Positions 1 to 50,301 of a stretch of DNA of 50,301 nucleotides are shown piece by piece. Position numbers and translations under genes: made by a program. The number at the start of each line of letters is the position of its first letter. The stretch's first letter is position 1. The notes below the pieces were generated by a model. That model ran no database searches. It saw only the letters and a list, made by a program, of their open reading frames with translations, and was not told the origin of the DNA. The DNA comes from an uncultured Bacteroidales bacterium (GTDB lineage Bacteria; Bacteroidota; Bacteroidia; Bacteroidales; Muribaculaceae), in assembly GCA_947072905.1 (NCBI GenBank), contig CAMTKF010000014.1:1-50301 (forward strand). The letters run 5' to 3'.

Positions 1-1
1 G

Positions 2-55
2 ATGGTTATTATTGCAGGTGTGGCAATGCTCCTAAACAGACTTCCCACAAATTAA
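2..55 (+). CDS. 3' end of an unidentified gene (partial)
   Basis: An open frame enters from the left edge and stops with TAA at 53-55. Its last 17 residues are hydrophobic followed by a short polar tail (ending LLNRLPTN), as at the end of the last membrane helix of an inner-membrane protein. It converges on the minus-strand lipoprotein gene, and the two stop codons share the palindrome TTAA. The evidence is only the open frame, the hydrophobicity and the neat stop-to-stop convergence. I cannot name a family, and the frame could be chance. Confidence 0.4.
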   Translation: MVIIAGVAMLLNRLPTN

Positions 56-654
56 CAATCGTTATGAAACACCCTCTTAGAGAAAAGTGTATGTACAGCT
101 TCAGCTATTCCCTCAAGATTTCGGAATTGTGTATTCCCGTTTTCAAGGATAGTGGCAACCGAAGATGAATATAGCGGCAGCTTTTTCTTGATGTTAACCA
201 TATCCATTGTCAGTACACCTTCTTTATATATACCCGTAATTACCTGTGCATTTGAATAGTAATTGGCCCAATAATTGTATCGTGGATACATGAAGAATGG
301 ATAGTAGCCATTGTAGTAAGGGCCGGCATACGGACTGTAGCCGGGTGGAATTGCCGGCTCGGTTTCTATTTCTCTATGTACGGTCAGTCCGATATTGATC
401 AGCAATGGTGAATTGGGACTTTCTGTATATCCTCGCATTATCATCTGCTCGCGTATGGCGGCTGCGATGTTGTAATAGGTCACCATCTGCATGCCCGGAG
501 GCAGCTCACCGTCGGCGGGACTTACTATTCTGAAAGTGTTGTATTCACTTAAGTTTGCATCATTGTATGTCTCGCTGTTTACAAGCGAGAACGGACTGCA
601 AGCGGTGATAATCAACGCAAAAAGGGCTATAGCAGGTAAGAGTAGTTTCTTCAT
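52..654 (-). CDS. DUF4136 domain lipoprotein
   Basis: A 200-residue exported lipoprotein. The N-terminus is a lipoprotein signal peptide: MKK, a hydrophobic stretch, then the lipobox IITAC with the lipidated Cys at residue 19. The mature part fits the DUF4136 family: a Tyr/Asp-rich start with FRIV near residue 42, a helix AAAIREQMIMRGY near 65-77, and a beta-rich region with a Pro/Tyr/Gly-rich insertion (about 103-130). The function of the family is unknown; members are envelope lipoproteins. The ATG at 654 is chosen because it begins the signal peptide. I see no exact TAnnTTTG box upstream, so the promoter is unassigned. It is monocistronic and convergent with the partial gene at the left edge. 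Confidence 0.85.
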   Translation of the reverse strand: MKKLLLPAIALFALIITACSPFSLVNSETYNDANLSEYNTFRIVSPADGELPPGMQMVTYYNIAAAIREQMIMRGYTESPNSPLLINIGLTVHREIETEPAIPPGYSPYAGPYYNGYYPFFMYPRYNYWANYYSNAQVITGIYKEGVLTMDMVNIKKKLPLYSSSVATILENGNTQFRNLEGIAEAVHTLFSKRVFHNDC

Positions 655-812
655 ATCAATATATGGAGTTAAATGTATTATAATATTAACGAATGAGCTG
701 ATTTAAATGTTCTTTTGCCTGAAAAATAGCTTTTTGTACGATATTTCATACCAAAGTCATACTTTTTTAATAAAATTAACCTCCTATATCAAGCAATTTC
801 AAAAATATTGTA

Positions 813-820
813 TACTTTTG
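813..820 (+). promoter_or_regulatory. -7 box of the putrescine (agu) operon
   Basis: TACTTTTG matches the Bacteroidetes -7 consensus TAnnTTTG. It places transcription start near 827, about 20 nt before the ATG at 847. No TTG lies 19-20 nt upstream, so the -33 element is weak. The box sits inside an upstream in-frame TTG extension of the first gene, which argues that translation does not start at that TTG. Confidence 0.65.
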
Positions 821-846
821 CCGAATATACACAGAACCATATCAAA

Positions 847-1086
847 ATGCCTGATAATCTTACTGATTTATTTATTTCCATAATAAAACAAACACCTTCG
901 ATCGACATGGCAGAGGCAGAGTTCAAACGATCGCTTGCCGATGATGAGGATTTGCGTCGCAGATATCGCAACTGGTGTCGCGAAGAGGGTACAACTGAAA
1001 AACACGGATTCATCGACTTCTGCGAGGAATATGTCGATGGTCTTAATGAAGTATGGGATAATCTAACTGATTATAACGATGAATAA
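847..1086 (+). CDS. conserved small acidic protein upstream of agmatine deiminase
   Basis: A 79-residue soluble, acidic, mostly helical protein without signal peptide, Cys-pair motif or recognised domain. Visible features are SIDMAEAEFKRSL (about 15-27), a charged segment with WCREEG (about 40-45) and an acidic end rich in Asp/Glu/Asn. The ATG at 847 is preferred over an in-frame TTG at 808 because the latter lies upstream of the presumed transcription start. The stop overlaps the start of the agmatine deiminase gene by 8 nt (ATGAATAA), indicating translational coupling and a shared operon. The function is unknown. By position it may be an accessory protein of polyamine synthesis, but that is inference. 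I recall similar short proteins in other Bacteroidales but cannot confirm it here. Confidence 0.75.
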   Translation: MPDNLTDLFISIIKQTPSIDMAEAEFKRSLADDEDLRRRYRNWCREEGTTEKHGFIDFCEEYVDGLNEVWDNLTDYNDE

Positions 1087-2131
1087 CGATACATATACAG
1101 AACGCAGACTCCCGGCAGAATGGGAGAAACAGGGTGCCGTGATTGTGGCATGGCCTCACAAAAACACTGACTGGGCTTATATGCTCGAGCAGGCGCAGAA
1201 GTGCTATATAGAGATCATTGAAGCAATCACAAGGCATGCGGTTGCCATAGTCTTGGCTCCCGATACCAAAGAGGTCCGTTCGCGATTGAAACACATAGAC
1301 AGCGACAAGATTTTATACCTTGATGTACCCACCAACGATACTTGGGTCCGCGACTATGGAGTATTAACAGCGAGAGATAAGGACGATAATCCTGTTTTGT
1401 GTGACTTCGGATTTAACGCATGGGGCGGAAAATTTGAGAGTGCGCTCGACAACGGAGTCAACCGCTTCATGTATGATGCAGGGCTTATCAAAGGTAAATA
1501 CGAAGATCATAATGATTTCATACTGGAGGGCGGTTCCATAGAGAGCGATGGCAACGGCACCATCCTCACCACCACATCGTGTTTACTGACACCTACGCGA
1601 AACCACCGGCTGAATAAAAGTGACATAGAGAAGGCGCTTGAGCAGACTCTGGGCGCACGCAAGGTGCTTTGGCTCGACTGCGACGGTATGATAGGCGATG
1701 ATACTGATGGCCACATTGATACTATAGCGCGCTTGGCTCCCGATAATTCCATCCTTTTCAACCGCGGCAACAGCAACGATGATGATCCTCAGTCTCAGAT
1801 GCTCGCAGGAATAGAAAATCAACTCAGGGAAATGACTGATGCCGACGGCAGACCTTTCAACCTTATTGAACTGCCGCTCCCCGAGGCTATAATGGACGTT
1901 GACGACGGACACCGTTTGCCCGCCACTTATGCAAACTTCCTTATCATCAATGATGCTGTGATTATGCCTGTTTACGGTCAACCATTAAACGACGAACGGG
2001 CTGAAATGACACTGAAGGTTGTATTTCCCGACCACGTGATTGAGAAAGTGGACTGCACAGCACTCATCAGACAACACGGTTCGTTGCACTGCGCTACAAT
2101 GCAGGTGCCGGCCGATATTCTTCCCATTTAA
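1079..2131 (+). CDS. aguA: agmatine deiminase
   Basis: A 350-residue cytosolic enzyme of the agmatine deiminase / Porphyromonas-type peptidylarginine deiminase family (guanidino-group-modifying fold). It hydrolyses agmatine to N-carbamoylputrescine plus ammonia. Family landmarks are in order: AWPHKNTDW near 24-32, TWVRDYG with Asp92, FNAWGGK near 111-117, LEGGSIE near 149-155, DTDGHID with His212, and the nucleophile region GSLHCATMQVP with Cys338. The absence of a signal peptide and of C-terminal extensions, and the length near 350, fit agmatine deiminase rather than a secreted peptidylarginine deiminase. The next gene, N-carbamoylputrescine amidase, catalyses the following step and starts 15 nt downstream, which strongly supports the assignment. 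Start ATG overlaps the preceding small gene. Confidence 0.95.
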   Translation: MNNDTYTERRLPAEWEKQGAVIVAWPHKNTDWAYMLEQAQKCYIEIIEAITRHAVAIVLAPDTKEVRSRLKHIDSDKILYLDVPTNDTWVRDYGVLTARDKDDNPVLCDFGFNAWGGKFESALDNGVNRFMYDAGLIKGKYEDHNDFILEGGSIESDGNGTILTTTSCLLTPTRNHRLNKSDIEKALEQTLGARKVLWLDCDGMIGDDTDGHIDTIARLAPDNSILFNRGNSNDDDPQSQMLAGIENQLREMTDADGRPFNLIELPLPEAIMDVDDGHRLPATYANFLIINDAVIMPVYGQPLNDERAEMTLKVVFPDHVIEKVDCTALIRQHGSLHCATMQVPADILPI

Positions 2132-2146
2132 CCAAACAGTAGTGAA

Positions 2147-3022
2147 ATGAAAATAGGAATCATACAACAGCACAATTCGGCGGATATAAATGCCAATCGT
2201 GAGAATTTAGCCCGTAAAGCCCGCAAATTAGCGGCTGCCGGAGCTACACTCATCGTGAATCAGGAGCTTCACGACGGCCTTTATTTCTGCCAGACAGAAT
2301 CGGTTGATAACTTTGACCAGGCCGTGGATTTGCAGTCTGATGCAACAAAATTTTACGCAGATCTTGCCAAGGAACTTGGCGTTGTTATTGTGACCTCACT
2401 GTTTGAGCGCCGTGCGCCCGGTTTGTATCATAATACGGCTATCGTATTTGAAAAAGACGGTACAGAAGCCGGAAGATACCGCAAGATGCACATTCCTGAT
2501 GATCCTGCATATTATGAAAAATTTTATTTCACCCCCGGTGATCTCGGTTTTAATCCCATCAATACTTCGGTGGGCCGATTAGGCGTATTGGTTTGTTGGG
2601 ACCAATGGTATCCTGAAGCAGCGCGACTCATGACTCTCGCCGGTGCTGATATGCTTATTTATCCTACAGCTATCGGTTGGGAATCAACTGATACTCCCGA
2701 TGAAAAAGCAAGGCAGCTGCAGGCATGGATGACTGTTCAGCGCGGCCATGCCGTTGCAAACGGTCTGCCTGTAATCACTGTCAACAGAGTAGGGTACGAG
2801 CCTGATCCATCGGGCGCAACCGGTGGAATAACTTTCTGGGGAAACAGCTTTGTGGCCGGTCCACAGGGCGAACTTCTCTACAATGCACCATCTGATGAAG
2901 AAGTGGAGCAGATAGTGGATGTGGACCTCAAACGGTCGGAACAGGTAAGGCGTTGGTGGCCTTTCCTGCGCGACAGACGTATTGATGCCTACGGCGACCT
3001 TACCAAAAGGTTCAGAGACTGA
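2147..3022 (+). CDS. aguB: N-carbamoylputrescine amidase
   Basis: A 291-residue member of the carbon-nitrogen hydrolase (nitrilase) superfamily that converts N-carbamoylputrescine to putrescine, CO2 and ammonia. The Glu-Lys-Cys catalytic triad is visible: Glu40 in NQELHD, Lys113 in YRKMHIPDD, and Cys150 in VLVCWDQWYPEAAR. The motifs FYFTPGDLGF and AIGWES also fit the AguB branch. It is cytosolic and probably homo-oligomeric, as is usual for the family. It is last in the operon with agmatine deiminase, so this locus supplies putrescine from agmatine. A strong hairpin follows about 30 nt after the stop. Confidence 0.95.
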   Translation: MKIGIIQQHNSADINANRENLARKARKLAAAGATLIVNQELHDGLYFCQTESVDNFDQAVDLQSDATKFYADLAKELGVVIVTSLFERRAPGLYHNTAIVFEKDGTEAGRYRKMHIPDDPAYYEKFYFTPGDLGFNPINTSVGRLGVLVCWDQWYPEAARLMTLAGADMLIYPTAIGWESTDTPDEKARQLQAWMTVQRGHAVANGLPVITVNRVGYEPDPSGATGGITFWGNSFVAGPQGELLYNAPSDEEVEQIVDVDLKRSEQVRRWWPFLRDRRIDAYGDLTKRFRD

Positions 3023-3054
3023 TTCTGTCAAATAGCAGTATTAAGAAATAAAGC

Positions 3055-3089
3055 GAAACACGTCAGATTTTATTGCTCTGACGTGTTTC
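3055..3089. terminator. bidirectional terminator between aguB and the propeller gene
   Basis: A perfect 13-bp stem (GAAACACGTCAGA / TCTGACGTGTTTC) with a 9-nt loop sits between convergent genes. The minus-strand side is followed by a moderately T-rich stretch; the plus-strand side lacks a T tract. Confidence 0.75.
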
Positions 3090-3110
3090 ACTCGTTATTA
3101 ACTATTGGAT

Positions 3111-5240
3111 TTATCGTACCGCGATTTTATGTGCTCCCTTTGGAGTGATAACAATATATATGTTGCGCGGGAGGTTTAATGGTTCGCCCCGGTAACAAGG
3201 TGTATGGAACACAGCTCTTCCCTGCAAATTATAAACGGTAATTGGTTGACCGTTCAAATCATTTTCCCAATCTGAAATGACATCCTCCATGCCGCCCTGC
3301 TGTGTTTTAAGTTTTGCACACGATACGCCATTACCTAAGGGATGTACAAACCAAATCAAATCATTTTTGGTATCTATTGTAATATCGTTGGCTGTGTTGA
3401 GAGCTATGCCCGAATTATCGACATTGTAAAGTTTCCAATTGTTACCATCAAAAGACATCACACCTCTATCGCCTGTAGTTGCGAGCCACTTTGTATCGTT
3501 CTTATCTATCTCGATAGAATAAATATGGTCGCTGCATATTTCAGAGTTTGATGTGTCGTACGTAATCCAATTCTTACCGTCAAAGACGGTGAGGCCATAC
3601 CCGTACATGTCAATTTCAGGATAAAATGCGTCACGACAATTCAGCCACACAGCGTCATTTTTGTCAATATTGATTGATCCGACATAATCTGATGGAATGC
3701 GAGAGTTTGATGTCTTATAATTATGCCATTTAATCCCGTCAAACATGATTAGCCCGTTGCCAATTCGATTTTTGCCAAAGGCTCCGCACCATAAGCGGTT
3801 TTTACTGTCAACGGCCAGGCATTTTATCTGAGAGATAGGGAAACCTGCATCTTTTTCAGTATAATTTTTCCAGACCTTGCCATCATAACACATCAGGCCA
3901 TCTTCTGTGGCCACCCAAAGAATGCCGGCTTTATCAAAAGTCATTATATTGAATTGTTCGTATAGGGCTAATGGTACAGCATCAGATGAGAATACCAATT
4001 TATCGCTGCCAATCTTTACAAGACAAGAGTCCGGATCGGCTTTTCGGAGCCAGATATCTCCATTGAAAGGCGAAACACATACTTCACGAAGATTTGCGCA
4101 AGGTATAATCCCGGACTCGCGGCTAACAGGGTTATAGACATTTAGACCATAGTCACTCACCATAAGGAAATTGCCATTGGAATCCATGCTGCTGCTTCCC
4201 CTGAAAGCTATAGGGGTCATATTCCTGAACTCAGGATTGTCGATCAAATCAACGGCCGCCCAATCCTTATCCTCAAACTTCAGCAACCCGTGGAATTGGG
4301 TACCTGCATATACCTCATGACCGTCGACATCAACTGCCGTAAAACGGTCATTAATCATGGCAAACTGTTCGGGCAGGGAATATGAATGAAAAACTCCGTT
4401 TGAATATTTAATCAGATGTGCGGATGATACCATCCAAATACAACCGGTGGAGTCCACACATATATCTGAGATGTAATTGTCGGGAATTTCTGAATTGTCG
4501 GTATTGTATTCCGTAAAGGAGCCGTTTTCAAATTTTACAAGTCCATTGCTCTCAGATGCAAGCCAGACGGCGTTGCCACATACTGCCATCCTATTGATAA
4601 ATGAACATGGGTTGGCAACCGGAGTTAATTTCCCGTCAGAATACCTAAAGAGGGAATTTCCTCTGCTTCCCCAATCATGGCTGGAAACAAAGACTTCTCC
4701 ATTCTGTGTTTTCTTAATGTCTGTCACCATGGCCATAGGGCTTAATTCGTTGAAATAATATGAGTATGTGCATTCTGACCCATTGAACTCATAAAATCCT
4801 AACAGTCCGCCTAAAAGGATTTCCGTTGGGCTTTCAACCAATATTCCCTGCATCCATTGCGAAGATTTGCAACCGGCTTTGAGCATATCAAATTTGTATG
4901 AACCGGAGTCAGACAATTTCCCGAAACCATAGTATCTTCCCGAAGTCCATACGGCATCTTTTGATAAATACATATCAAGAATACAATTATCAATGCTGAG
5001 TTCATTAGCCCTGTTAAGATTTTTCTGAAGTCCGGAACTCTTATTTATAACAGTTATTCCTGCTCCGGATGATGAGACATAAATGTTCTTGTTGTCGTGA
5101 GTAATCCTTAGAATATGGTCTTTGGTGGCGATTCCATGCCAATCAGTCAGACCGTCAGCTGCAACACAATTATTGCCAAACATCAATAACACACATATCC
5201 GGGTAATGTTATGAAAGATTATTTTCGTTATCCTCTTCAT
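3111..5240 (-). CDS. secreted beta-propeller protein with T9SS-like C-terminal tail
   Basis: A protein of about 709 residues. The first ~30 residues form a signal peptide (basic MKRITK, hydrophobic core, ending near CVAADG). The body consists of repeating blades of about 45-50 residues with the pattern FDGxxWxxY...IxIDKNDxxWL, resembling the two-component-regulator-propeller (ligand-binding) repeats seen in Bacteroidetes sensors. There is no kinase, transmembrane helix or DNA-binding domain, so it is a free propeller. The last ~45 residues (VYNLQGRAVF ... NIYIVITPKG, ending KIAVR) resemble a type IX secretion sorting domain, suggesting export to the surface. An upstream in-frame TTG at 5249 lies just at the presumed transcription start, so I prefer the ATG at 5240. 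Ligand and function are unknown. It has its own promoter, and a palindrome overlaps the start. Confidence 0.8.
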   Translation of the reverse strand: MKRITKIIFHNITRICVLLMFGNNCVAADGLTDWHGIATKDHILRITHDNKNIYVSSSGAGITVINKSSGLQKNLNRANELSIDNCILDMYLSKDAVWTSGRYYGFGKLSDSGSYKFDMLKAGCKSSQWMQGILVESPTEILLGGLLGFYEFNGSECTYSYYFNELSPMAMVTDIKKTQNGEVFVSSHDWGSRGNSLFRYSDGKLTPVANPCSFINRMAVCGNAVWLASESNGLVKFENGSFTEYNTDNSEIPDNYISDICVDSTGCIWMVSSAHLIKYSNGVFHSYSLPEQFAMINDRFTAVDVDGHEVYAGTQFHGLLKFEDKDWAAVDLIDNPEFRNMTPIAFRGSSSMDSNGNFLMVSDYGLNVYNPVSRESGIIPCANLREVCVSPFNGDIWLRKADPDSCLVKIGSDKLVFSSDAVPLALYEQFNIMTFDKAGILWVATEDGLMCYDGKVWKNYTEKDAGFPISQIKCLAVDSKNRLWCGAFGKNRIGNGLIMFDGIKWHNYKTSNSRIPSDYVGSINIDKNDAVWLNCRDAFYPEIDMYGYGLTVFDGKNWITYDTSNSEICSDHIYSIEIDKNDTKWLATTGDRGVMSFDGNNWKLYNVDNSGIALNTANDITIDTKNDLIWFVHPLGNGVSCAKLKTQQGGMEDVISDWENDLNGQPITVYNLQGRAVFHTPCYRGEPLNLPRNIYIVITPKGAHKIAVR

Positions 5241-5264
5241 CTTTGCCAATTAATTTTGGCAAAG
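5241..5264. promoter_or_regulatory. palindromic operator candidate over the propeller-gene promoter
   Basis: A perfect 9-6-9 inverted repeat (CTTTGCCAA / TTGGCAAAG, spacer TTAATT). It covers part of the -7 box, the predicted transcription start and the bases directly before the ATG. A dimeric regulator bound here would block initiation. The six-base centre is the spacing used by CRP-family dimers, and a Crp/Fnr-type regulator gene lies immediately upstream. The link between the two is inference. Confidence 0.5.
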
Positions 5265-5267
5265 ATA
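5260..5267 (-). promoter_or_regulatory. -7 box of the propeller gene
   Basis: TATCTTTG on the minus strand matches TAnnTTTG. It predicts a very short leader of about 13 nt before the ATG at 5240. Confidence 0.7.
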
Positions 5268-5286
5268 CTGTAAATAGAAATAAAAA

Positions 5287-5306
5287 CTCTCAACTTATGT
5301 TGAGAG
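5287..5306 (-). terminator. Rho-independent terminator of the Crp/Fnr-type gene
   Basis: Stem CTCTCAAC / GTTGAGAG with a 4-nt loop, followed on the minus strand by TTTTTA. An almost identical hairpin ends the ABC-F gene at about 45.15 kb. Confidence 0.85.
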
Positions 5307-5323
5307 AACGAAAAATTTTTACA

Positions 5324-5887
5324 TTATTTTCCTGATTTTTTCCGGATGCGGCTTAGATAAGTCGGTGTGACAAGCAGATATGAAGCGATGTCGCGCAAGG
5401 TTACCAACTCCATGACATCGGGATATTTCTCCACAAGTTCATAATAACGATCAGATGGTGATTCCTGATATAAATGAAGGTAACGGCCGTATGCCTCTTC
5501 CAAAACAACTGCCGACATGTGTGGAATAAGGTCGGGATTGTTTTGAGTTACAAAATCTCTGAGAGTACGCATCGGAACTTGCACTACCTCTGAATCGCAT
5601 CCCGCAATAATTGAGATTTTAGAAGGTTTGTTGAAAATGAATGATTGGGTAAAGTCCATTATACATTCATCCGCAAATGAAAATCCTGTTACGGCATAAT
5701 CGCCTTTTGATGTAAGCACGCAATATTTGAAATAGCCTGATTTTACAAAGCCGACATATTTTCCTATACGCCCGGTTTCATCAAAAAAATCCCCTTTTGC
5801 ATAGCCGACGGTGTTGCCGTTGGCCATGCAATACTCGCGCATAGTTTCAAAGTCGATATTATTAAGAAATTCATTTATCTGAGCCAT
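5324..5887 (-). CDS. Crp/Fnr-family transcriptional regulator
   Basis: A 187-residue protein. Residues about 20-110 form a cyclic-nucleotide-binding-like beta-roll (KGDFFDETGRIGKYVGFVKSG, then a region ending SEVVQVPMRTLRDF). A central dimerisation helix covers about 125-150. The C-terminus is a short helix-turn-helix (VTLRDIASYLLVTPTYLSRIRK) that ends abruptly after the recognition helix, as is common for Bacteroidetes members. No Fe-S cysteine cluster is evident and the canonical cAMP-contact Arg is not obvious, so the effector is unknown. It starts at the ATG at 5887 and is transcribed toward the propeller gene but is separated from it by a terminator. It may control that gene through the palindrome at the propeller promoter (inference). 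Confidence 0.9.
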   Translation of the reverse strand: MAQINEFLNNIDFETMREYCMANGNTVGYAKGDFFDETGRIGKYVGFVKSGYFKYCVLTSKGDYAVTGFSFADECIMDFTQSFIFNKPSKISIIAGCDSEVVQVPMRTLRDFVTQNNPDLIPHMSAVVLEEAYGRYLHLYQESPSDRYYELVEKYPDVMELVTLRDIASYLLVTPTYLSRIRKKSGK

Positions 5888-5976
5888 CAGGATTAAATTT
5901 AAACTGATCAGATTGCGAAATTAGGGATTTTATTTCAATCATAAGATGCGAGCTGCCAAGAAATTCATTTTGAAAA

Positions 5977-6016
5977 CGAAAGAATCGGTAACTGATTCAA
6001 GTTGCCGATTCTTTCG
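5977..6016 (-). terminator. terminator downstream of lon
   Basis: A long hairpin with 17-nt arms (CGAAAGAATCGGTAACT / AGTTGCCGATTCTTTCG, one mismatch) and a 6-nt loop. On the minus strand it is followed by TTTTC. It ends the lon transcript just before the Crp/Fnr-type gene region. Confidence 0.85.
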
Positions 6017-6034
6017 CATGACGGTATATGGATT

Positions 6035-8437
6035 TTATTGTTTTAAAGCGAAGGCTGCGACCTCTTCCATTGTCCTTACATACTTGAAATCAAGTCCTGT
6101 AAGATAATTGGATGGTATGTCTTCCACATCGCGGCGGTTATCCTCGCATAGTACGATGGTTTTGATTCCCGCACGTTTTGCGGCGAGTATTTTTTCTTTT
6201 ATACCGCCTACAGGCAGTACTCGTCCACGCAGGGTTATCTCACCGGTCATAGCAATTTTTTCTCTAACAGGTTTCCCAGTGAATGCTGAGGCAATGGCCG
6301 TGGCAATTGTGATACCAGCCGAGGGGCCGTCCTTGGGAATGGCTCCTTCGGGGAAGTGGACATGGAGATTGTTCTTTTCGAAAGTTTCAACATCTATACC
6401 CAATCCATCGGCATGGCTCTTGACCCATTGCAACGCAATTGTGGCTGATTCCTTCATTACATCTCCAAGGTTACCGGTTATGGAGAGCCTGTCGCCTTTA
6501 CCTGCCGATAACGATGCCTCGGCAAGAAGTATGGCGCCACCTGCCTGAGTCCATGCCAATCCGGTGACTATACCCGGTATCTGGTTTCCTTCATACTTAT
6601 CTTTTATGTATTTTGGAAGCCCTAACAGAGCTTGCAGATCCGACGGACGCATCGGGGTGGGGAATTCACCTCCTCGGAGTCGTGCCAATATCTGCTTGCG
6701 CAGAAGTGAGCCCAAAGTCTTTTCAAGTTGTCGAACACCACTTTCCGCGGTATAATTCTCTATTATCGCTGTAAGCGTTTCATCGGGAATATTGAAATCG
6801 TAATCTTCTTCGAGCCCGTTTTCTTTGAAAATTTTGGGAAGAAGATGGCGCTTCGCTATTTCCAACTTTTCTTCAAGCAGGTAACCCGAAAGCTCGATAA
6901 CTTCCATACGGTCAAGCAGCGGAGCATCTATTGTTGAAAGGGTATTTGCTGTAGCGATAAACAGTACTTTCGACAGATCGTAATCCAAGTCGAGATAATT
7001 GTCGTGGAAAGTAGAGTTCTGTTCAGGGTCGAGAACTTCGAGCAATGCCGATGATGGGTCGCCCTTGTGGTCGCGTCCAAGCTTGTCAACCTCGTCAAGC
7101 AACATCACGGGATTGATGCATCCGGCCGCATTCATTGCCTTGATTATACGGCCGGGCATAGCTCCGATATATGTGCGGCGATGGCCGCGGATTTCGGCTT
7201 CGTCGTGCACACCACCCAGCGATACTCTGACATATTTGCGCTTCATGGCGTCGGCTATTGAGCGGCCTAATGAAGTCTTGCCTACACCGGGAGGGCCTAC
7301 AAGGCAGATAATGGGAGTTTTGGCACTCGGATTGTTGATCATTACAGCAATCTGTTCAAGAATGCGCTGCTTTATTTTCTCAAGACCGAAGTGTTGTGTC
7401 TCAAGTACTGTGCCGGCATTTATGATATCGGCATCAGCCTCAAGAGGTTTCCAAGGCAAATCAACCAGAGTTTCAAGATATGAGTATTCAACTGAATAAT
7501 CGGGGGTCGAGGGATTGAGCCTTTTGAGTTTGTTAAGCTGCTTTTCAAATACTTTTGCAGCATACTCAGGCATATTGGCTTTTTGTGCTCGCTCTTTCAG
7601 ATTGTCGAAATCATCCTGTTCTGAACCATCACCGTAAAGTTCTTCCTTAATGGCTTCCATCTGCGACTGCAGGAATGCTGCGCGCTGATTCTCGCCCATC
7701 TTGTTTTTGGCCCGGGCAAGGATGTCTTCATATATTTTCATCTTTGACTGAGCATCGAGCAGACTCCTGAGCAAGCTCATTGCTCGTTTGTCAAGTTGTC
7801 CGCATTGAAGCATCCTTACCTTGACTTCAGGCTCATCAGGAAGATTTGTGGCTATAAAATTCAGGCGGTCAGTTAAATCGTTTATAGATTCAACTGCGTT
7901 GGAGAACATCTTGTCACCATTATGAGATTTAGTGGCAATCTCGCACGCCAGACGTGTAACCTCCTCCATGATCGACTCAAATTCAGCCTGATTTGAAGGT
8001 TCTGTGTCTTGCAATAATTTTATTTTTGCAGAAATGCCATCGTTGATTCTTGGAGCCTGGCTCTTGCCAATAATCCTGAACCGCTGACGTGCGCGCACTA
8101 TGGCTGTATGCGAACCGTCAGGCAAGTCTATTACCTGGAAAACATCGGCTACAACTCCATAACGATATAATTCTGAAAGATGCTTGGGGGAGTCGTTCTT
8201 CGGATCGAGCTGACACACGATTCCAACCGGTTGTTTTTCCTCTGATGCACGTTTGGCTAAGGCGAGCGAAGACTCCCGTCCAAGATTTATAGGAATATTA
8301 ACGCCGGGAAAAAGCACCAGATTTCTTGTTGCAAGAATTGGTAAATCGTCCGGATTTACTTCTATATTGTATTCTTCAGGTTTAATTTCAATATGCCCGA
8401 GCTGTAAAATCTGATCGGGTTCGTCTATATTACTCAT
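6035..8437 (-). CDS. lon: Lon protease (endopeptidase La)
   Basis: An ATP-dependent serine protease of about 800 residues, a cytosolic hexamer that degrades misfolded and regulatory proteins. Domains in order: N-terminal substrate-binding LAN domain ([15 protein letters not shown] near 30-45), a helical linker, the AAA+ module with Walker [12 protein letters not shown] (about 380-390) and Walker [10 protein letters not shown], and a C-terminal protease domain. The protease domain has catalytic Ser706 in [10 protein letters not shown] and Lys747 in [14 protein letters not shown]. Length is typical of LonA. A TTG two codons upstream of the ATG at 8437 is in frame, but ATG is preferred. It has its own promoter, with a leader of about 16 nt. 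No heat-shock operator is visible to me. Confidence 0.97.
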
Positions 8438-8459
8438 ATACAAATCTCAAAATCGAGTG

Positions 8460-8467
8460 CAAAGTTA
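8460..8467 (-). promoter_or_regulatory. -7 box of lon
   Basis: TAACTTTG on the minus strand fits TAnnTTTG and lies between the YqgE/AlgH gene's stop and the lon start. Confidence 0.65.
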
Positions 8468-8505
8468 CTTAAATTTCCTCATAACTCAAAATGCACATAT
8501 TCTGA

Positions 8506-9123
8506 TCAGTTAGATTTAATGTTTCCCGGCAAAAGTTGCCATAGCCGATAACGGGAGCCGAGTGATCGCACTGCCCTGTGCCAATAGCTGTCGCCCTCAC
8601 CCTCGAGTATTTGAGCCACAGTCTCGGATTTAGGCTGTATAGCCCATGTATTTTCTTCTATCTCTCTGTCGAGCTGGCCTTGTTCCCATCCGCTGTAACC
8701 TATAAAGAAACGTATCTGCCCCTCTACCGGGTAGCCTTCGTTTATGTAAGAGATGGCAGCGTCAAAATCGCCGCCGATCCATAAATCAGGACAATATTGA
8801 CGTGCATCGGGTATTATGGTATCTCCAAGTGTATGGACGAAGTATAGGCGGTCTTGACTCATGGGGCCTCCGCAGTACACCTTTACATGGCTATCGGCTG
8901 AAACGCCCTCCAGAACTTCGTCGAGAGTATTGTTGAGTGGATGATTGAGCACAACGCCTGTTGTGCCCTCATCTGAATGATCAATCAGAGAAATCACCGA
9001 CCTGTTGAACCATGATTCTTCAAGGAAAGGCTCGGCAATGAGAAGGCTGCCCGACTTAACGGGTATTTTCTCAGTTGTGATCTTGAAAAAAGAGGTGTCG
9101 ATGTATTTCATATTTCCATTCAT
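8506..9123 (-). CDS. YqgE/AlgH family protein
   Basis: A 205-residue cytosolic protein of the UPF0301 (YqgE/AlgH) family. Signature segments are present: GSLLIAEPFLEE near 22-33, RSVISLIDHSDEGTTG and VVLNHPL near 39-62, YCGGPMSQDRLYFVHTLG near 84-101, and RFFIGYSGWEQGQLDREI near 140-157. The biochemical role is not established; the Pseudomonas member was linked to alginate regulation, but no such pathway is expected here. The ATG overlaps the TGA of the preceding glycosylase-family gene (ATGA), so the two are translationally coupled. Confidence 0.92.
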   Translation of the reverse strand: MNGNMKYIDTSFFKITTEKIPVKSGSLLIAEPFLEESWFNRSVISLIDHSDEGTTGVVLNHPLNNTLDEVLEGVSADSHVKVYCGGPMSQDRLYFVHTLGDTIIPDARQYCPDLWIGGDFDAAISYINEGYPVEGQIRFFIGYSGWEQGQLDREIEENTWAIQPKSETVAQILEGEGDSYWHRAVRSLGSRYRLWQLLPGNIKSN

Positions 9124-9719
9124 TTCAATATACCGCTGACGGTAAATAAATTTCGATAATATTCAGCTTTGTTTTCAAGTGAAAGCGGGTATGCCCTTGA
9201 AGTTGATGGCATCCGCCATATTCTTATCTTGCGGGTATCTGAATAATTCCATATACAATACTCGCCCATCTTGGGCGCGGTGGTGCCTGTAAGCTCGGCT
9301 ATGACTGATGCGGCTTTCTCGCCGGTAGAAACTACATCGGTCAACGAAGGCACTTGCTCTATATAAGAGGCCGGGTTGTTTCCTTCTATTACCTCAAGAT
9401 ATTTATCTGATGCATTCCCGCGCAGGCGTCGTGCTCTTTTAACGCTGTCGCTGAGCGCTATACCATGCTCATCGGTCAAGCATTTAATCCGTTGCAGGTC
9501 GAATGACTTGGACGAATGATTATACAGCGCATTCTTGTCTTTCAAGAAAAGCAAACCTATGATTCTCCAAAAATCGTTATTCGGATTAGGGTAGTAGAAG
9601 TCCATAGACCAGCGGTGTTCTCCCGGAGGAAAAGTCCCCATAAACAGAACTTTTGCACCGTCAGGAAGCCATGGGGCCCATGGATGATCTTCTATGATAT
9701 AATTTTCATCTTTTGACAT
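9120..9719 (-). CDS. uracil-DNA glycosylase family protein
   Basis: A 199-residue protein with the layout of the UDG superfamily. An N-terminal motif I-like segment VLFMGTFPPGEH (about 24-35) is followed by a base-pocket stretch FYYPNPNNDFWRI (about 41-53), then GIALSDSVKRARRLRG (about 86-101), a beta strand with VVSTGEKA (about 130-137), and a C-terminal motif 2-like loop RMPSTSRAYPLS (about 170-181). The pattern is nearest to the mismatch-specific (Mug-like) branch, so it probably excises uracil or other deaminated bases from DNA. Exact substrate and catalytic residue are not clear from sequence. It is the middle gene of a three-gene minus-strand operon, 22 nt after the membrane-protein gene and overlapping the YqgE/AlgH gene. 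Confidence 0.82.
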   Translation of the reverse strand: MSKDENYIIEDHPWAPWLPDGAKVLFMGTFPPGEHRWSMDFYYPNPNNDFWRIIGLLFLKDKNALYNHSSKSFDLQRIKCLTDEHGIALSDSVKRARRLRGNASDKYLEVIEGNNPASYIEQVPSLTDVVSTGEKAASVIAELTGTTAPKMGEYCIWNYSDTRKIRIWRMPSTSRAYPLSLENKAEYYRNLFTVSGILK

Positions 9720-9741
9720 ATATCGAGGTAATCAAAATATC

Positions 9742-10197
9742 TTATTGCTGTTTGCAGGGTCTTGAACTGAGATTCAATGTAATGTGGAAAACAGCAAGCA
9801 CGGCAAACAGCAGGCCGACTCCGCAATGAAATGCTACCGCTTCCTTATTATTACATAGAATCATTATAGCTGATACCACAACACAAACAAATGCAAGCAG
9901 GAAGAAAGGCAGTACTCTCATGTAAGCAAGCTTGTGCCATGTTTCGTTAGGGTCGGTGAACATCTTTATTACATACGAGCGGTTGCACCATCCATGGAAC
10001 AAGGCAAGGCAGATAAAAGCTATTCCACTTGCCAGATGAGCCATTTTAAGATTATTGGCCATTGAATAATTCAGTTTCTCAACACAATCGTTCATCCATA
10101 TACCAAATGCGATGGTCATGATGAATGAAATCAGCAACACTGCGGTATAGCAGATTACAAAAGGAGTTGAAAACGTAAGGCTTTTGGTAGGCGACAT
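9742..10197 (-). CDS. small four-helix membrane protein, DUF4405/cytochrome-b561-like
   Basis: A 151-residue inner-membrane protein with four hydrophobic helices (about 12-34, 50-68, 90-112, 120-140). Two helices each carry a His pair: HLASGIAFICLALFHGW in helix 2 and FHCGVGLLFAVLAVFHITL in helix 4. This H-x(12-13)-H arrangement on two helices is what DUF4405 and b561-like heme-binding four-helix proteins show, so a membrane heme protein is plausible. No function can be assigned. It is the first gene of the operon with the glycosylase-family and YqgE/AlgH genes. No consensus promoter was found upstream. Confidence 0.75.
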   Translation of the reverse strand: MSPTKSLTFSTPFVICYTAVLLISFIMTIAFGIWMNDCVEKLNYSMANNLKMAHLASGIAFICLALFHGWCNRSYVIKMFTDPNETWHKLAYMRVLPFFLLAFVCVVVSAIMILCNNKEAVAFHCGVGLLFAVLAVFHITLNLSSRPCKQQ

Positions 10198-10294
10198 AGT
10201 AGTGTAATTTATAGTTGAATAAATCAGTTGAGTTGTTTAGAATTCAGATTCACTAAATCTTAAACACTTAAACTTTGCCGTCTGTTCAAAAGAA

Positions 10295-10328
10295 ACCGAC
10301 GTCTGCACTTGAAAATACAGACGTCGGT
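10295..10328 (-). terminator. terminator of tig
   Basis: Perfect 11-bp stem (ACCGACGTCTG / CAGACGTCGGT), 12-nt loop, followed on the minus strand by a TTTCTTTT-like tract. Confidence 0.85.
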
Positions 10329-10353
10329 ATTTATTTTATGTTAGTCGTCTGAA

Positions 10354-11730
10354 TTATTCAGCGTTGTTTTCAGCTTCGGGATTAGCAAGCTTGCGGAATT
10401 CGTCGAGGCTTACAGTCTTTTCGTCAACTGTGATTACATTGCGGAGGGCGTCGAATGTCTTGAGTTCTTCAACTTCCTGAGCTATGTGGCCACGGTAGTT
10501 CTTGTCGGCGAGGATTCTCTTGCCCATGTCGGCAATTGTTACTTCGTCCATGTTGTACATGCCGTACTGCTGGAGCTGCTGGCGGGCGATGAATGTGGCG
10601 CGGGCCTGAAGGTCGGCTTCTTCAACCTTTACACCGAGCTTGTTGGCAACTTCGCCTGAGATAACTTCCCACTTGATGCCGGGGAGCATTTCTTCGAAGT
10701 GCTCGTCAAGTTCCTTGGCATCGGCATTCTTGTCCTGAAGGAGAATCCAGCGCTTGAGGAGTTCGTCGTCGAGCTTGATGTCACCGTAAGTCTTCATGAG
10801 GTAGTCGTGTGCATCACGATTGAACATCTGGAAGCTGTTGGGTGCGAGAGAAGCAGCGATCATGTTGTTGAGCGCAGTCTTGTATTCTTCTTCGTTGTGA
10901 ACTTTATCCTTGCCGAATACATCGTCGAAGTAGTCCTGATTGTGTTCTGCGGGCTTGAGGACGATGATTTCCGAGATTGCAAATTCGAAGTCAGCCTTTA
11001 CATCGGCAGCCTTTTCCTTGTCGATATTCAGCATTGATGCGAGTTCGGCAACCTGGCCGTCAGCAGCCTTGAACGGATTGAATACAACCTTATCGTTTAC
11101 GTGCTTGCCGAGGAACTTGTCTGCTTCTTCCTTGCTCTTGAAAAGGAAAGGAGCAACAATGCCTGATACTACCTGGATAGCATTTTCGTCGGTGCGTACG
11201 GCTCCGTCTTCGCCGAGTTCCATGATAGAACCCTTTACTACAGCCTTGGCATCAACTTCCTCGCCGGGAACCTGTGCGCCGAAACGCTCGCAGAGGTTCT
11301 TGTCCTGTTCGGCCATCATTTCTTCGCTCACTTCAATCTTGTAGAAGGGCAGGGTCACGCTCTTGTCGAGAGTCATGTTCATCTCGGGCCAGAGAGCAAC
11401 GTCGTATGAGAACGAATAGTCGGTCTGCTTGAGGTCGATTTCCTTAGATTCGGCAGGCATGGGATTGCCAAGTATCTTTAAGTTGTTGTCGCGGATATAA
11501 TCGAAAACGGCATTGATAACTACATCATTGATTGCTTCGCTCTTAACATCGCGGCCGAAACGCTTGCGGAGTTCGGGAAGGCTGATATGGCCTTTGCGGA
11601 ATCCGGGGATAGTGTGTTTCTTACCAATTTCCTTGAGCTTTTCAGTTACCTTGGCTGCGTAGTCTTCTTCAGTAATATTTACTGAGATAAGACCGCGTGC
11701 GTCGCCGGTTTTTTCAAACTTAATTTCCAT
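10354..11730 (-). CDS. tig: trigger factor
   Basis: A 458-residue ribosome-associated chaperone that shields nascent chains at the exit tunnel. The N-terminal ribosome-binding domain has the signature PGFRKGHISLPELRKRFG (about 42-59). The middle region occupies the place of the peptidyl-prolyl isomerase domain (about 150-250); its FKBP motifs are weak, as is common in Bacteroidetes. The rest is the helical C-terminal cradle (about 270-450) with an acidic end. Length matches the family. It is monocistronic, with its own promoter and terminator, and diverges from rpsP. The 5' leader is about 46 nt. Confidence 0.95.
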   Translation of the reverse strand: MEIKFEKTGDARGLISVNITEEDYAAKVTEKLKEIGKKHTIPGFRKGHISLPELRKRFGRDVKSEAINDVVINAVFDYIRDNNLKILGNPMPAESKEIDLKQTDYSFSYDVALWPEMNMTLDKSVTLPFYKIEVSEEMMAEQDKNLCERFGAQVPGEEVDAKAVVKGSIMELGEDGAVRTDENAIQVVSGIVAPFLFKSKEEADKFLGKHVNDKVVFNPFKAADGQVAELASMLNIDKEKAADVKADFEFAISEIIVLKPAEHNQDYFDDVFGKDKVHNEEEYKTALNNMIAASLAPNSFQMFNRDAHDYLMKTYGDIKLDDELLKRWILLQDKNADAKELDEHFEEMLPGIKWEVISGEVANKLGVKVEEADLQARATFIARQQLQQYGMYNMDEVTIADMGKRILADKNYRGHIAQEVEELKTFDALRNVITVDEKTVSLDEFRKLANPEAENNAE

Positions 11731-11782
11731 GTTTTTATAATGTATCTTGATGTTATTGTTTCGTTTTGGAAAAATTCGACTG

Positions 11783-11790
11783 CAAAGATA
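11783..11790 (-). promoter_or_regulatory. -7 box of tig
   Basis: TATCTTTG on the minus strand, matching TAnnTTTG; transcription start is predicted near 11776. Confidence 0.7.
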
Positions 11791-11982
11791 GTAAATTTTT
11801 ATGAGTTGTTGAGTGGTTTAGCTCTTATTTCACAAAAAAATCGTTAAATTAACTCTTTTATAAACTAACGAGTGGGTCGAAATGACACTCTTAAAACGCT
11901 CAAGATTAATAAAAGGATAGGGCAAAACAAGCTCTTAAAATAATTTAAGATTATGGTAATGACTTATTTTTAGCGAAATTAC

Positions 11983-12012
11983 TTGCAGAATGAAAAAAAA
12001 ATCGTACCTTTG
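11983..12012 (+). promoter_or_regulatory. promoter of rpsP (-33 TTG, -7 TACCTTTG)
   Basis: TTG at 11983-11985 and TACCTTTG at 12005-12012 are separated by 19 nt, the expected Bacteroidetes sigma-ABfr spacing. Leader length to the ATG is about 38 nt. Confidence 0.85.
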
Positions 12013-12056
12013 CGGTCGCAAATCAATACAAGCAACTAATTAATCTAAAAAGTTAA

Positions 12057-12596
12057 ATGGCAACAAAAATCAGATTACAACGTCATGGTCGCAAGAACTA
12101 TGCGTTCTATCCCATTGTTATCGCCGACAGCAGGGCACCACGAGATGGTAAGTACATTGAAAGGATAGGTTCCTATAATCCGAACACTAATCCTGCTACA
12201 ATCACTCTTAACTTCGAAAGAGCCTTGTATTGGGTGAATGTTGGTGCACAGCCCACCGACACTGTACGTACCATCCTTTCAAACGAAGGCGTACTTCTGA
12301 TGAAGCACCTTCAGGGTGGTGTGAAGAAAGGCGCATTCGACGAAGCTGAAGCTGAACGTCGTTTCGAAGCCTGGAAGACAAAGAAACAAGCAAAAGTTGA
12401 TGCTATGAAGGCTGATATGGCCGACAAGCGCCAGCTCGCCGCCAAGCAACGTCTCGAAGCAGAAGAAGCTATCAACAAGGCAAAGGCTGAAGCCGTTGCT
12501 AAAAAGAAAGCTGAACTCGCTGCTGCCAAGGCTGAAGCCGAAGCTGCTGCAGCTGCTCCTGCTGCTGAAGCTACTGAAGCTCCCGCAGCCGAATAA
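12057..12596 (+). CDS. rpsP: 30S ribosomal protein S16 with C-terminal Ala/Lys/Glu extension
   Basis: A 179-residue small-subunit ribosomal protein. Residues 1-90 are the conserved S16 core ([20 protein letters not shown], then [18 protein letters not shown]). The remainder is a low-complexity extension: a charged helical part (about 95-150) followed by an Ala/Glu/Pro tail. Most bacterial S16 proteins are about 80-90 residues; a doubled length is common in Bacteroidetes. The role of the tail is unknown; it probably protrudes from the 30S surface as a helix. Unlike in many bacteria there is no rimM-trmD-rplS downstream. The gene is alone, with a strong promoter and a hairpin after it. Confidence 0.97.
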
Positions 12597-12626
12597 TATT
12601 CGGCCGTTTTGGCGAGATTTCTACAC

Positions 12627-12660
12627 TGGGGGTGTGTTGGCTTGCGCTGACACATCCCCA
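12627..12660 (+). terminator. terminator of rpsP
   Basis: 11-bp stem TGGGGGTGTGT / ACACATCCCCA (one G-T wobble) with a 12-nt loop, followed by TTATGCTTTT. The T tract is interrupted, so termination may be partial. Confidence 0.65.
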
Positions 12661-12805
12661 TTATGCTTTTAATGTTTATATAAAACTTAAGCTGATCAAT
12701 TTTTATATCCTTTTGAGCAACTGTTTTTCCGTCGCGTTATTTTTTAGCTGATGTAAGCTTGCTCTAAAGCTCTTCAAAATATATCTTCTTTTATTCTTCC
12801 GATTT

Positions 12806-15800
12806 ATGAAGAAATTTCCGGAATATTCGGGACTTAACCTCCCAAAAGTAAATGAAGAGATGCTCGCTCTGTGGAATGATGAGCATCTGTTCGAAAAGAG
12901 TATGGAAGTGCGCGAAGGTGCCCCTTCATTTGTTTTCTTTGAAGGTCCGCCCTCGGCTAACGGTATGCCCGGCATACATCATGTGATGGCACGAACTATC
13001 AAAGACATCTTCTGCCGCTACAAAACTATGAAAGGCTTTCAGGTTAAACGCAAGGCCGGCTGGGATACTCATGGCCTTCCGGTTGAACTTGGCGTTGAAA
13101 AAAGCCTTGGAATTACAAAAGAAGATATTGGCCACAAGATTTCGGTAGACGACTACAACGACGCTTGCCGTAAGGAAGTGATGAAGTATACCCGAGAGTG
13201 GGAAACCCTTACCAACAATATGGGATATTGGGTAGACATGCAGGATCCTTACATCACATACGACAACCGCTATATCGAATCGGTGTGGTGGCTCCTCGCT
13301 CAGTTGTATAAAAAGGGTTATCTCTACAAAGGATATACCATCCAGCCCTATTCGCCTGCTGCCGGTACCGGCCTCAGCTCGCACGAATTGAATCAGCCCG
13401 GATGCTACCGCGACGAAAAGGATACTACTTGTATCGCCCAGTTTGAAATCACCGATCCCAAGGCAGATATGCTGGGGTGGGGTACTCCGGCTTTTATAGC
13501 CTGGACTACAACTCCGTGGACTTTGCCCTCAAACATGGCGCTTTGCGTAGGTCCTAATATCAAATATGTTGTTGTTCGCACATATAATAAATATGACGGA
13601 CAGAAGGTGACTGTTGTACTGGCCGAAGCACTCGTTAACTCGGTATTCAATCCCAAAGCCAAGGATCTGAAGCTAGAAGATTACAAGCCCGGCGACAAGC
13701 TGGTGCCTTATGAAATCGTAGGCTCTTACATGGGCAGCGAACTTGAAGGCATGCACTACAAGCAGCTCATCCCCTGGATGAAACCCGAAGGTTCTGAAAA
13801 TGCTTTCCGTGTGATACTTGGCGACTACGTTACAGTTGAAGACGGTACAGGTATCGTACACATTGCAGCTACATTCGGTGCTGACGATAAACGAGTTTCT
13901 ACATTGAACGGCATTCCCGGAATGGAACTGATCAATAAGTACGGCAAAATCGTACCTATGGTAGACCTTCAGGGCCGTTTCTACCTCATGGAGGATCTCA
14001 GCCCGGAATTTGTGAAGAATTGCGTGGATGTGGAAGCCTACAAACAGTGGGAAGGTAAATACGTAAAGAATGCATACGATCCCGAAAAGAAAGATGGCGA
14101 CATCACACTCGATATAGAAATCTGCATGTGGCTCAAGGAACGCGGTCTGTTGTTCCAGTCAGAAAAGCATGTGCACAGCTACCCCCATTGCTGGCGTACA
14201 GATAAGCCCGTGCTATATTATCCCCTCGACAGTTGGTTCATCAAGACCACAGCAGCTCGCGAACGCCTCATGGCTCTTAACGAAACTATAAAATGGAAAC
14301 CGGCATCCACAGGCTCGGGACGTTTCGGCAAATGGCTCGAGAATCTTCAGGACTGGAATCTGTCTCGTTCGCGTTACTGGGGTACTCCGCTGCCTATATG
14401 GCGCACGGATGATGCTACAGAAGAGATGATAATTGATTCTGTGCAGGCTCTGTGGGATGAAATAGAGAAATCCGTAACTGCCGGCTTTATGTCTTCTAAT
14501 CCTTTGAGGGATAAAGGTTTTGTGCCGGGTGACTATTCCAAGGGTAACTATGAGAAGATAGACCTTCACCGTCCGTATGTAGACGACATTATTCTTGTGT
14601 CGCCCACCGGACGTCCCATGAAGCGCGAGCTTGACCTGATTGATGTATGGTTCGACTCAGGCTCCATGCCTTATGCTCAGATACACTATCCCTTCGAAAA
14701 CAAGGATGCTTTTGAAAAGGGTATGGTTTATCCTGCCGACTTTATTGCCGAAGGTGTTGACCAGACACGTGGATGGTTCTTCACCCTCCATGCCATTGCC
14801 GGTATGATTTTCGACAGAATCTCGTATAAAGCAGTTGTTTCAAACGGACTCGTGCTCGACAAGGACGGTAATAAGATGTCAAAGCGTCTCGGCAATGCCG
14901 TGAATCCCTTTGAAGCCATTTCTCAATACGGTTCAGATCCTCTGCGCTGGTATATGATTGCCAACTCATCGCCCTGGGATGACCTGAAGTATGACCCGGC
15001 AGGTGTAACCGAAGTAGGACGCAAGCTCTTTGCCACACTCTACAACACCTATTCATTCTTTGCCCAGTATGCAAATGTGGATAACTTCAGCATCGACACT
15101 CCGCAGGTACCGCTGGCTGAACGTCCTGAAATCGACCGTTGGATTATATCAAAGCTCAACTCGTTGATAATCGCTGTGGATGATGCACTTGACGATTATG
15201 AACCTACCAAGGCTGCCCGTGCTATCAACGACTTCGTACTGTATAATCTTTCAAACTGGTATGTTCGTCTCAACCGCAAGCGTTTCTGGGGCGGCGGTAT
15301 GAGCCAGGACAAGCTCGCTGCATATCAGACACTCTATACCTGCCTGTTGACCATAGCAAGGCTCATAGCTCCGGTTTCGCCTTTCTACGCCGACCGCCTG
15401 TACCGCGACCTTACTTGTATTGACGGCAAACCGGCTTGTGAAACATCTGTTCACCTCGACACTTATCCTCAGGCTGATAAAGCCGCTATTGATGAGGGCC
15501 TTGAACAGCGTATGGACACCGCTCAGAAGCTCACATCCATGGTGCTTTCGCTCCGTCGTAAAGTCAATATCAAGGTTCGCCAGCCGCTCTCTACTGTCAT
15601 GATTCCTGTGGCTGATGATGAGGCCAGAAATCGCATTGAGTCGATTTCGCAGCTCCTGCTCACAGAAATCAATGTTAAGAATCTCAAGCTTGTAAATGAT
15701 GGCGAAGGTGCTCTTGTTAAACGAGTTAAGCCCGATTTCAAAAAGCTGGGCCCGAAATTCGGCAAGCAGATGAAGGCTGCCGCAAAGGCAATCAACGAGC

Positions 15801-16246
15801 TTACACAAGCCGATATCGCCTCGCTTGAACGCAACGGATATCTCGAAATAGAACTGGACGCAGCCAAGCACAGAGTTGAGATAAGCGATGTGGAAATATT
15901 CTCAGAGGACATTGAAGGATGGCTCGTGGCTAACGACGGCCCCCTGACAGTGGCTCTCGACATAACAATCACCGACGATCTTCGTCGCGAAGGAATTGCC
16001 CGAGATATCATCAACCGTATACAGAATATCCGTAAGGACCGCGATTACGATATCACCGACAGGATAACAATCACATTCGCCCCTGATGCGACTGTTGAAG
16101 CTGTTCTCAAGGATTTCGGTGAATACATTGGAGCACAGGTGCTTGCCGATGCTGTAAACGTTGCTGCTTTTGCAGAAGATGCTACCGGAGCAGAAATTCT
16201 TGAAATTGACGAACTCAAGGTGAAAGTACTTATAATCAAGAACTGA
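12806..16246 (+). CDS. ileS: isoleucyl-tRNA synthetase (long, eukaryote-like type)
   Basis: A 1146-residue class I aminoacyl-tRNA synthetase that charges tRNA-Ile. The HIGH-type motif is PPSANGMPGIHH (about 49-60) and the KMSKS motif is DGNKMSKRLGN. Between them is the CP1 editing domain (about 200-420, with WTTTPWTLPSN). The C-terminal anticodon-binding region (about 700-1146) is long. The length and the GIHH and KMSKR variants fit the IleRS2-like clade, which includes eukaryotic enzymes and mupirocin-resistant bacterial ones, rather than the ~940-residue E. coli type. It heads a run of co-directional genes (ileS, DksA-like, lspA, DUF4296). No exact -7 box was found; TATCCTTTTG near 12.70 kb is a one-off variant. 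Confidence 0.96.
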   Translation: MKKFPEYSGLNLPKVNEEMLALWNDEHLFEKSMEVREGAPSFVFFEGPPSANGMPGIHHVMARTIKDIFCRYKTMKGFQVKRKAGWDTHGLPVELGVEKSLGITKEDIGHKISVDDYNDACRKEVMKYTREWETLTNNMGYWVDMQDPYITYDNRYIESVWWLLAQLYKKGYLYKGYTIQPYSPAAGTGLSSHELNQPGCYRDEKDTTCIAQFEITDPKADMLGWGTPAFIAWTTTPWTLPSNMALCVGPNIKYVVVRTYNKYDGQKVTVVLAEALVNSVFNPKAKDLKLEDYKPGDKLVPYEIVGSYMGSELEGMHYKQLIPWMKPEGSENAFRVILGDYVTVEDGTGIVHIAATFGADDKRVSTLNGIPGMELINKYGKIVPMVDLQGRFYLMEDLSPEFVKNCVDVEAYKQWEGKYVKNAYDPEKKDGDITLDIEICMWLKERGLLFQSEKHVHSYPHCWRTDKPVLYYPLDSWFIKTTAARERLMALNETIKWKPASTGSGRFGKWLENLQDWNLSRSRYWGTPLPIWRTDDATEEMIIDSVQALWDEIEKSVTAGFMSSNPLRDKGFVPGDYSKGNYEKIDLHRPYVDDIILVSPTGRPMKRELDLIDVWFDSGSMPYAQIHYPFENKDAFEKGMVYPADFIAEGVDQTRGWFFTLHAIAGMIFDRISYKAVVSNGLVLDKDGNKMSKRLGNAVNPFEAISQYGSDPLRWYMIANSSPWDDLKYDPAGVTEVGRKLFATLYNTYSFFAQYANVDNFSIDTPQVPLAERPEIDRWIISKLNSLIIAVDDALDDYEPTKAARAINDFVLYNLSNWYVRLNRKRFWGGGMSQDKLAAYQTLYTCLLTIARLIAPVSPFYADRLYRDLTCIDGKPACETSVHLDTYPQADKAAIDEGLEQRMDTAQKLTSMVLSLRRKVNIKVRQPLSTVMIPVADDEARNRIESISQLLLTEINVKNLKLVNDGEGALVKRVKPDFKKLGPKFGKQMKAAAKAINELTQADIASLERNGYLEIELDAAKHRVEISDVEIFSEDIEGWLVANDGPLTVALDITITDDLRREGIARDIINRIQNIRKDRDYDITDRITITFAPDATVEAVLKDFGEYIGAQVLADAVNVAAFAEDATGAEILEIDELKVKVLIIKN

Positions 16247-16248
16247 CC

Positions 16249-16626
16249 ATGAACGAAAAGAAACGTTATACCGACGAAGAGCTGGAAGAATTCCGTCAGC
16301 TTATTCTCGAAAAGCTCGAAAAGGCAGAAAGAGAATATGAAAATCTCTGCTCGTCGCTCCGTAATACCGATGGCAACGGTACTTCTGATACTTCGCCTAC
16401 ATTCAAGGCTCTTGAAGAAGGAGCTTACACTCTTGGAAAAGAAGAGGCAGCAAGACTGGCAGAACGTCAACGCGTGTTTATCAACCATCTGCGTGCAGCC
16501 TTAGTGCGTATTGACAACAAGACATACGGAGTATGCCGCGCTACAGGCAAACTGATTCCCAAAGAACGTCTGCGTGCCGTTCCTCATGCCACCCTTTCTA
16601 TCGAGGGTAAGGAACAGAAACGTTAA
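16249..16626 (+). CDS. TraR/DksA-family protein with degenerate zinc finger
   Basis: A 125-residue protein. An N-terminal coiled-coil hairpin (about 8-45, Glu/Lys/Leu-rich) leads to a DTSPT turn and a second helix (about 55-90). The C-terminal segment YGVCRATGKLIPKERLRAVP corresponds to the DksA/TraR zinc-finger region. DksA proteins bind RNA polymerase through the secondary channel and modulate transcription with ppGpp. Here only one of the usual four zinc-ligand Cys residues remains (Cys in YGVCR), so the finger is probably metal-free. The gene starts 2 nt after ileS and is co-transcribed. Confidence 0.9.
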   Translation: MNEKKRYTDEELEEFRQLILEKLEKAEREYENLCSSLRNTDGNGTSDTSPTFKALEEGAYTLGKEEAARLAERQRVFINHLRAALVRIDNKTYGVCRATGKLIPKERLRAVPHATLSIEGKEQKR

Positions 16627-16650
16627 GAGTATGTAAAACACACTCAAAAG

Positions 16651-17310
16651 ATGTCTGAAAACAAATTATTCACACCGAGACGACTCGCCATACTTGTAGG
16701 TATGGGAGTCATCCTGGTTGATCAAATATTTAAAATTTGGGTAAAGACCAATTTTTATCTTGGTGAAAGCCTGCCGATATTGCCGTTTTTTGAATTGAGA
16801 TTCGTTCAAAACAACGGCATGGCTTTTGGTATGGAATTTGGCAGCAAACTGTTGCTGACAATTTTCCGTATAGTTGTAGTTACGCTTTTGATATGGTATA
16901 TCGTTAAGGTATGCAAGCAACAAAAGGTCTCGAAAGGCTATGTGGTGACTTTGGCTCTTATTGCTTCCGGTGCCGGCGGCAATATTATAGATTGTGTGTT
17001 CTATGGTGAGATTTTCACCAATCCCTGGCCTCCTCAGATTGCACAATTTGTCCCTTGGGGCGAAGGTTATGCAGGGATATTCCACGGTTTGGTTGTGGAT
17101 ATGCTCTACTTCCCCTTGTTTTCATTCCGGTGGCCGGAGTGGATTCCGGCCATAGGCGGCAGCACCTTCTCTTTCTTTGACCCTGTGTTCAATATCGCTG
17201 ATTCCGCTATCACAGTCGGAATACTGATGTTGATTCTCTTTTACAGCAAATATCTGCCTTTCGGAAACGAAGAAAATACAGATACAGTCGAAAAAGCTGA
17301 TAAAAAATAA
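16651..17310 (+). CDS. lspA: lipoprotein signal peptidase (signal peptidase II)
   Basis: A 219-residue inner-membrane aspartyl protease that cleaves signal peptides from prolipoproteins after lipid attachment to the Cys. Membrane segments are near 12-28, 68-86, 97-113 and 176-197. The conserved blocks are RFVQNNGMAFG (about 50-60), AGGNIIDCVFYG (about 108-119), VVDMLYFP with catalytic Asp150, and FNIADSAITVG with catalytic Asp184. There is an extra periplasmic loop of about 25 residues (WPPQIAQFVPWGEGYAG) between the second and third blocks, usual for Bacteroidetes enzymes. It lies between the DksA-like gene and a lipoprotein that is itself a likely substrate. Confidence 0.96.
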   Translation: MSENKLFTPRRLAILVGMGVILVDQIFKIWVKTNFYLGESLPILPFFELRFVQNNGMAFGMEFGSKLLLTIFRIVVVTLLIWYIVKVCKQQKVSKGYVVTLALIASGAGGNIIDCVFYGEIFTNPWPPQIAQFVPWGEGYAGIFHGLVVDMLYFPLFSFRWPEWIPAIGGSTFSFFDPVFNIADSAITVGILMLILFYSKYLPFGNEENTDTVEKADKK

Positions 17311-17315
17311 TATTG

Positions 17316-18224
17316 ATGAAACGTAAGTTAATTCCGGTCGTTCTGGCAGGCCTGATAGCAGCAACAGCTTGCAACAGAGTCCCTTCGTATGTCATACAAC
17401 CCGATGACATGGCAGAGGTTCTTGCCGATATGCGAATGGCTGATGCTGTTATTACCGTTCATCCTTCACAATATGCTCAACCATCAAAGAAAATGGCAAT
17501 TAAAGATGCCATTTTTGAAAAGCATGGTATCACTTCAGAGCAATTCGACACCTCATTGGTATGGTATGGGCGCAACACTGAACGTTTCAGCGATGTAAAC
17601 GATCTCACGATAGAGATTCTTGAGCAACGCATGAAGGAAGCCAATGTACTGGCAGCGGGACAGATGGCCATGACGGTAGCCGGCGACTCGGTTGACCTAT
17701 GGAACGGCTATCCGTATTACGTCATCAATGATAAGCTGCCTACCCACTATCTGTCGTTCAGCTATGAGACCGACCCCAACTGGGAACCCGGCGATATATA
17801 TACTCTGAAATCAAGAATCCTTATCCCGGGCGCTTCCGCTCAATGGAATCTTACCACAGAATACGAAGACGGGGCTGTTGAGATGATTACCAATATCATA
17901 TCGCAGAGCGAGAGCAACCGCCAGGAATTGTCGCTTTTTACTGATTCAACCCGTACTGCTACCCGTCTGTCAGGCTGGATTCGTATCAATACACTCAGTG
18001 CCAATAAACCTGTAATTATTGATTCAATAAGCTTGACACGCCGCCGAGTTCAACCCGGTGTCAACCGCCCATACCAGCAGCGACTGATTGAGCCCAAAAA
18101 TGCCAAAGATAAAAAAGTGGAAGCAGACAGCGTTAATCCATTGAATGTGGATTCGCTGAATACTAATGATAAAACAAGGCCAAGAAATGCGCTACTTATG
18201 CAGGCGAGTGATATTAAACAATGA
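17316..18224 (+). CDS. DUF4296 lipoprotein
   Basis: A 302-residue lipoprotein. The signal peptide MKRKLIPVVLAGL leads to the lipobox AATAC with lipidated Cys19. Residues about 25-110 match DUF4296: a region with DMAEVLADMRMADA, then KHGITSEQFDTSLVWYGRN and a helix ending EQRMKEANV. The rest (about 130-290) is beta-rich with a basic, Asn-rich tail. The function of DUF4296 is unknown. An in-frame TTG directly precedes the ATG at 17316; the ATG is preferred. It follows lspA by 5 nt, a gene order I recognise from Bacteroidales genomes. Its last 38 nt overlap a small gene in another frame. Confidence 0.9.
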   Translation: MKRKLIPVVLAGLIAATACNRVPSYVIQPDDMAEVLADMRMADAVITVHPSQYAQPSKKMAIKDAIFEKHGITSEQFDTSLVWYGRNTERFSDVNDLTIEILEQRMKEANVLAAGQMAMTVAGDSVDLWNGYPYYVINDKLPTHYLSFSYETDPNWEPGDIYTLKSRILIPGASAQWNLTTEYEDGAVEMITNIISQSESNRQELSLFTDSTRTATRLSGWIRINTLSANKPVIIDSISLTRRRVQPGVNRPYQQRLIEPKNAKDKKVEADSVNPLNVDSLNTNDKTRPRNALLMQASDIKQ

Positions 18225-18372
18225 GGAATACGGACTCTCAATTGTCGAGATAGACGGAGAATCAGTCACCATAAAACCGTTTGACAGAGAAATCCATTCC
18301 ACTTCGTATGTCGAAGGGGTTATAGTGATTAAGACAGAAAACGGCAGATTGGTCTCGTTTGTGATAAACTGA
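18187..18372 (+). CDS. small uncharacterised protein overlapping the DUF4296 gene
   Basis: A 61-residue soluble protein starting with MRYLCRRVILNNEEYGL and consisting of predicted beta strands (SIVEIDGESVTIKPF, VEGVIVIKTENGRLVSFVI). It overlaps the end of the DUF4296 gene by 38 nt in a different frame. An upstream ATG at 18166 is possible but would lengthen the overlap. A textbook terminator begins 8 nt after its stop, supporting it as the last gene of the ileS-led unit. The regular strand pattern and absence of rare codons favour a real gene; the family is unknown. Its N-terminal pattern faintly resembles the first strands of amidohydrolase-like proteins, but there is no catalytic domain. 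Confidence 0.6.
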   Translation: MRYLCRRVILNNEEYGLSIVEIDGESVTIKPFDREIHSTSYVEGVIVIKTENGRLVSFVIN

Positions 18373-18380
18373 TTGAAATA

Positions 18381-18414
18381 AACTGATATTTGAGAAGTCA
18401 ATATCAGTTTTTTT
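18381..18414 (+). terminator. terminator of the ileS-lspA-DUF4296 unit
   Basis: Perfect 10-bp stem AACTGATATT / AATATCAGTT with a 9-nt loop, running directly into a T7 tract. Confidence 0.92.
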
Positions 18415-18417
18415 ATT

Positions 18418-18425
18418 TATATTTG
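18418..18425 (+). promoter_or_regulatory. -7 box of the M3 peptidase gene
   Basis: TATATTTG fits TAnnTTTG, directly after the preceding terminator. Transcription would start near 18432, so the in-frame TTG at 18431 cannot be a practical start; the ATG at 18452 is. Confidence 0.75.
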
Positions 18426-18451
18426 CAAAGTTGAAATCATTATCTAATTTT

Positions 18452-20575
18452 ATGAATAAAAAACTAATTATCCTAACATCAGTCGCTCTCGGAATAGGAG
18501 CGGCTACAGTGGGATGTTCCAAGTCAGACAAAAACGCCGACAATCCGTTTTTGCAGGAATACACCACCAAGTACGAAATCCCGCCTTTCGACAAAATCAC
18601 CTACGACCACTATCTGCCTGCTCTTGAAGCAGGCCTTGCCAAGCAGGCAGAAGAAGTAGAGGCTATCGTAAACAATGCTGATGCTCCGACCTTCGAGAAT
18701 ACTGTGATGGCATTTGAAAATGCTGCCGATGTAGTAAACAAGGTAGTCCTGGTGTTCTCAGCTCTCGAAGAATCCAATTCCTCACCCGAGATGGTAGAGA
18801 TAGCCGAGACTTTCTATCCCAAGTATTCGCAGGCACAGGATGCAATCATGATGAACGACAAACTGTTCCAGCGTTTCAAGACCCTCTATGAAAATCGCGA
18901 TAGCATGAATCTTTCTCCCGACAAAGTTCGTGCTATCGAAACATACTACAAGGACTTTGTGCGCTCGGGCGCGCTGCTCGATGAAGCTCAGAAAAATGAG
19001 CTCAAGGAACTTAATACCGAGCTGACAAATCTCTACCTTCAGTTCAACAAAAACCTGCTTAATGCCACCAATGCCTTCTCTATCGTAGTAGAAGACTCCA
19101 CACGCCTTGCAGGTATCCCCGCAAATGTAGTGGCTGTGGCTGCTGATGAAGCTGCCAACCGCAATCTCGCCGGCAAATGGGTATTCACTCTCCATGCCCC
19201 GGTGCGTCTGCCGGTACTCCAGTATGCCGAAGACCGCGACCTGCGCAAGCAGATGTATGAAGGTTATACAACCCAGGCTCAGACCGAACCTTACAACAAC
19301 CTCCCTGTAATAAACAGCATCCTCAAGGCTCGCGCTAAAAAAGCGCAGTTGCTCGGATTTGAGAATTTCGGTTCTTACATGACCGACAACGTAATGGCCA
19401 AGACTGTTGAAAACGCAGAAAATCTCCTTATGCAAATCTGGACTCCTGCCGTTAACCGTGTGAAGGAAGAAGTTGCAGAAATGCAGGCACTGGCTAACCG
19501 CAACGGCGACAAGATCACCATCGAACCCTGGGACTACTATTATTACGCAGAGAAGGTACGTGCCGACAAGTATGCACTCAACGACAGCGAAATCCGTCCT
19601 TACTTCGCAGTGGATTCTGTAAGAAACGGTATCTTTGGTATGGCAAAACGTCTGTATGGTGTAACATTTACCGAAATGCCCGATGCTCCCAAATACTTCG
19701 ACGAAGTTAAGGTATATGATGTTACCGACAGCACGGGCCAGCATGTAGCGGTATTCATGACTGACTATTTCACCCGCGATTCAAAGCGTCAGGGCGCATG
19801 GATGAGCGAATTCAAGGGCTCATGGACCGAAGCCGATGGCACTTCTTCTCGTCCCATCATCTTCAATGTCTGCAATTTCGCCAAACCCAGCGGAGATACT
19901 CCCTCGCTTCTTTCTACAGATGATGTGGAAACTATGTTCCATGAATTTGGTCATGGCCTGCACGGCATGCTTTCCAAAGCCGCTCTCAAGAGCCAGGCAG
20001 GAACAAACGTAGACCGCGACTTTGTTGAACTTCCTTCACAGATTCACGAACACTGGGCATTCCAGCCTGAACTTCTGCGCACCTACGCACATCACTATCA
20101 GACCGGTGACACAATTCCCGATGAGCTTATTGCCAAGCTCAATGCTGCTTCAAAGCACAATATGGGCTTTATGACCGCAGAACTCGTTGGCGCCGCTCTC
20201 CTCGACCTCCAGTATGGCAAACTCAATCCTGAAGGCGATATTGATATACTTGAATTTGAAAAACAGGTAGGCGACAAACTGGGCATGCCTTCTCAGCTCA
20301 CATACCGCTATCGTTCACCTTATTTCAAGCATGTCTTCGGCAGCGACGGCTATGCCTCAGGCTATTACACATATCTTTGGGCTCAGGTTCTTGATTGTGA
20401 CGGCTTTGAACTGTTTGAAGAAAACGGTATCTTTGATCCCGCTACAGCAAAATCTTTCAAAGAAAACATTCTTGAAAAGGGCGGTTCAGAAGACCCCATG
20501 GAATTATACAAGAAATTCCGTGGCCACGAACCCGCTGTAGAAGCCCTGCTTCGCTTCCGCGGTCTTGCTAAATAA
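18452..20575 (+). CDS. dcp: M3-family metallopeptidase lipoprotein (dipeptidyl carboxypeptidase-like)
   Basis: A 707-residue zinc peptidase. The N-terminus is a lipoprotein signal (MNKKLIILTSVAL, lipobox ATVGC), so it is anchored in the envelope facing the periplasm or surface. The body is the all-helical M3 fold. The zinc site is MFHEFGHGLHGML with His497, Glu498 and His501, and the third ligand lies in a downstream Glu helix. The segment FVELPSQIHEHWAF is typical of the Dcp/oligopeptidase branch. Dcp enzymes release dipeptides from peptide C-termini. It is monocistronic, with a promoter and a very strong bidirectional terminator. Oligopeptidase A is the alternative name; the Dcp subtype is favoured but not proven. 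Confidence 0.93.
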   Translation: MNKKLIILTSVALGIGAATVGCSKSDKNADNPFLQEYTTKYEIPPFDKITYDHYLPALEAGLAKQAEEVEAIVNNADAPTFENTVMAFENAADVVNKVVLVFSALEESNSSPEMVEIAETFYPKYSQAQDAIMMNDKLFQRFKTLYENRDSMNLSPDKVRAIETYYKDFVRSGALLDEAQKNELKELNTELTNLYLQFNKNLLNATNAFSIVVEDSTRLAGIPANVVAVAADEAANRNLAGKWVFTLHAPVRLPVLQYAEDRDLRKQMYEGYTTQAQTEPYNNLPVINSILKARAKKAQLLGFENFGSYMTDNVMAKTVENAENLLMQIWTPAVNRVKEEVAEMQALANRNGDKITIEPWDYYYYAEKVRADKYALNDSEIRPYFAVDSVRNGIFGMAKRLYGVTFTEMPDAPKYFDEVKVYDVTDSTGQHVAVFMTDYFTRDSKRQGAWMSEFKGSWTEADGTSSRPIIFNVCNFAKPSGDTPSLLSTDDVETMFHEFGHGLHGMLSKAALKSQAGTNVDRDFVELPSQIHEHWAFQPELLRTYAHHYQTGDTIPDELIAKLNAASKHNMGFMTAELVGAALLDLQYGKLNPEGDIDILEFEKQVGDKLGMPSQLTYRYRSPYFKHVFGSDGYASGYYTYLWAQVLDCDGFELFEENGIFDPATAKSFKENILEKGGSEDPMELYKKFRGHEPAVEALLRFRGLAK

Positions 20576-20595
20576 GCACTGCTGTAATACGAACT

Positions 20596-20634
20596 AAAAA
20601 AGAGTTGGCTGCATAATCGGCCAACTCTTTTTTT
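20596..20634. terminator. bidirectional terminator between dcp and the S4 protein gene
   Basis: Perfect 14-bp stem AAAAAAGAGTTGGC / GCCAACTCTTTTTT with a 10-nt loop. It has T tracts in both directions and separates convergent genes. Confidence 0.95.
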
Positions 20635-20642
20635 AATCGGTT

Positions 20643-21074
20643 TTATTCCTCGTCTAAATCGAAGTCAAAGTCCCATCCGTCATCACTCGCATAGGTATCA
20701 GTGAATCGGGCAAGTTCTCTGCCTTCGCGTTTGGTGGGGCGACCCAGGCCCTTGCGTCGGTCAACAAAGCCCGAAATCTTCACCACATCCAGCAAGTCAT
20801 ACTGATCCTGGGGAGTGACGTTCTCCAGATACTCGGGAACCAACTTCGCGCCAAGGCGGTTTTCTGTCACAGCCTTAACCTTGAATGAATATGTTACCGG
20901 AGGTTTGCGGACGTGAACAATATCTCCAATTTTCAGCATTCTCGATGGCTTGACCGGATTTGTGTCGTCGTTAATGGTAATGCGTCCCTTCTTGCAAGCT
21001 TCGGTTGAGATTGTCCGGGTCTTGAATATACGCATCGCCCACAGCCATTTGTCTATTCTGACCTCTGTAGCCAT
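20643..21074 (-). CDS. S4-domain RNA-binding protein (Hsp15/HslR-like)
   Basis: A 143-residue protein. The S4 domain is at the N-terminus: VRIDKWLWAMRIFKTRT, then ACKKGRITIND and SRMLKIGDIVHVRK (about 5-60). A basic segment DRRKGLGRPTKREGREL (about 107-123) and a very acidic tail (DFDFDLDEE) follow. The order and length match Hsp15/HslR, which in E. coli binds stalled 50S subunits carrying peptidyl-tRNA. It follows pth, which hydrolyses peptidyl-tRNA, by 11 nt, and rplY is first in the operon. The three genes therefore form a ribosome-rescue and translation set (inference from context). Confidence 0.9.
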   Translation of the reverse strand: MATEVRIDKWLWAMRIFKTRTISTEACKKGRITINDDTNPVKPSRMLKIGDIVHVRKPPVTYSFKVKAVTENRLGAKLVPEYLENVTPQDQYDLLDVVKISGFVDRRKGLGRPTKREGRELARFTDTYASDDGWDFDFDLDEE

Positions 21075-21085
21075 ATTAGAGACTC

Positions 21086-21649
21086 TTATTTATTATTGTA
21101 CTTGCACATTGCAGCCTGCGGACCAGCAAGCACGTATTCGCGAATAGCTTCGTCGGCTACCTTGATTCTTTCGGCAAGCTCGGCTTTCTGATCATCCGGG
21201 AATTGTCCCAGTACATAATCAATCTGACAGCCGCGGGCAAAATCATTGCCTATTCCGAATTTCAAGCGGGCATACGACTCTGTACCAAGCATCTGAGCAA
21301 TGTTCTTCAAACCATTGTGACCGGCATCGCTACCCCTGGCCTTTATTCGGATGGCACCAAAGGGCAGGGCAATGTCATCTACAATAACCAGTATATTCTC
21401 AAGGCTTATGTTTTCTTTCTGCTGCCAATATCTTACGGCGTTACCGCTAAGGTTCATATACGTTGATGGTTTCAGCAAAACGAGCTGTTTATTTTTCAAA
21501 CGCATGGTCGCCACATCGCCGTAGCGTTGGGTGCTGAAAGAAATATTGGACGCTTCAGCAAAAGCGTCCAATACCATAAATCCAATGTTGTGGCGGGTAC
21601 CGGCATATTCGTTGCCTATGTTACCCAACCCAACTATGAGATACTTCAT
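21086..21649 (-). CDS. pth: peptidyl-tRNA hydrolase
   Basis: A 187-residue cytosolic enzyme that releases peptides from drop-off peptidyl-tRNAs. Conserved residues are visible: Asn10 and His20 in [20 protein letters not shown], the segment [15 protein letters not shown], Asp92 in [11 protein letters not shown], and [13 protein letters not shown]. Length is standard for bacterial Pth. It lies 9 nt downstream of rplY, an old and widespread pairing, and 11 nt upstream of the S4 gene. Confidence 0.97.
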
Positions 21650-21658
21650 TCAGTAGAA

Positions 21659-22309
21659 TTACTTCGCAGCAGCTGCAGCAGCACCACGAGCGGCACGGGT
21701 GAGCTGAACGGCGCATACTACGGCATTCTTGGCGTTCATGAGTTCGAGGTTTTCGAAGTGGATGTCACCAACCTGGAGAGACTTGCCAAGGCCAAGGTTA
21801 TCTACATTGATAACGAGACGTTCGGGAATATTGGTGTAAACGGCTTTAACACGGAGCTTCTTCATTGAAAGAGAGAGCTTACCACCGGCCTTAACACCTT
21901 CGGCGTGACCTTCGAGTTTAACAGGAACGTCAACAGCAACGGGCTTGGTGTCGTTTACTTCGAGAAGGTCTATGTGGAGGATGGTATCCTTAACGGGCTG
22001 AATCTGGAGATCCTTCAGTACGGCCATACGTTTTTCACCGTTGATATCAAGCTCGATGGCAAAGATATCAGGTGTGTAGATGAGCTTGCGTACAGCGTCG
22101 TTTGAAACGGTGAGATCAGTAGTGATAAGGGCTTTGCCGTTACCGATTTCCACAATCTTTTCACCGAGCTTGAGAGTGCCGGTAAAGGGGAGGTCAAATA
22201 CTTCACCGCCGTTAAGAACAACGGGGATCATGTCGTTGGCACGAAGAGCCTTGGTAGCTTTCTTGCCGAGCTCTGTACGGGGCTGAGCTGCGAGTTTGAA
22301 TGTTTTCAT
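21659..22309 (-). CDS. rplY: 50S ribosomal protein L25 (CTC/TL5 two-domain form)
   Basis: A 216-residue 5S-rRNA-binding ribosomal protein. The N-terminal L25 domain (about 1-92: KLAAQPRTELGKKATKALRA, PVVLNGGE) is followed by the beta-rich TL5/CTC C-terminal domain (about 95-190: LLEVNDTKPVAVDVPV, HAEGVKAGG). An Ala-rich tail ends the protein. It is first in the rplY-pth-S4 operon, with a promoter of near-perfect spacing and a leader of about 73 nt containing a small hairpin. Confidence 0.96.
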   Translation of the reverse strand: MKTFKLAAQPRTELGKKATKALRANDMIPVVLNGGEVFDLPFTGTLKLGEKIVEIGNGKALITTDLTVSNDAVRKLIYTPDIFAIELDINGEKRMAVLKDLQIQPVKDTILHIDLLEVNDTKPVAVDVPVKLEGHAEGVKAGGKLSLSMKKLRVKAVYTNIPERLVINVDNLGLGKSLQVGDIHFENLELMNAKNAVVCAVQLTRAARGAAAAAAK

Positions 22310-22334
22310 TTTGTTTAATTAGTTGTGTTACTCA

Positions 22335-22356
22335 AAATTAAGTTGCTTCTTAATTT
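22335..22356 (-). promoter_or_regulatory. leader hairpin of rplY
   Basis: A perfect 8-bp inverted repeat (AAATTAAG / CTTAATTT, 6-nt loop) in the 5' leader, ending about 25 nt before the ATG. It is AT-rich and of modest stability; a role in autoregulation is only a possibility. Confidence 0.35.
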
Positions 22357-22388
22357 CCCATCACACGGTAGGGCTTTAAAAGCGACTG

Positions 22389-22419
22389 CAAAATTACTAA
22401 ATTATTAACAATTGGCAAA
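22389..22419 (-). promoter_or_regulatory. promoter of rplY-pth-S4 operon
   Basis: On the minus strand, TTTG at 22419-22416 and TAATTTTG at 22396-22389 are separated by exactly 19 nt. Confidence 0.85.
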
Positions 22420-22490
22420 ATACTGATGCAAGAATACTCTCGGGACAACAGCAATTTGACATTTGTTAACGATTGGGGATTGATGTAAAA

Positions 22491-22530
22491 TAAAAACTCC
22501 AAGCATTAAAATTAATACCTGGAGTTTTTA
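22491..22530 (-). terminator. terminator of the tRNA operon
   Basis: Perfect 11-bp stem TAAAAACTCCA / TGGAGTTTTTA with an 18-nt loop directly after the tRNA-Leu 3' end; on the minus strand it runs into TTTTTATTTTA. Confidence 0.88.
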
Positions 22531-22531
22531 T

Positions 22532-22618
22532 TGGTGTCCGAAATGAGACTCGAACTCACACGTCATAATTGACACTACCCCCTCAAAGTAGCGCGTCTAC
22601 CAATTCCGCCATCCGGAC
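22532..22618 (-). tRNA. tRNA-Leu (GAG)
   Basis: A class II tRNA of 87 nt including an encoded CCA end. On the minus strand the acceptor arm is GTCCGGA / TTCGGAC. The D arm contains GCGGAATTGGTAGACGCGC, and the anticodon arm CTACT-TTGAGGG-GGTAG gives anticodon GAG, read as Leu for CUC/CUU. A long variable arm and the T loop GTTCGAGTC follow. It lies 24 nt downstream of tRNA-Gly and shares its transcript. Confidence 0.96.
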
Positions 22619-22642
22619 ATTGATGGTCTTGCAGCCTGTTTG

Positions 22643-22715
22643 AGCGAAAAACGGGACTCGAACCCGCGACCCCAACCTTGGCAAGGTTGTGCTCTACCAA
22701 CTGAGCTATTTTCGC
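22643..22715 (-). tRNA. tRNA-Gly (GCC)
   Basis: A 73-nt tRNA. On the minus strand the acceptor arm is GCGAAAA / TTTTCGC with discriminator U. The D arm is GCTCAGTTGGTAGAGC, and the anticodon arm CAACC-TTGCCAA-GGTTG gives anticodon GCC. The T arm is CGGGTTCGAGTCCCG. CCA is not encoded (TCAA follows the acceptor stem), unlike the neighbouring tRNA-Leu, so it must be added by CCA-adding enzyme. Confidence 0.97.
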
Positions 22716-22748
22716 AGTTGTGCTTGGCGTTATTTCGCTTTTGCGATG

Positions 22749-22778
22749 CAAAGGTACGCATTATTTTTGAATCTGCAA
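22749..22778 (-). promoter_or_regulatory. promoter of the tRNA-Gly/tRNA-Leu operon
   Basis: On the minus strand, TTG at 22778-22776 and TACCTTTG at 22756-22749 are separated by 19 nt. The box lies about 34 nt upstream of mature tRNA-Gly. Confidence 0.88.
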
Positions 22779-22900
22779 GCATTTTTGCAAAAAAAATTCA
22801 ATTTTTCGCTAAAATTTATCTTTTCATGTTATTCAAAAAGCTTGTGCTTTACCCTTGTTTCTATGCCTTGCACCTGTGTATTTTATTGCTTTACAATGTG

Positions 22901-23521
22901 TTATTGCATATCCCTCTCCAGAATCTGTGCAGCTAAGGTATCTGCGGTATGAATTAATGCAACAAGCGGAGATTTTTCTTGAGCCTTGCGATAAGATTTA
23001 TCCATCTCGATAGACTGAGAAGGTAAATCCCATGGTCCCATGTGCCATCTTATAGCAAAAATTTCCTCATCTTCGAGGTCAAGACCTGAGCGGAGGAGCA
23101 TTATTACGGATTTTTCGCCGTGGCCTACGGGCATTTCAGAATAGTCTACATCGTATGCCTCGACTTCTTCCCATATTCCGATTTCATTGCGTTGTTTGCG
23201 TTTGGTGTGTCTATATATATTGGTCTTGCACATATCGTGGAGTAGGGCAGCTATCGCTATTGAGTCGGTATTGAGCATTTTTTCCATATCTGGTCTCAAC
23301 GGGATTGTTGCATTCCTTATAGCCATGGCCATGTCGTACACATTGAGCGAGTGCAGCGCAAGCCCACCCGGAAAGTTGAAATGGTTGCGTACAGATGCCG
23401 GCGCTTCAAAGAAGCCCCATGCGTCGAGATCTTCTATAACATAGTCTATACCGTCGCGACCGGTAGATTTAAGCAGTTCTATGAACCGCTCGCGGTTTGC
23501 AGAAATATCTATTGCTGACAT
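22901..23521 (-). CDS. HD-domain phosphohydrolase-like protein
   Basis: A 206-residue cytosolic protein with the ordered metal ligands of the HD superfamily: GGLALHSLNVYD (first His, about 56), ALLHDMCK (HD pair, about 92-93), VGHGEKSV (His, about 132) and the late Asp in HTADTLAA (about 191-198). Such proteins hydrolyse phosphoesters, often nucleotides. The layout recalls the HD part of YhaM-type 3'-5' exonucleases, but no OB-fold RNA-binding domain is present. The ATG overlaps the last base of the cardiolipin synthase stop codon (TAATG), so the two are translationally coupled. Confidence 0.85.
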   Translation of the reverse strand: MSAIDISANRERFIELLKSTGRDGIDYVIEDLDAWGFFEAPASVRNHFNFPGGLALHSLNVYDMAMAIRNATIPLRPDMEKMLNTDSIAIAALLHDMCKTNIYRHTKRKQRNEIGIWEEVEAYDVDYSEMPVGHGEKSVIMLLRSGLDLEDEEIFAIRWHMGPWDLPSQSIEMDKSYRKAQEKSPLVALIHTADTLAAQILERDMQ

Positions 23522-24963
23522 TATAATATAGGACTTAGCAGACGCTCTACACTTTCAATGGCTCTGCGTACCAGGGGACGTTTGCTCCAGGCATCGGGCA
23601 GTATTCGTGTGGATTGTTTTAAATCCTCTCTGAAAATTTCGAGCATCTTGTTAGTAAATTCTTGTGAGTAGAAGAACAGGTTGCCTTCAAAATTGTGTTC
23701 AAACGAACGAAAATCAAAATTGGTAGATCCGATGGTGACAAAATTATCGTCAACTATTATAAGCTTTGAATGAAGCATTCCGGCTTCATAGAAATAGATT
23801 TTTATGCCGGATCTCAAACATTCGGAAATATATGATGCAGAAGCATTGTCGAGCAGATGCGAATCAGACTTGCGGGGTATTAGTACCCGTACGTCCACAC
23901 CCGACAGCGCAGCTGTGATAAGTCCTTTCAGCAGCGAGTCTGTTGGCAGAAAATATGGAGTCTGTATATAAATCCTGCGGCGGGCGCTGCATATAGCCTT
24001 ATGAAACATATATGAGATGTTGCTCCACTGAGATGTGGGCCCGGATGTAAGCATCTGCACGCTGATATTGCTGTCGGTATTATTATCGGCATTAAACTCT
24101 TCCTCAATAAGTGGTTGCCCCATGAAATGCCAGTCAACGGCAAAAGCATACTGCAACGCCGATACCACGGTGCCCTCAACTCTGACATGAGTATCGCGCC
24201 ATGAAGCAAATTTCTTGCCTCCGTCTATATAACGGTCTGCTATGTTCATGCCGCCAAGATATCCTATTGCACCGTCAATCACGCACAATTTCCTGTGATT
24301 TCGCCAGTTCAGTCTTGTGCCGAGCTGCGGAAAAGAAACTTTGAAAAATGGGAAAATCAAAATTCCGGCTTCTCTCATCTTCTTGAAAAATCTCGATTTC
24401 ACAGTGAATGAGCCTACATGATCGTATATAACTCTTACGGTAACACCTTCACGGGCTTTCTGCATCAAAATTTCTGAGATTTCAGTGCCTATATTATCAT
24501 TTTCAAAAATATAGTACTCAATATTGATGAATTTTTTTGCCGATAGCAGGTCTTTTTTCAGGCTGTTGAATTTTTCTTTACCGGATACAAAAACATCAAC
24601 CTTGCTGGCATTATATATAGGTGCACCGCCAACCGAGTGGCCAAGGCGAATAAGTTGCAGGGTTTCTGGCGGCAGATTCAGTTCCCTGAAATTGATACTG
24701 CTGCGGGGTGCTCTTTTCTTAAGCCTGCGGCGATAACGTCGGCTCAGTTTCCTTTGATTGCGTATATTACGTCCAAAGAACAGGTACAACACTATGCCGA
24801 GCATGGGCAGAAGCAGGAGCACGGTTACCCATGCCAGCGATTTTACAGGATTGCGGTTTTCAGAGATAACGATTCCTATAATGCTGACAATAGTCAGGGC
24901 ATAAGCTATGAAGATAATTTCTCTTGCCCAACTCCAGTCAATACCTTGTACGGCTTCAAACAT
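23521..24963 (-). CDS. cls: cardiolipin synthase
   Basis: A 480-residue inner-membrane phospholipase-D-superfamily enzyme that joins two phosphatidylglycerols (ClsA type) to give cardiolipin and glycerol. Two N-terminal transmembrane helices (about 14-34 and 43-63) are followed by a basic stretch and two PLD domains with HKD motifs. The first is His223-Lys225-Asp230 in NHRKLCVIDGAIGYLGG. The second is His398-Lys400-Asp405 in LHSKLIIVDD, followed by IGSTNFDFRS. Length is typical of ClsA. It is the upstream partner of the HD-domain gene. Confidence 0.95.
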   Translation of the reverse strand: MFEAVQGIDWSWAREIIFIAYALTIVSIIGIVISENRNPVKSLAWVTVLLLLPMLGIVLYLFFGRNIRNQRKLSRRYRRRLKKRAPRSSINFRELNLPPETLQLIRLGHSVGGAPIYNASKVDVFVSGKEKFNSLKKDLLSAKKFINIEYYIFENDNIGTEISEILMQKAREGVTVRVIYDHVGSFTVKSRFFKKMREAGILIFPFFKVSFPQLGTRLNWRNHRKLCVIDGAIGYLGGMNIADRYIDGGKKFASWRDTHVRVEGTVVSALQYAFAVDWHFMGQPLIEEEFNADNNTDSNISVQMLTSGPTSQWSNISYMFHKAICSARRRIYIQTPYFLPTDSLLKGLITAALSGVDVRVLIPRKSDSHLLDNASASYISECLRSGIKIYFYEAGMLHSKLIIVDDNFVTIGSTNFDFRSFEHNFEGNLFFYSQEFTNKMLEIFREDLKQSTRILPDAWSKRPLVRRAIESVERLLSPIL

Positions 24964-25077
24964 ATACGGATAAATTATCCATTATTCAATTTATGCGAAA
25001 GTTAATAATAAATCAGCAATCTTTTGCTTTCTTAACACAATTTAACTTCAATAAGATGATTATTTTGTATTACTTTG

Positions 25078-25085
25078 CAAAGTTA
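25078..25085 (-). promoter_or_regulatory. candidate -7 box for cls
   Basis: TAACTTTG on the minus strand, about 115 nt upstream of the cls start, inside a symmetrical CTTTGCAAAG. No -33 TTG at 19-20 nt, so this is weak. The plus-strand counterpart TTACTTTG misses the consensus by one base and could serve the divergent S41 gene. The rest of this 227-bp gap is AT-rich with no other supported element. Confidence 0.4.
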
Positions 25086-25190
25086 ATTAATATTTTGAAT
25101 TATAGGAAGGTGTAGGATATTTTATATCGTATTACATCTTATAATCCGGTTTTATCTACTTATAAACCAATCAAAAATTGTTTTAATTCA

Positions 25191-28100
25191 ATGAAAAAAT
25201 TGATTTTCGGTGCAATGGCTTTATCGGCATGTATTGCAATGAATGCAGCCGATTCCACTCCTCTGTGGTTGCGCAACGTTGCTATTTCTCCGGATGGAAA
25301 AACTATTGCATTTACCTACAAGGGAGATGTGTATACAGTTCCGTCAGCAGGAGGAATGGCTCGTCAGCTTACTTCAAATCCGGCCTACGACAGCTATCCC
25401 GTTTGGAGTCCTGATGGAAAGTACTTAGCTTTTTCGAGCGACCGTGATGGTTCGCAGGATGTTTTCATTATCAGCTCAACCGGTGGAACAGCCCGTCGAC
25501 TTACCACCAGCTCAACAGCCGAAAAGCCTGCCGCGTGGCTTAACGATTCAACCGTTCTTTTCATAGCCAGCGAAATGCCCGACTATCGTTCAGCTCTTGG
25601 CCCGTTTGGTTCGCAAGTCTACAGTGTAACTACTTCGGCTAAGCGTCCCAAGATGTTTTCGACCCATCCTATGTCGGCGATCAGCGTCAATAAGAAGGGT
25701 GAAGTATTGTATCAAGATAAGAAAGGATACGAAAACGCTTATCGCAAGCATGAAAATTCATCTGCTACAGGTGATATCCGCCTGATGAAGGAAGGCTCCA
25801 ATAAGTTGCTCACAACATTCAAGGGCAATGATCAGAATCCGGTATGGCTCAATGATAATAATTTTGCATATATCAGCGAGGAAGACGGTACTCTCAATGT
25901 ATATTCGCGCAATACTTCTGGAAGCGAAAAGCGCAAGCTTACTTCATTTGTCAAACATCCCGTGCGCTCGCTTTCAGCATCTGACAACGGGCTGTTGGCT
26001 TTTAGCTGGGATGGCGAGATATATACCCTTGTCCCCGGCAAAGAGCCTCAGAAAGTCAATGTGTCGATTGTAAGCGATGACTACGACCGCGACCTGGTGG
26101 ATCAGCTTCGCACCGGTGGTGCTACAACTTTGGCTGTAAGTCCTACAGGAAAAGAAGTGGCATTCGTCATTCGAGGCGATGTTTATGTAACGTCAGTAAA
26201 ATATAAAACTACAAAACGTATAACCGATACTCCCGGACAAGAACGTAACGTAAGTTTCAGTAAAGACGGTCGTACTATTGTATATGACAGCGAACGCGAC
26301 GGCAAATGGCAATTGTTTACCTCACGTATCAAAAACGATGACGAAAAGCAGTTTGCTTACGCTACCGAGCTTATCGAAGAGCCTCTGTATTCGTCAGACA
26401 AGGCTGCCCAGCAACCTGTATTCAGTCCTGATGGCAAAAAGGTAGCCTTCCTTGAAGACCGCACCATCCTGCGTGTAATTGATGTAGATACCAAAAAGGC
26501 GGTAACAGCCCTCGATGGTAAATACAATTATTCTTATACCGATGGTGACGTCGGCTTTATGTGGAGTCCCGACAGCCGCAATCTTCTCGTAGATTATATA
26601 GGAGTAGGGGGTTGGAACAACAAGGATATAGCCATGGTTTCGGCCGATGGTACCAAGGTAGTAAATCTTACAGAAAGCGGCTATACCGATTATGATCCCC
26701 GATGGGCTCTTGACGGTGAAGCTATAACCTGGCGCAGCGATCGCTATGGTATGCGCAGCCATGGCTCATGGGGCGCCGAGGACGACATCATGTTTATGGC
26801 TCTTACGCCTGAGGCATACGATAAATTGCACCTCACTGAGGAAGAGGCTGCTCTGGCCAAGGAAGAAAAGGAGAATAAGGAAAAAGCCGACAAGGAAAAG
26901 ACCAAGGATAAAAAGAAATCTGACAAAAAATCAAAGAAATCTGAACCCGAAAACGAAAAACAGCCTGTTAACTTTGATTTTGATAACAAAGATCTTAGAA
27001 CAGAACGTCTCACCGGCAGATCAGGCGGTCTGGGAAATTACGTTCTGAGTGCAGAAGGAGACAAACTCTATTATATAACAGGTGATGCCACAGGCAAATC
27101 CAATCTTATGGAAATGAATTTGCGCAAGGGAGGTACGAAAGTACTTGTTTCGGGTGTGAGAGGCAGCATTGTTCCTGATGAAAAAATAGAGAACCTATAC
27201 GTTATAAGCGGCGGGGGCATAAAGAAAGTGGACCTTGGCAAAGGCAGTGCAGAAGACATCGAATTCGAAGCTCGCTACGACCGCTCACCCTCAAAAGAAA
27301 GAGAATATATCTATGACCACATGCTGTCTGAGGTACAGGATAAGTTCTATGATGTCAACCTTCATGGCGTTGATTGGGACGGTTATGGAAAAGAATACCG
27401 CAAGTTCCTCCCATATATCAATAATGGTGAAGACTTCGCCATACTCTTGAGCGAGATACTTGGCGAGCTCAATGCGTCGCATACCGGAGGACGCTATTAT
27501 GCTCCTGTGACATATTCCACAGCGTCGCTCGGTGCATACTTTGACGATGATTATTCAGGCAAGGGCCTTAAAATTGCAGAATTGGTACCCGGCGGCCCGT
27601 TAACAACTGCTGCGGCCAATATCACCCCCGGCGATATCATTCTGGAAATTGACGGTACTGAAATCGAACCGGAAATGGACTACTTCCCCCTTTTGAAAAA
27701 CCGTGCCGGCAAGAAGATGATGCTTAAGGTGCAAGACGCTGCGGGCAAAATCCGTAATGTCAATATCCGTCCCATAGGCAAAGGCTCATTGTCAGACCTG
27801 CTCTACAAGCGTTGGGTTCGTCGCAATCAGGCTATGGTCGACAGCCTTTCAAACGGTCGTATAGCATACGTACATATAAAAGAAATGGATTCACCTTCAT
27901 TCCGCACAGTATATTCTCAGCTGCTCGGCAAGTACCGCAATCGTGAAGCTGTGATTGTAGACACGCGCTGGAATGGCGGCGGATGGCTCCATAATGATGT
28001 TGCAATTCTGCTCAGCGGTAAGAAATATGTAGACTTCAAACCGCGTGGCCAGTACATCGGTTCTGAACCATTCTCGCAGTGGACCAAGCCTTCGGTAATG

Positions 28101-28418
28101 CTTGTAAACGAAGCCAACTATTCTGACGCTCATGGTACTCCGATGGCATATAAGAGCCTTGAAATCGGTAAGATTGTAGGCGCTCCCGTTCCCGGTACAA
28201 TGACTGCAGTATGGTGGGAGAATCAGATTGATCCCAACATCGTGTTCGGTATTCCTCAGGTTACTTCGGTTGACATTCACGGTAACGTTATGGAAAATCA
28301 TCAGCTTGAGCCTGATGTAGTCGTATATAACGATCCTATGAAAGTTGAACAGAATATAGACGAGCAGATTGCGGAAAGTGTAAAACAACTGCTTCAGCAG
28401 CTTGACAGCAGCAAATAA
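25191..28418 (+). CDS. Tricorn-like S41 peptidase with WD40-type propeller and PDZ domain
   Basis: A 1075-residue exported protease. The signal peptide MKKLIFGAMALSACIAMNAA precedes two propeller regions made of PD40-type repeats (ISPDGKTIAFTYKGDVYTVP, WSPDGKYLAFSSDRDG), about residues 25-540. A very charged Lys/Glu linker (about 548-590) separates these from a helical core, a PDZ domain (about 775-860, with LVPGGPLTTAAANITPGD) and the C-terminal S41 domain. The S41 domain has VDTRWNGGGW and catalytic Ser978 in NEANYSDAHG. The order matches the archaeal Tricorn core protease, which trims peptides. The linker is a Bacteroidetes-style elaboration. It is monocistronic with a strong terminator; it is probably periplasmic, and substrates are unknown. 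Confidence 0.93.
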   Translation: MKKLIFGAMALSACIAMNAADSTPLWLRNVAISPDGKTIAFTYKGDVYTVPSAGGMARQLTSNPAYDSYPVWSPDGKYLAFSSDRDGSQDVFIISSTGGTARRLTTSSTAEKPAAWLNDSTVLFIASEMPDYRSALGPFGSQVYSVTTSAKRPKMFSTHPMSAISVNKKGEVLYQDKKGYENAYRKHENSSATGDIRLMKEGSNKLLTTFKGNDQNPVWLNDNNFAYISEEDGTLNVYSRNTSGSEKRKLTSFVKHPVRSLSASDNGLLAFSWDGEIYTLVPGKEPQKVNVSIVSDDYDRDLVDQLRTGGATTLAVSPTGKEVAFVIRGDVYVTSVKYKTTKRITDTPGQERNVSFSKDGRTIVYDSERDGKWQLFTSRIKNDDEKQFAYATELIEEPLYSSDKAAQQPVFSPDGKKVAFLEDRTILRVIDVDTKKAVTALDGKYNYSYTDGDVGFMWSPDSRNLLVDYIGVGGWNNKDIAMVSADGTKVVNLTESGYTDYDPRWALDGEAITWRSDRYGMRSHGSWGAEDDIMFMALTPEAYDKLHLTEEEAALAKEEKENKEKADKEKTKDKKKSDKKSKKSEPENEKQPVNFDFDNKDLRTERLTGRSGGLGNYVLSAEGDKLYYITGDATGKSNLMEMNLRKGGTKVLVSGVRGSIVPDEKIENLYVISGGGIKKVDLGKGSAEDIEFEARYDRSPSKEREYIYDHMLSEVQDKFYDVNLHGVDWDGYGKEYRKFLPYINNGEDFAILLSEILGELNASHTGGRYYAPVTYSTASLGAYFDDDYSGKGLKIAELVPGGPLTTAAANITPGDIILEIDGTEIEPEMDYFPLLKNRAGKKMMLKVQDAAGKIRNVNIRPIGKGSLSDLLYKRWVRRNQAMVDSLSNGRIAYVHIKEMDSPSFRTVYSQLLGKYRNREAVIVDTRWNGGGWLHNDVAILLSGKKYVDFKPRGQYIGSEPFSQWTKPSVMLVNEANYSDAHGTPMAYKSLEIGKIVGAPVPGTMTAVWWENQIDPNIVFGIPQVTSVDIHGNVMENHQLEPDVVVYNDPMKVEQNIDEQIAESVKQLLQQLDSSK

Positions 28419-28433
28419 ATCTATAGATTGATG

Positions 28434-28470
28434 AAAAAAGCCGGTAGAACAAAAATCTATCGGCTTTTTT
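28434..28470. terminator. bidirectional terminator after the S41 peptidase gene
   Basis: 15-nt arms AAAAAAGCCGGTAGA / TCTATCGGCTTTTTT (one G-T/A-C position) with a 7-nt loop and T tracts on both strands. It separates the convergent S41 and ATP-grasp-like genes. Confidence 0.93.
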
Positions 28471-28474
28471 GTGT

Positions 28475-29578
28475 TTATACGACTTTCAGCATAAATGAGA
28501 AGTCTCCGCCCGGCGGAGTGAGCGTTTGAACTCCGTCACATAGACGCCCATGCTCTATTGCAGGACAATTTTGAGCAGTCCCGTCACCCTTCTCCATATA
28601 AAAAACAGCTTCGCGGCCAACAAAGCGTTCGAGTCCCAGGGCCATGAATCCCATGGTATATCTGAGGTTGAGCTCCACTATGTGCATTTGTCCATTTTTA
28701 TCGGCAAGCATATCAACTCCTACCGGACCAGAATATGAAGGTGCTATAATGGTTGATATTACTTTTTGCAAAGCATTTATAATTTGCGACAAGTGTTCGG
28801 GATTTAATCTTTCTAAAATCCGTGCACGTAATACCTGCTGTCCTGCTACCATATTGCCTGTGTACTGCCCAGAAGACGGATCTGCCTGAAACAGGGAATA
28901 ACCGGCAAAATTGCAAACAGAATCTTTACATTCAAAAAGCAGAGCGAAATCAAAATGAGGATTGATGTAATCTTCAACCATAATTGATTTTTGTTTTCTG
29001 ATAGTACCGGCAGCTGCAGAAATAGCTTGTTGCAAATGGTTGTGATCCACAAATCGCACCCCTCGGCCGGAAGAAGACCAAGGTGATTTTATAACCACAT
29101 TTTGTTTGTCGGTTATGATTTGAGCGAGTACGTCTGTGTCAGTAACCTCTATGGCCGGCGGATAGATTGTGAAATCAAGCAATTTGCTCACTTCCCGGGT
29201 AACAATATCAGCTGTCCGGCGATGCGAAAGATTTCTGTATCGTTCGATTGTAACCAAATCTGGTAAAACTGATTCTTCAAAACCCTCGTGTATGAATATG
29301 GCTCTCGATGCGGCAGACCAACCCCATGGAGTAGGCAAGAGGTCAAAATCGGTATGATTCCACACACCGGCATTGATGCTATATGATTCGCAGATATTAT
29401 CGAGCCAATTTTTATTGATACCATGACAAAGCACCTTGTCATCCTTGCCTGCCATCCATAAAGGCAGTATTTCGGCGCTGCGACGCAGGTTGGTAGCCAT
29501 CTGCGGTGGAGAAAAGTTTGCCGTGCCGTGAGCAAGGGCAATATCGTTTTCGGGATAAAAAAACCAGAGATGATTCAT
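28475..29578 (-). CDS. ATP-grasp-like protein of unknown substrate
   Basis: A 367-residue soluble protein whose name I do not recognise, but whose second half reads as an ATP-grasp ligase. VVIKSPWSSSGRGVRFVD (Lys164, glycine/serine-rich loop) is the ATP-binding strand-loop. MVEDYINPHFDFALLFE follows (about 200-216). GPVGVDMLADKNGQMHIVEL and then NLRYTMG provides the Mg-binding Glu302-x-Asn304-x-Arg306. The N-terminal half carries FYPENDIALAHGTANFSPP (about 7-25) and a Trp-rich segment TPWGWSAASR. ATP-grasp enzymes join a carboxylate to an amine or thiol through an acyl-phosphate. There are no pathway genes nearby, so the substrate cannot be inferred. It is monocistronic with its own promoter. 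Confidence 0.75.
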   Translation of the reverse strand: MNHLWFFYPENDIALAHGTANFSPPQMATNLRRSAEILPLWMAGKDDKVLCHGINKNWLDNICESYSINAGVWNHTDFDLLPTPWGWSAASRAIFIHEGFEESVLPDLVTIERYRNLSHRRTADIVTREVSKLLDFTIYPPAIEVTDTDVLAQIITDKQNVVIKSPWSSSGRGVRFVDHNHLQQAISAAAGTIRKQKSIMVEDYINPHFDFALLFECKDSVCNFAGYSLFQADPSSGQYTGNMVAGQQVLRARILERLNPEHLSQIINALQKVISTIIAPSYSGPVGVDMLADKNGQMHIVELNLRYTMGFMALGLERFVGREAVFYMEKGDGTAQNCPAIEHGRLCDGVQTLTPPGGDFSFMLKVV

Positions 29579-29596
29579 TTCTTTAAAATTTTAGCA

Positions 29597-29604
29597 CAAA
29601 ATTA
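29597..29604 (-). promoter_or_regulatory. -7 box of the ATP-grasp-like gene
   Basis: TAATTTTG on the minus strand with TTTG at 29628-29625, a 20-nt spacer. The leader is only about 12 nt. The -33 TTTG lies at the edge of the terminator hairpin of the upstream small-RNA candidate. Confidence 0.75.
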
Positions 29605-29619
29605 CAAAAGCAGGTTTAT

Positions 29620-29803
29620 AAAAACAAATCAGGATATCTTCTCACGAAGACATCCTGATTGCGTTTTAATGACTTAAAACAATTACATAACTAACATAAA
29701 ACACATTTTTGATTGTCTATTGCAACCGTATTATCCGATTGCAATTTGTAAGATACTAACAATCTATACTAACCCTAAAACTGAAATGATATTTTCAACT
29801 TTT
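29620..29803 (-). ncRNA. candidate small RNA with its own promoter and terminator
   Basis: A transcript of about 185 nt is defined on the minus strand by a TAACTTTG box upstream and a strong terminator hairpin at its 3' end. No reading frame longer than a few codons exists inside it. It contains an internal 10-bp hairpin (ATTGCAATCG / CGGTTGCAAT, 7-nt loop) that pairs fully only in the minus-strand RNA, where the odd pair is a G-U wobble. That hairpin is flanked by a second pairing, GATTGT with ACAATC. The family is not recognised. An alternative is that it is a long 3' region of the DUF6377 transcript. Confidence 0.5.
29627..29660 (-). terminator. terminator of the small-RNA candidate
   Basis: Arms AATCAGGATATCTT / AAGACATCCTGATT with one mismatch and a 6-nt loop; on the minus strand it is followed by TGTTTTTA. 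It could also end the mutL-DUF6377 transcript. Confidence 0.8.
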
Positions 29804-29809
29804 ACAATG

Positions 29810-29817
29810 CAAAGTTA
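29810..29817 (-). promoter_or_regulatory. -7 box of the small-RNA candidate
   Basis: TAACTTTG on the minus strand matches TAnnTTTG; there is no TTG at the usual -33 distance. The remaining gap up to the DUF6377 stop (about 29.82-29.95 kb) is AT-rich with nothing else I can support. Confidence 0.5.
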
Positions 29818-29956
29818 CAAAAAAATTCCCATTTTACCTAAACCTACAATGCAGATTTTTAAAGATTTAGAGGGATGGCTATTTTAATAAGTTGACAAAC
29901 AGTGTTTTAAATATATGTTAAATAACATAAAATTACTGAACTTTTTTTCGATCGCT

Positions 29957-31522
29957 TTATGAAACCGAACTGATTTTCATAATATCTGCTTCAAAAGTAT
30001 CCTTATTTATCGCCTTGGCTTTGATGCGGTTGCGGTAGGCATAGATAGTGTTGATGCTGTAATTGAGCACCTGGGCTATGCGCGAGCTGTCCTCAATGCC
30101 AAGTCGCATGAATGCCAATATGCGCAGGTCAGTATTCAACAGTTCGCCCTCTTTCAATTGAATTTGCTCACAAGGCAATAACAGGGCATTTACCTGACTG
30201 GGAAAGTTTGGATAAAGATGAAGGAAGGCATTGTCAAATACTTCATAAAACTCGCGGCTCTGTTCTTCTACAAATTTCCCGGACTTTGTGAGTTTATACA
30301 GATCTTCAACCTTTCCGGCGGTAATCTTTCTGTTTGCTATTTTACAGAATTGATTGAGCTTGTCCATGTATATGGAACAAAGGCTCAGGAATTGGCTGAT
30401 ATAAACTTCTTTTGTTTTATTTGCTTTTTGAAGTTTGTCCTGCAACTTTCTCATCTTGGTAATCTCGCGATGCAAGAGCACAAGAGTCGCTACCAAGGTA
30501 AGCATGATTAAGACCAGAACGCATACGATAGCATAAATGGTGTATTCCTTGTTCTCAATCTGTGCGGCTTTTGCCCTTTCTATTATAGGAAGCGACCTTG
30601 ACGATTCAACCATGCGGATTGTTGCACCGCACTCTACCGCATTAGCCAAAGCGGCTGTAAGGTAAGTATAGCTCCTGTCCACATCTTTTTTGGAATAGAG
30701 GAAGCTGCCGAGTTCCTGCAGCGCGGCTACTTCGCGGGTTGCAGAAGCTACGTCGGCTATTGCAGCCTGCGAGATATAATAAATATATGTATTCTCGTCA
30801 TTGCGCTCCAGAGCTATCGAGGCCAGATGGTGAGCGGCACGTGCTCGGTAATTGCTTATCATCGGCTCGGTCTCGAATACCTTTTCAAGCAAAACACGTG
30901 CTTTGCCTTTTTCGTTGTTATAGAAATAGTATTCTCCTAAATGATATTTATATTCGACCGAATTATCCGGCAGAAGCTCAATGAGACGGCGCTGGCACTC
31001 TATGGCCTTGTCGCCATATTGCTGTTTGGTCTTGTTGTCAACTCCTGATAGAGAATAAATATAGCTGAACATCTGACGTCCTGACTCATAATATAGAGAT
31101 ACATGACTGTCAGACAATTGTTCAGAGTCAATCGAATCAAATTCCATCACAGCCTCGCTGTGCGAACCGCTCAAAGGCAGCAGAGCCAGATGTTTCAAAA
31201 TGAATGGCACTTTTTCATCGGAAGATGCCAACTGCTTGCCATACTCAAGATAGTGTAGTGCCGAATCATTGTTGAAAGCCGTATAAGCTTCTGCTATTTT
31301 CAATATCAGTTTTGGCGAATTATCGCCGGATTTCAGAATCGCGGTCAAACTGTCGATCTTCAGTTGACGTTTGTTGATGAAATACATTCGGCGTTCAAGC
31401 ATATCATCAAGCATCTGAAGCGATGCTTTGGCTTCAGAATCTGAATATTCGAGTGTAGCCCTTGCCGGAAATGCTATTGAAAAAAATGCTGTCAGGCTAA
31501 CTAAATATTTTATGAATTTCAT
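29957..31522 (-). CDS. DUF6377-type membrane regulator (TPR-like sensor with C-terminal HTH)
   Basis: A 521-residue protein. Signal peptide (1-22), then a periplasmic helical-repeat region resembling TPRs (about 35-310; for example EYKYHLGEYYFYNNEKGKA). A single transmembrane helix lies at about 328-350 (IYAIVCVLVLIMLTLVATL). A cytosolic coiled coil with KMRKLQDKLQKANKTKEVYI follows. At the C-terminus is a LuxR-like helix-turn-helix (LRILAFMRLGIEDSSRIAQ, then VLNYSINTIYAYRNRIK, about 468-508). This is the architecture of Bacteroidetes DUF6377 one-component membrane regulators. Signal and targets are unknown. Its first 26 nt overlap the end of mutL in another frame, so it is probably co-transcribed with mutL. 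Confidence 0.88.
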   Translation of the reverse strand: MKFIKYLVSLTAFFSIAFPARATLEYSDSEAKASLQMLDDMLERRMYFINKRQLKIDSLTAILKSGDNSPKLILKIAEAYTAFNNDSALHYLEYGKQLASSDEKVPFILKHLALLPLSGSHSEAVMEFDSIDSEQLSDSHVSLYYESGRQMFSYIYSLSGVDNKTKQQYGDKAIECQRRLIELLPDNSVEYKYHLGEYYFYNNEKGKARVLLEKVFETEPMISNYRARAAHHLASIALERNDENTYIYYISQAAIADVASATREVAALQELGSFLYSKKDVDRSYTYLTAALANAVECGATIRMVESSRSLPIIERAKAAQIENKEYTIYAIVCVLVLIMLTLVATLVLLHREITKMRKLQDKLQKANKTKEVYISQFLSLCSIYMDKLNQFCKIANRKITAGKVEDLYKLTKSGKFVEEQSREFYEVFDNAFLHLYPNFPSQVNALLLPCEQIQLKEGELLNTDLRILAFMRLGIEDSSRIAQVLNYSINTIYAYRNRIKAKAINKDTFEADIMKISSVS

Positions 31523-33434
31523 GCAGAGAGAGAAGGTGTGTTATTTTAAGACCATCAGGGGTATAAGCATATTCGGGATAGGCTACCAGATTATTTACCA
31601 ATTCTGCGGCCTCGTCATCGCTGAGTGTTTGTGATGGAGTAATAGCCGCAGAGCGTGCCAATGCCAGGGCTGCGGGGCGGAGCAGGGCGGTTTCGGGTAG
31701 TTCGCCTGTTTCTTCGATGTCTGAAATTATACGGTTGAGTGTTTCTATGGGATTTATATTGCCGGGAAGCGATGGCACTGCATTGACTGACCATACATTA
31801 TCTCCAAGGAACGACACATCATATCCAAGCCGATTTGTCATGGTGATTATTGAAGACAGAATGCTGCTTCGCGAAGGCGATAAAGTGAGACTTTCGGGAA
31901 AAATCAGGCGTTGCGACGGGAGTGGTGCTTGGCTCAATCTTTTTATAAAATCCTCGTAAAGCACTTTGATATGGGCACGATGGCGGTTGATTATCATCAG
32001 GCCTTCTCGTGTTGATACTGCCAGATATCTGTTGTCAACACTCAGCAAGCCGTTTGATACATCAGATACAGAAAATAAGCCTGATTCTTTTTCTACAAGC
32101 TTTGGTTCATCATTTAGCGGTATCGCATCAGAGAGGGCTTCTGCCGGCAATTCCGGTGAATTGATAGCCTCATCGCGTCTGTTTGCAAACGACTCGTATA
32201 GTTTCTGCCAGTCGCGCGGAACTCCTGCTGATGGCCTGCTGACATTGCCGGCGGAAAGTGAGTTAAGGCGTGAAGACTCAACCTTAATGCGCTCTACCGG
32301 TTCAGGATCATTTTCCTTTAAGTCAAATGGATTGTAATCCGGATCGGTCTGGATGCCGGGCATAATGGTATTGTTGTCAGGAAGAAAAACGGGCAGGTCG
32401 GGAATGGCATCGGTTGAATCAAAATCTATGGCACCGGCCGCGTTTACCTTGCCGAGTGCCTGCTTAATGGCTGCTGTTAGGATTTGCCAGACAGGCTGCT
32501 CGTTTTCAAATTTAATTTCATGCTTCTGCGGATGAATATTAACGTCTATAGTCGATGGGTCAACCTCAAAGTTGATGAAATAACTGGGCTGTACGTCCGA
32601 CGATATTAAATCAGCGTAACAGCTCATGACAGCCTTATGGAAGTAAGGATGACGCATATTGCGTCCGTTGACAAAGAAAAACTGCTGGTATCCGCGACGT
32701 TTGGCGTGATGAGGCAGTCCCACAAATCCGGAAATCTTCACAATGGAAGTCTCTGTGCCTACAGGGATAATCTGTGAGCCCATAGACTTGCCAAACAAGC
32801 CGTTGATGCGTTGTTTGAGCGAGCCATGAAGTAGCTGATGCAGAGTTACATCGTTGTGAATGATTGTGAAATCAACGTCGGTGTTAACCAAGGCGAGACG
32901 TTCAAATTCGCGAAGAATCTGAGATAATTCCACGGAGTCTTTTCTCAGATATTTGCGTCGTGCAGGCATGTGAAAAAATATATTTTTCACCATTATATTA
33001 GTGCCGGGGACGCAAGTGGCCGGTTCGGACCCTTCAAACTTCGACTCTGAAATTTTGAGTTTGCATCCTATCGACTCACCCTTGCGCATAGTGCGCATCT
33101 CAACCTGTGCCACTGCCGCGATAGATGGCAGAGCCTCGCCCCTGAATCCCATGGTGTGCAGTGAGTAGAGGTCGTCGGCGGTATCAATCTTGGATGTCGC
33201 ATGCCGTTCAAATGCCATGCGCGCATCGGTAGGTGACATTCCACGCCCGTTATCCACTACCTGAATAAGGGTGCGTCCTGCGTCCTTCAGAATAATCTGT
33301 ATTGAAGTGGCACCGGCATCAATGGAATTTTCAACCAATTCTTTAATTACCGAAGCCGGGCGTTGGATAACCTCACCGGCTGCTATCTGATTAGCAACCG
33401 AATCGGGCAGCAGTTTTATGATGTCACTATTCAT
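31497..33434 (-). CDS. mutL: DNA mismatch repair protein MutL
   Basis: A 645-residue GHKL ATPase that couples MutS mismatch recognition to downstream repair. N-terminal ATPase motifs: IAAGEVIQRPASVIKELVEN, then SIDAGATSI, VVDNGRGM, and TMGFRGEALPSIAAV (to about residue 105). The S5-like domain follows (about 210-330, with FFVNGRNMRHP and DVNIHPQKHEIKF). A Ser/Pro-rich linker lies at about 340-440 and the C-terminal dimerisation domain at about 450-645. The endonuclease motif expected in MutH-less bacteria is degenerate: NRHRAHIKVLYE starting at Asn483 instead of DQHA-type, and no C-terminal CPHGRP. It overlaps the DUF6377 gene downstream; no promoter box is visible upstream. Confidence 0.96.
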   Translation of the reverse strand: MNSDIIKLLPDSVANQIAAGEVIQRPASVIKELVENSIDAGATSIQIILKDAGRTLIQVVDNGRGMSPTDARMAFERHATSKIDTADDLYSLHTMGFRGEALPSIAAVAQVEMRTMRKGESIGCKLKISESKFEGSEPATCVPGTNIMVKNIFFHMPARRKYLRKDSVELSQILREFERLALVNTDVDFTIIHNDVTLHQLLHGSLKQRINGLFGKSMGSQIIPVGTETSIVKISGFVGLPHHAKRRGYQQFFFVNGRNMRHPYFHKAVMSCYADLISSDVQPSYFINFEVDPSTIDVNIHPQKHEIKFENEQPVWQILTAAIKQALGKVNAAGAIDFDSTDAIPDLPVFLPDNNTIMPGIQTDPDYNPFDLKENDPEPVERIKVESSRLNSLSAGNVSRPSAGVPRDWQKLYESFANRRDEAINSPELPAEALSDAIPLNDEPKLVEKESGLFSVSDVSNGLLSVDNRYLAVSTREGLMIINRHRAHIKVLYEDFIKRLSQAPLPSQRLIFPESLTLSPSRSSILSSIITMTNRLGYDVSFLGDNVWSVNAVPSLPGNINPIETLNRIISDIEETGELPETALLRPAALALARSAAITPSQTLSDDEAAELVNNLVAYPEYAYTPDGLKITHLLSLHEIHKIFS

Positions 33435-33450
33435 TTCGCGTTTGAGCCTG

Positions 33451-33501
33451 AAAAAAAGTTCAACCGCGAGCCGCCGGATTCATGGCATGCCGCGGTTGAA
33501 C
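33451..33501 (-). terminator. terminator of prs
   Basis: Perfect 11-bp stem GTTCAACCGCG / CGCGGTTGAAC around a 22-nt loop that contains GCATGC; on the minus strand a T7 tract follows immediately. Confidence 0.9.
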
Positions 33502-33519
33502 AATTATTTTACATGCAGA

Positions 33520-34464
33520 TTATTTGAACAAGTATTGAGAAGAGATTGATTCGTGGTTATGAACACGGCGTATTGTGTCGGCAAACAGACGAGCTACGCT
33601 CAATACGGTTACTTTCTTAGACGGGCCTGTGTAGGGGATGGAATTGGTGAAAATCATTTCTACCAAAGACGAATTGTCCACGTTTTCAGAAGCAGGATCG
33701 CTCATGATGGCGTGCGATGCGAGTGCGCGAACACTCTTTGCCCCTTTAGACATCATCAGGTCGGCAGCCTTGGTTATGGTACCTGCTGTATCGACCATAT
33801 CGTCAACGAGTATTACATTTTTACCCTCTACATCGCCGATAACGGTCATGGTAGCCACTACATTGGCTTTGGCACGCTGCTTGTGGCACAAAACCAGTGG
33901 AACTTCGAGATACTTGGCGTAAGAGTTGGCTCGTTTGGCGCCACCTACATCGGGAGATGCAATCACAAGGTCCTCAAGCTTCAGGCTCTGGATGTAAGGG
34001 ATGAATACAGATGAAGCATAGAGGTGGTCAACCGGAACGTTGAAGAAACCTTGAATCTGATCGGCATGTAGATCCATGGTGATAACACGGTCAACACCGG
34101 CGGCCATGAGCAGGTCTGATACCAGCTTGGCTGCGATGGAAACACGTGGTTTGTCTTTACGATCCTGACGTGCCCATCCGAAATAAGGGATTACTGCGAT
34201 AGTAGATTTGGCAGAAGCGCGTTTTGCCGCATCAATCATGAGCAGAAGCTCCATGAGGTTGTCGCAGTTGGGGAAAGTTGACTGCACGAGGTAAACTTCG
34301 CAACCACGCACAGATTCTTCAAAAGAGACTTCAAACTCGCCATCGGCAAAGTGCTGGATGTTCATTTTGCCGAGTTCGACGCCAAGGTCTTTACAAATTT
34401 CTTCTGCCATGTAGCGAGACTTTGTACCGGAGAAGATTTTGAAAGGGGGAAGTGAAGAGTTCAT
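33520..34464 (-). CDS. prs: ribose-phosphate pyrophosphokinase (PRPP synthase)
   Basis: A 314-residue cytosolic enzyme converting ribose 5-phosphate and ATP to PRPP for nucleotide, His and Trp synthesis. Landmarks: FSGTKSRYMAEEI (about 11-23), FADGEFEVSFEESVRG, YFGWARQDRKDKPR (flexible loop), MDLHADQIQGFF, and the PRPP-binding loop ILVDDMVDTAGTITKAADLM. Class I length. It is the last of three genes (patatin, alpha-amylase, prs) spaced by about 25 nt each, so it appears to depend on the patatin promoter unless an internal one exists. Confidence 0.97.
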   Translation of the reverse strand: MNSSLPPFKIFSGTKSRYMAEEICKDLGVELGKMNIQHFADGEFEVSFEESVRGCEVYLVQSTFPNCDNLMELLLMIDAAKRASAKSTIAVIPYFGWARQDRKDKPRVSIAAKLVSDLLMAAGVDRVITMDLHADQIQGFFNVPVDHLYASSVFIPYIQSLKLEDLVIASPDVGGAKRANSYAKYLEVPLVLCHKQRAKANVVATMTVIGDVEGKNVILVDDMVDTAGTITKAADLMMSKGAKSVRALASHAIMSDPASENVDNSSLVEMIFTNSIPYTGPSKKVTVLSVARLFADTIRRVHNHESISSQYLFK

Positions 34465-34489
34465 ATATATAATATATAAAGTATAAGGT

Positions 34490-36226
34490 CTATTTATTGA
34501 TTACCTGCATCTTAGGTAATTCTTTCAGCTCTTTTGCAGATATTTTCCATATTACAGCTCCATGAGCGGGAACTGCCGAGGCAAAGGTTACGGAGTCGCT
34601 CAGAGTCTTTACTGACTCTTCTCCCGACAGTAGCTCTTTGGCAACTGCAAATCCTCGTTTTATGCCAAAGTATTCAAAGGCATGTGGAGGTATATTAACC
34701 TCAAGATGAGCTTCTTCAGAGCTGAAATTGACAATAATCATCAGCAGTTCATCGTCATAAAAGCGCATGAAGGCATAATGCCTGTGAGGATTGAACCGAG
34801 GATTCTCATAGTTCACATACATAAGATCGAAGAACTTGCCCATGCTGATGGCTTTCTCTGAATTGCAGAGGTTCATGATCTGTATGTAGGTATCGCGTAA
34901 CTTGGTTTCGCTCTCGGTAAGTTCTCCGTTGCAGCGTCCTTTGTTAAGCCAACGGCGCAGGGTGGGGACGCTCCAGTAATCAAAGATAGTTGTACGTCCG
35001 TCATAACCGCTGTAGCCCTCTGCTTCTTCAGCAGCTTCACCAAGCTCCTGGCCTGCATATATCATGAATGGGCCGGTTGATATCATCGCGCTTACCACCA
35101 ATGAAGGAATCACACGCCAGGGGTCGCCTGCATACTGCTTGGATGCAAAGCGCTGTTCATCATGATTCTCAAGGAAATTGAGCATCTTGTCGCCTATACC
35201 GTCAACGGTCTGCCAGCAATTGGTGATTGTTGCAGCTGAATGGTTGGCCGTTTCAACAGCGCGCAGAGTGTCGTACAGATTAACTTTGTCATAAAGGTAA
35301 TCAAAACCGGCGGTATAGATGAAGCGGCGGTAAATACCTATATCATAAAGTTCTGCTATAAATATAATATCAGGATTAACTTCTTTTACCTGAGGAATGG
35401 CCCAATGCCAGAATTCAACCGGAACCATGTGCACCATGTCGCAGCGGAATCCGTCTATGCCTTTAGATGCCCAGAATCTGAGAATATGGAGCATCTTATA
35501 CCAAGTTGATGGTATGGGGTCGAAATGCTTTGAACCATCACCATAATCATGGCCGTAATTGAGCTTAACGGTGTCGTACCAATTGTATTTACCCGGAAAG
35601 GCGGTAAAACAGTCATCGCCCGAGGCTCTTGCCGGAAATTCTACGTATGCATCTTTTCCGGAGCCTAAGTCAACCTCGTGGGGCTGGAATTGCTGACGGG
35701 TTATATAATAGAAATTATTATCCCGGGCGAAGAACATGTCTTTATTGTCTCCGTTTCCAAGGTCTTCGATGCCTGCCGGATGAGCATCAGAGTGATACTC
35801 ACGGCCTACATGGTTTGGTACGAAATCAATTATGACTTTCAGGCCGGCCTTGTGTGTGCGATCCACAAGGTGCTCAAACTCGGCCATGCGGTTTTTTACA
35901 TCAAACGCGAGGTCGGGATCAATGTCATAATAATCAGTGATAGCGTATGGACTTCCGGCCTTACCCTTGATGATATGCGGATTGTGGCGGGGTATGCCAT
36001 ACATTGTATAATCAGATGTATGGGCATGCTCAATCACACCTGTATACCACACATGTGTAACACCCATACGACGCAAATTTTTGAGAATCGTAGGATTAAT
36101 ATCTCTCAATTTTCCACTTCCGTTCTGCTCAATGGTACCATTGGGCACCGGACCGGGATTATAATTGGTGAAGAGGCGTGGCAAAAGCTGGTATATAACC
36201 GGTTTGAGCGCGTCGTTCTTTTCCAT
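34490..36226 (-). CDS. GH13 alpha-amylase, cytosolic
   Basis: A 578-residue alpha-amylase-family glycoside hydrolase without signal peptide. The conserved GH13 regions are in order: DFVPNHV (134-140), GFRCDMVH with nucleophile Asp263, FIAELYD with acid/base Glu292, and NFLENHDEQRF with Asp356 as transition-state stabiliser. The (beta/alpha)8 barrel is followed by a C-terminal beta domain (about 490-565). It should cleave alpha-1,4-glucans inside the cell, such as glycogen or imported maltodextrins. It is not in a starch-utilisation (Sus) cluster; it sits between a patatin-like gene and prs. Exact product specificity is not readable. Confidence 0.93.
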   Translation of the reverse strand: MEKNDALKPVIYQLLPRLFTNYNPGPVPNGTIEQNGSGKLRDINPTILKNLRRMGVTHVWYTGVIEHAHTSDYTMYGIPRHNPHIIKGKAGSPYAITDYYDIDPDLAFDVKNRMAEFEHLVDRTHKAGLKVIIDFVPNHVGREYHSDAHPAGIEDLGNGDNKDMFFARDNNFYYITRQQFQPHEVDLGSGKDAYVEFPARASGDDCFTAFPGKYNWYDTVKLNYGHDYGDGSKHFDPIPSTWYKMLHILRFWASKGIDGFRCDMVHMVPVEFWHWAIPQVKEVNPDIIFIAELYDIGIYRRFIYTAGFDYLYDKVNLYDTLRAVETANHSAATITNCWQTVDGIGDKMLNFLENHDEQRFASKQYAGDPWRVIPSLVVSAMISTGPFMIYAGQELGEAAEEAEGYSGYDGRTTIFDYWSVPTLRRWLNKGRCNGELTESETKLRDTYIQIMNLCNSEKAISMGKFFDLMYVNYENPRFNPHRHYAFMRFYDDELLMIIVNFSSEEAHLEVNIPPHAFEYFGIKRGFAVAKELLSGEESVKTLSDSVTFASAVPAHGAVIWKISAKELKELPKMQVINK

Positions 36227-36251
36227 AACTTCTGAGATTGCGATAATGAAT

Positions 36252-37073
36252 TTATTTATTTAGCCGAAGAGGAGCTTTCCATAAACCGGCATCACGAAGT
36301 GCTTTGCGGGTATGGATATAACCACTCATGTACACATTATTTATATAACGCAGGTCAAAAGGAGCATAATGCGCTATTTCTGTAGTGGAAATATTTAAGT
36401 CGCATAATTCCATATCGTTGCGTTGATTGGCTTTAGCCATAAGATTGTATGTGCGCATGGCTATCGACCAGAAAGAGTCATTTTTTTTCTTAGTGCGCAG
36501 CGGACTCACATTTATACCGATAAGATAGTCGCATTTGTCGCGGATAATCCAAGCCGGATGATTGCGCAATACGCCGCCATCCACATACTCTGTGCCGTTG
36601 ATCGTAACAGGCGGGAAAGTAATGGGAATGGAGCATGATGCCATTACACGCTCGGGTATGGAACCGGTATGAAATTCTGCGGGAACGCCGTTGGTAAAGT
36701 CTGTCACTCCAAGATAAACCGGGATGGGCAAATCTTCAAGTTTTTTGTAATTTCCCAGATTCTTTACTATGAACTTCTTGAACGGAGCCATTGAAAAAAA
36801 ACCGCCGTTATGAGGACGGAAATTTACCAATTTTGTAAAACTTTCTTGAGAAAAAAGGTCGAGAAAATTCTTGGGGCTGACCCCGGCAGCATATAACACA
36901 GCCACTATACTTCCGGCGCTCACTCCCGCAAGTATGTCGGGGCGATGACCGGCTTCTTCTATCGCGGCCAAAGCTCCGGCATGGGCAAACCCACGGGCGC
37001 CACCACCGGTAAGAGCGATGCCAAGGCGTAAGCCTGCATCTTCTGATTTTGTTATTTGCTCATTCGGCTCCAT
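36252..37073 (-). CDS. patatin-like phospholipase
   Basis: A 273-residue serine hydrolase of the patatin/RssA type. The oxyanion hole is TGGGARGFAHAGAL, the nucleophile elbow GVSAGS and the catalytic Asp in YVDGGVLRNH; the Ser-Asp dyad acts on acyl esters. A longer frame begins at 37175, but the ATG at 37073 (MEPNEQITKSE) is preferred because the -7 box lies between the two, so the upstream extension would not be transcribed. There is no signal peptide, so it is probably cytosolic. It is first in the operon with alpha-amylase and prs. The substrate is unknown. Confidence 0.92.
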   Translation of the reverse strand: MEPNEQITKSEDAGLRLGIALTGGGARGFAHAGALAAIEEAGHRPDILAGVSAGSIVAVLYAAGVSPKNFLDLFSQESFTKLVNFRPHNGGFFSMAPFKKFIVKNLGNYKKLEDLPIPVYLGVTDFTNGVPAEFHTGSIPERVMASCSIPITFPPVTINGTEYVDGGVLRNHPAWIIRDKCDYLIGINVSPLRTKKKNDSFWSIAMRTYNLMAKANQRNDMELCDLNISTTEIAHYAPFDLRYINNVYMSGYIHTRKALRDAGLWKAPLRLNK

Positions 37074-37089
37074 TGCTTTTTTATATCTG

Positions 37090-37121
37090 CAAAGGTACAT
37101 AAAAATGTGTGTTTTTCCAAA
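37090..37121 (-). promoter_or_regulatory. promoter of patatin - amylase - prs operon
   Basis: On the minus strand, TTTG at 37121-37118 and TACCTTTG at 37097-37090 with a 20-nt spacer. It fixes the patatin start at 37073, about 10 nt downstream of the expected transcript end. Confidence 0.82.
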
Positions 37122-37169
37122 GAATTTTATCTTTGAAATATGCAGGATGCAACTTTTTTGTTGATTGCA

Positions 37170-37199
37170 TTGCATTTACGTCTGAATTTCGTAACTTTG
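37170..37199 (+). promoter_or_regulatory. promoter of valS operon
   Basis: TTG at 37170-37172 and TAACTTTG at 37192-37199 with a 19-nt spacer. It is divergent from the patatin promoter about 50 bp away. The leader is about 51 nt. Confidence 0.85.
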
Positions 37200-37256
37200 C
37201 ATGAATTTACACATATTAGTATAACATAGACCAATCCATTAGCGTCAAAATAAAAG

Positions 37257-39950
37257 ATGAAAGAATTAGCAACGGTTTATAACCCGGCTGAGGTTGAAGA
37301 TAAATGGTTCGAATATTGGATGGAACACCGTCTTTTCCATTCAGAACCCGATGCTCGTGAACCTTATACCATTGTGATTCCGCCGCCAAATGTTACCGGA
37401 GTCCTCCACATGGGGCACATGCTCAATAATACAATACAGGATATTCTCGTGCGTCGTGCACGCATGCAAGGTAAAAATGCACTGTGGGTGCCGGGTACTG
37501 ACCATGCTTCTATTTCAACAGAAACCAAGGTCATTGCCAAGCTCGCTTCAGAGGGTATTAAGAAAACAGACCTTACCCGTGAGGAGTTCCTTGAACACGC
37601 ATGGGAATGGACACGCAAGCATGGCGGCATCATCCTGAGTCAGCTGCGCAAGCTCGGCGCTTCATGCGATTGGGAGCGTACCGCATTTACAATGGACGAA
37701 AGCCGCAGCAAGGCTGTGACAAAGGTTTTCTGCGACCTCTACGACAAAGGCCTTATCTACCGCGGACTCAGAATGGTGAATTGGGATCCTCAGAATCTCA
37801 CTGCCATAAGCGATGATGAAGTATTCTTTGAGCAAGAACAGTCAAAGCTGTACTATCTGCGCTATTATCTTGCAGATGATTGCGATTGCAAGGCCCCGGC
37901 AGCCGAAGGCGAAGTGATACATACCGATGAGAATGGCCGTCGCTATGCTGTTGTTGCCACTACCCGTCCTGAAACCATCATGGGCGATACTGCCATGTGT
38001 ATCAATCCAAAGGATGTGAAAAACACCTGGCTCAAGGGACATAAGGTAATCGTACCTCTTGTTAACCGCGTTATCCCGGTTATAGAAGACCGCTATGTCG
38101 ATATTGAATTCGGTACAGGTTGCCTTAAGGTGACACCGGCTCACGACAAGAACGACAATATGCTGGGTAAGAAGCACAATCTCGAGACCATCGACATCTT
38201 TAACGATGACGCCACAATAGCCGAAGTAGCCGGCATGTATGTGGGTATGGACAGATTTGAGTGCCGTAAAGCCATCGCCGAAGACTTGCAGAAAGCCGGC
38301 CTTATGGAGAAAGTCGAGGACTATGTTAACAATATCGGTCTGTCAGAACGTACAAAGGTGGCCGTTGAACCACGTCTTTCGCTTCAGTGGTTTGTAGACA
38401 TGAAGCACTTTGCCGAGACATCGCTTGCTCCGGTAATGGATGATGTTATACGTTTTGTACCCGAAAAATATAAAACCACATACCGCAACTGGCTTGTTAA
38501 TATACAGGATTGGTGCATATCGCGCCAACTGTGGTGGGGCCATCGCATACCTGCGTATTATTATACAGATCCCGTAGACGGTCAGGAAAAATTTGTAGTG
38601 GCCGAAACTGCCGAGCTTGCTCTTGAAAAAGCCAGGGCTCTCCCGGGTTGCGAGTCTTTCACTGCCGCAGACTTCCGACAGGACGAAGGAGCACTTGACA
38701 CATGGTTCTCGTCATGGCTGTGGCCTATAACTCTCTTTGACGGTATCAATAATCCCGGCAATGAGGAAATCAACTATTACTATCCTACCTCGACACTTGT
38801 CACAGGCCCTGATATCATATTCTTCTGGGTGGCACGTATGATTATGGCAGGATATGAATATGTAGGCAAGGAGCCGTTCAAGAACGTATACTTTACAGGT
38901 ATCGTGCGCGATAATCTCGGACGCAAGATGTCTAAATCACTCGGTAATTCTCCCGATCCCCTTGACCTTATCGCAAAATTTGGTGCTGATGGCGTACGTA
39001 TGGGTATGATGCTCGCCGCTCCGGCCGGAAATGACATCATGTTTGATGAACGTCTTTGTGAGCAGGGCCGTAATTTCTGCAATAAGATATGGAACGCATT
39101 CCGCCTTCTCCAGGGTTGGGAAGTAGATGCCGAAATACAGCAGGGCGAAGTAAACCGACTGGCTGTAGAATGGTTTGAGAACCGTCTCAGCATAGCTATT
39201 TCAGAGATAAATGATTTGTTTGAAAAATTCCGTCTCAATGAGGCTCTTATGGTAGTTTACCGCCTGTTCTGGGACGAGTTCTCATCATGGTATCTCGAAA
39301 TGGTAAAGCCTGCCTACGGCAAACCTATCGACAAGGCTACAATGGAAGCTACACGCCGATACTTCGACTCGCTGCTCCGTTTGCTTCATCCGTTCATGCC
39401 CTTCATTACAGAAGAGCTTTGGCAGCATCTTGATGCTCACCCTGCCGGCGAATCCATCATGTATGCACAGATGCCTTTGGCAAAGAATGTAGATCTCAAC
39501 CTCGAATCAGAGGTAAGACTTGCCAAAGAAATTATTTCAGGCATACGAGCTGCACGTGCCAAAAAGAATATTCCGAGCAAGGAAGTTCTCAAGCTGAATG
39601 TAATAGGTACCATACCTTCTTCAATCCACGAGCTTATCAAGAAGCTTGCCAATGTGGATGAGATAACAATGAATGCCGCTAAAGATGCTGCAGCTGCCTC
39701 TTTCATGGTAGATACCACAGAGTTTAATGTACCTTTGGCATCGGCTATTGATGTTGATGCAGAACGTTCACGCATCGAGAAGGAAATCAAATATCTCGAA
39801 GGTTTCCGCACTTCGATTGAAAAGAAACTGGCCAACGAACGTTTTGTGAGCAATGCACCGGCGGCTGTAGTTGAAGGCGAACGTAAAAAACTTGCCGATA
39901 CATTGCAAAAACTTGCAGCTAACCAAGCTACCCTTGACGCTCTTAAATAA
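37257..39950 (+). CDS. valS: valyl-tRNA synthetase
   Basis: An 897-residue class I synthetase that charges tRNA-Val. The HIGH motif is [15 protein letters not shown] (about 42-56) and the KMSKS motif [10 protein letters not shown]. The CP1 editing domain lies between (about 195-400, with [13 protein letters not shown]). The anticodon-binding domain and a C-terminal coiled coil (about 825-897, Arg/Lys/Glu-rich with [17 protein letters not shown]) complete the protein. Length fits bacterial ValRS. The stop shares one base with the next start (TAATG), indicating coupling to the DHH gene. Confidence 0.97.
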
Positions 39951-40984
39951 TGATTTCTCCACTCCAAGAAGATAAAAAAATCAAGGCACTGCGGACGATG
40001 ATTGACGATGCCGAAAGGATCGTCGCCATCGTTCACATGTCGCCCGATGGCGATGCCATCGGGTCGGCAACGGCTTTCCAATCGGTTATGACCAAAATTG
40101 GAAAAGATGTCCGCATCGTTATTCCCGACATGATGTTGTCGAGCCTCAGAGCATTGCCCGGAGCCAAGGAAGCGATTGATGCAACACGTTATCCCGATTT
40201 TGCGCATCAGCTTATAAATGATGCTGATATGATAATGTGTCTTGACTTTAATGAACTTTCCCGCATAGGCAAGCTCGGCGATGTGGTTGCCAAATCATCG
40301 GCAAAAAAAGCGTTGATTGACCACCATCTGCATCCTTCGGATTTTGCGGATGTATGTATATCAAGACCCGAAATGTCGTCTACATGCTACCTGTTGTTCA
40401 AAGTGTTGTGCGCACTGGAGATGTTTGACTACATCGAAAAGCCCGCAGCCGAGAGCCTGCTGACAGGTATGATGACCGATACCGGAAACTTCTCATATAA
40501 TGCCGCTGACCCCGATATATATATAGTTGTGTCAGAGCTGTTGAAGAAGGGTGCAGACAAAGAAAAAATTTACCGCAAGCAGTTCGAGACTCATTCGCTC
40601 AACAGTATGCGATTGAATTCGTATGCCATTCTCAACAAGATGGATGTATGGGAGGATATGGGCGCCGCACTGATCACACTTTCTCGTGAGGAACTCAACA
40701 CCTTCCATTATGTGAAAGGTGATACCGAGGGGCTTGTCAACCGACCGCTTGCCATTCCAGGAGTAGTCTACTCGGCTTTCTTGCGTGAGGAAGACGGATA
40801 TGTGAAGGTATCAATGCGATCACTCGGGAACTTCCCGGTTAACGAACTATGCCGCAACCACTTTGGCGGTGGAGGTCACCTCAATGCTGCAGGTGGCGAA
40901 TTTGAAGGGACTCTTGAAGAAGCGGTGTCTCTTTTCCGTTCGTTGCACCAAACAAACAAAGATTTATATCTCTCTAACAAATAA
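39950..40984 (+). CDS. DHH-family phosphoesterase (NrnA-like)
   Basis: A 344-residue cytosolic protein with DHH and DHHA1 domains. Metal-binding motifs: IVHMSPDGDAIGSA (about 27-40), CLDFNE (about 97-102), LIDHHLHP (the DHH box, about 122-129) and MMTDTGNF. The DHHA1 substrate motif is FGGGGHLNAAGGE (about 302-314). This set fits NrnA-type oligoribonuclease / 3'-phosphoadenosine-5'-phosphate phosphatase, which removes 2-5 nt RNA fragments or recycles pAp. There is no CBS or transmembrane domain, so it is not a GdpP-type c-di-AMP enzyme. It is translationally coupled to valS. Confidence 0.92.
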   Translation: MISPLQEDKKIKALRTMIDDAERIVAIVHMSPDGDAIGSATAFQSVMTKIGKDVRIVIPDMMLSSLRALPGAKEAIDATRYPDFAHQLINDADMIMCLDFNELSRIGKLGDVVAKSSAKKALIDHHLHPSDFADVCISRPEMSSTCYLLFKVLCALEMFDYIEKPAAESLLTGMMTDTGNFSYNAADPDIYIVVSELLKKGADKEKIYRKQFETHSLNSMRLNSYAILNKMDVWEDMGAALITLSREELNTFHYVKGDTEGLVNRPLAIPGVVYSAFLREEDGYVKVSMRSLGNFPVNELCRNHFGGGGHLNAAGGEFEGTLEEAVSLFRSLHQTNKDLYLSNK

Positions 40985-40992
40985 TTTATACA

Positions 40993-41565
40993 ATGAAACT
41001 TTTCAGACACATCGGTCCTTTGGCTCTTATGGCGACTATGGCATTGGGCATCACAGCGTGCGATGACAATAAGACCTACGCCGAGCTTCTCACCGATGAA
41101 AACAAATACGTGAATGCGTTTCTCGCCGATCAGCATGTAATAAACAGCATTCCGGCCGATACAAACTTCATCACCGGTCCCGATGCTCCATATTACAGGC
41201 TCGATGAAGACGGCAACCTGTATATGCAGGTTGTGGAACCCGGAACTCCCGGTGACACTGTCGCTTACAATGAGCTGATATACTTCCGTTATACGCGCTA
41301 TCCGCTCGTAACATACAGCAATGGCGAATTTACAGCCTCAGAAGGAAATGATGCCGTACTCAACGGTAACTTCTCTTTCCGTTACGCCAACTTCGATATC
41401 TCGTCATCATATAACTTTGGTGTCGGTATTCAGACACCGCTGGCATACCTGCCGGTCGATGCTGTGGTTAATATAGTGATCAAGAGCCAGTATGGTTTCC
41501 CCACCGAGATGTCGAACGTTCAGCCTTATCTTTTCTCAATAAGATACTACCGTCCTAAAATCTGA
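40993..41565 (+). CDS. DUF4827 lipoprotein
   Basis: A 190-residue envelope lipoprotein. The signal is MKLFRHIGPLALMATMAL and the lipobox GITAC, with lipidated Cys near 23. The mature part has the DUF4827 pattern: KTYAELLTDENKYVNAFLAD (a Tyr-rich helix, about 27-46), then a beta-rich FKBP-like region with YFRYTRYPLV and GVGIQTPLAYLPVDAVVNIV. The function is unknown; an FKBP-like fold has been suggested for the family. It sits 8 nt after the DHH gene and before glmM, a gene order I recognise from Bacteroidales. Confidence 0.9.
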   Translation: MKLFRHIGPLALMATMALGITACDDNKTYAELLTDENKYVNAFLADQHVINSIPADTNFITGPDAPYYRLDEDGNLYMQVVEPGTPGDTVAYNELIYFRYTRYPLVTYSNGEFTASEGNDAVLNGNFSFRYANFDISSSYNFGVGIQTPLAYLPVDAVVNIVIKSQYGFPTEMSNVQPYLFSIRYYRPKI

Positions 41566-41589
41566 TTCATATATCAGAGAGGTTGAATT

Positions 41590-41611
41590 TATATAAACCG
41601 AGGTTTATATA
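41590..41611. repeat. 22-bp palindrome upstream of glmM
   Basis: Perfect 10-bp inverted repeat TATATAAACC / GGTTTATATA around a 2-bp centre. As RNA it gives a weak AT-rich hairpin with no T tract. It could be an operator, or an attenuator between the DUF4827 gene and glmM. Confidence 0.4.
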
Positions 41612-41667
41612 TTGAGTATTAATAGTTCGTTTTTATACATTTAAAATCATTTAAAACGAGTTCAAAT

Positions 41668-43056
41668 ATGTCATTAATCAAGTCTATATCAGGTATTCGC
41701 GGTACTATAGGCGGCCGTCCGGGCGAAGGCCTTTCGCCCCTTGATGTTGTTAAATTCACCGCTGCTTTTGCCACATTTATCAGAAAATCAACTAAACTCG
41801 ATACAAATACTATCGTAGTAGGACGCGATGCCCGTATATCAGGCGAAATGGTATCAAACCTTGTATGCGGCACATTGGTTGGAATGGGATTCAATGTGGT
41901 CAACATTGGTCTTGCATCGACACCAACCACTGAAATCGCTGTCACCAAAGAAAAGGCTTGTGGCGGCCTTATACTTACTGCATCACACAACCCCATGCAG
42001 TGGAACGCGCTCAAGCTGCTCAACGAAAAAGGTGAATTCCTCAACGACTCAGAAGGCAAGGAAGTGCTCCGTATAGCCGAAGACGAATCATTTGAATTCG
42101 CTCAGGTACAGGATCTCGGCAGCGTTTATGTAAACAATACTTACAACCGCAAACACATTGACGATGTGCTTGCTCTGCCGCTGGTAGATAAAGATGCCAT
42201 TGCCAAGGCAGACTTCACAGTGGCCGTAGATGCAGTAAACTCGGTAGGCGGTGTTGTCATACCCATGCTTCTCAAAGCCCTCGGAGTGAAGAACATTATC
42301 GAGCTTAACTGCGAGCCTAACGGTAAATTTGCCCATACACCGGAGCCTATACCCGAAAACCTTACTGATATTGCAGCTCTCGTTAAAGCGAGCAAGGTGG
42401 ATGTAGGTTTTGTTGTGGATCCCGACGTTGACCGTCTGGCTATAGTGCAGGAAACCGGCGATATGTTTGGCGAAGAATACACCCTTGTTTCCATCGCCGA
42501 TTACGTGCTGTCGCACACTCCGGGTTCTACTGTGTCAAATCTTAGCTCAAGCCGTGCGTTGCGCGATATCACAGAAAAGCATGGTTGCACATACACTGCC
42601 GCTGCAGTAGGCGAAGTGAATGTAACCACAGAGATGAAACGTACCGGAGCCATCATCGGCGGTGAAGGTAATGGCGGAATCATCTATCCCGAATTGCATT
42701 ATGGCCGCGATGCCCTTGTGGGTGTAGCTCTCTTCCTCACAATGATGGCCAAGAGCGGAAAGAAGCCGAGCCAGATACGTAAGGAAATGCCCGAATACGA
42801 TATATATAAGAGCAAAGTGGAACTTCAGCCCGGACTCGATGTAGATCTTCTCCTTAAAAAGGTAAAGGAAAAGTTCGCGAACGAAAAAATCACTGACATC
42901 GACGGTGTGAAAATTGACTTTGCAGACTCTTGGGTGCACCTGCGCAAAAGTAATACCGAACCCATCGTAAGAATTTATGCCGAGGCCCATTCTCCCGAAA
43001 AGGCAGCTCAGCTTGCCGATTCAATCAAGGAAGAAATCCTCGCCATGATAGACTAA
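41668..43056 (+). CDS. glmM: phosphoglucosamine mutase
   Basis: A 462-residue alpha-D-phosphohexomutase that interconverts glucosamine 6-phosphate and 1-phosphate for UDP-GlcNAc, peptidoglycan and lipid A. The active-site phosphoserine is Ser106 in LTASHNPMQWN. The Mg loop DPDVDRLAIV has Asp251, Asp253 and Asp255, and a sugar-binding loop follows (GGEGNGGIIYPELHYGRD). A C-terminal phosphate-binding motif is RKSNTEPIVRIYAE. Phosphomannomutase/phosphoglucomutase are close relatives and cannot be strictly excluded. It follows the DUF4827 gene after about 100 nt and is followed by a strong hairpin. Confidence 0.92.
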   Translation: MSLIKSISGIRGTIGGRPGEGLSPLDVVKFTAAFATFIRKSTKLDTNTIVVGRDARISGEMVSNLVCGTLVGMGFNVVNIGLASTPTTEIAVTKEKACGGLILTASHNPMQWNALKLLNEKGEFLNDSEGKEVLRIAEDESFEFAQVQDLGSVYVNNTYNRKHIDDVLALPLVDKDAIAKADFTVAVDAVNSVGGVVIPMLLKALGVKNIIELNCEPNGKFAHTPEPIPENLTDIAALVKASKVDVGFVVDPDVDRLAIVQETGDMFGEEYTLVSIADYVLSHTPGSTVSNLSSSRALRDITEKHGCTYTAAAVGEVNVTTEMKRTGAIIGGEGNGGIIYPELHYGRDALVGVALFLTMMAKSGKKPSQIRKEMPEYDIYKSKVELQPGLDVDLLLKKVKEKFANEKITDIDGVKIDFADSWVHLRKSNTEPIVRIYAEAHSPEKAAQLADSIKEEILAMID

Positions 43057-43085
43057 TAAACGCCATAAATCTTTATAACGCATCT

Positions 43086-43119
43086 CCCGGCCGTCAACAT
43101 TGCAATGTTGACAGCCGGG
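43086..43119. terminator. strong hairpin between glmM and the ABC-F gene
   Basis: 16-nt arms CCCGGCCGTCAACATT / AATGTTGACAGCCGGG with one mismatch and a minimal loop (the centre CAACATTGCAATGTTG is itself a palindrome). No T tract follows, so this is either a hairpin that stabilises the glmM 3' end or an operator. It overlaps the -33 element of the next promoter. Confidence 0.6.
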
Positions 43120-43138
43120 TCTCGCATGCGTACTTTTG
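43108..43138 (+). promoter_or_regulatory. promoter of the ABC-F gene
   Basis: TACTTTTG at 43131-43138 fits TAnnTTTG; TTG at 43108-43110 lies 20 nt upstream, inside the preceding hairpin. The box contains an in-frame TTG that is therefore not the translation start. Confidence 0.7.
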
Positions 43139-43159
43139 GAAAAATACGCCTGTAACTAT

Positions 43160-45121
43160 ATGATTTCAATAAATAATCTTAGCGTGGAATTCAGCGCTAA
43201 ATCACTTTTCGATAATATAAATTACGTAATTAACGACAAGGATAAGATAGCACTTGTCGGCAAGAATGGTGCCGGCAAGTCGACCATGCTTAAGATTTTT
43301 GCCGGCTTGCAGACTCCTACATCCGGTTCTGTTGCCGTTCCTGAAGGTGTCTCTATAGGTTATCTTCCCCAGCACATGATTACTCCTGATGAAGTAACCG
43401 TGATACAGGAAGTGCGCAAAGCTTTCTCAAAAATTGATGAAATGCAACGCCGGATGGATGCTATGAATGCCGAACTTGCCGAACGAACCGATTACGAGTC
43501 TGAGAGTTATCAGCGACTGATAGAACAGATGACGGCTCTGAGCGACCGCATTTCAATCACTGCATCCGACAATTGCGAGGCCGAAATGGAAAAGACCCTC
43601 ATGGGACTTGGCTTTGTGAGAAGCGATTTCAACAGGCAGACAAGTGAATTTTCGGGAGGCTGGCGCATGCGTATAGAGCTTGCAAAACTTCTGCTTACCA
43701 AGCCAGACGTACTGTTGCTTGACGAACCGACCAACCATCTTGATATCGAATCAATACAATGGCTCGAAAACTTTTTGCTTACCAAGGCAAAAGCTGTCGT
43801 GTTGGTAAGTCACGACCGTGCATTTATTGATAATGTGACAAACAGAACAATCGAAATATCTCTTGGTAAGATATACGATTACTCTGTAAACTATTCCAAA
43901 TATATAGAGCTTCGCAAGGAACGTATCGAACAGCAGATGCGAGCCTACAACAATCAGCAGAAGCAGATTGCGGATACCGAAGCTTTCATCGAACGATTCA
44001 GATACAAGGCTACAAAGGCCGTTCAGGTACAGAGCCGTATGAAGCAGCTCGCCAAAATAGACCGTATAGAGGTTGATGAAGTCGATACATCTCATCTCAA
44101 CCTTAAGTTTCCTCCGGCACCTCGTTCGGGCGATTATCCTATTATAGCCGACAATGTAGGAAAAGCCTACGGAGACCATCAGGTATTCGACCATGCCACA
44201 TTTACAATCAAACGTGGCGAAAAAGTAGCATTTGTAGGAAAGAACGGCGAGGGTAAATCGACACTCGTGAAATGTATCATGGGTGAGATACCCTTTACCG
44301 GTTCTCTTAAAATAGGGCACAATGTGAAGATCGGTTATTTTGCACAGAACCAGGCTTCTATGCTCGACGAAACACTCACAGTGTTTGACACCATAGACCA
44401 TGTGGCAGTGGGTGATATACGTACTAAAATTCGTGATATTCTCGGTGCATTCATGTTTGGTGGAGAAGCTTCAGACAAAAAGGTCAAAGTACTTTCAGGC
44501 GGTGAGAGAACTCGTCTTGCCATGATAAAACTGTTGCTCGAACCGGTCAATTTCCTCATACTTGACGAACCGACCAACCACCTTGACATGAAAACCAAGG
44601 ATATACTGAAACAAGCTATCAAAGACTTTGACGGCACAGTGATACTGGTGAGCCACGACCGCGAATTTCTTGACGGGCTTGTTGAAAAAGTATATGAATT
44701 TGGTGGAGGACAGGTTAAGGAAATGCTTGGCGGCATATATGACTTCCTTGAAAAAAAGCGAATTGCTTCGCTACGCGAACTTGAACTGAGCAAATCTGTT
44801 GAAACAGGTACTCCGAAAAACAAAACGGAGAATACAAAATCTGTAGAAGAACCCAAACAGGCAGCACCCGCAAAGAAACTGAGTTATGCCGAACAACGTG
44901 AACGTGAAAAGATAATTCGCAAAGCCAAGAAAAAAGTAGAGGAATCAGAAGCTGAAATTGCACGTATTGAAGCCAACCTGAAATCAATTGAAGACGAGAT
45001 TGCCAAAGGTTCAACCGATACGGATATTTACAATCGTCATGCAGAAACTACCAAGGCTCTTGAAAACGCGATGAGCGTTTGGGAACTCGCATCCCTTGAA
45101 CTTGATGAACTTCAAAGCTGA
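43160..45121 (+). CDS. ABC-F family ATPase
   Basis: A 653-residue cytosolic protein with two ABC domains and no transmembrane part. First domain: Walker A GKNGAGKST (near 36-44), signature FSGGWRMRIELA, Walker B LLLDEPTNHLD. Second: GKNGEGKST, LSGGERTRLAM, LILDEPTNHLD. The interdomain linker (about 230-300, Arg/Gln-rich helices) is the feature of ABC-F translation factors that act at the ribosomal E site. A Lys/Glu-rich coiled-coil C-terminal extension (about 565-653) suggests the Uup/YheS-like side. Whether it is housekeeping or antibiotic-protective cannot be told from sequence. An in-frame TTG at 43136 lies inside the promoter, so the ATG at 43160 is used. Confidence 0.93.
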   Translation: MISINNLSVEFSAKSLFDNINYVINDKDKIALVGKNGAGKSTMLKIFAGLQTPTSGSVAVPEGVSIGYLPQHMITPDEVTVIQEVRKAFSKIDEMQRRMDAMNAELAERTDYESESYQRLIEQMTALSDRISITASDNCEAEMEKTLMGLGFVRSDFNRQTSEFSGGWRMRIELAKLLLTKPDVLLLDEPTNHLDIESIQWLENFLLTKAKAVVLVSHDRAFIDNVTNRTIEISLGKIYDYSVNYSKYIELRKERIEQQMRAYNNQQKQIADTEAFIERFRYKATKAVQVQSRMKQLAKIDRIEVDEVDTSHLNLKFPPAPRSGDYPIIADNVGKAYGDHQVFDHATFTIKRGEKVAFVGKNGEGKSTLVKCIMGEIPFTGSLKIGHNVKIGYFAQNQASMLDETLTVFDTIDHVAVGDIRTKIRDILGAFMFGGEASDKKVKVLSGGERTRLAMIKLLLEPVNFLILDEPTNHLDMKTKDILKQAIKDFDGTVILVSHDREFLDGLVEKVYEFGGGQVKEMLGGIYDFLEKKRIASLRELELSKSVETGTPKNKTENTKSVEEPKQAAPAKKLSYAEQREREKIIRKAKKKVEESEAEIARIEANLKSIEDEIAKGSTDTDIYNRHAETTKALENAMSVWELASLELDELQS

Positions 45122-45151
45122 AACAAGCTTTTGTATATGTAAAAATACTTG

Positions 45152-45179
45152 ACTCTCAACATTTGTTGAGAGTTTTTTT
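45152..45179 (+). terminator. terminator of the ABC-F gene
   Basis: 9-bp stem ACTCTCAAC / GTTGAGAGT with loop ATTT, followed by a T7 tract. Confidence 0.95.
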
Positions 45180-45216
45180 ATCCTATTTCAGGTAGAACAG
45201 GCTTTATGAATTATTC

Positions 45217-45246
45217 TTTGAAATTCGTATAAATGTTGTAATTTTG
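45217..45246 (+). promoter_or_regulatory. promoter of the ECF sigma operon
   Basis: TTTG at 45217-45220 and TAATTTTG at 45239-45246 with an 18-nt spacer. It predicts a leader of about 90 nt. This looks like a housekeeping promoter rather than a self-recognised ECF promoter. Confidence 0.65.
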
Positions 45247-45344
45247 TTCCGGAGTATAGTTCTATTTGTTTTTTCAATCAAAAAAATTGATTTTTTCCCC
45301 ATTGAGAGGTTAGGTTTTTTGCAAGTGACGTGTCTTATTGGTGT

Positions 45345-45830
45345 ATGACGACAATCAGTGACATAGAACAGCTTTTCAGAACCCATTACACGGCGATGCA
45401 CCGCCTTGCGATGCTGATACTGCGCGATGAGGATGCTGCGCGGGACATTGTGCACGATGTCTTTGAGTCGCTTCTCAACTCGGGCCTGACAGACGTGTCA
45501 GCTCAGTATCTGCTTCGTGCAGTGCGCAACCGTTGTCTGAACTATCTCCGCAGCTTCACTACCCGTGAGCGCTTCAAGCAACTTTATGCTGTGGACGAGC
45601 ATGAAATAGCCGACGATGAGTGGCCCGATGATGAAACGATTGCCATGATTTATTCAACAGTGGCAAATGATCTGACCGATGCCTGCCGCAGGGTGGTGGA
45701 ATTGCGCTTTACCGACGGAATGAGCTATAAGGATATTGCCGGCACGCTGGGTATAAGCGAGGTGGCTGTGTATAAGCATTTGCGTCATGCAATAGATGTC
45801 TTACGTAAAAAACTGTCTCAAAATGGATAA
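45345..45830 (+). CDS. ECF-type RNA polymerase sigma factor
   Basis: A 161-residue extracytoplasmic-function sigma factor. Region 2 (about 8-75): LFRTHYTAMHRLAMLILRDE, then DAARDIVHDVFESLL and LLRAVRNRCLNYLRS. Region 4 (about 105-155): DACRRVVELRFTDGMSYKDI followed by an HTH AGTLGISEVAVYKHLRHAID. Length and the paired genes fit Bacteroidetes FecI-like factors. A GTG 15 nt upstream is in frame, but the ATG at 45345 aligns better with family N-termini. The stop overlaps the anti-sigma start by 8 nt. Presumably it directs RNA polymerase to genes of this signalling unit once the anti-sigma factor is relieved. Confidence 0.92.
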   Translation: MTTISDIEQLFRTHYTAMHRLAMLILRDEDAARDIVHDVFESLLNSGLTDVSAQYLLRAVRNRCLNYLRSFTTRERFKQLYAVDEHEIADDEWPDDETIAMIYSTVANDLTDACRRVVELRFTDGMSYKDIAGTLGISEVAVYKHLRHAIDVLRKKLSQNG

Positions 45831-46464
45831 GATAGACCGACTGCTTGATACTATGGAGCATCCCGATAGTTACTCCGAAAAAGATATTGAGGCGATGCTC
45901 GCCGACCCGGAAGTCAGAGAGGTGTACGACCTGCTTGACAAGACAGCGGCAAGCCTTACGTCAATACCGACTCCCGATGTAGATGCCGAATGGGCTGCAT
46001 TTGAACGCGCCCACGGTAAACGTCGTTTCAGAATACTCAATCTGTTTTCGCACAATCTCGCCGCAAGCATTGCCATCGCTGTAGCCTCGCTCGCAGCGGT
46101 GGCAGCCGTAGTGGGAGTGAGCGTGAATTATGCTCTCAACCAAAAGACTGAAGCCCCGGCAACCGGGCCGGTCGCAGCAGTAATAGAAAATGTAATTTCT
46201 AACGACACGGTAATTATTGCCGAGCCCGCACCTGCAGCAGCTCCCGAAACGATAGTATTCGACAACGAGCCGCTGGAGACCATCGCCGACCATATAGCCG
46301 GGTACTATGGCTATAGTGTGGAGTACACAGCAGATGCTCCGAAGTCATTGCGACTTTACTTCAGATGGAATCAGGCTCAGACGCTCGATGAGGTTATCGA
46401 AAGTCTCAACAACTTCGAGCAGATACATATCTCCGTAAAGGACAGAACCATAAAAATACGCTGA
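45823..46464 (+). CDS. short FecR-like anti-sigma factor with DUF4974 domain
   Basis: A 213-residue membrane protein. A cytosolic N-terminus (about 1-75, where it would hold the sigma factor) is followed by one transmembrane helix (about 78-103, Ala/Val-rich) and an Ala/Pro linker. The periplasmic C-terminal domain (about 144-213: VFDNEPLETIADHIAGYYGY, then SLRLYFRWNQAQTLDEVIE and NNFEQIHI) matches DUF4974. Typical FecR anti-sigma factors exceed 300 residues and carry a central FecR domain, which is missing here. It overlaps the sigma gene and precedes the receptor by 4 nt. The ATG at 45823 is chosen; a frame extends further upstream inside the sigma gene. Confidence 0.88.
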   Translation: MDKIDRLLDTMEHPDSYSEKDIEAMLADPEVREVYDLLDKTAASLTSIPTPDVDAEWAAFERAHGKRRFRILNLFSHNLAASIAIAVASLAAVAAVVGVSVNYALNQKTEAPATGPVAAVIENVISNDTVIIAEPAPAAAPETIVFDNEPLETIADHIAGYYGYSVEYTADAPKSLRLYFRWNQAQTLDEVIESLNNFEQIHISVKDRTIKIR

Positions 46465-46468
46465 CATC

Positions 46469-49012
46469 ATGGCAAGAATAATAATGCTTATCTGCGCCAT
46501 GTCAGCCTTTGTCATGGCTGGTGCCGAGACATTCTCATACCGGTTCAACTCGACTCCGCTCCCCAAGGCGATACAGCGGATTATGGAGAATCATCCCGAC
46601 CTCGACATCAATTTCATATACAACGAACTTGAAAACTACAACACCAGCGCCATGGTAAAAGCCGGCAATGCCTACGATGCCTTGCGTCAGACAATAGGTT
46701 TAAATCCCTTAACGGTAGTAAAAGCCAAAGACACTTATTATGTAGAAGCATTGCAACATGGCAAATACATATACACAGGCCAAGCATTAGGCAAAGATGA
46801 TGAGCCGGTTGCAGCTGCTACAGTAATGCTTCTCGCTCCAAAAGATTCAACGGTTATAACATACGGTATAGCTGATGAGAATGGTCGATTCAGAATACCC
46901 TGTGACCGTACCAAAGTAATTGCCAAACTGTCTTGCATGGGCTATAAGACAACATATCATCAGTGCAATACTTTCAATATCGGAACAATAATAATGCCCG
47001 AAAATGCAGTAAAATTGAGCGAGGTGAAGATTGAGGCAGATAACGCGCATCTATATTCTGACCACTCGATATACATGCCTACAGCGCGTCAGAAAAATGT
47101 TGCTGCTGATGCAGTTGCTCTGTTGAGTCAAATGGCTATACCGCAACTTGATGTAGATCCTGCAACCAAGTCTGTAAAAACAATCACCGGACAATCGGTA
47201 GCTATTTATATAGATTATGTTTCTGCATCGCAGCAGGATTTGTCAGGCATGAAAACTACGGATGTAAAGAAAATAGAATATCTGCTTTACCCTAAAGATC
47301 CGCGTTTTCACGGTGCGGATTATGTTGTCAATTTCATAATGCAGAAATATGAATATGGCGGATATACCAAGGTAAGTGCGTCCAAGATGTTCGGTACGAA
47401 CAAGGCTAATGCGTCGGTTTATTCTAAATTCACATATAAGGAAATGACATTTGACATATATGCCGATGAATCATATATGACCGACCGGCATAGTGGTACA
47501 TCATCAACAGAACGATTCTTTTTTCCGGACTTGTATGGTCTTGGTGAGAAATCAATAGAAAGGATTTCCACCCCCGGCTCTTCAAGATTTCGGAACAATG
47601 AAAATAATGTCACATTCCGTGCTTTGTATATTACCGAAAAGGCACAGATTTCAAATACTCTTTCATTCAACAATACATCAACTCCCCGGAAAGATTATGA
47701 AACTGCGGTGTCTTACACAGACGAGATTTTGCCCACAACCACAACAAAGACCATAGCTTCAAATCATAATCTTTCATTGAATTATAAAAATGAAACTTAT
47801 ATAGGATTCAATGAAAATGTAGGGACATTTATAGAGGCTGTATATGAATACGGTAATAACAAATCCGAATCAAATTACCGCCAAGCCGAGATAGACATTA
47901 TAAATAACGCAACTGAACATTCACATTGCGGACGCATTACTCCAAGTCTTGTATGGAACCTGAATGAGCATAGCAGTCTCATGCCATATCTGCATGGCGA
48001 ATATTCAACATATTCACTCGATTATTATGGGTCTTCACCGTCAAAACAGAAATATAATGTGTGGGGATTTGTCGGTGGCGTAAAGTATAAATATACTCAG
48101 GATAAATGGAGTGCAGGCAGTCAATTCGGATGGACGTATGCCAATATAGATTTGACCGGAACTAAAATAGAGGATAATTATCCGATGGGTAATGTATTTG
48201 CAACGTTCTCGCCAAATAAGCATAACCAGTTTGAGGTGAGATATGCCTTCACAAAGCAAGTGCCAGAAACTTATCAGAAAAGCCCCAATATGCTTCAACA
48301 AGACGAGCTGATGTGGTATACCGGTACACCCGATCTGAAAAACAGTTGGAATAACTACGTTCATGCTGTATATACATGGATACCTGACAACAGATGGCAA
48401 CTCGCCGCTACCGGCAAAATATTTATGGTCGATGATAGGGTGGTAACACGCTATTTGCCGACAGGCCCCAATGGCACAATGCTCCGCCAATATGTAAACA
48501 ATGGCAGTTTCAAAAGCAGCTCCATTGGAGTGAAAGGAACGGCAAAATTTCTTGACGGTAAATTGGCTGTCACCTTACGTCCTGAGATGTGGTTCAGAAA
48601 GACGACCGGAGAGTATGCTTTAACATACAACGAACTTACGTGTGTTGCTCAGCTCACATGGTATTTTGGCAACTTCTACCTCGATGGGTGGTATGTAACA
48701 CCCAGTACTTATCCCAATGAAGAATCAGGTATCAAAGAACGTAAACCGTCGCGTTATCAAATACAACTAGGATATGGCAAAGGTCCATGGCGAGCATCTG
48801 CTACAGCATATAATTTTTTGCGGTCAAGTTGGGAATACAGCCGTGAGACTCTGTCAAGTAAGTATTATGGGTTTGAACGGAGCATTTATAGTCCGGACTT
48901 TCACATGAGCTTTCAGCTATCACTTGCGTATACATTCGGTTACGGTAAGAAAGTTAGACGTGGCGATGAAGTTACAGGTGTCGGTACAGGCTCATCGGCA
49001 ATATTGAAATAA
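46469..49012 (+). CDS. outer-membrane beta-barrel receptor with STN signalling domain
   Basis: An 847-residue outer-membrane protein. Signal peptide (1-19), then an STN (secretin/TonB N-terminal) domain at about 20-95 (FSYRFNSTPLPKAIQRI, INFIYNELE). A carboxypeptidase-regulatory-like Ig domain follows (about 98-185, TGQALGKDDEPVAAATVMLL), then a plug-like region (about 200-300). The large barrel (about 300-835) ends in alternating strands such as SFQLSLAYTFGYGKK. It resembles TonB-dependent transducers and the OMP_b-brl_3 family. The STN domain next to a sigma/anti-sigma pair implies FecA-style surface signalling. No SusD-like partner follows, so it may be a sensor rather than a glycan importer. 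The ligand is unknown. Confidence 0.85.
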   Translation: MARIIMLICAMSAFVMAGAETFSYRFNSTPLPKAIQRIMENHPDLDINFIYNELENYNTSAMVKAGNAYDALRQTIGLNPLTVVKAKDTYYVEALQHGKYIYTGQALGKDDEPVAAATVMLLAPKDSTVITYGIADENGRFRIPCDRTKVIAKLSCMGYKTTYHQCNTFNIGTIIMPENAVKLSEVKIEADNAHLYSDHSIYMPTARQKNVAADAVALLSQMAIPQLDVDPATKSVKTITGQSVAIYIDYVSASQQDLSGMKTTDVKKIEYLLYPKDPRFHGADYVVNFIMQKYEYGGYTKVSASKMFGTNKANASVYSKFTYKEMTFDIYADESYMTDRHSGTSSTERFFFPDLYGLGEKSIERISTPGSSRFRNNENNVTFRALYITEKAQISNTLSFNNTSTPRKDYETAVSYTDEILPTTTTKTIASNHNLSLNYKNETYIGFNENVGTFIEAVYEYGNNKSESNYRQAEIDIINNATEHSHCGRITPSLVWNLNEHSSLMPYLHGEYSTYSLDYYGSSPSKQKYNVWGFVGGVKYKYTQDKWSAGSQFGWTYANIDLTGTKIEDNYPMGNVFATFSPNKHNQFEVRYAFTKQVPETYQKSPNMLQQDELMWYTGTPDLKNSWNNYVHAVYTWIPDNRWQLAATGKIFMVDDRVVTRYLPTGPNGTMLRQYVNNGSFKSSSIGVKGTAKFLDGKLAVTLRPEMWFRKTTGEYALTYNELTCVAQLTWYFGNFYLDGWYVTPSTYPNEESGIKERKPSRYQIQLGYGKGPWRASATAYNFLRSSWEYSRETLSSKYYGFERSIYSPDFHMSFQLSLAYTFGYGKKVRRGDEVTGVGTGSSAILK

Positions 49013-49020
49013 ATAAGCAT

Positions 49021-49060
49021 TGAATTTAGGATATTTTAATGCATAAATATCCTAAATTCA
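49021..49060. terminator. perfect 16-bp hairpin after the receptor gene
   Basis: Arms TGAATTTAGGATATTT / AAATATCCTAAATTCA with an 8-nt loop, 8 nt after the receptor stop. It lacks a T tract on the plus strand, so it may be a terminator aided by other factors, an mRNA-stabilising 3' hairpin, or an operator for the next promoter. Confidence 0.65.
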
Positions 49061-49072
49061 AAATACTATGAT

Positions 49073-49080
49073 TATCTTTG
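49073..49080 (+). promoter_or_regulatory. -7 box of the lipoprotein / DKNYY-repeat pair
   Basis: TATCTTTG fits TAnnTTTG; no TTG at the -33 distance, so it may need an activator or an alternative sigma factor. The leader is about 54 nt. Confidence 0.6.
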
Positions 49081-49140
49081 CTACCGATAGATTACTGTCG
49101 GTAACGGCATTCCACAAACAATAAGGCGTTATTTCGCACA

Positions 49141-49599
49141 ATGAAACAATTATTATACCATATCTGCCTTTTGTCGCTTATGATATTGACGTCATGCGAA
49201 GTTCGTAGCGGCTACCTTGATTATGATAAGCAGAACACGGTTGCCATGCTCACGGATGTGGAATGGTTGGTGGTTTATGCAGATTATGGTCTTGGCAATG
49301 AGTATACATACGATGATGAGACCAAGATCTATTCGTTTGGTAAAGATTCCAAAGGATGGATTGCAACCGGTTCGCTGAAAGATCCGTCAGTTAAGAAAGA
49401 TGTGAGATACTTTCAGTGGTCTTTCACCACAGAGAATTATACCGTAATCTATACAGCCGGTAACTCCACCGATGGATATTTGCTTATTGAAAAACTGACG
49501 CCTACAGAAATGTGGTTGCAATGGACGGCAAAAGATCCGGTCTTAGTCCCTAATCAGAATACTACTTTTTACAAGTTCAAAGCACGTAAAAAACAATAA
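49141..49599 (+). CDS. small lipoprotein of unknown family
   Basis: A 152-residue lipoprotein. Signal MKQLLYHICLLSLMI and lipobox LTSC (Cys19). The mature domain is beta-rich with many aromatics (WLVVYADYGLG, YFQWSFTTENYTVIYTAG, MWLQWTAKDP). It ends FYKFKARKK, which suggests a small barrel or lipocalin-like fold, but I recognise no family. It starts behind its own promoter after the STN receptor gene and is 9 nt ahead of the DKNYY-repeat gene, so the two are probably co-transcribed. Given the upstream sigma/anti-sigma pair, it is a candidate output of that pathway (inference). Confidence 0.8.
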   Translation: MKQLLYHICLLSLMILTSCEVRSGYLDYDKQNTVAMLTDVEWLVVYADYGLGNEYTYDDETKIYSFGKDSKGWIATGSLKDPSVKKDVRYFQWSFTTENYTVIYTAGNSTDGYLLIEKLTPTEMWLQWTAKDPVLVPNQNTTFYKFKARKKQ

Positions 49600-49608
49600 C
49601 AAAAGATC

Positions 49609-50220
49609 ATGACAATAAAAAGAATTGCAATAATATTAGCGCTTATCCTCAGCGCAGCGAGTGTTACAGGACAAGAGCGGCACCGGGATCACAGATTTCA
49701 TAACAGTTATGAGACCGAGAGACATCATAGGCCGTCGTACTTTGTCAGTGGTGATAATGTGTTTTTTCATGGGCAGGCAGTAAAAGACGCATCGGCCTCG
49801 TCATTCAGCATACTGCGCGACGGGTACGCCAAAGATAACTGGAATGTATATTACTGTGGCGTGAAGATTGATGGCGCAAGCAGTAATTCATTCAAGGTGC
49901 TCGGTTATGGATACGCCAAGGATAACTGGGCAGTATATTACAACGGTGCTAAGATAGAGGGGGCATCGCCGGATTCCTTTACAGTGCTTCAGGATTGGTA
50001 TGCCAAGGATAATTGGAATGTGTACTATGACGGTATAAAAATTCAGGGAGCTTTTGAGAACAGCTTCAAGGTACTTCGCGACGGTTATGCAAAGGATGAC
50101 TGGACCGTGTATTTTGACGGTAAGAAAATAGATGGAGCTTCTGAAAACAGCTTTAAAGTGCTGCGCGACGGTTATGCCAAAGATGATTGGAACACCTATT
50201 ATTGGGGAAAGAAAATTTAA
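49609..50220 (+). CDS. exported DKNYY-type repeat protein with His-rich N-terminus
   Basis: A 203-residue secreted protein. A signal peptide of about 21 residues (ending SVTGQ) leads into a short basic, His-rich segment (ERHRDHRFHNSYETERHHR, about 23-41). One degenerate and four full repeats of 29 residues plus a 15-residue partial copy follow to the C-terminus. The repeat consensus is YAKDNWNVYYDGxKIDGA followed by SxNSFKVLRDG, matching DKNYY repeats. These occur in uncharacterised secreted proteins and probably form an aromatic-rich beta structure. There is no catalytic motif. It is second in the lipoprotein pair behind the STN/sigma operon. Function is unknown; binding of a glycan, peptide or metal is speculation. 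Confidence 0.82.
   Translation: MTIKRIAIILALILSAASVTGQERHRDHRFHNSYETERHHRPSYFVSGDNVFFHGQAVKDASASSFSILRDGYAKDNWNVYYCGVKIDGASSNSFKVLGYGYAKDNWAVYYNGAKIEGASPDSFTVLQDWYAKDNWNVYYDGIKIQGAFENSFKVLRDGYAKDDWTVYFDGKKIDGASENSFKVLRDGYAKDDWNTYYWGKKI
49825..50217 (+). repeat. 87-bp in-frame tandem repeats (DKNYY units)
   Basis: Four complete 87-bp units and a truncated fifth, each beginning at a Tyr-Ala-Lys-Asp codon block. The last two complete copies are most alike at DNA level, which suggests recent duplication. A degenerate unit precedes them. Confidence 0.85.
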
Positions 50221-50261
50221 AAAGTACCCGTTGGTTGAATTAAAATTCTAAATATTTACAA

Positions 50262-50301
50262 ATGAAAAAGTTGCACAATTTGCAGATTATTAGTAAATTA
50301 G
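50262..50301 (+). CDS. start of a further gene (partial)
   Basis: An ATG 41 nt after the DKNYY-repeat stop opens a frame (MKKLHNLQIIS...) that runs to the window edge. Met-Lys-Lys resembles the start of an exported protein's signal peptide. Only 13 residues are visible, so this may be chance. Confidence 0.4.
   Translation, partial: MKKLHNLQIISKL

Follow-up and report, generated by a model that had tools for sequence, protein, structure and literature searches.

The distal end of a 50,301-nt stretch of DNA from an uncultured Muribaculaceae bacterium (hereafter the window) encodes an ECF sigma factor, a short anti-sigma factor, an outer-membrane receptor, a small lipoprotein and a DKNYY-repeat protein, and the question is what this signalling locus controls. 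All five genes are present as originally described, and the original prediction held that the receptor and sigma factor switch on the lipoprotein/DKNYY pair. Our analysis points to a different output: the locus is probably a ligand-triggered, self-amplifying cell-surface-signalling switch whose main product is itself. All statements made here about the function of the sigma/anti-sigma/receptor system are predictions.

The five genes lie on the forward strand. The sigma factor (161 aa, 45345..45830) matches Pfam Sigma70_r4_2 and Sigma70_r2 above cut-off and TIGR02985 under its cut-off. Its start codon is best placed at ATG 45345, since the program-called GTG start at 45330 falls inside the predicted -10 element. 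The reported overlap of the sigma and anti-sigma genes is confirmed and spans 8 nt (ATGGATAA, 45823-45830), with the anti-sigma start codon best placed at ATG 45823. Four nucleotides separate the anti-sigma stop from the ATG of a TonB-dependent-transducer-like receptor of 847 aa (46469..49012), which is followed by a 17-bp hairpin (49020..49061, -19.3 kcal/mol, z -5.7) that has no T run on its 3' side on the + strand and is a likely operon boundary. Beyond it are the lipoprotein (49141..49599), with a lipocalin-like fold, and the exported DKNYY-repeat protein (49609..50220), whose assignment is borne out by PF13644 (E 2e-36). Loci extracted from this genome (L002, L116) are truncated at 50301, so the contig seems to stop there, 81 nt past the DKNYY gene. 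A Pfam scan found no SusD among the five proteins, so that the absence of SusD noted earlier stands for these five but extends no further along a contig that seems to end here.

The receptor begins with an STN-like domain (residues 21-98, 46529..46762) and a carboxypeptidase-regulatory-like domain (residues 99-178, 46763..47002), followed by a linker (residues 179-200, 47003..47068), a plug and beta-barrel (residues 201-828, 47069..48952, delimited by the predicted model, fold matches and segment identity) and a conserved C-terminal tail ending in SAILK (48953..49009), of which the ILK end recurs in 85 of 110 family ORFs. The plug-barrel is predicted to be that of a TonB-dependent transporter from the fold matches of the receptor model, which include Bacteroides TonB-dependent transporters with surface lipoproteins (8blw, 9gbc); by sequence, no solved structure was matched convincingly (best E 0.22). 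The spacing and barrel fold of the earlier description hold. Its STN domain is assigned from the predicted strand/helix order, with no Pfam match and no support from hhalign against two local STN domains (E 0.1). This region is 77-90% identical to the eight sigma-type receptors compared, and one structure-match row, to FoxA chain 6i97_B, aligned from model residue 19 onward, but at rmsd 9.3. The regulatory-like domain was recognized by PF13620 in the window at E 0.003, below the curated cut-off, and in 27 of 31 relatives at E up to 0.01. Within the linker, the TonB box in the motif LSEVKIEA is named by resemblance only.

The membrane anti-sigma (213 aa, 45823..46464) comprises a cytoplasmic part, a single hydrophobic segment identified by reading of the sequence, and an STN-like C-terminal domain (FecR_C, PF16344, E 6.7e-12). 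It lacks the central FecR domain, as had been noted from its letters: Pfam gave no match to this middle (solenoid) domain at E up to 1, and the 11 relatives in an alignment of 12 rows are equally short. This anti-sigma is therefore a variant and not a strict FecR. By sequence it has no convincing match to a solved structure (best E 0.21), and at a strict cut-off of E 1e-15 its profile matched the own genome alone among 119 genomes of the order.

This architecture supports the sigma/anti-sigma/STN-receptor transducer that was first recognized here, and it invites comparison with several known systems. With the Fec, Fox and Has systems (FecI-FecR-FecA type) it shares an ECF sigma factor, a membrane anti-sigma with an STN-like C-terminal domain, and a TonB-dependent receptor that carries an STN domain and has its own gene among the targets, the last two features being predictions here. 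It differs from them in that the anti-sigma has no FecR solenoid domain, that the three genes form one operon with a promoter before sigma (predicted autoregulation), and that this operon contains no other transport genes; fecIR and hasI are reported not to be autoregulated in an excerpt of PMC9249621. Bacteroides SusC/SusD loci controlled by ECF sigma and anti-sigma factors belong to the same phylum and also have a receptor with STN and carboxypeptidase-regulatory domains, but the window has no SusD among its five proteins, a receptor of 847 aa, and an STN-like domain that precedes the regulatory domain, whereas the regulatory domain precedes STN in such SusCs according to the part of PMC7782687 consulted. 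The Dma/Das dual-membrane anti-sigma factors of Bacteroides likewise place an ECF sigma factor of Bacteroidota under control from the outer membrane; in the excerpted text of PMC13088901, however, Dma is one protein reaching from the outer membrane to the cytosol, whereas anti-sigma and barrel are encoded by separate genes in the window and in the 12 aligned loci.

A predicted autoregulatory ECF promoter (AGGTTAG..GTGTC, 45307..45338, + strand) precedes the sigma gene, with a -35 element GGTTAG at 45308-45313 and a -10 element GTGTC at 45330-45334. The 16 nt between them are the usual gap of ECF promoters. The element is conserved in 40 loci including the window (two of which, L010 and L101, are identical) as GGTTAG or a close variant, T-rich bases and a G[TG]GTC-type -10, and the motif ends 6 nt before the sigma ATG in 36 of the 40. 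A weight matrix scored 46 sites at no less than 15 bits across 1.19 Mb of loci, against no site in an equally large Markov control. Forty of these sites precede sigma (one being a duplicate of the window), three lie about 0.8 kb upstream of sigma (L085, L088, L094), two precede receptors without sigma and anti-sigma (L032 and L096, at 85 and 142 nt), and one (L041, position 9008) precedes no recognized part; the training locus L009 scores under 15 bits. In the window itself the score before the sigma gene is 45.9 bits. A second, divergent copy of the system in the own genome (contig C8) has a variant element, GGTTTAG with CTGTC, at the same distance to its ATG. Farther upstream in the window, a possible housekeeping promoter (TTTG ... 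TAATTTTG, 45218..45246, + strand) was placed tentatively by pattern; of 39 loci, 16 have TAnnTTTG in the 160 nt before sigma (mean 5.5 and maximum 12 over 200 shuffles), and 7 have it together with a -33 box (shuffle mean 2.2, maximum 7).

The best sign that the neighbouring sigma, and not another factor, may read this element comes from covariation. In the 39 loci that carry sigma, anti-sigma and a full receptor, the second base of the -10 GKGTC follows sigma residue 66 without exception (39/39): all 22 loci with Asn66 have T and all 17 with Lys66 have G. Sigma residue 48, however, correlates with the base equally well. On the sensor-head tree, residue 66 and the -10 base change twice, jointly. 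The Lys66 rows do not form a single clade (p-AU 1.8e-6): L009 stands apart on a long branch, and although the register of its motif may be off by one base, G is read in either case. With two independent joint changes, significance is out of reach (sign test p 0.5). Counted from the tyrosine that aligns with the SigL tryptophan, residue 66 is 11 residues further on. Positioned through this SigL alignment it falls at the place of sigmaH N92, which is residue 11 after W81 and contacts the -11 pair in the excerpted part of PMC6411747. The locus thereby offers a natural sigma-promoter pair in residue 66 and the -10 base. On the promoter prediction and the covariation, the sigma factor may also transcribe the receptor gene.

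Promoter sites elsewhere indicate how large the regulon may be. At one mismatch or fewer, 24 promoter sites occur in 19 of 297 family genomes, with 1 control match. Twenty precede this sigma gene, and for 18 of them the ATG lies 38 nt past the start of the motif, the other two distances being 60 and 90 nt; three precede a lipoprotein gene beside the operon, about 0.8 kb upstream of sigma, and one precedes a sigma-less receptor in a genome that also holds a complete copy. The pattern was built from sequences upstream of sigma, and training loci came from some of the genomes searched; the sites before sigma are therefore not informative, and only the absence elsewhere is. The strict pattern overlooks weak sites. 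The own genome has one perfect site, at its own operon; allowing up to 3 mismatches adds a single match, which uses all 3, and the control pattern, a reversal, likewise yields 1 match under that limit. A looser search (2 mismatches, 49 genus genomes) returned 9 promoter sites and 4 control matches, with six of the nine before this sigma type. Among the other three, the L120 and L128 sites look like chance, and that of L127 (genome G017, which has its own sigma copies) lies 65 nt before another outer-membrane receptor-like gene, one that lacks STN and is a possible target in trans. In one lineage (L085, L088 and L094) the predicted output is not solely the operon, as the upstream sites lie 51-61 nt before a lipoprotein gene of 203-206 aa, for which Pfam gave no match in L085, the locus tested.

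These searches predict that the regulon of the sigma factor is nearly private, consisting of one promoter and mainly its own operon, which gives a concrete predicted regulon for a sigma factor of gut Muribaculaceae. It is unlikely that the receptor is instead mainly a sensor whose sigma factor also regulates scattered genes, such as other receptors, through weaker or in-trans promoters. Such an arrangement would suit the strong divergence of barrels among loci with near-identical sensor heads, the promoters that precede receptor-type genes without a sigma gene (L032, L127) and the ease with which weak sites escape a strict pattern, but the own genome has no second credible site at 3 mismatches, the next-best site in the window scores 8.3 bits, and the plug-barrel fold is that of importers.

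The two small neighbour genes are probably not the target of the switch. The lipoprotein (lipobox ILTSC, by reading) and the DKNYY protein both adjoin the receptor in the window, DKNYY genes also follow the receptor of L011 (by 51 nt) and the STN-less receptors L048 and L051 (by 25 nt), the L107 receptor has a lipoprotein homologue immediately before it, and another lipoprotein gene bears the sigma promoter in the sub-lineage of L085, L088 and L094. These associations would accord with activation of the pair as the main output of the sigma factor, but no predicted sigma promoter precedes either gene (best scores -19.9 and -19.8) and the hairpin at 49020-49061 intervenes. Co-occurrence, whose routine absence had been named beforehand as counting against the original prediction, was rare: among 42 full-length receptor loci, the 2 kb downstream of the receptor contain a lipoprotein homologue in one case (the window) and DKNYY in two (the window and L011), leaving 41 and 40 loci without them, respectively; 33 of the 42 have at least 1.2 kb of downstream sequence. 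Both genes are missing from the two nearest orthologue loci, L032 (85%) and L035 (82%), and neither gene has a match in G068, the genus genome with a promoter and sigma of the L035 type. Control of the pair as the main output is therefore rejected as a very improbable reading, which corrects an assumption about the controlled genes that was plausible but lacked support.

Separate promotion of the lipoprotein, also part of the earlier description, is plausible given the hairpin and a Bacteroidota-type -7 box (TAnnTTTG) at 49073 between receptor and lipoprotein gene, but this box has no matching -33 box. The pair is loosely associated with receptors, and an accessory surface role fits better than that of an output. 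The lipoprotein, and perhaps the DKNYY protein, may be a surface partner of the receptor, locally recruited with its own promoter in the manner of BtuG-BtuB or XusB-XusA, a possibility that we consider doubtful. The lipocalin-like fold of the lipoprotein, the fold matches to 8blw and 9gbc, and the recurrence of DKNYY or lipoprotein genes beside family receptors are consistent with it. The lipoprotein cannot, however, be a required partner, since no more than 4 of the 49 genus genomes (own included) have a homologue and a single one of the 42 full-length receptors is followed by one; PF13644 was found in 10 of the 49, own included. Compared by structure titles only, BtuB-BtuG and XusA-XusB share with the window a TonB-dependent barrel of the same fold class with a lipoprotein nearby, but no sigma/anti-sigma head is named for them.

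For the self-amplifying switch that we favour, the following sequence of events is proposed. Basal receptor would be made first, and ligand binding to the outer-membrane plug-barrel would alter the contact of the receptor STN domain with the STN-like end of the anti-sigma. In Fec/Fox signalling, the anti-sigma is contacted at its STN-like end by the STN domain, an interaction that reportedly protects it until the signal arrives (both in an excerpt of PMC11637429). The anti-sigma would then release the sigma factor, or be cleaved and so release it, and sigma with RNA polymerase would read the promoter at 45307-45338. Sigma, anti-sigma and receptor would be transcribed as one near-leaderless operon, giving more receptor in a positive feedback that the co-made anti-sigma would restrain. 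The system probably serves to induce import of its ligand through a TonB-dependent transporter that is SusD-free.

The receptor is a mosaic: the sensor head (promoter, sigma, anti-sigma, STN and regulatory domain) and the plug-barrel have different histories. By segment, residues 1-178 of the window receptor are 71-93% identical to those of L066, L072 and L090, and the barrel is 17-28% identical; against the STN-less L033, plug and barrel are 55-77% identical. From these identities, the module junction is placed at the linker before the plug, residues 179-200. A tree of sigma, anti-sigma and residues 1-178 (39 rows) groups the window with L035, L052, L066, L072, L090 and L092 (100/99), and the barrels reject that head group (p-AU 2.6e-42) in a test of 55 rows, which left out 6 of the 42 full-length rows (L008, L011, L013, L034, L087, L101) and kept 19 of 63 STN-less rows. 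In the barrel tree (105 rows, after 5 of 68 STN-less rows were dropped as partial or odd), the window, L032 and L035 fall in a clade of 49 rows, 45 of them without STN, and beyond its two orthologues the nearest kin of the window barrel are STN-less receptors. The signalling half therefore appears to have moved between different receptors.

This points to modular recombination of signalling heads with transporter barrels, an arrangement in which ligand specificity could change while the regulation stays as it is. In the fuller version of this idea, which we regard as an evenly balanced proposition, a portable sensor head is grafted at the TonB-box linker onto different SusD-free barrels and gives each host a private, self-contained amplifier, and promoter and sigma drift together by a one-residue/one-base code (Asn66-T, Lys66-G) that helps to keep paralogous switches separate. 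Phase-variable shuffling of the barrel was also considered, and conserved heads with variable barrels would be in keeping with it. As judged by titles, the literature searched contains no description of the module swap or of the promoter code, and Muribaculaceae is not named among the listed matches of the ECF/anti-sigma search.

The STN label changes 8 times on the barrel tree (7 forced) versus 33.1 times in shuffles, on a quick tree with long branches flagged. Clustering is visible in this count along with exchange, so the argument for two histories is carried by the incongruence test and not by the label count. A sigma gene lies upstream of 39 of the 42 full-length receptors, the exceptions being L032, L096 and L076 (cut by the contig end), and 39 loci carry both sigma and anti-sigma. 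Among the 68 STN-less rows, of which 54 have at least 1.2 kb of upstream sequence, one is preceded by sigma; this row, L104, represents part of a full-length gene that has been interrupted.

Two related loci, L032 and L096, contain no sigma or anti-sigma genes, yet the predicted ECF promoter is present just 5' of the receptor gene in both (6916-7001 and 6859-7001, respectively). Since a complete copy of the system (L087) is located elsewhere on the L032 contig, this suggests that the L032 receptor is controlled in trans. A promoter-like site with two mismatches is present at locus L127 (1501-1597) of genome G017. The gene that follows it at 65 nt is outer-membrane receptor-like, lacks both STN and sigma, and is a possible in-trans target. 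At locus L041, the ECF promoter occurs on its own (9008-9039), before an ATG at the usual spacing but without a recognisable sigma gene, and is perhaps a remnant.

The region 5' of the sigma gene in the window (45218-45246) and in some relatives includes a TAnnTTTG box, which was identified in 16 of 39 loci (mean of 5.5 and maximum of 12 in 200 shuffles). The recurrence of this box suggests that a basal promoter precedes the autoregulated promoter at the sigma gene.

While outer-membrane proteins usually have an aromatic C-terminus, members of this receptor family end in the motif S[AG]I[LM]K, which forms the exact C-terminus about 20 residues past the last predicted strand (48953-49009 for the conserved tail in the window). 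The terminal residues are ILK in 85 of 110 receptor-family ORFs. The tail of the window receptor is 59% to 82% identical to those of five receptors that share its sensor head, whereas their barrels are only 17% to 34% identical. A search of the source genome with the tail codon pattern returned five matches, three of them inside family receptors.

STN-less family receptors are divergent to a complete sigma operon at two loci (L066 and L083) and, at L096, convergent with the full receptor lacking a sigma gene. At L006 and L071, whose receptor rows are identical, a different ECF sigma gene is located 167 nt 3' of the STN-less receptor, with homology to the window's sigma at an E value of about 1e-10.
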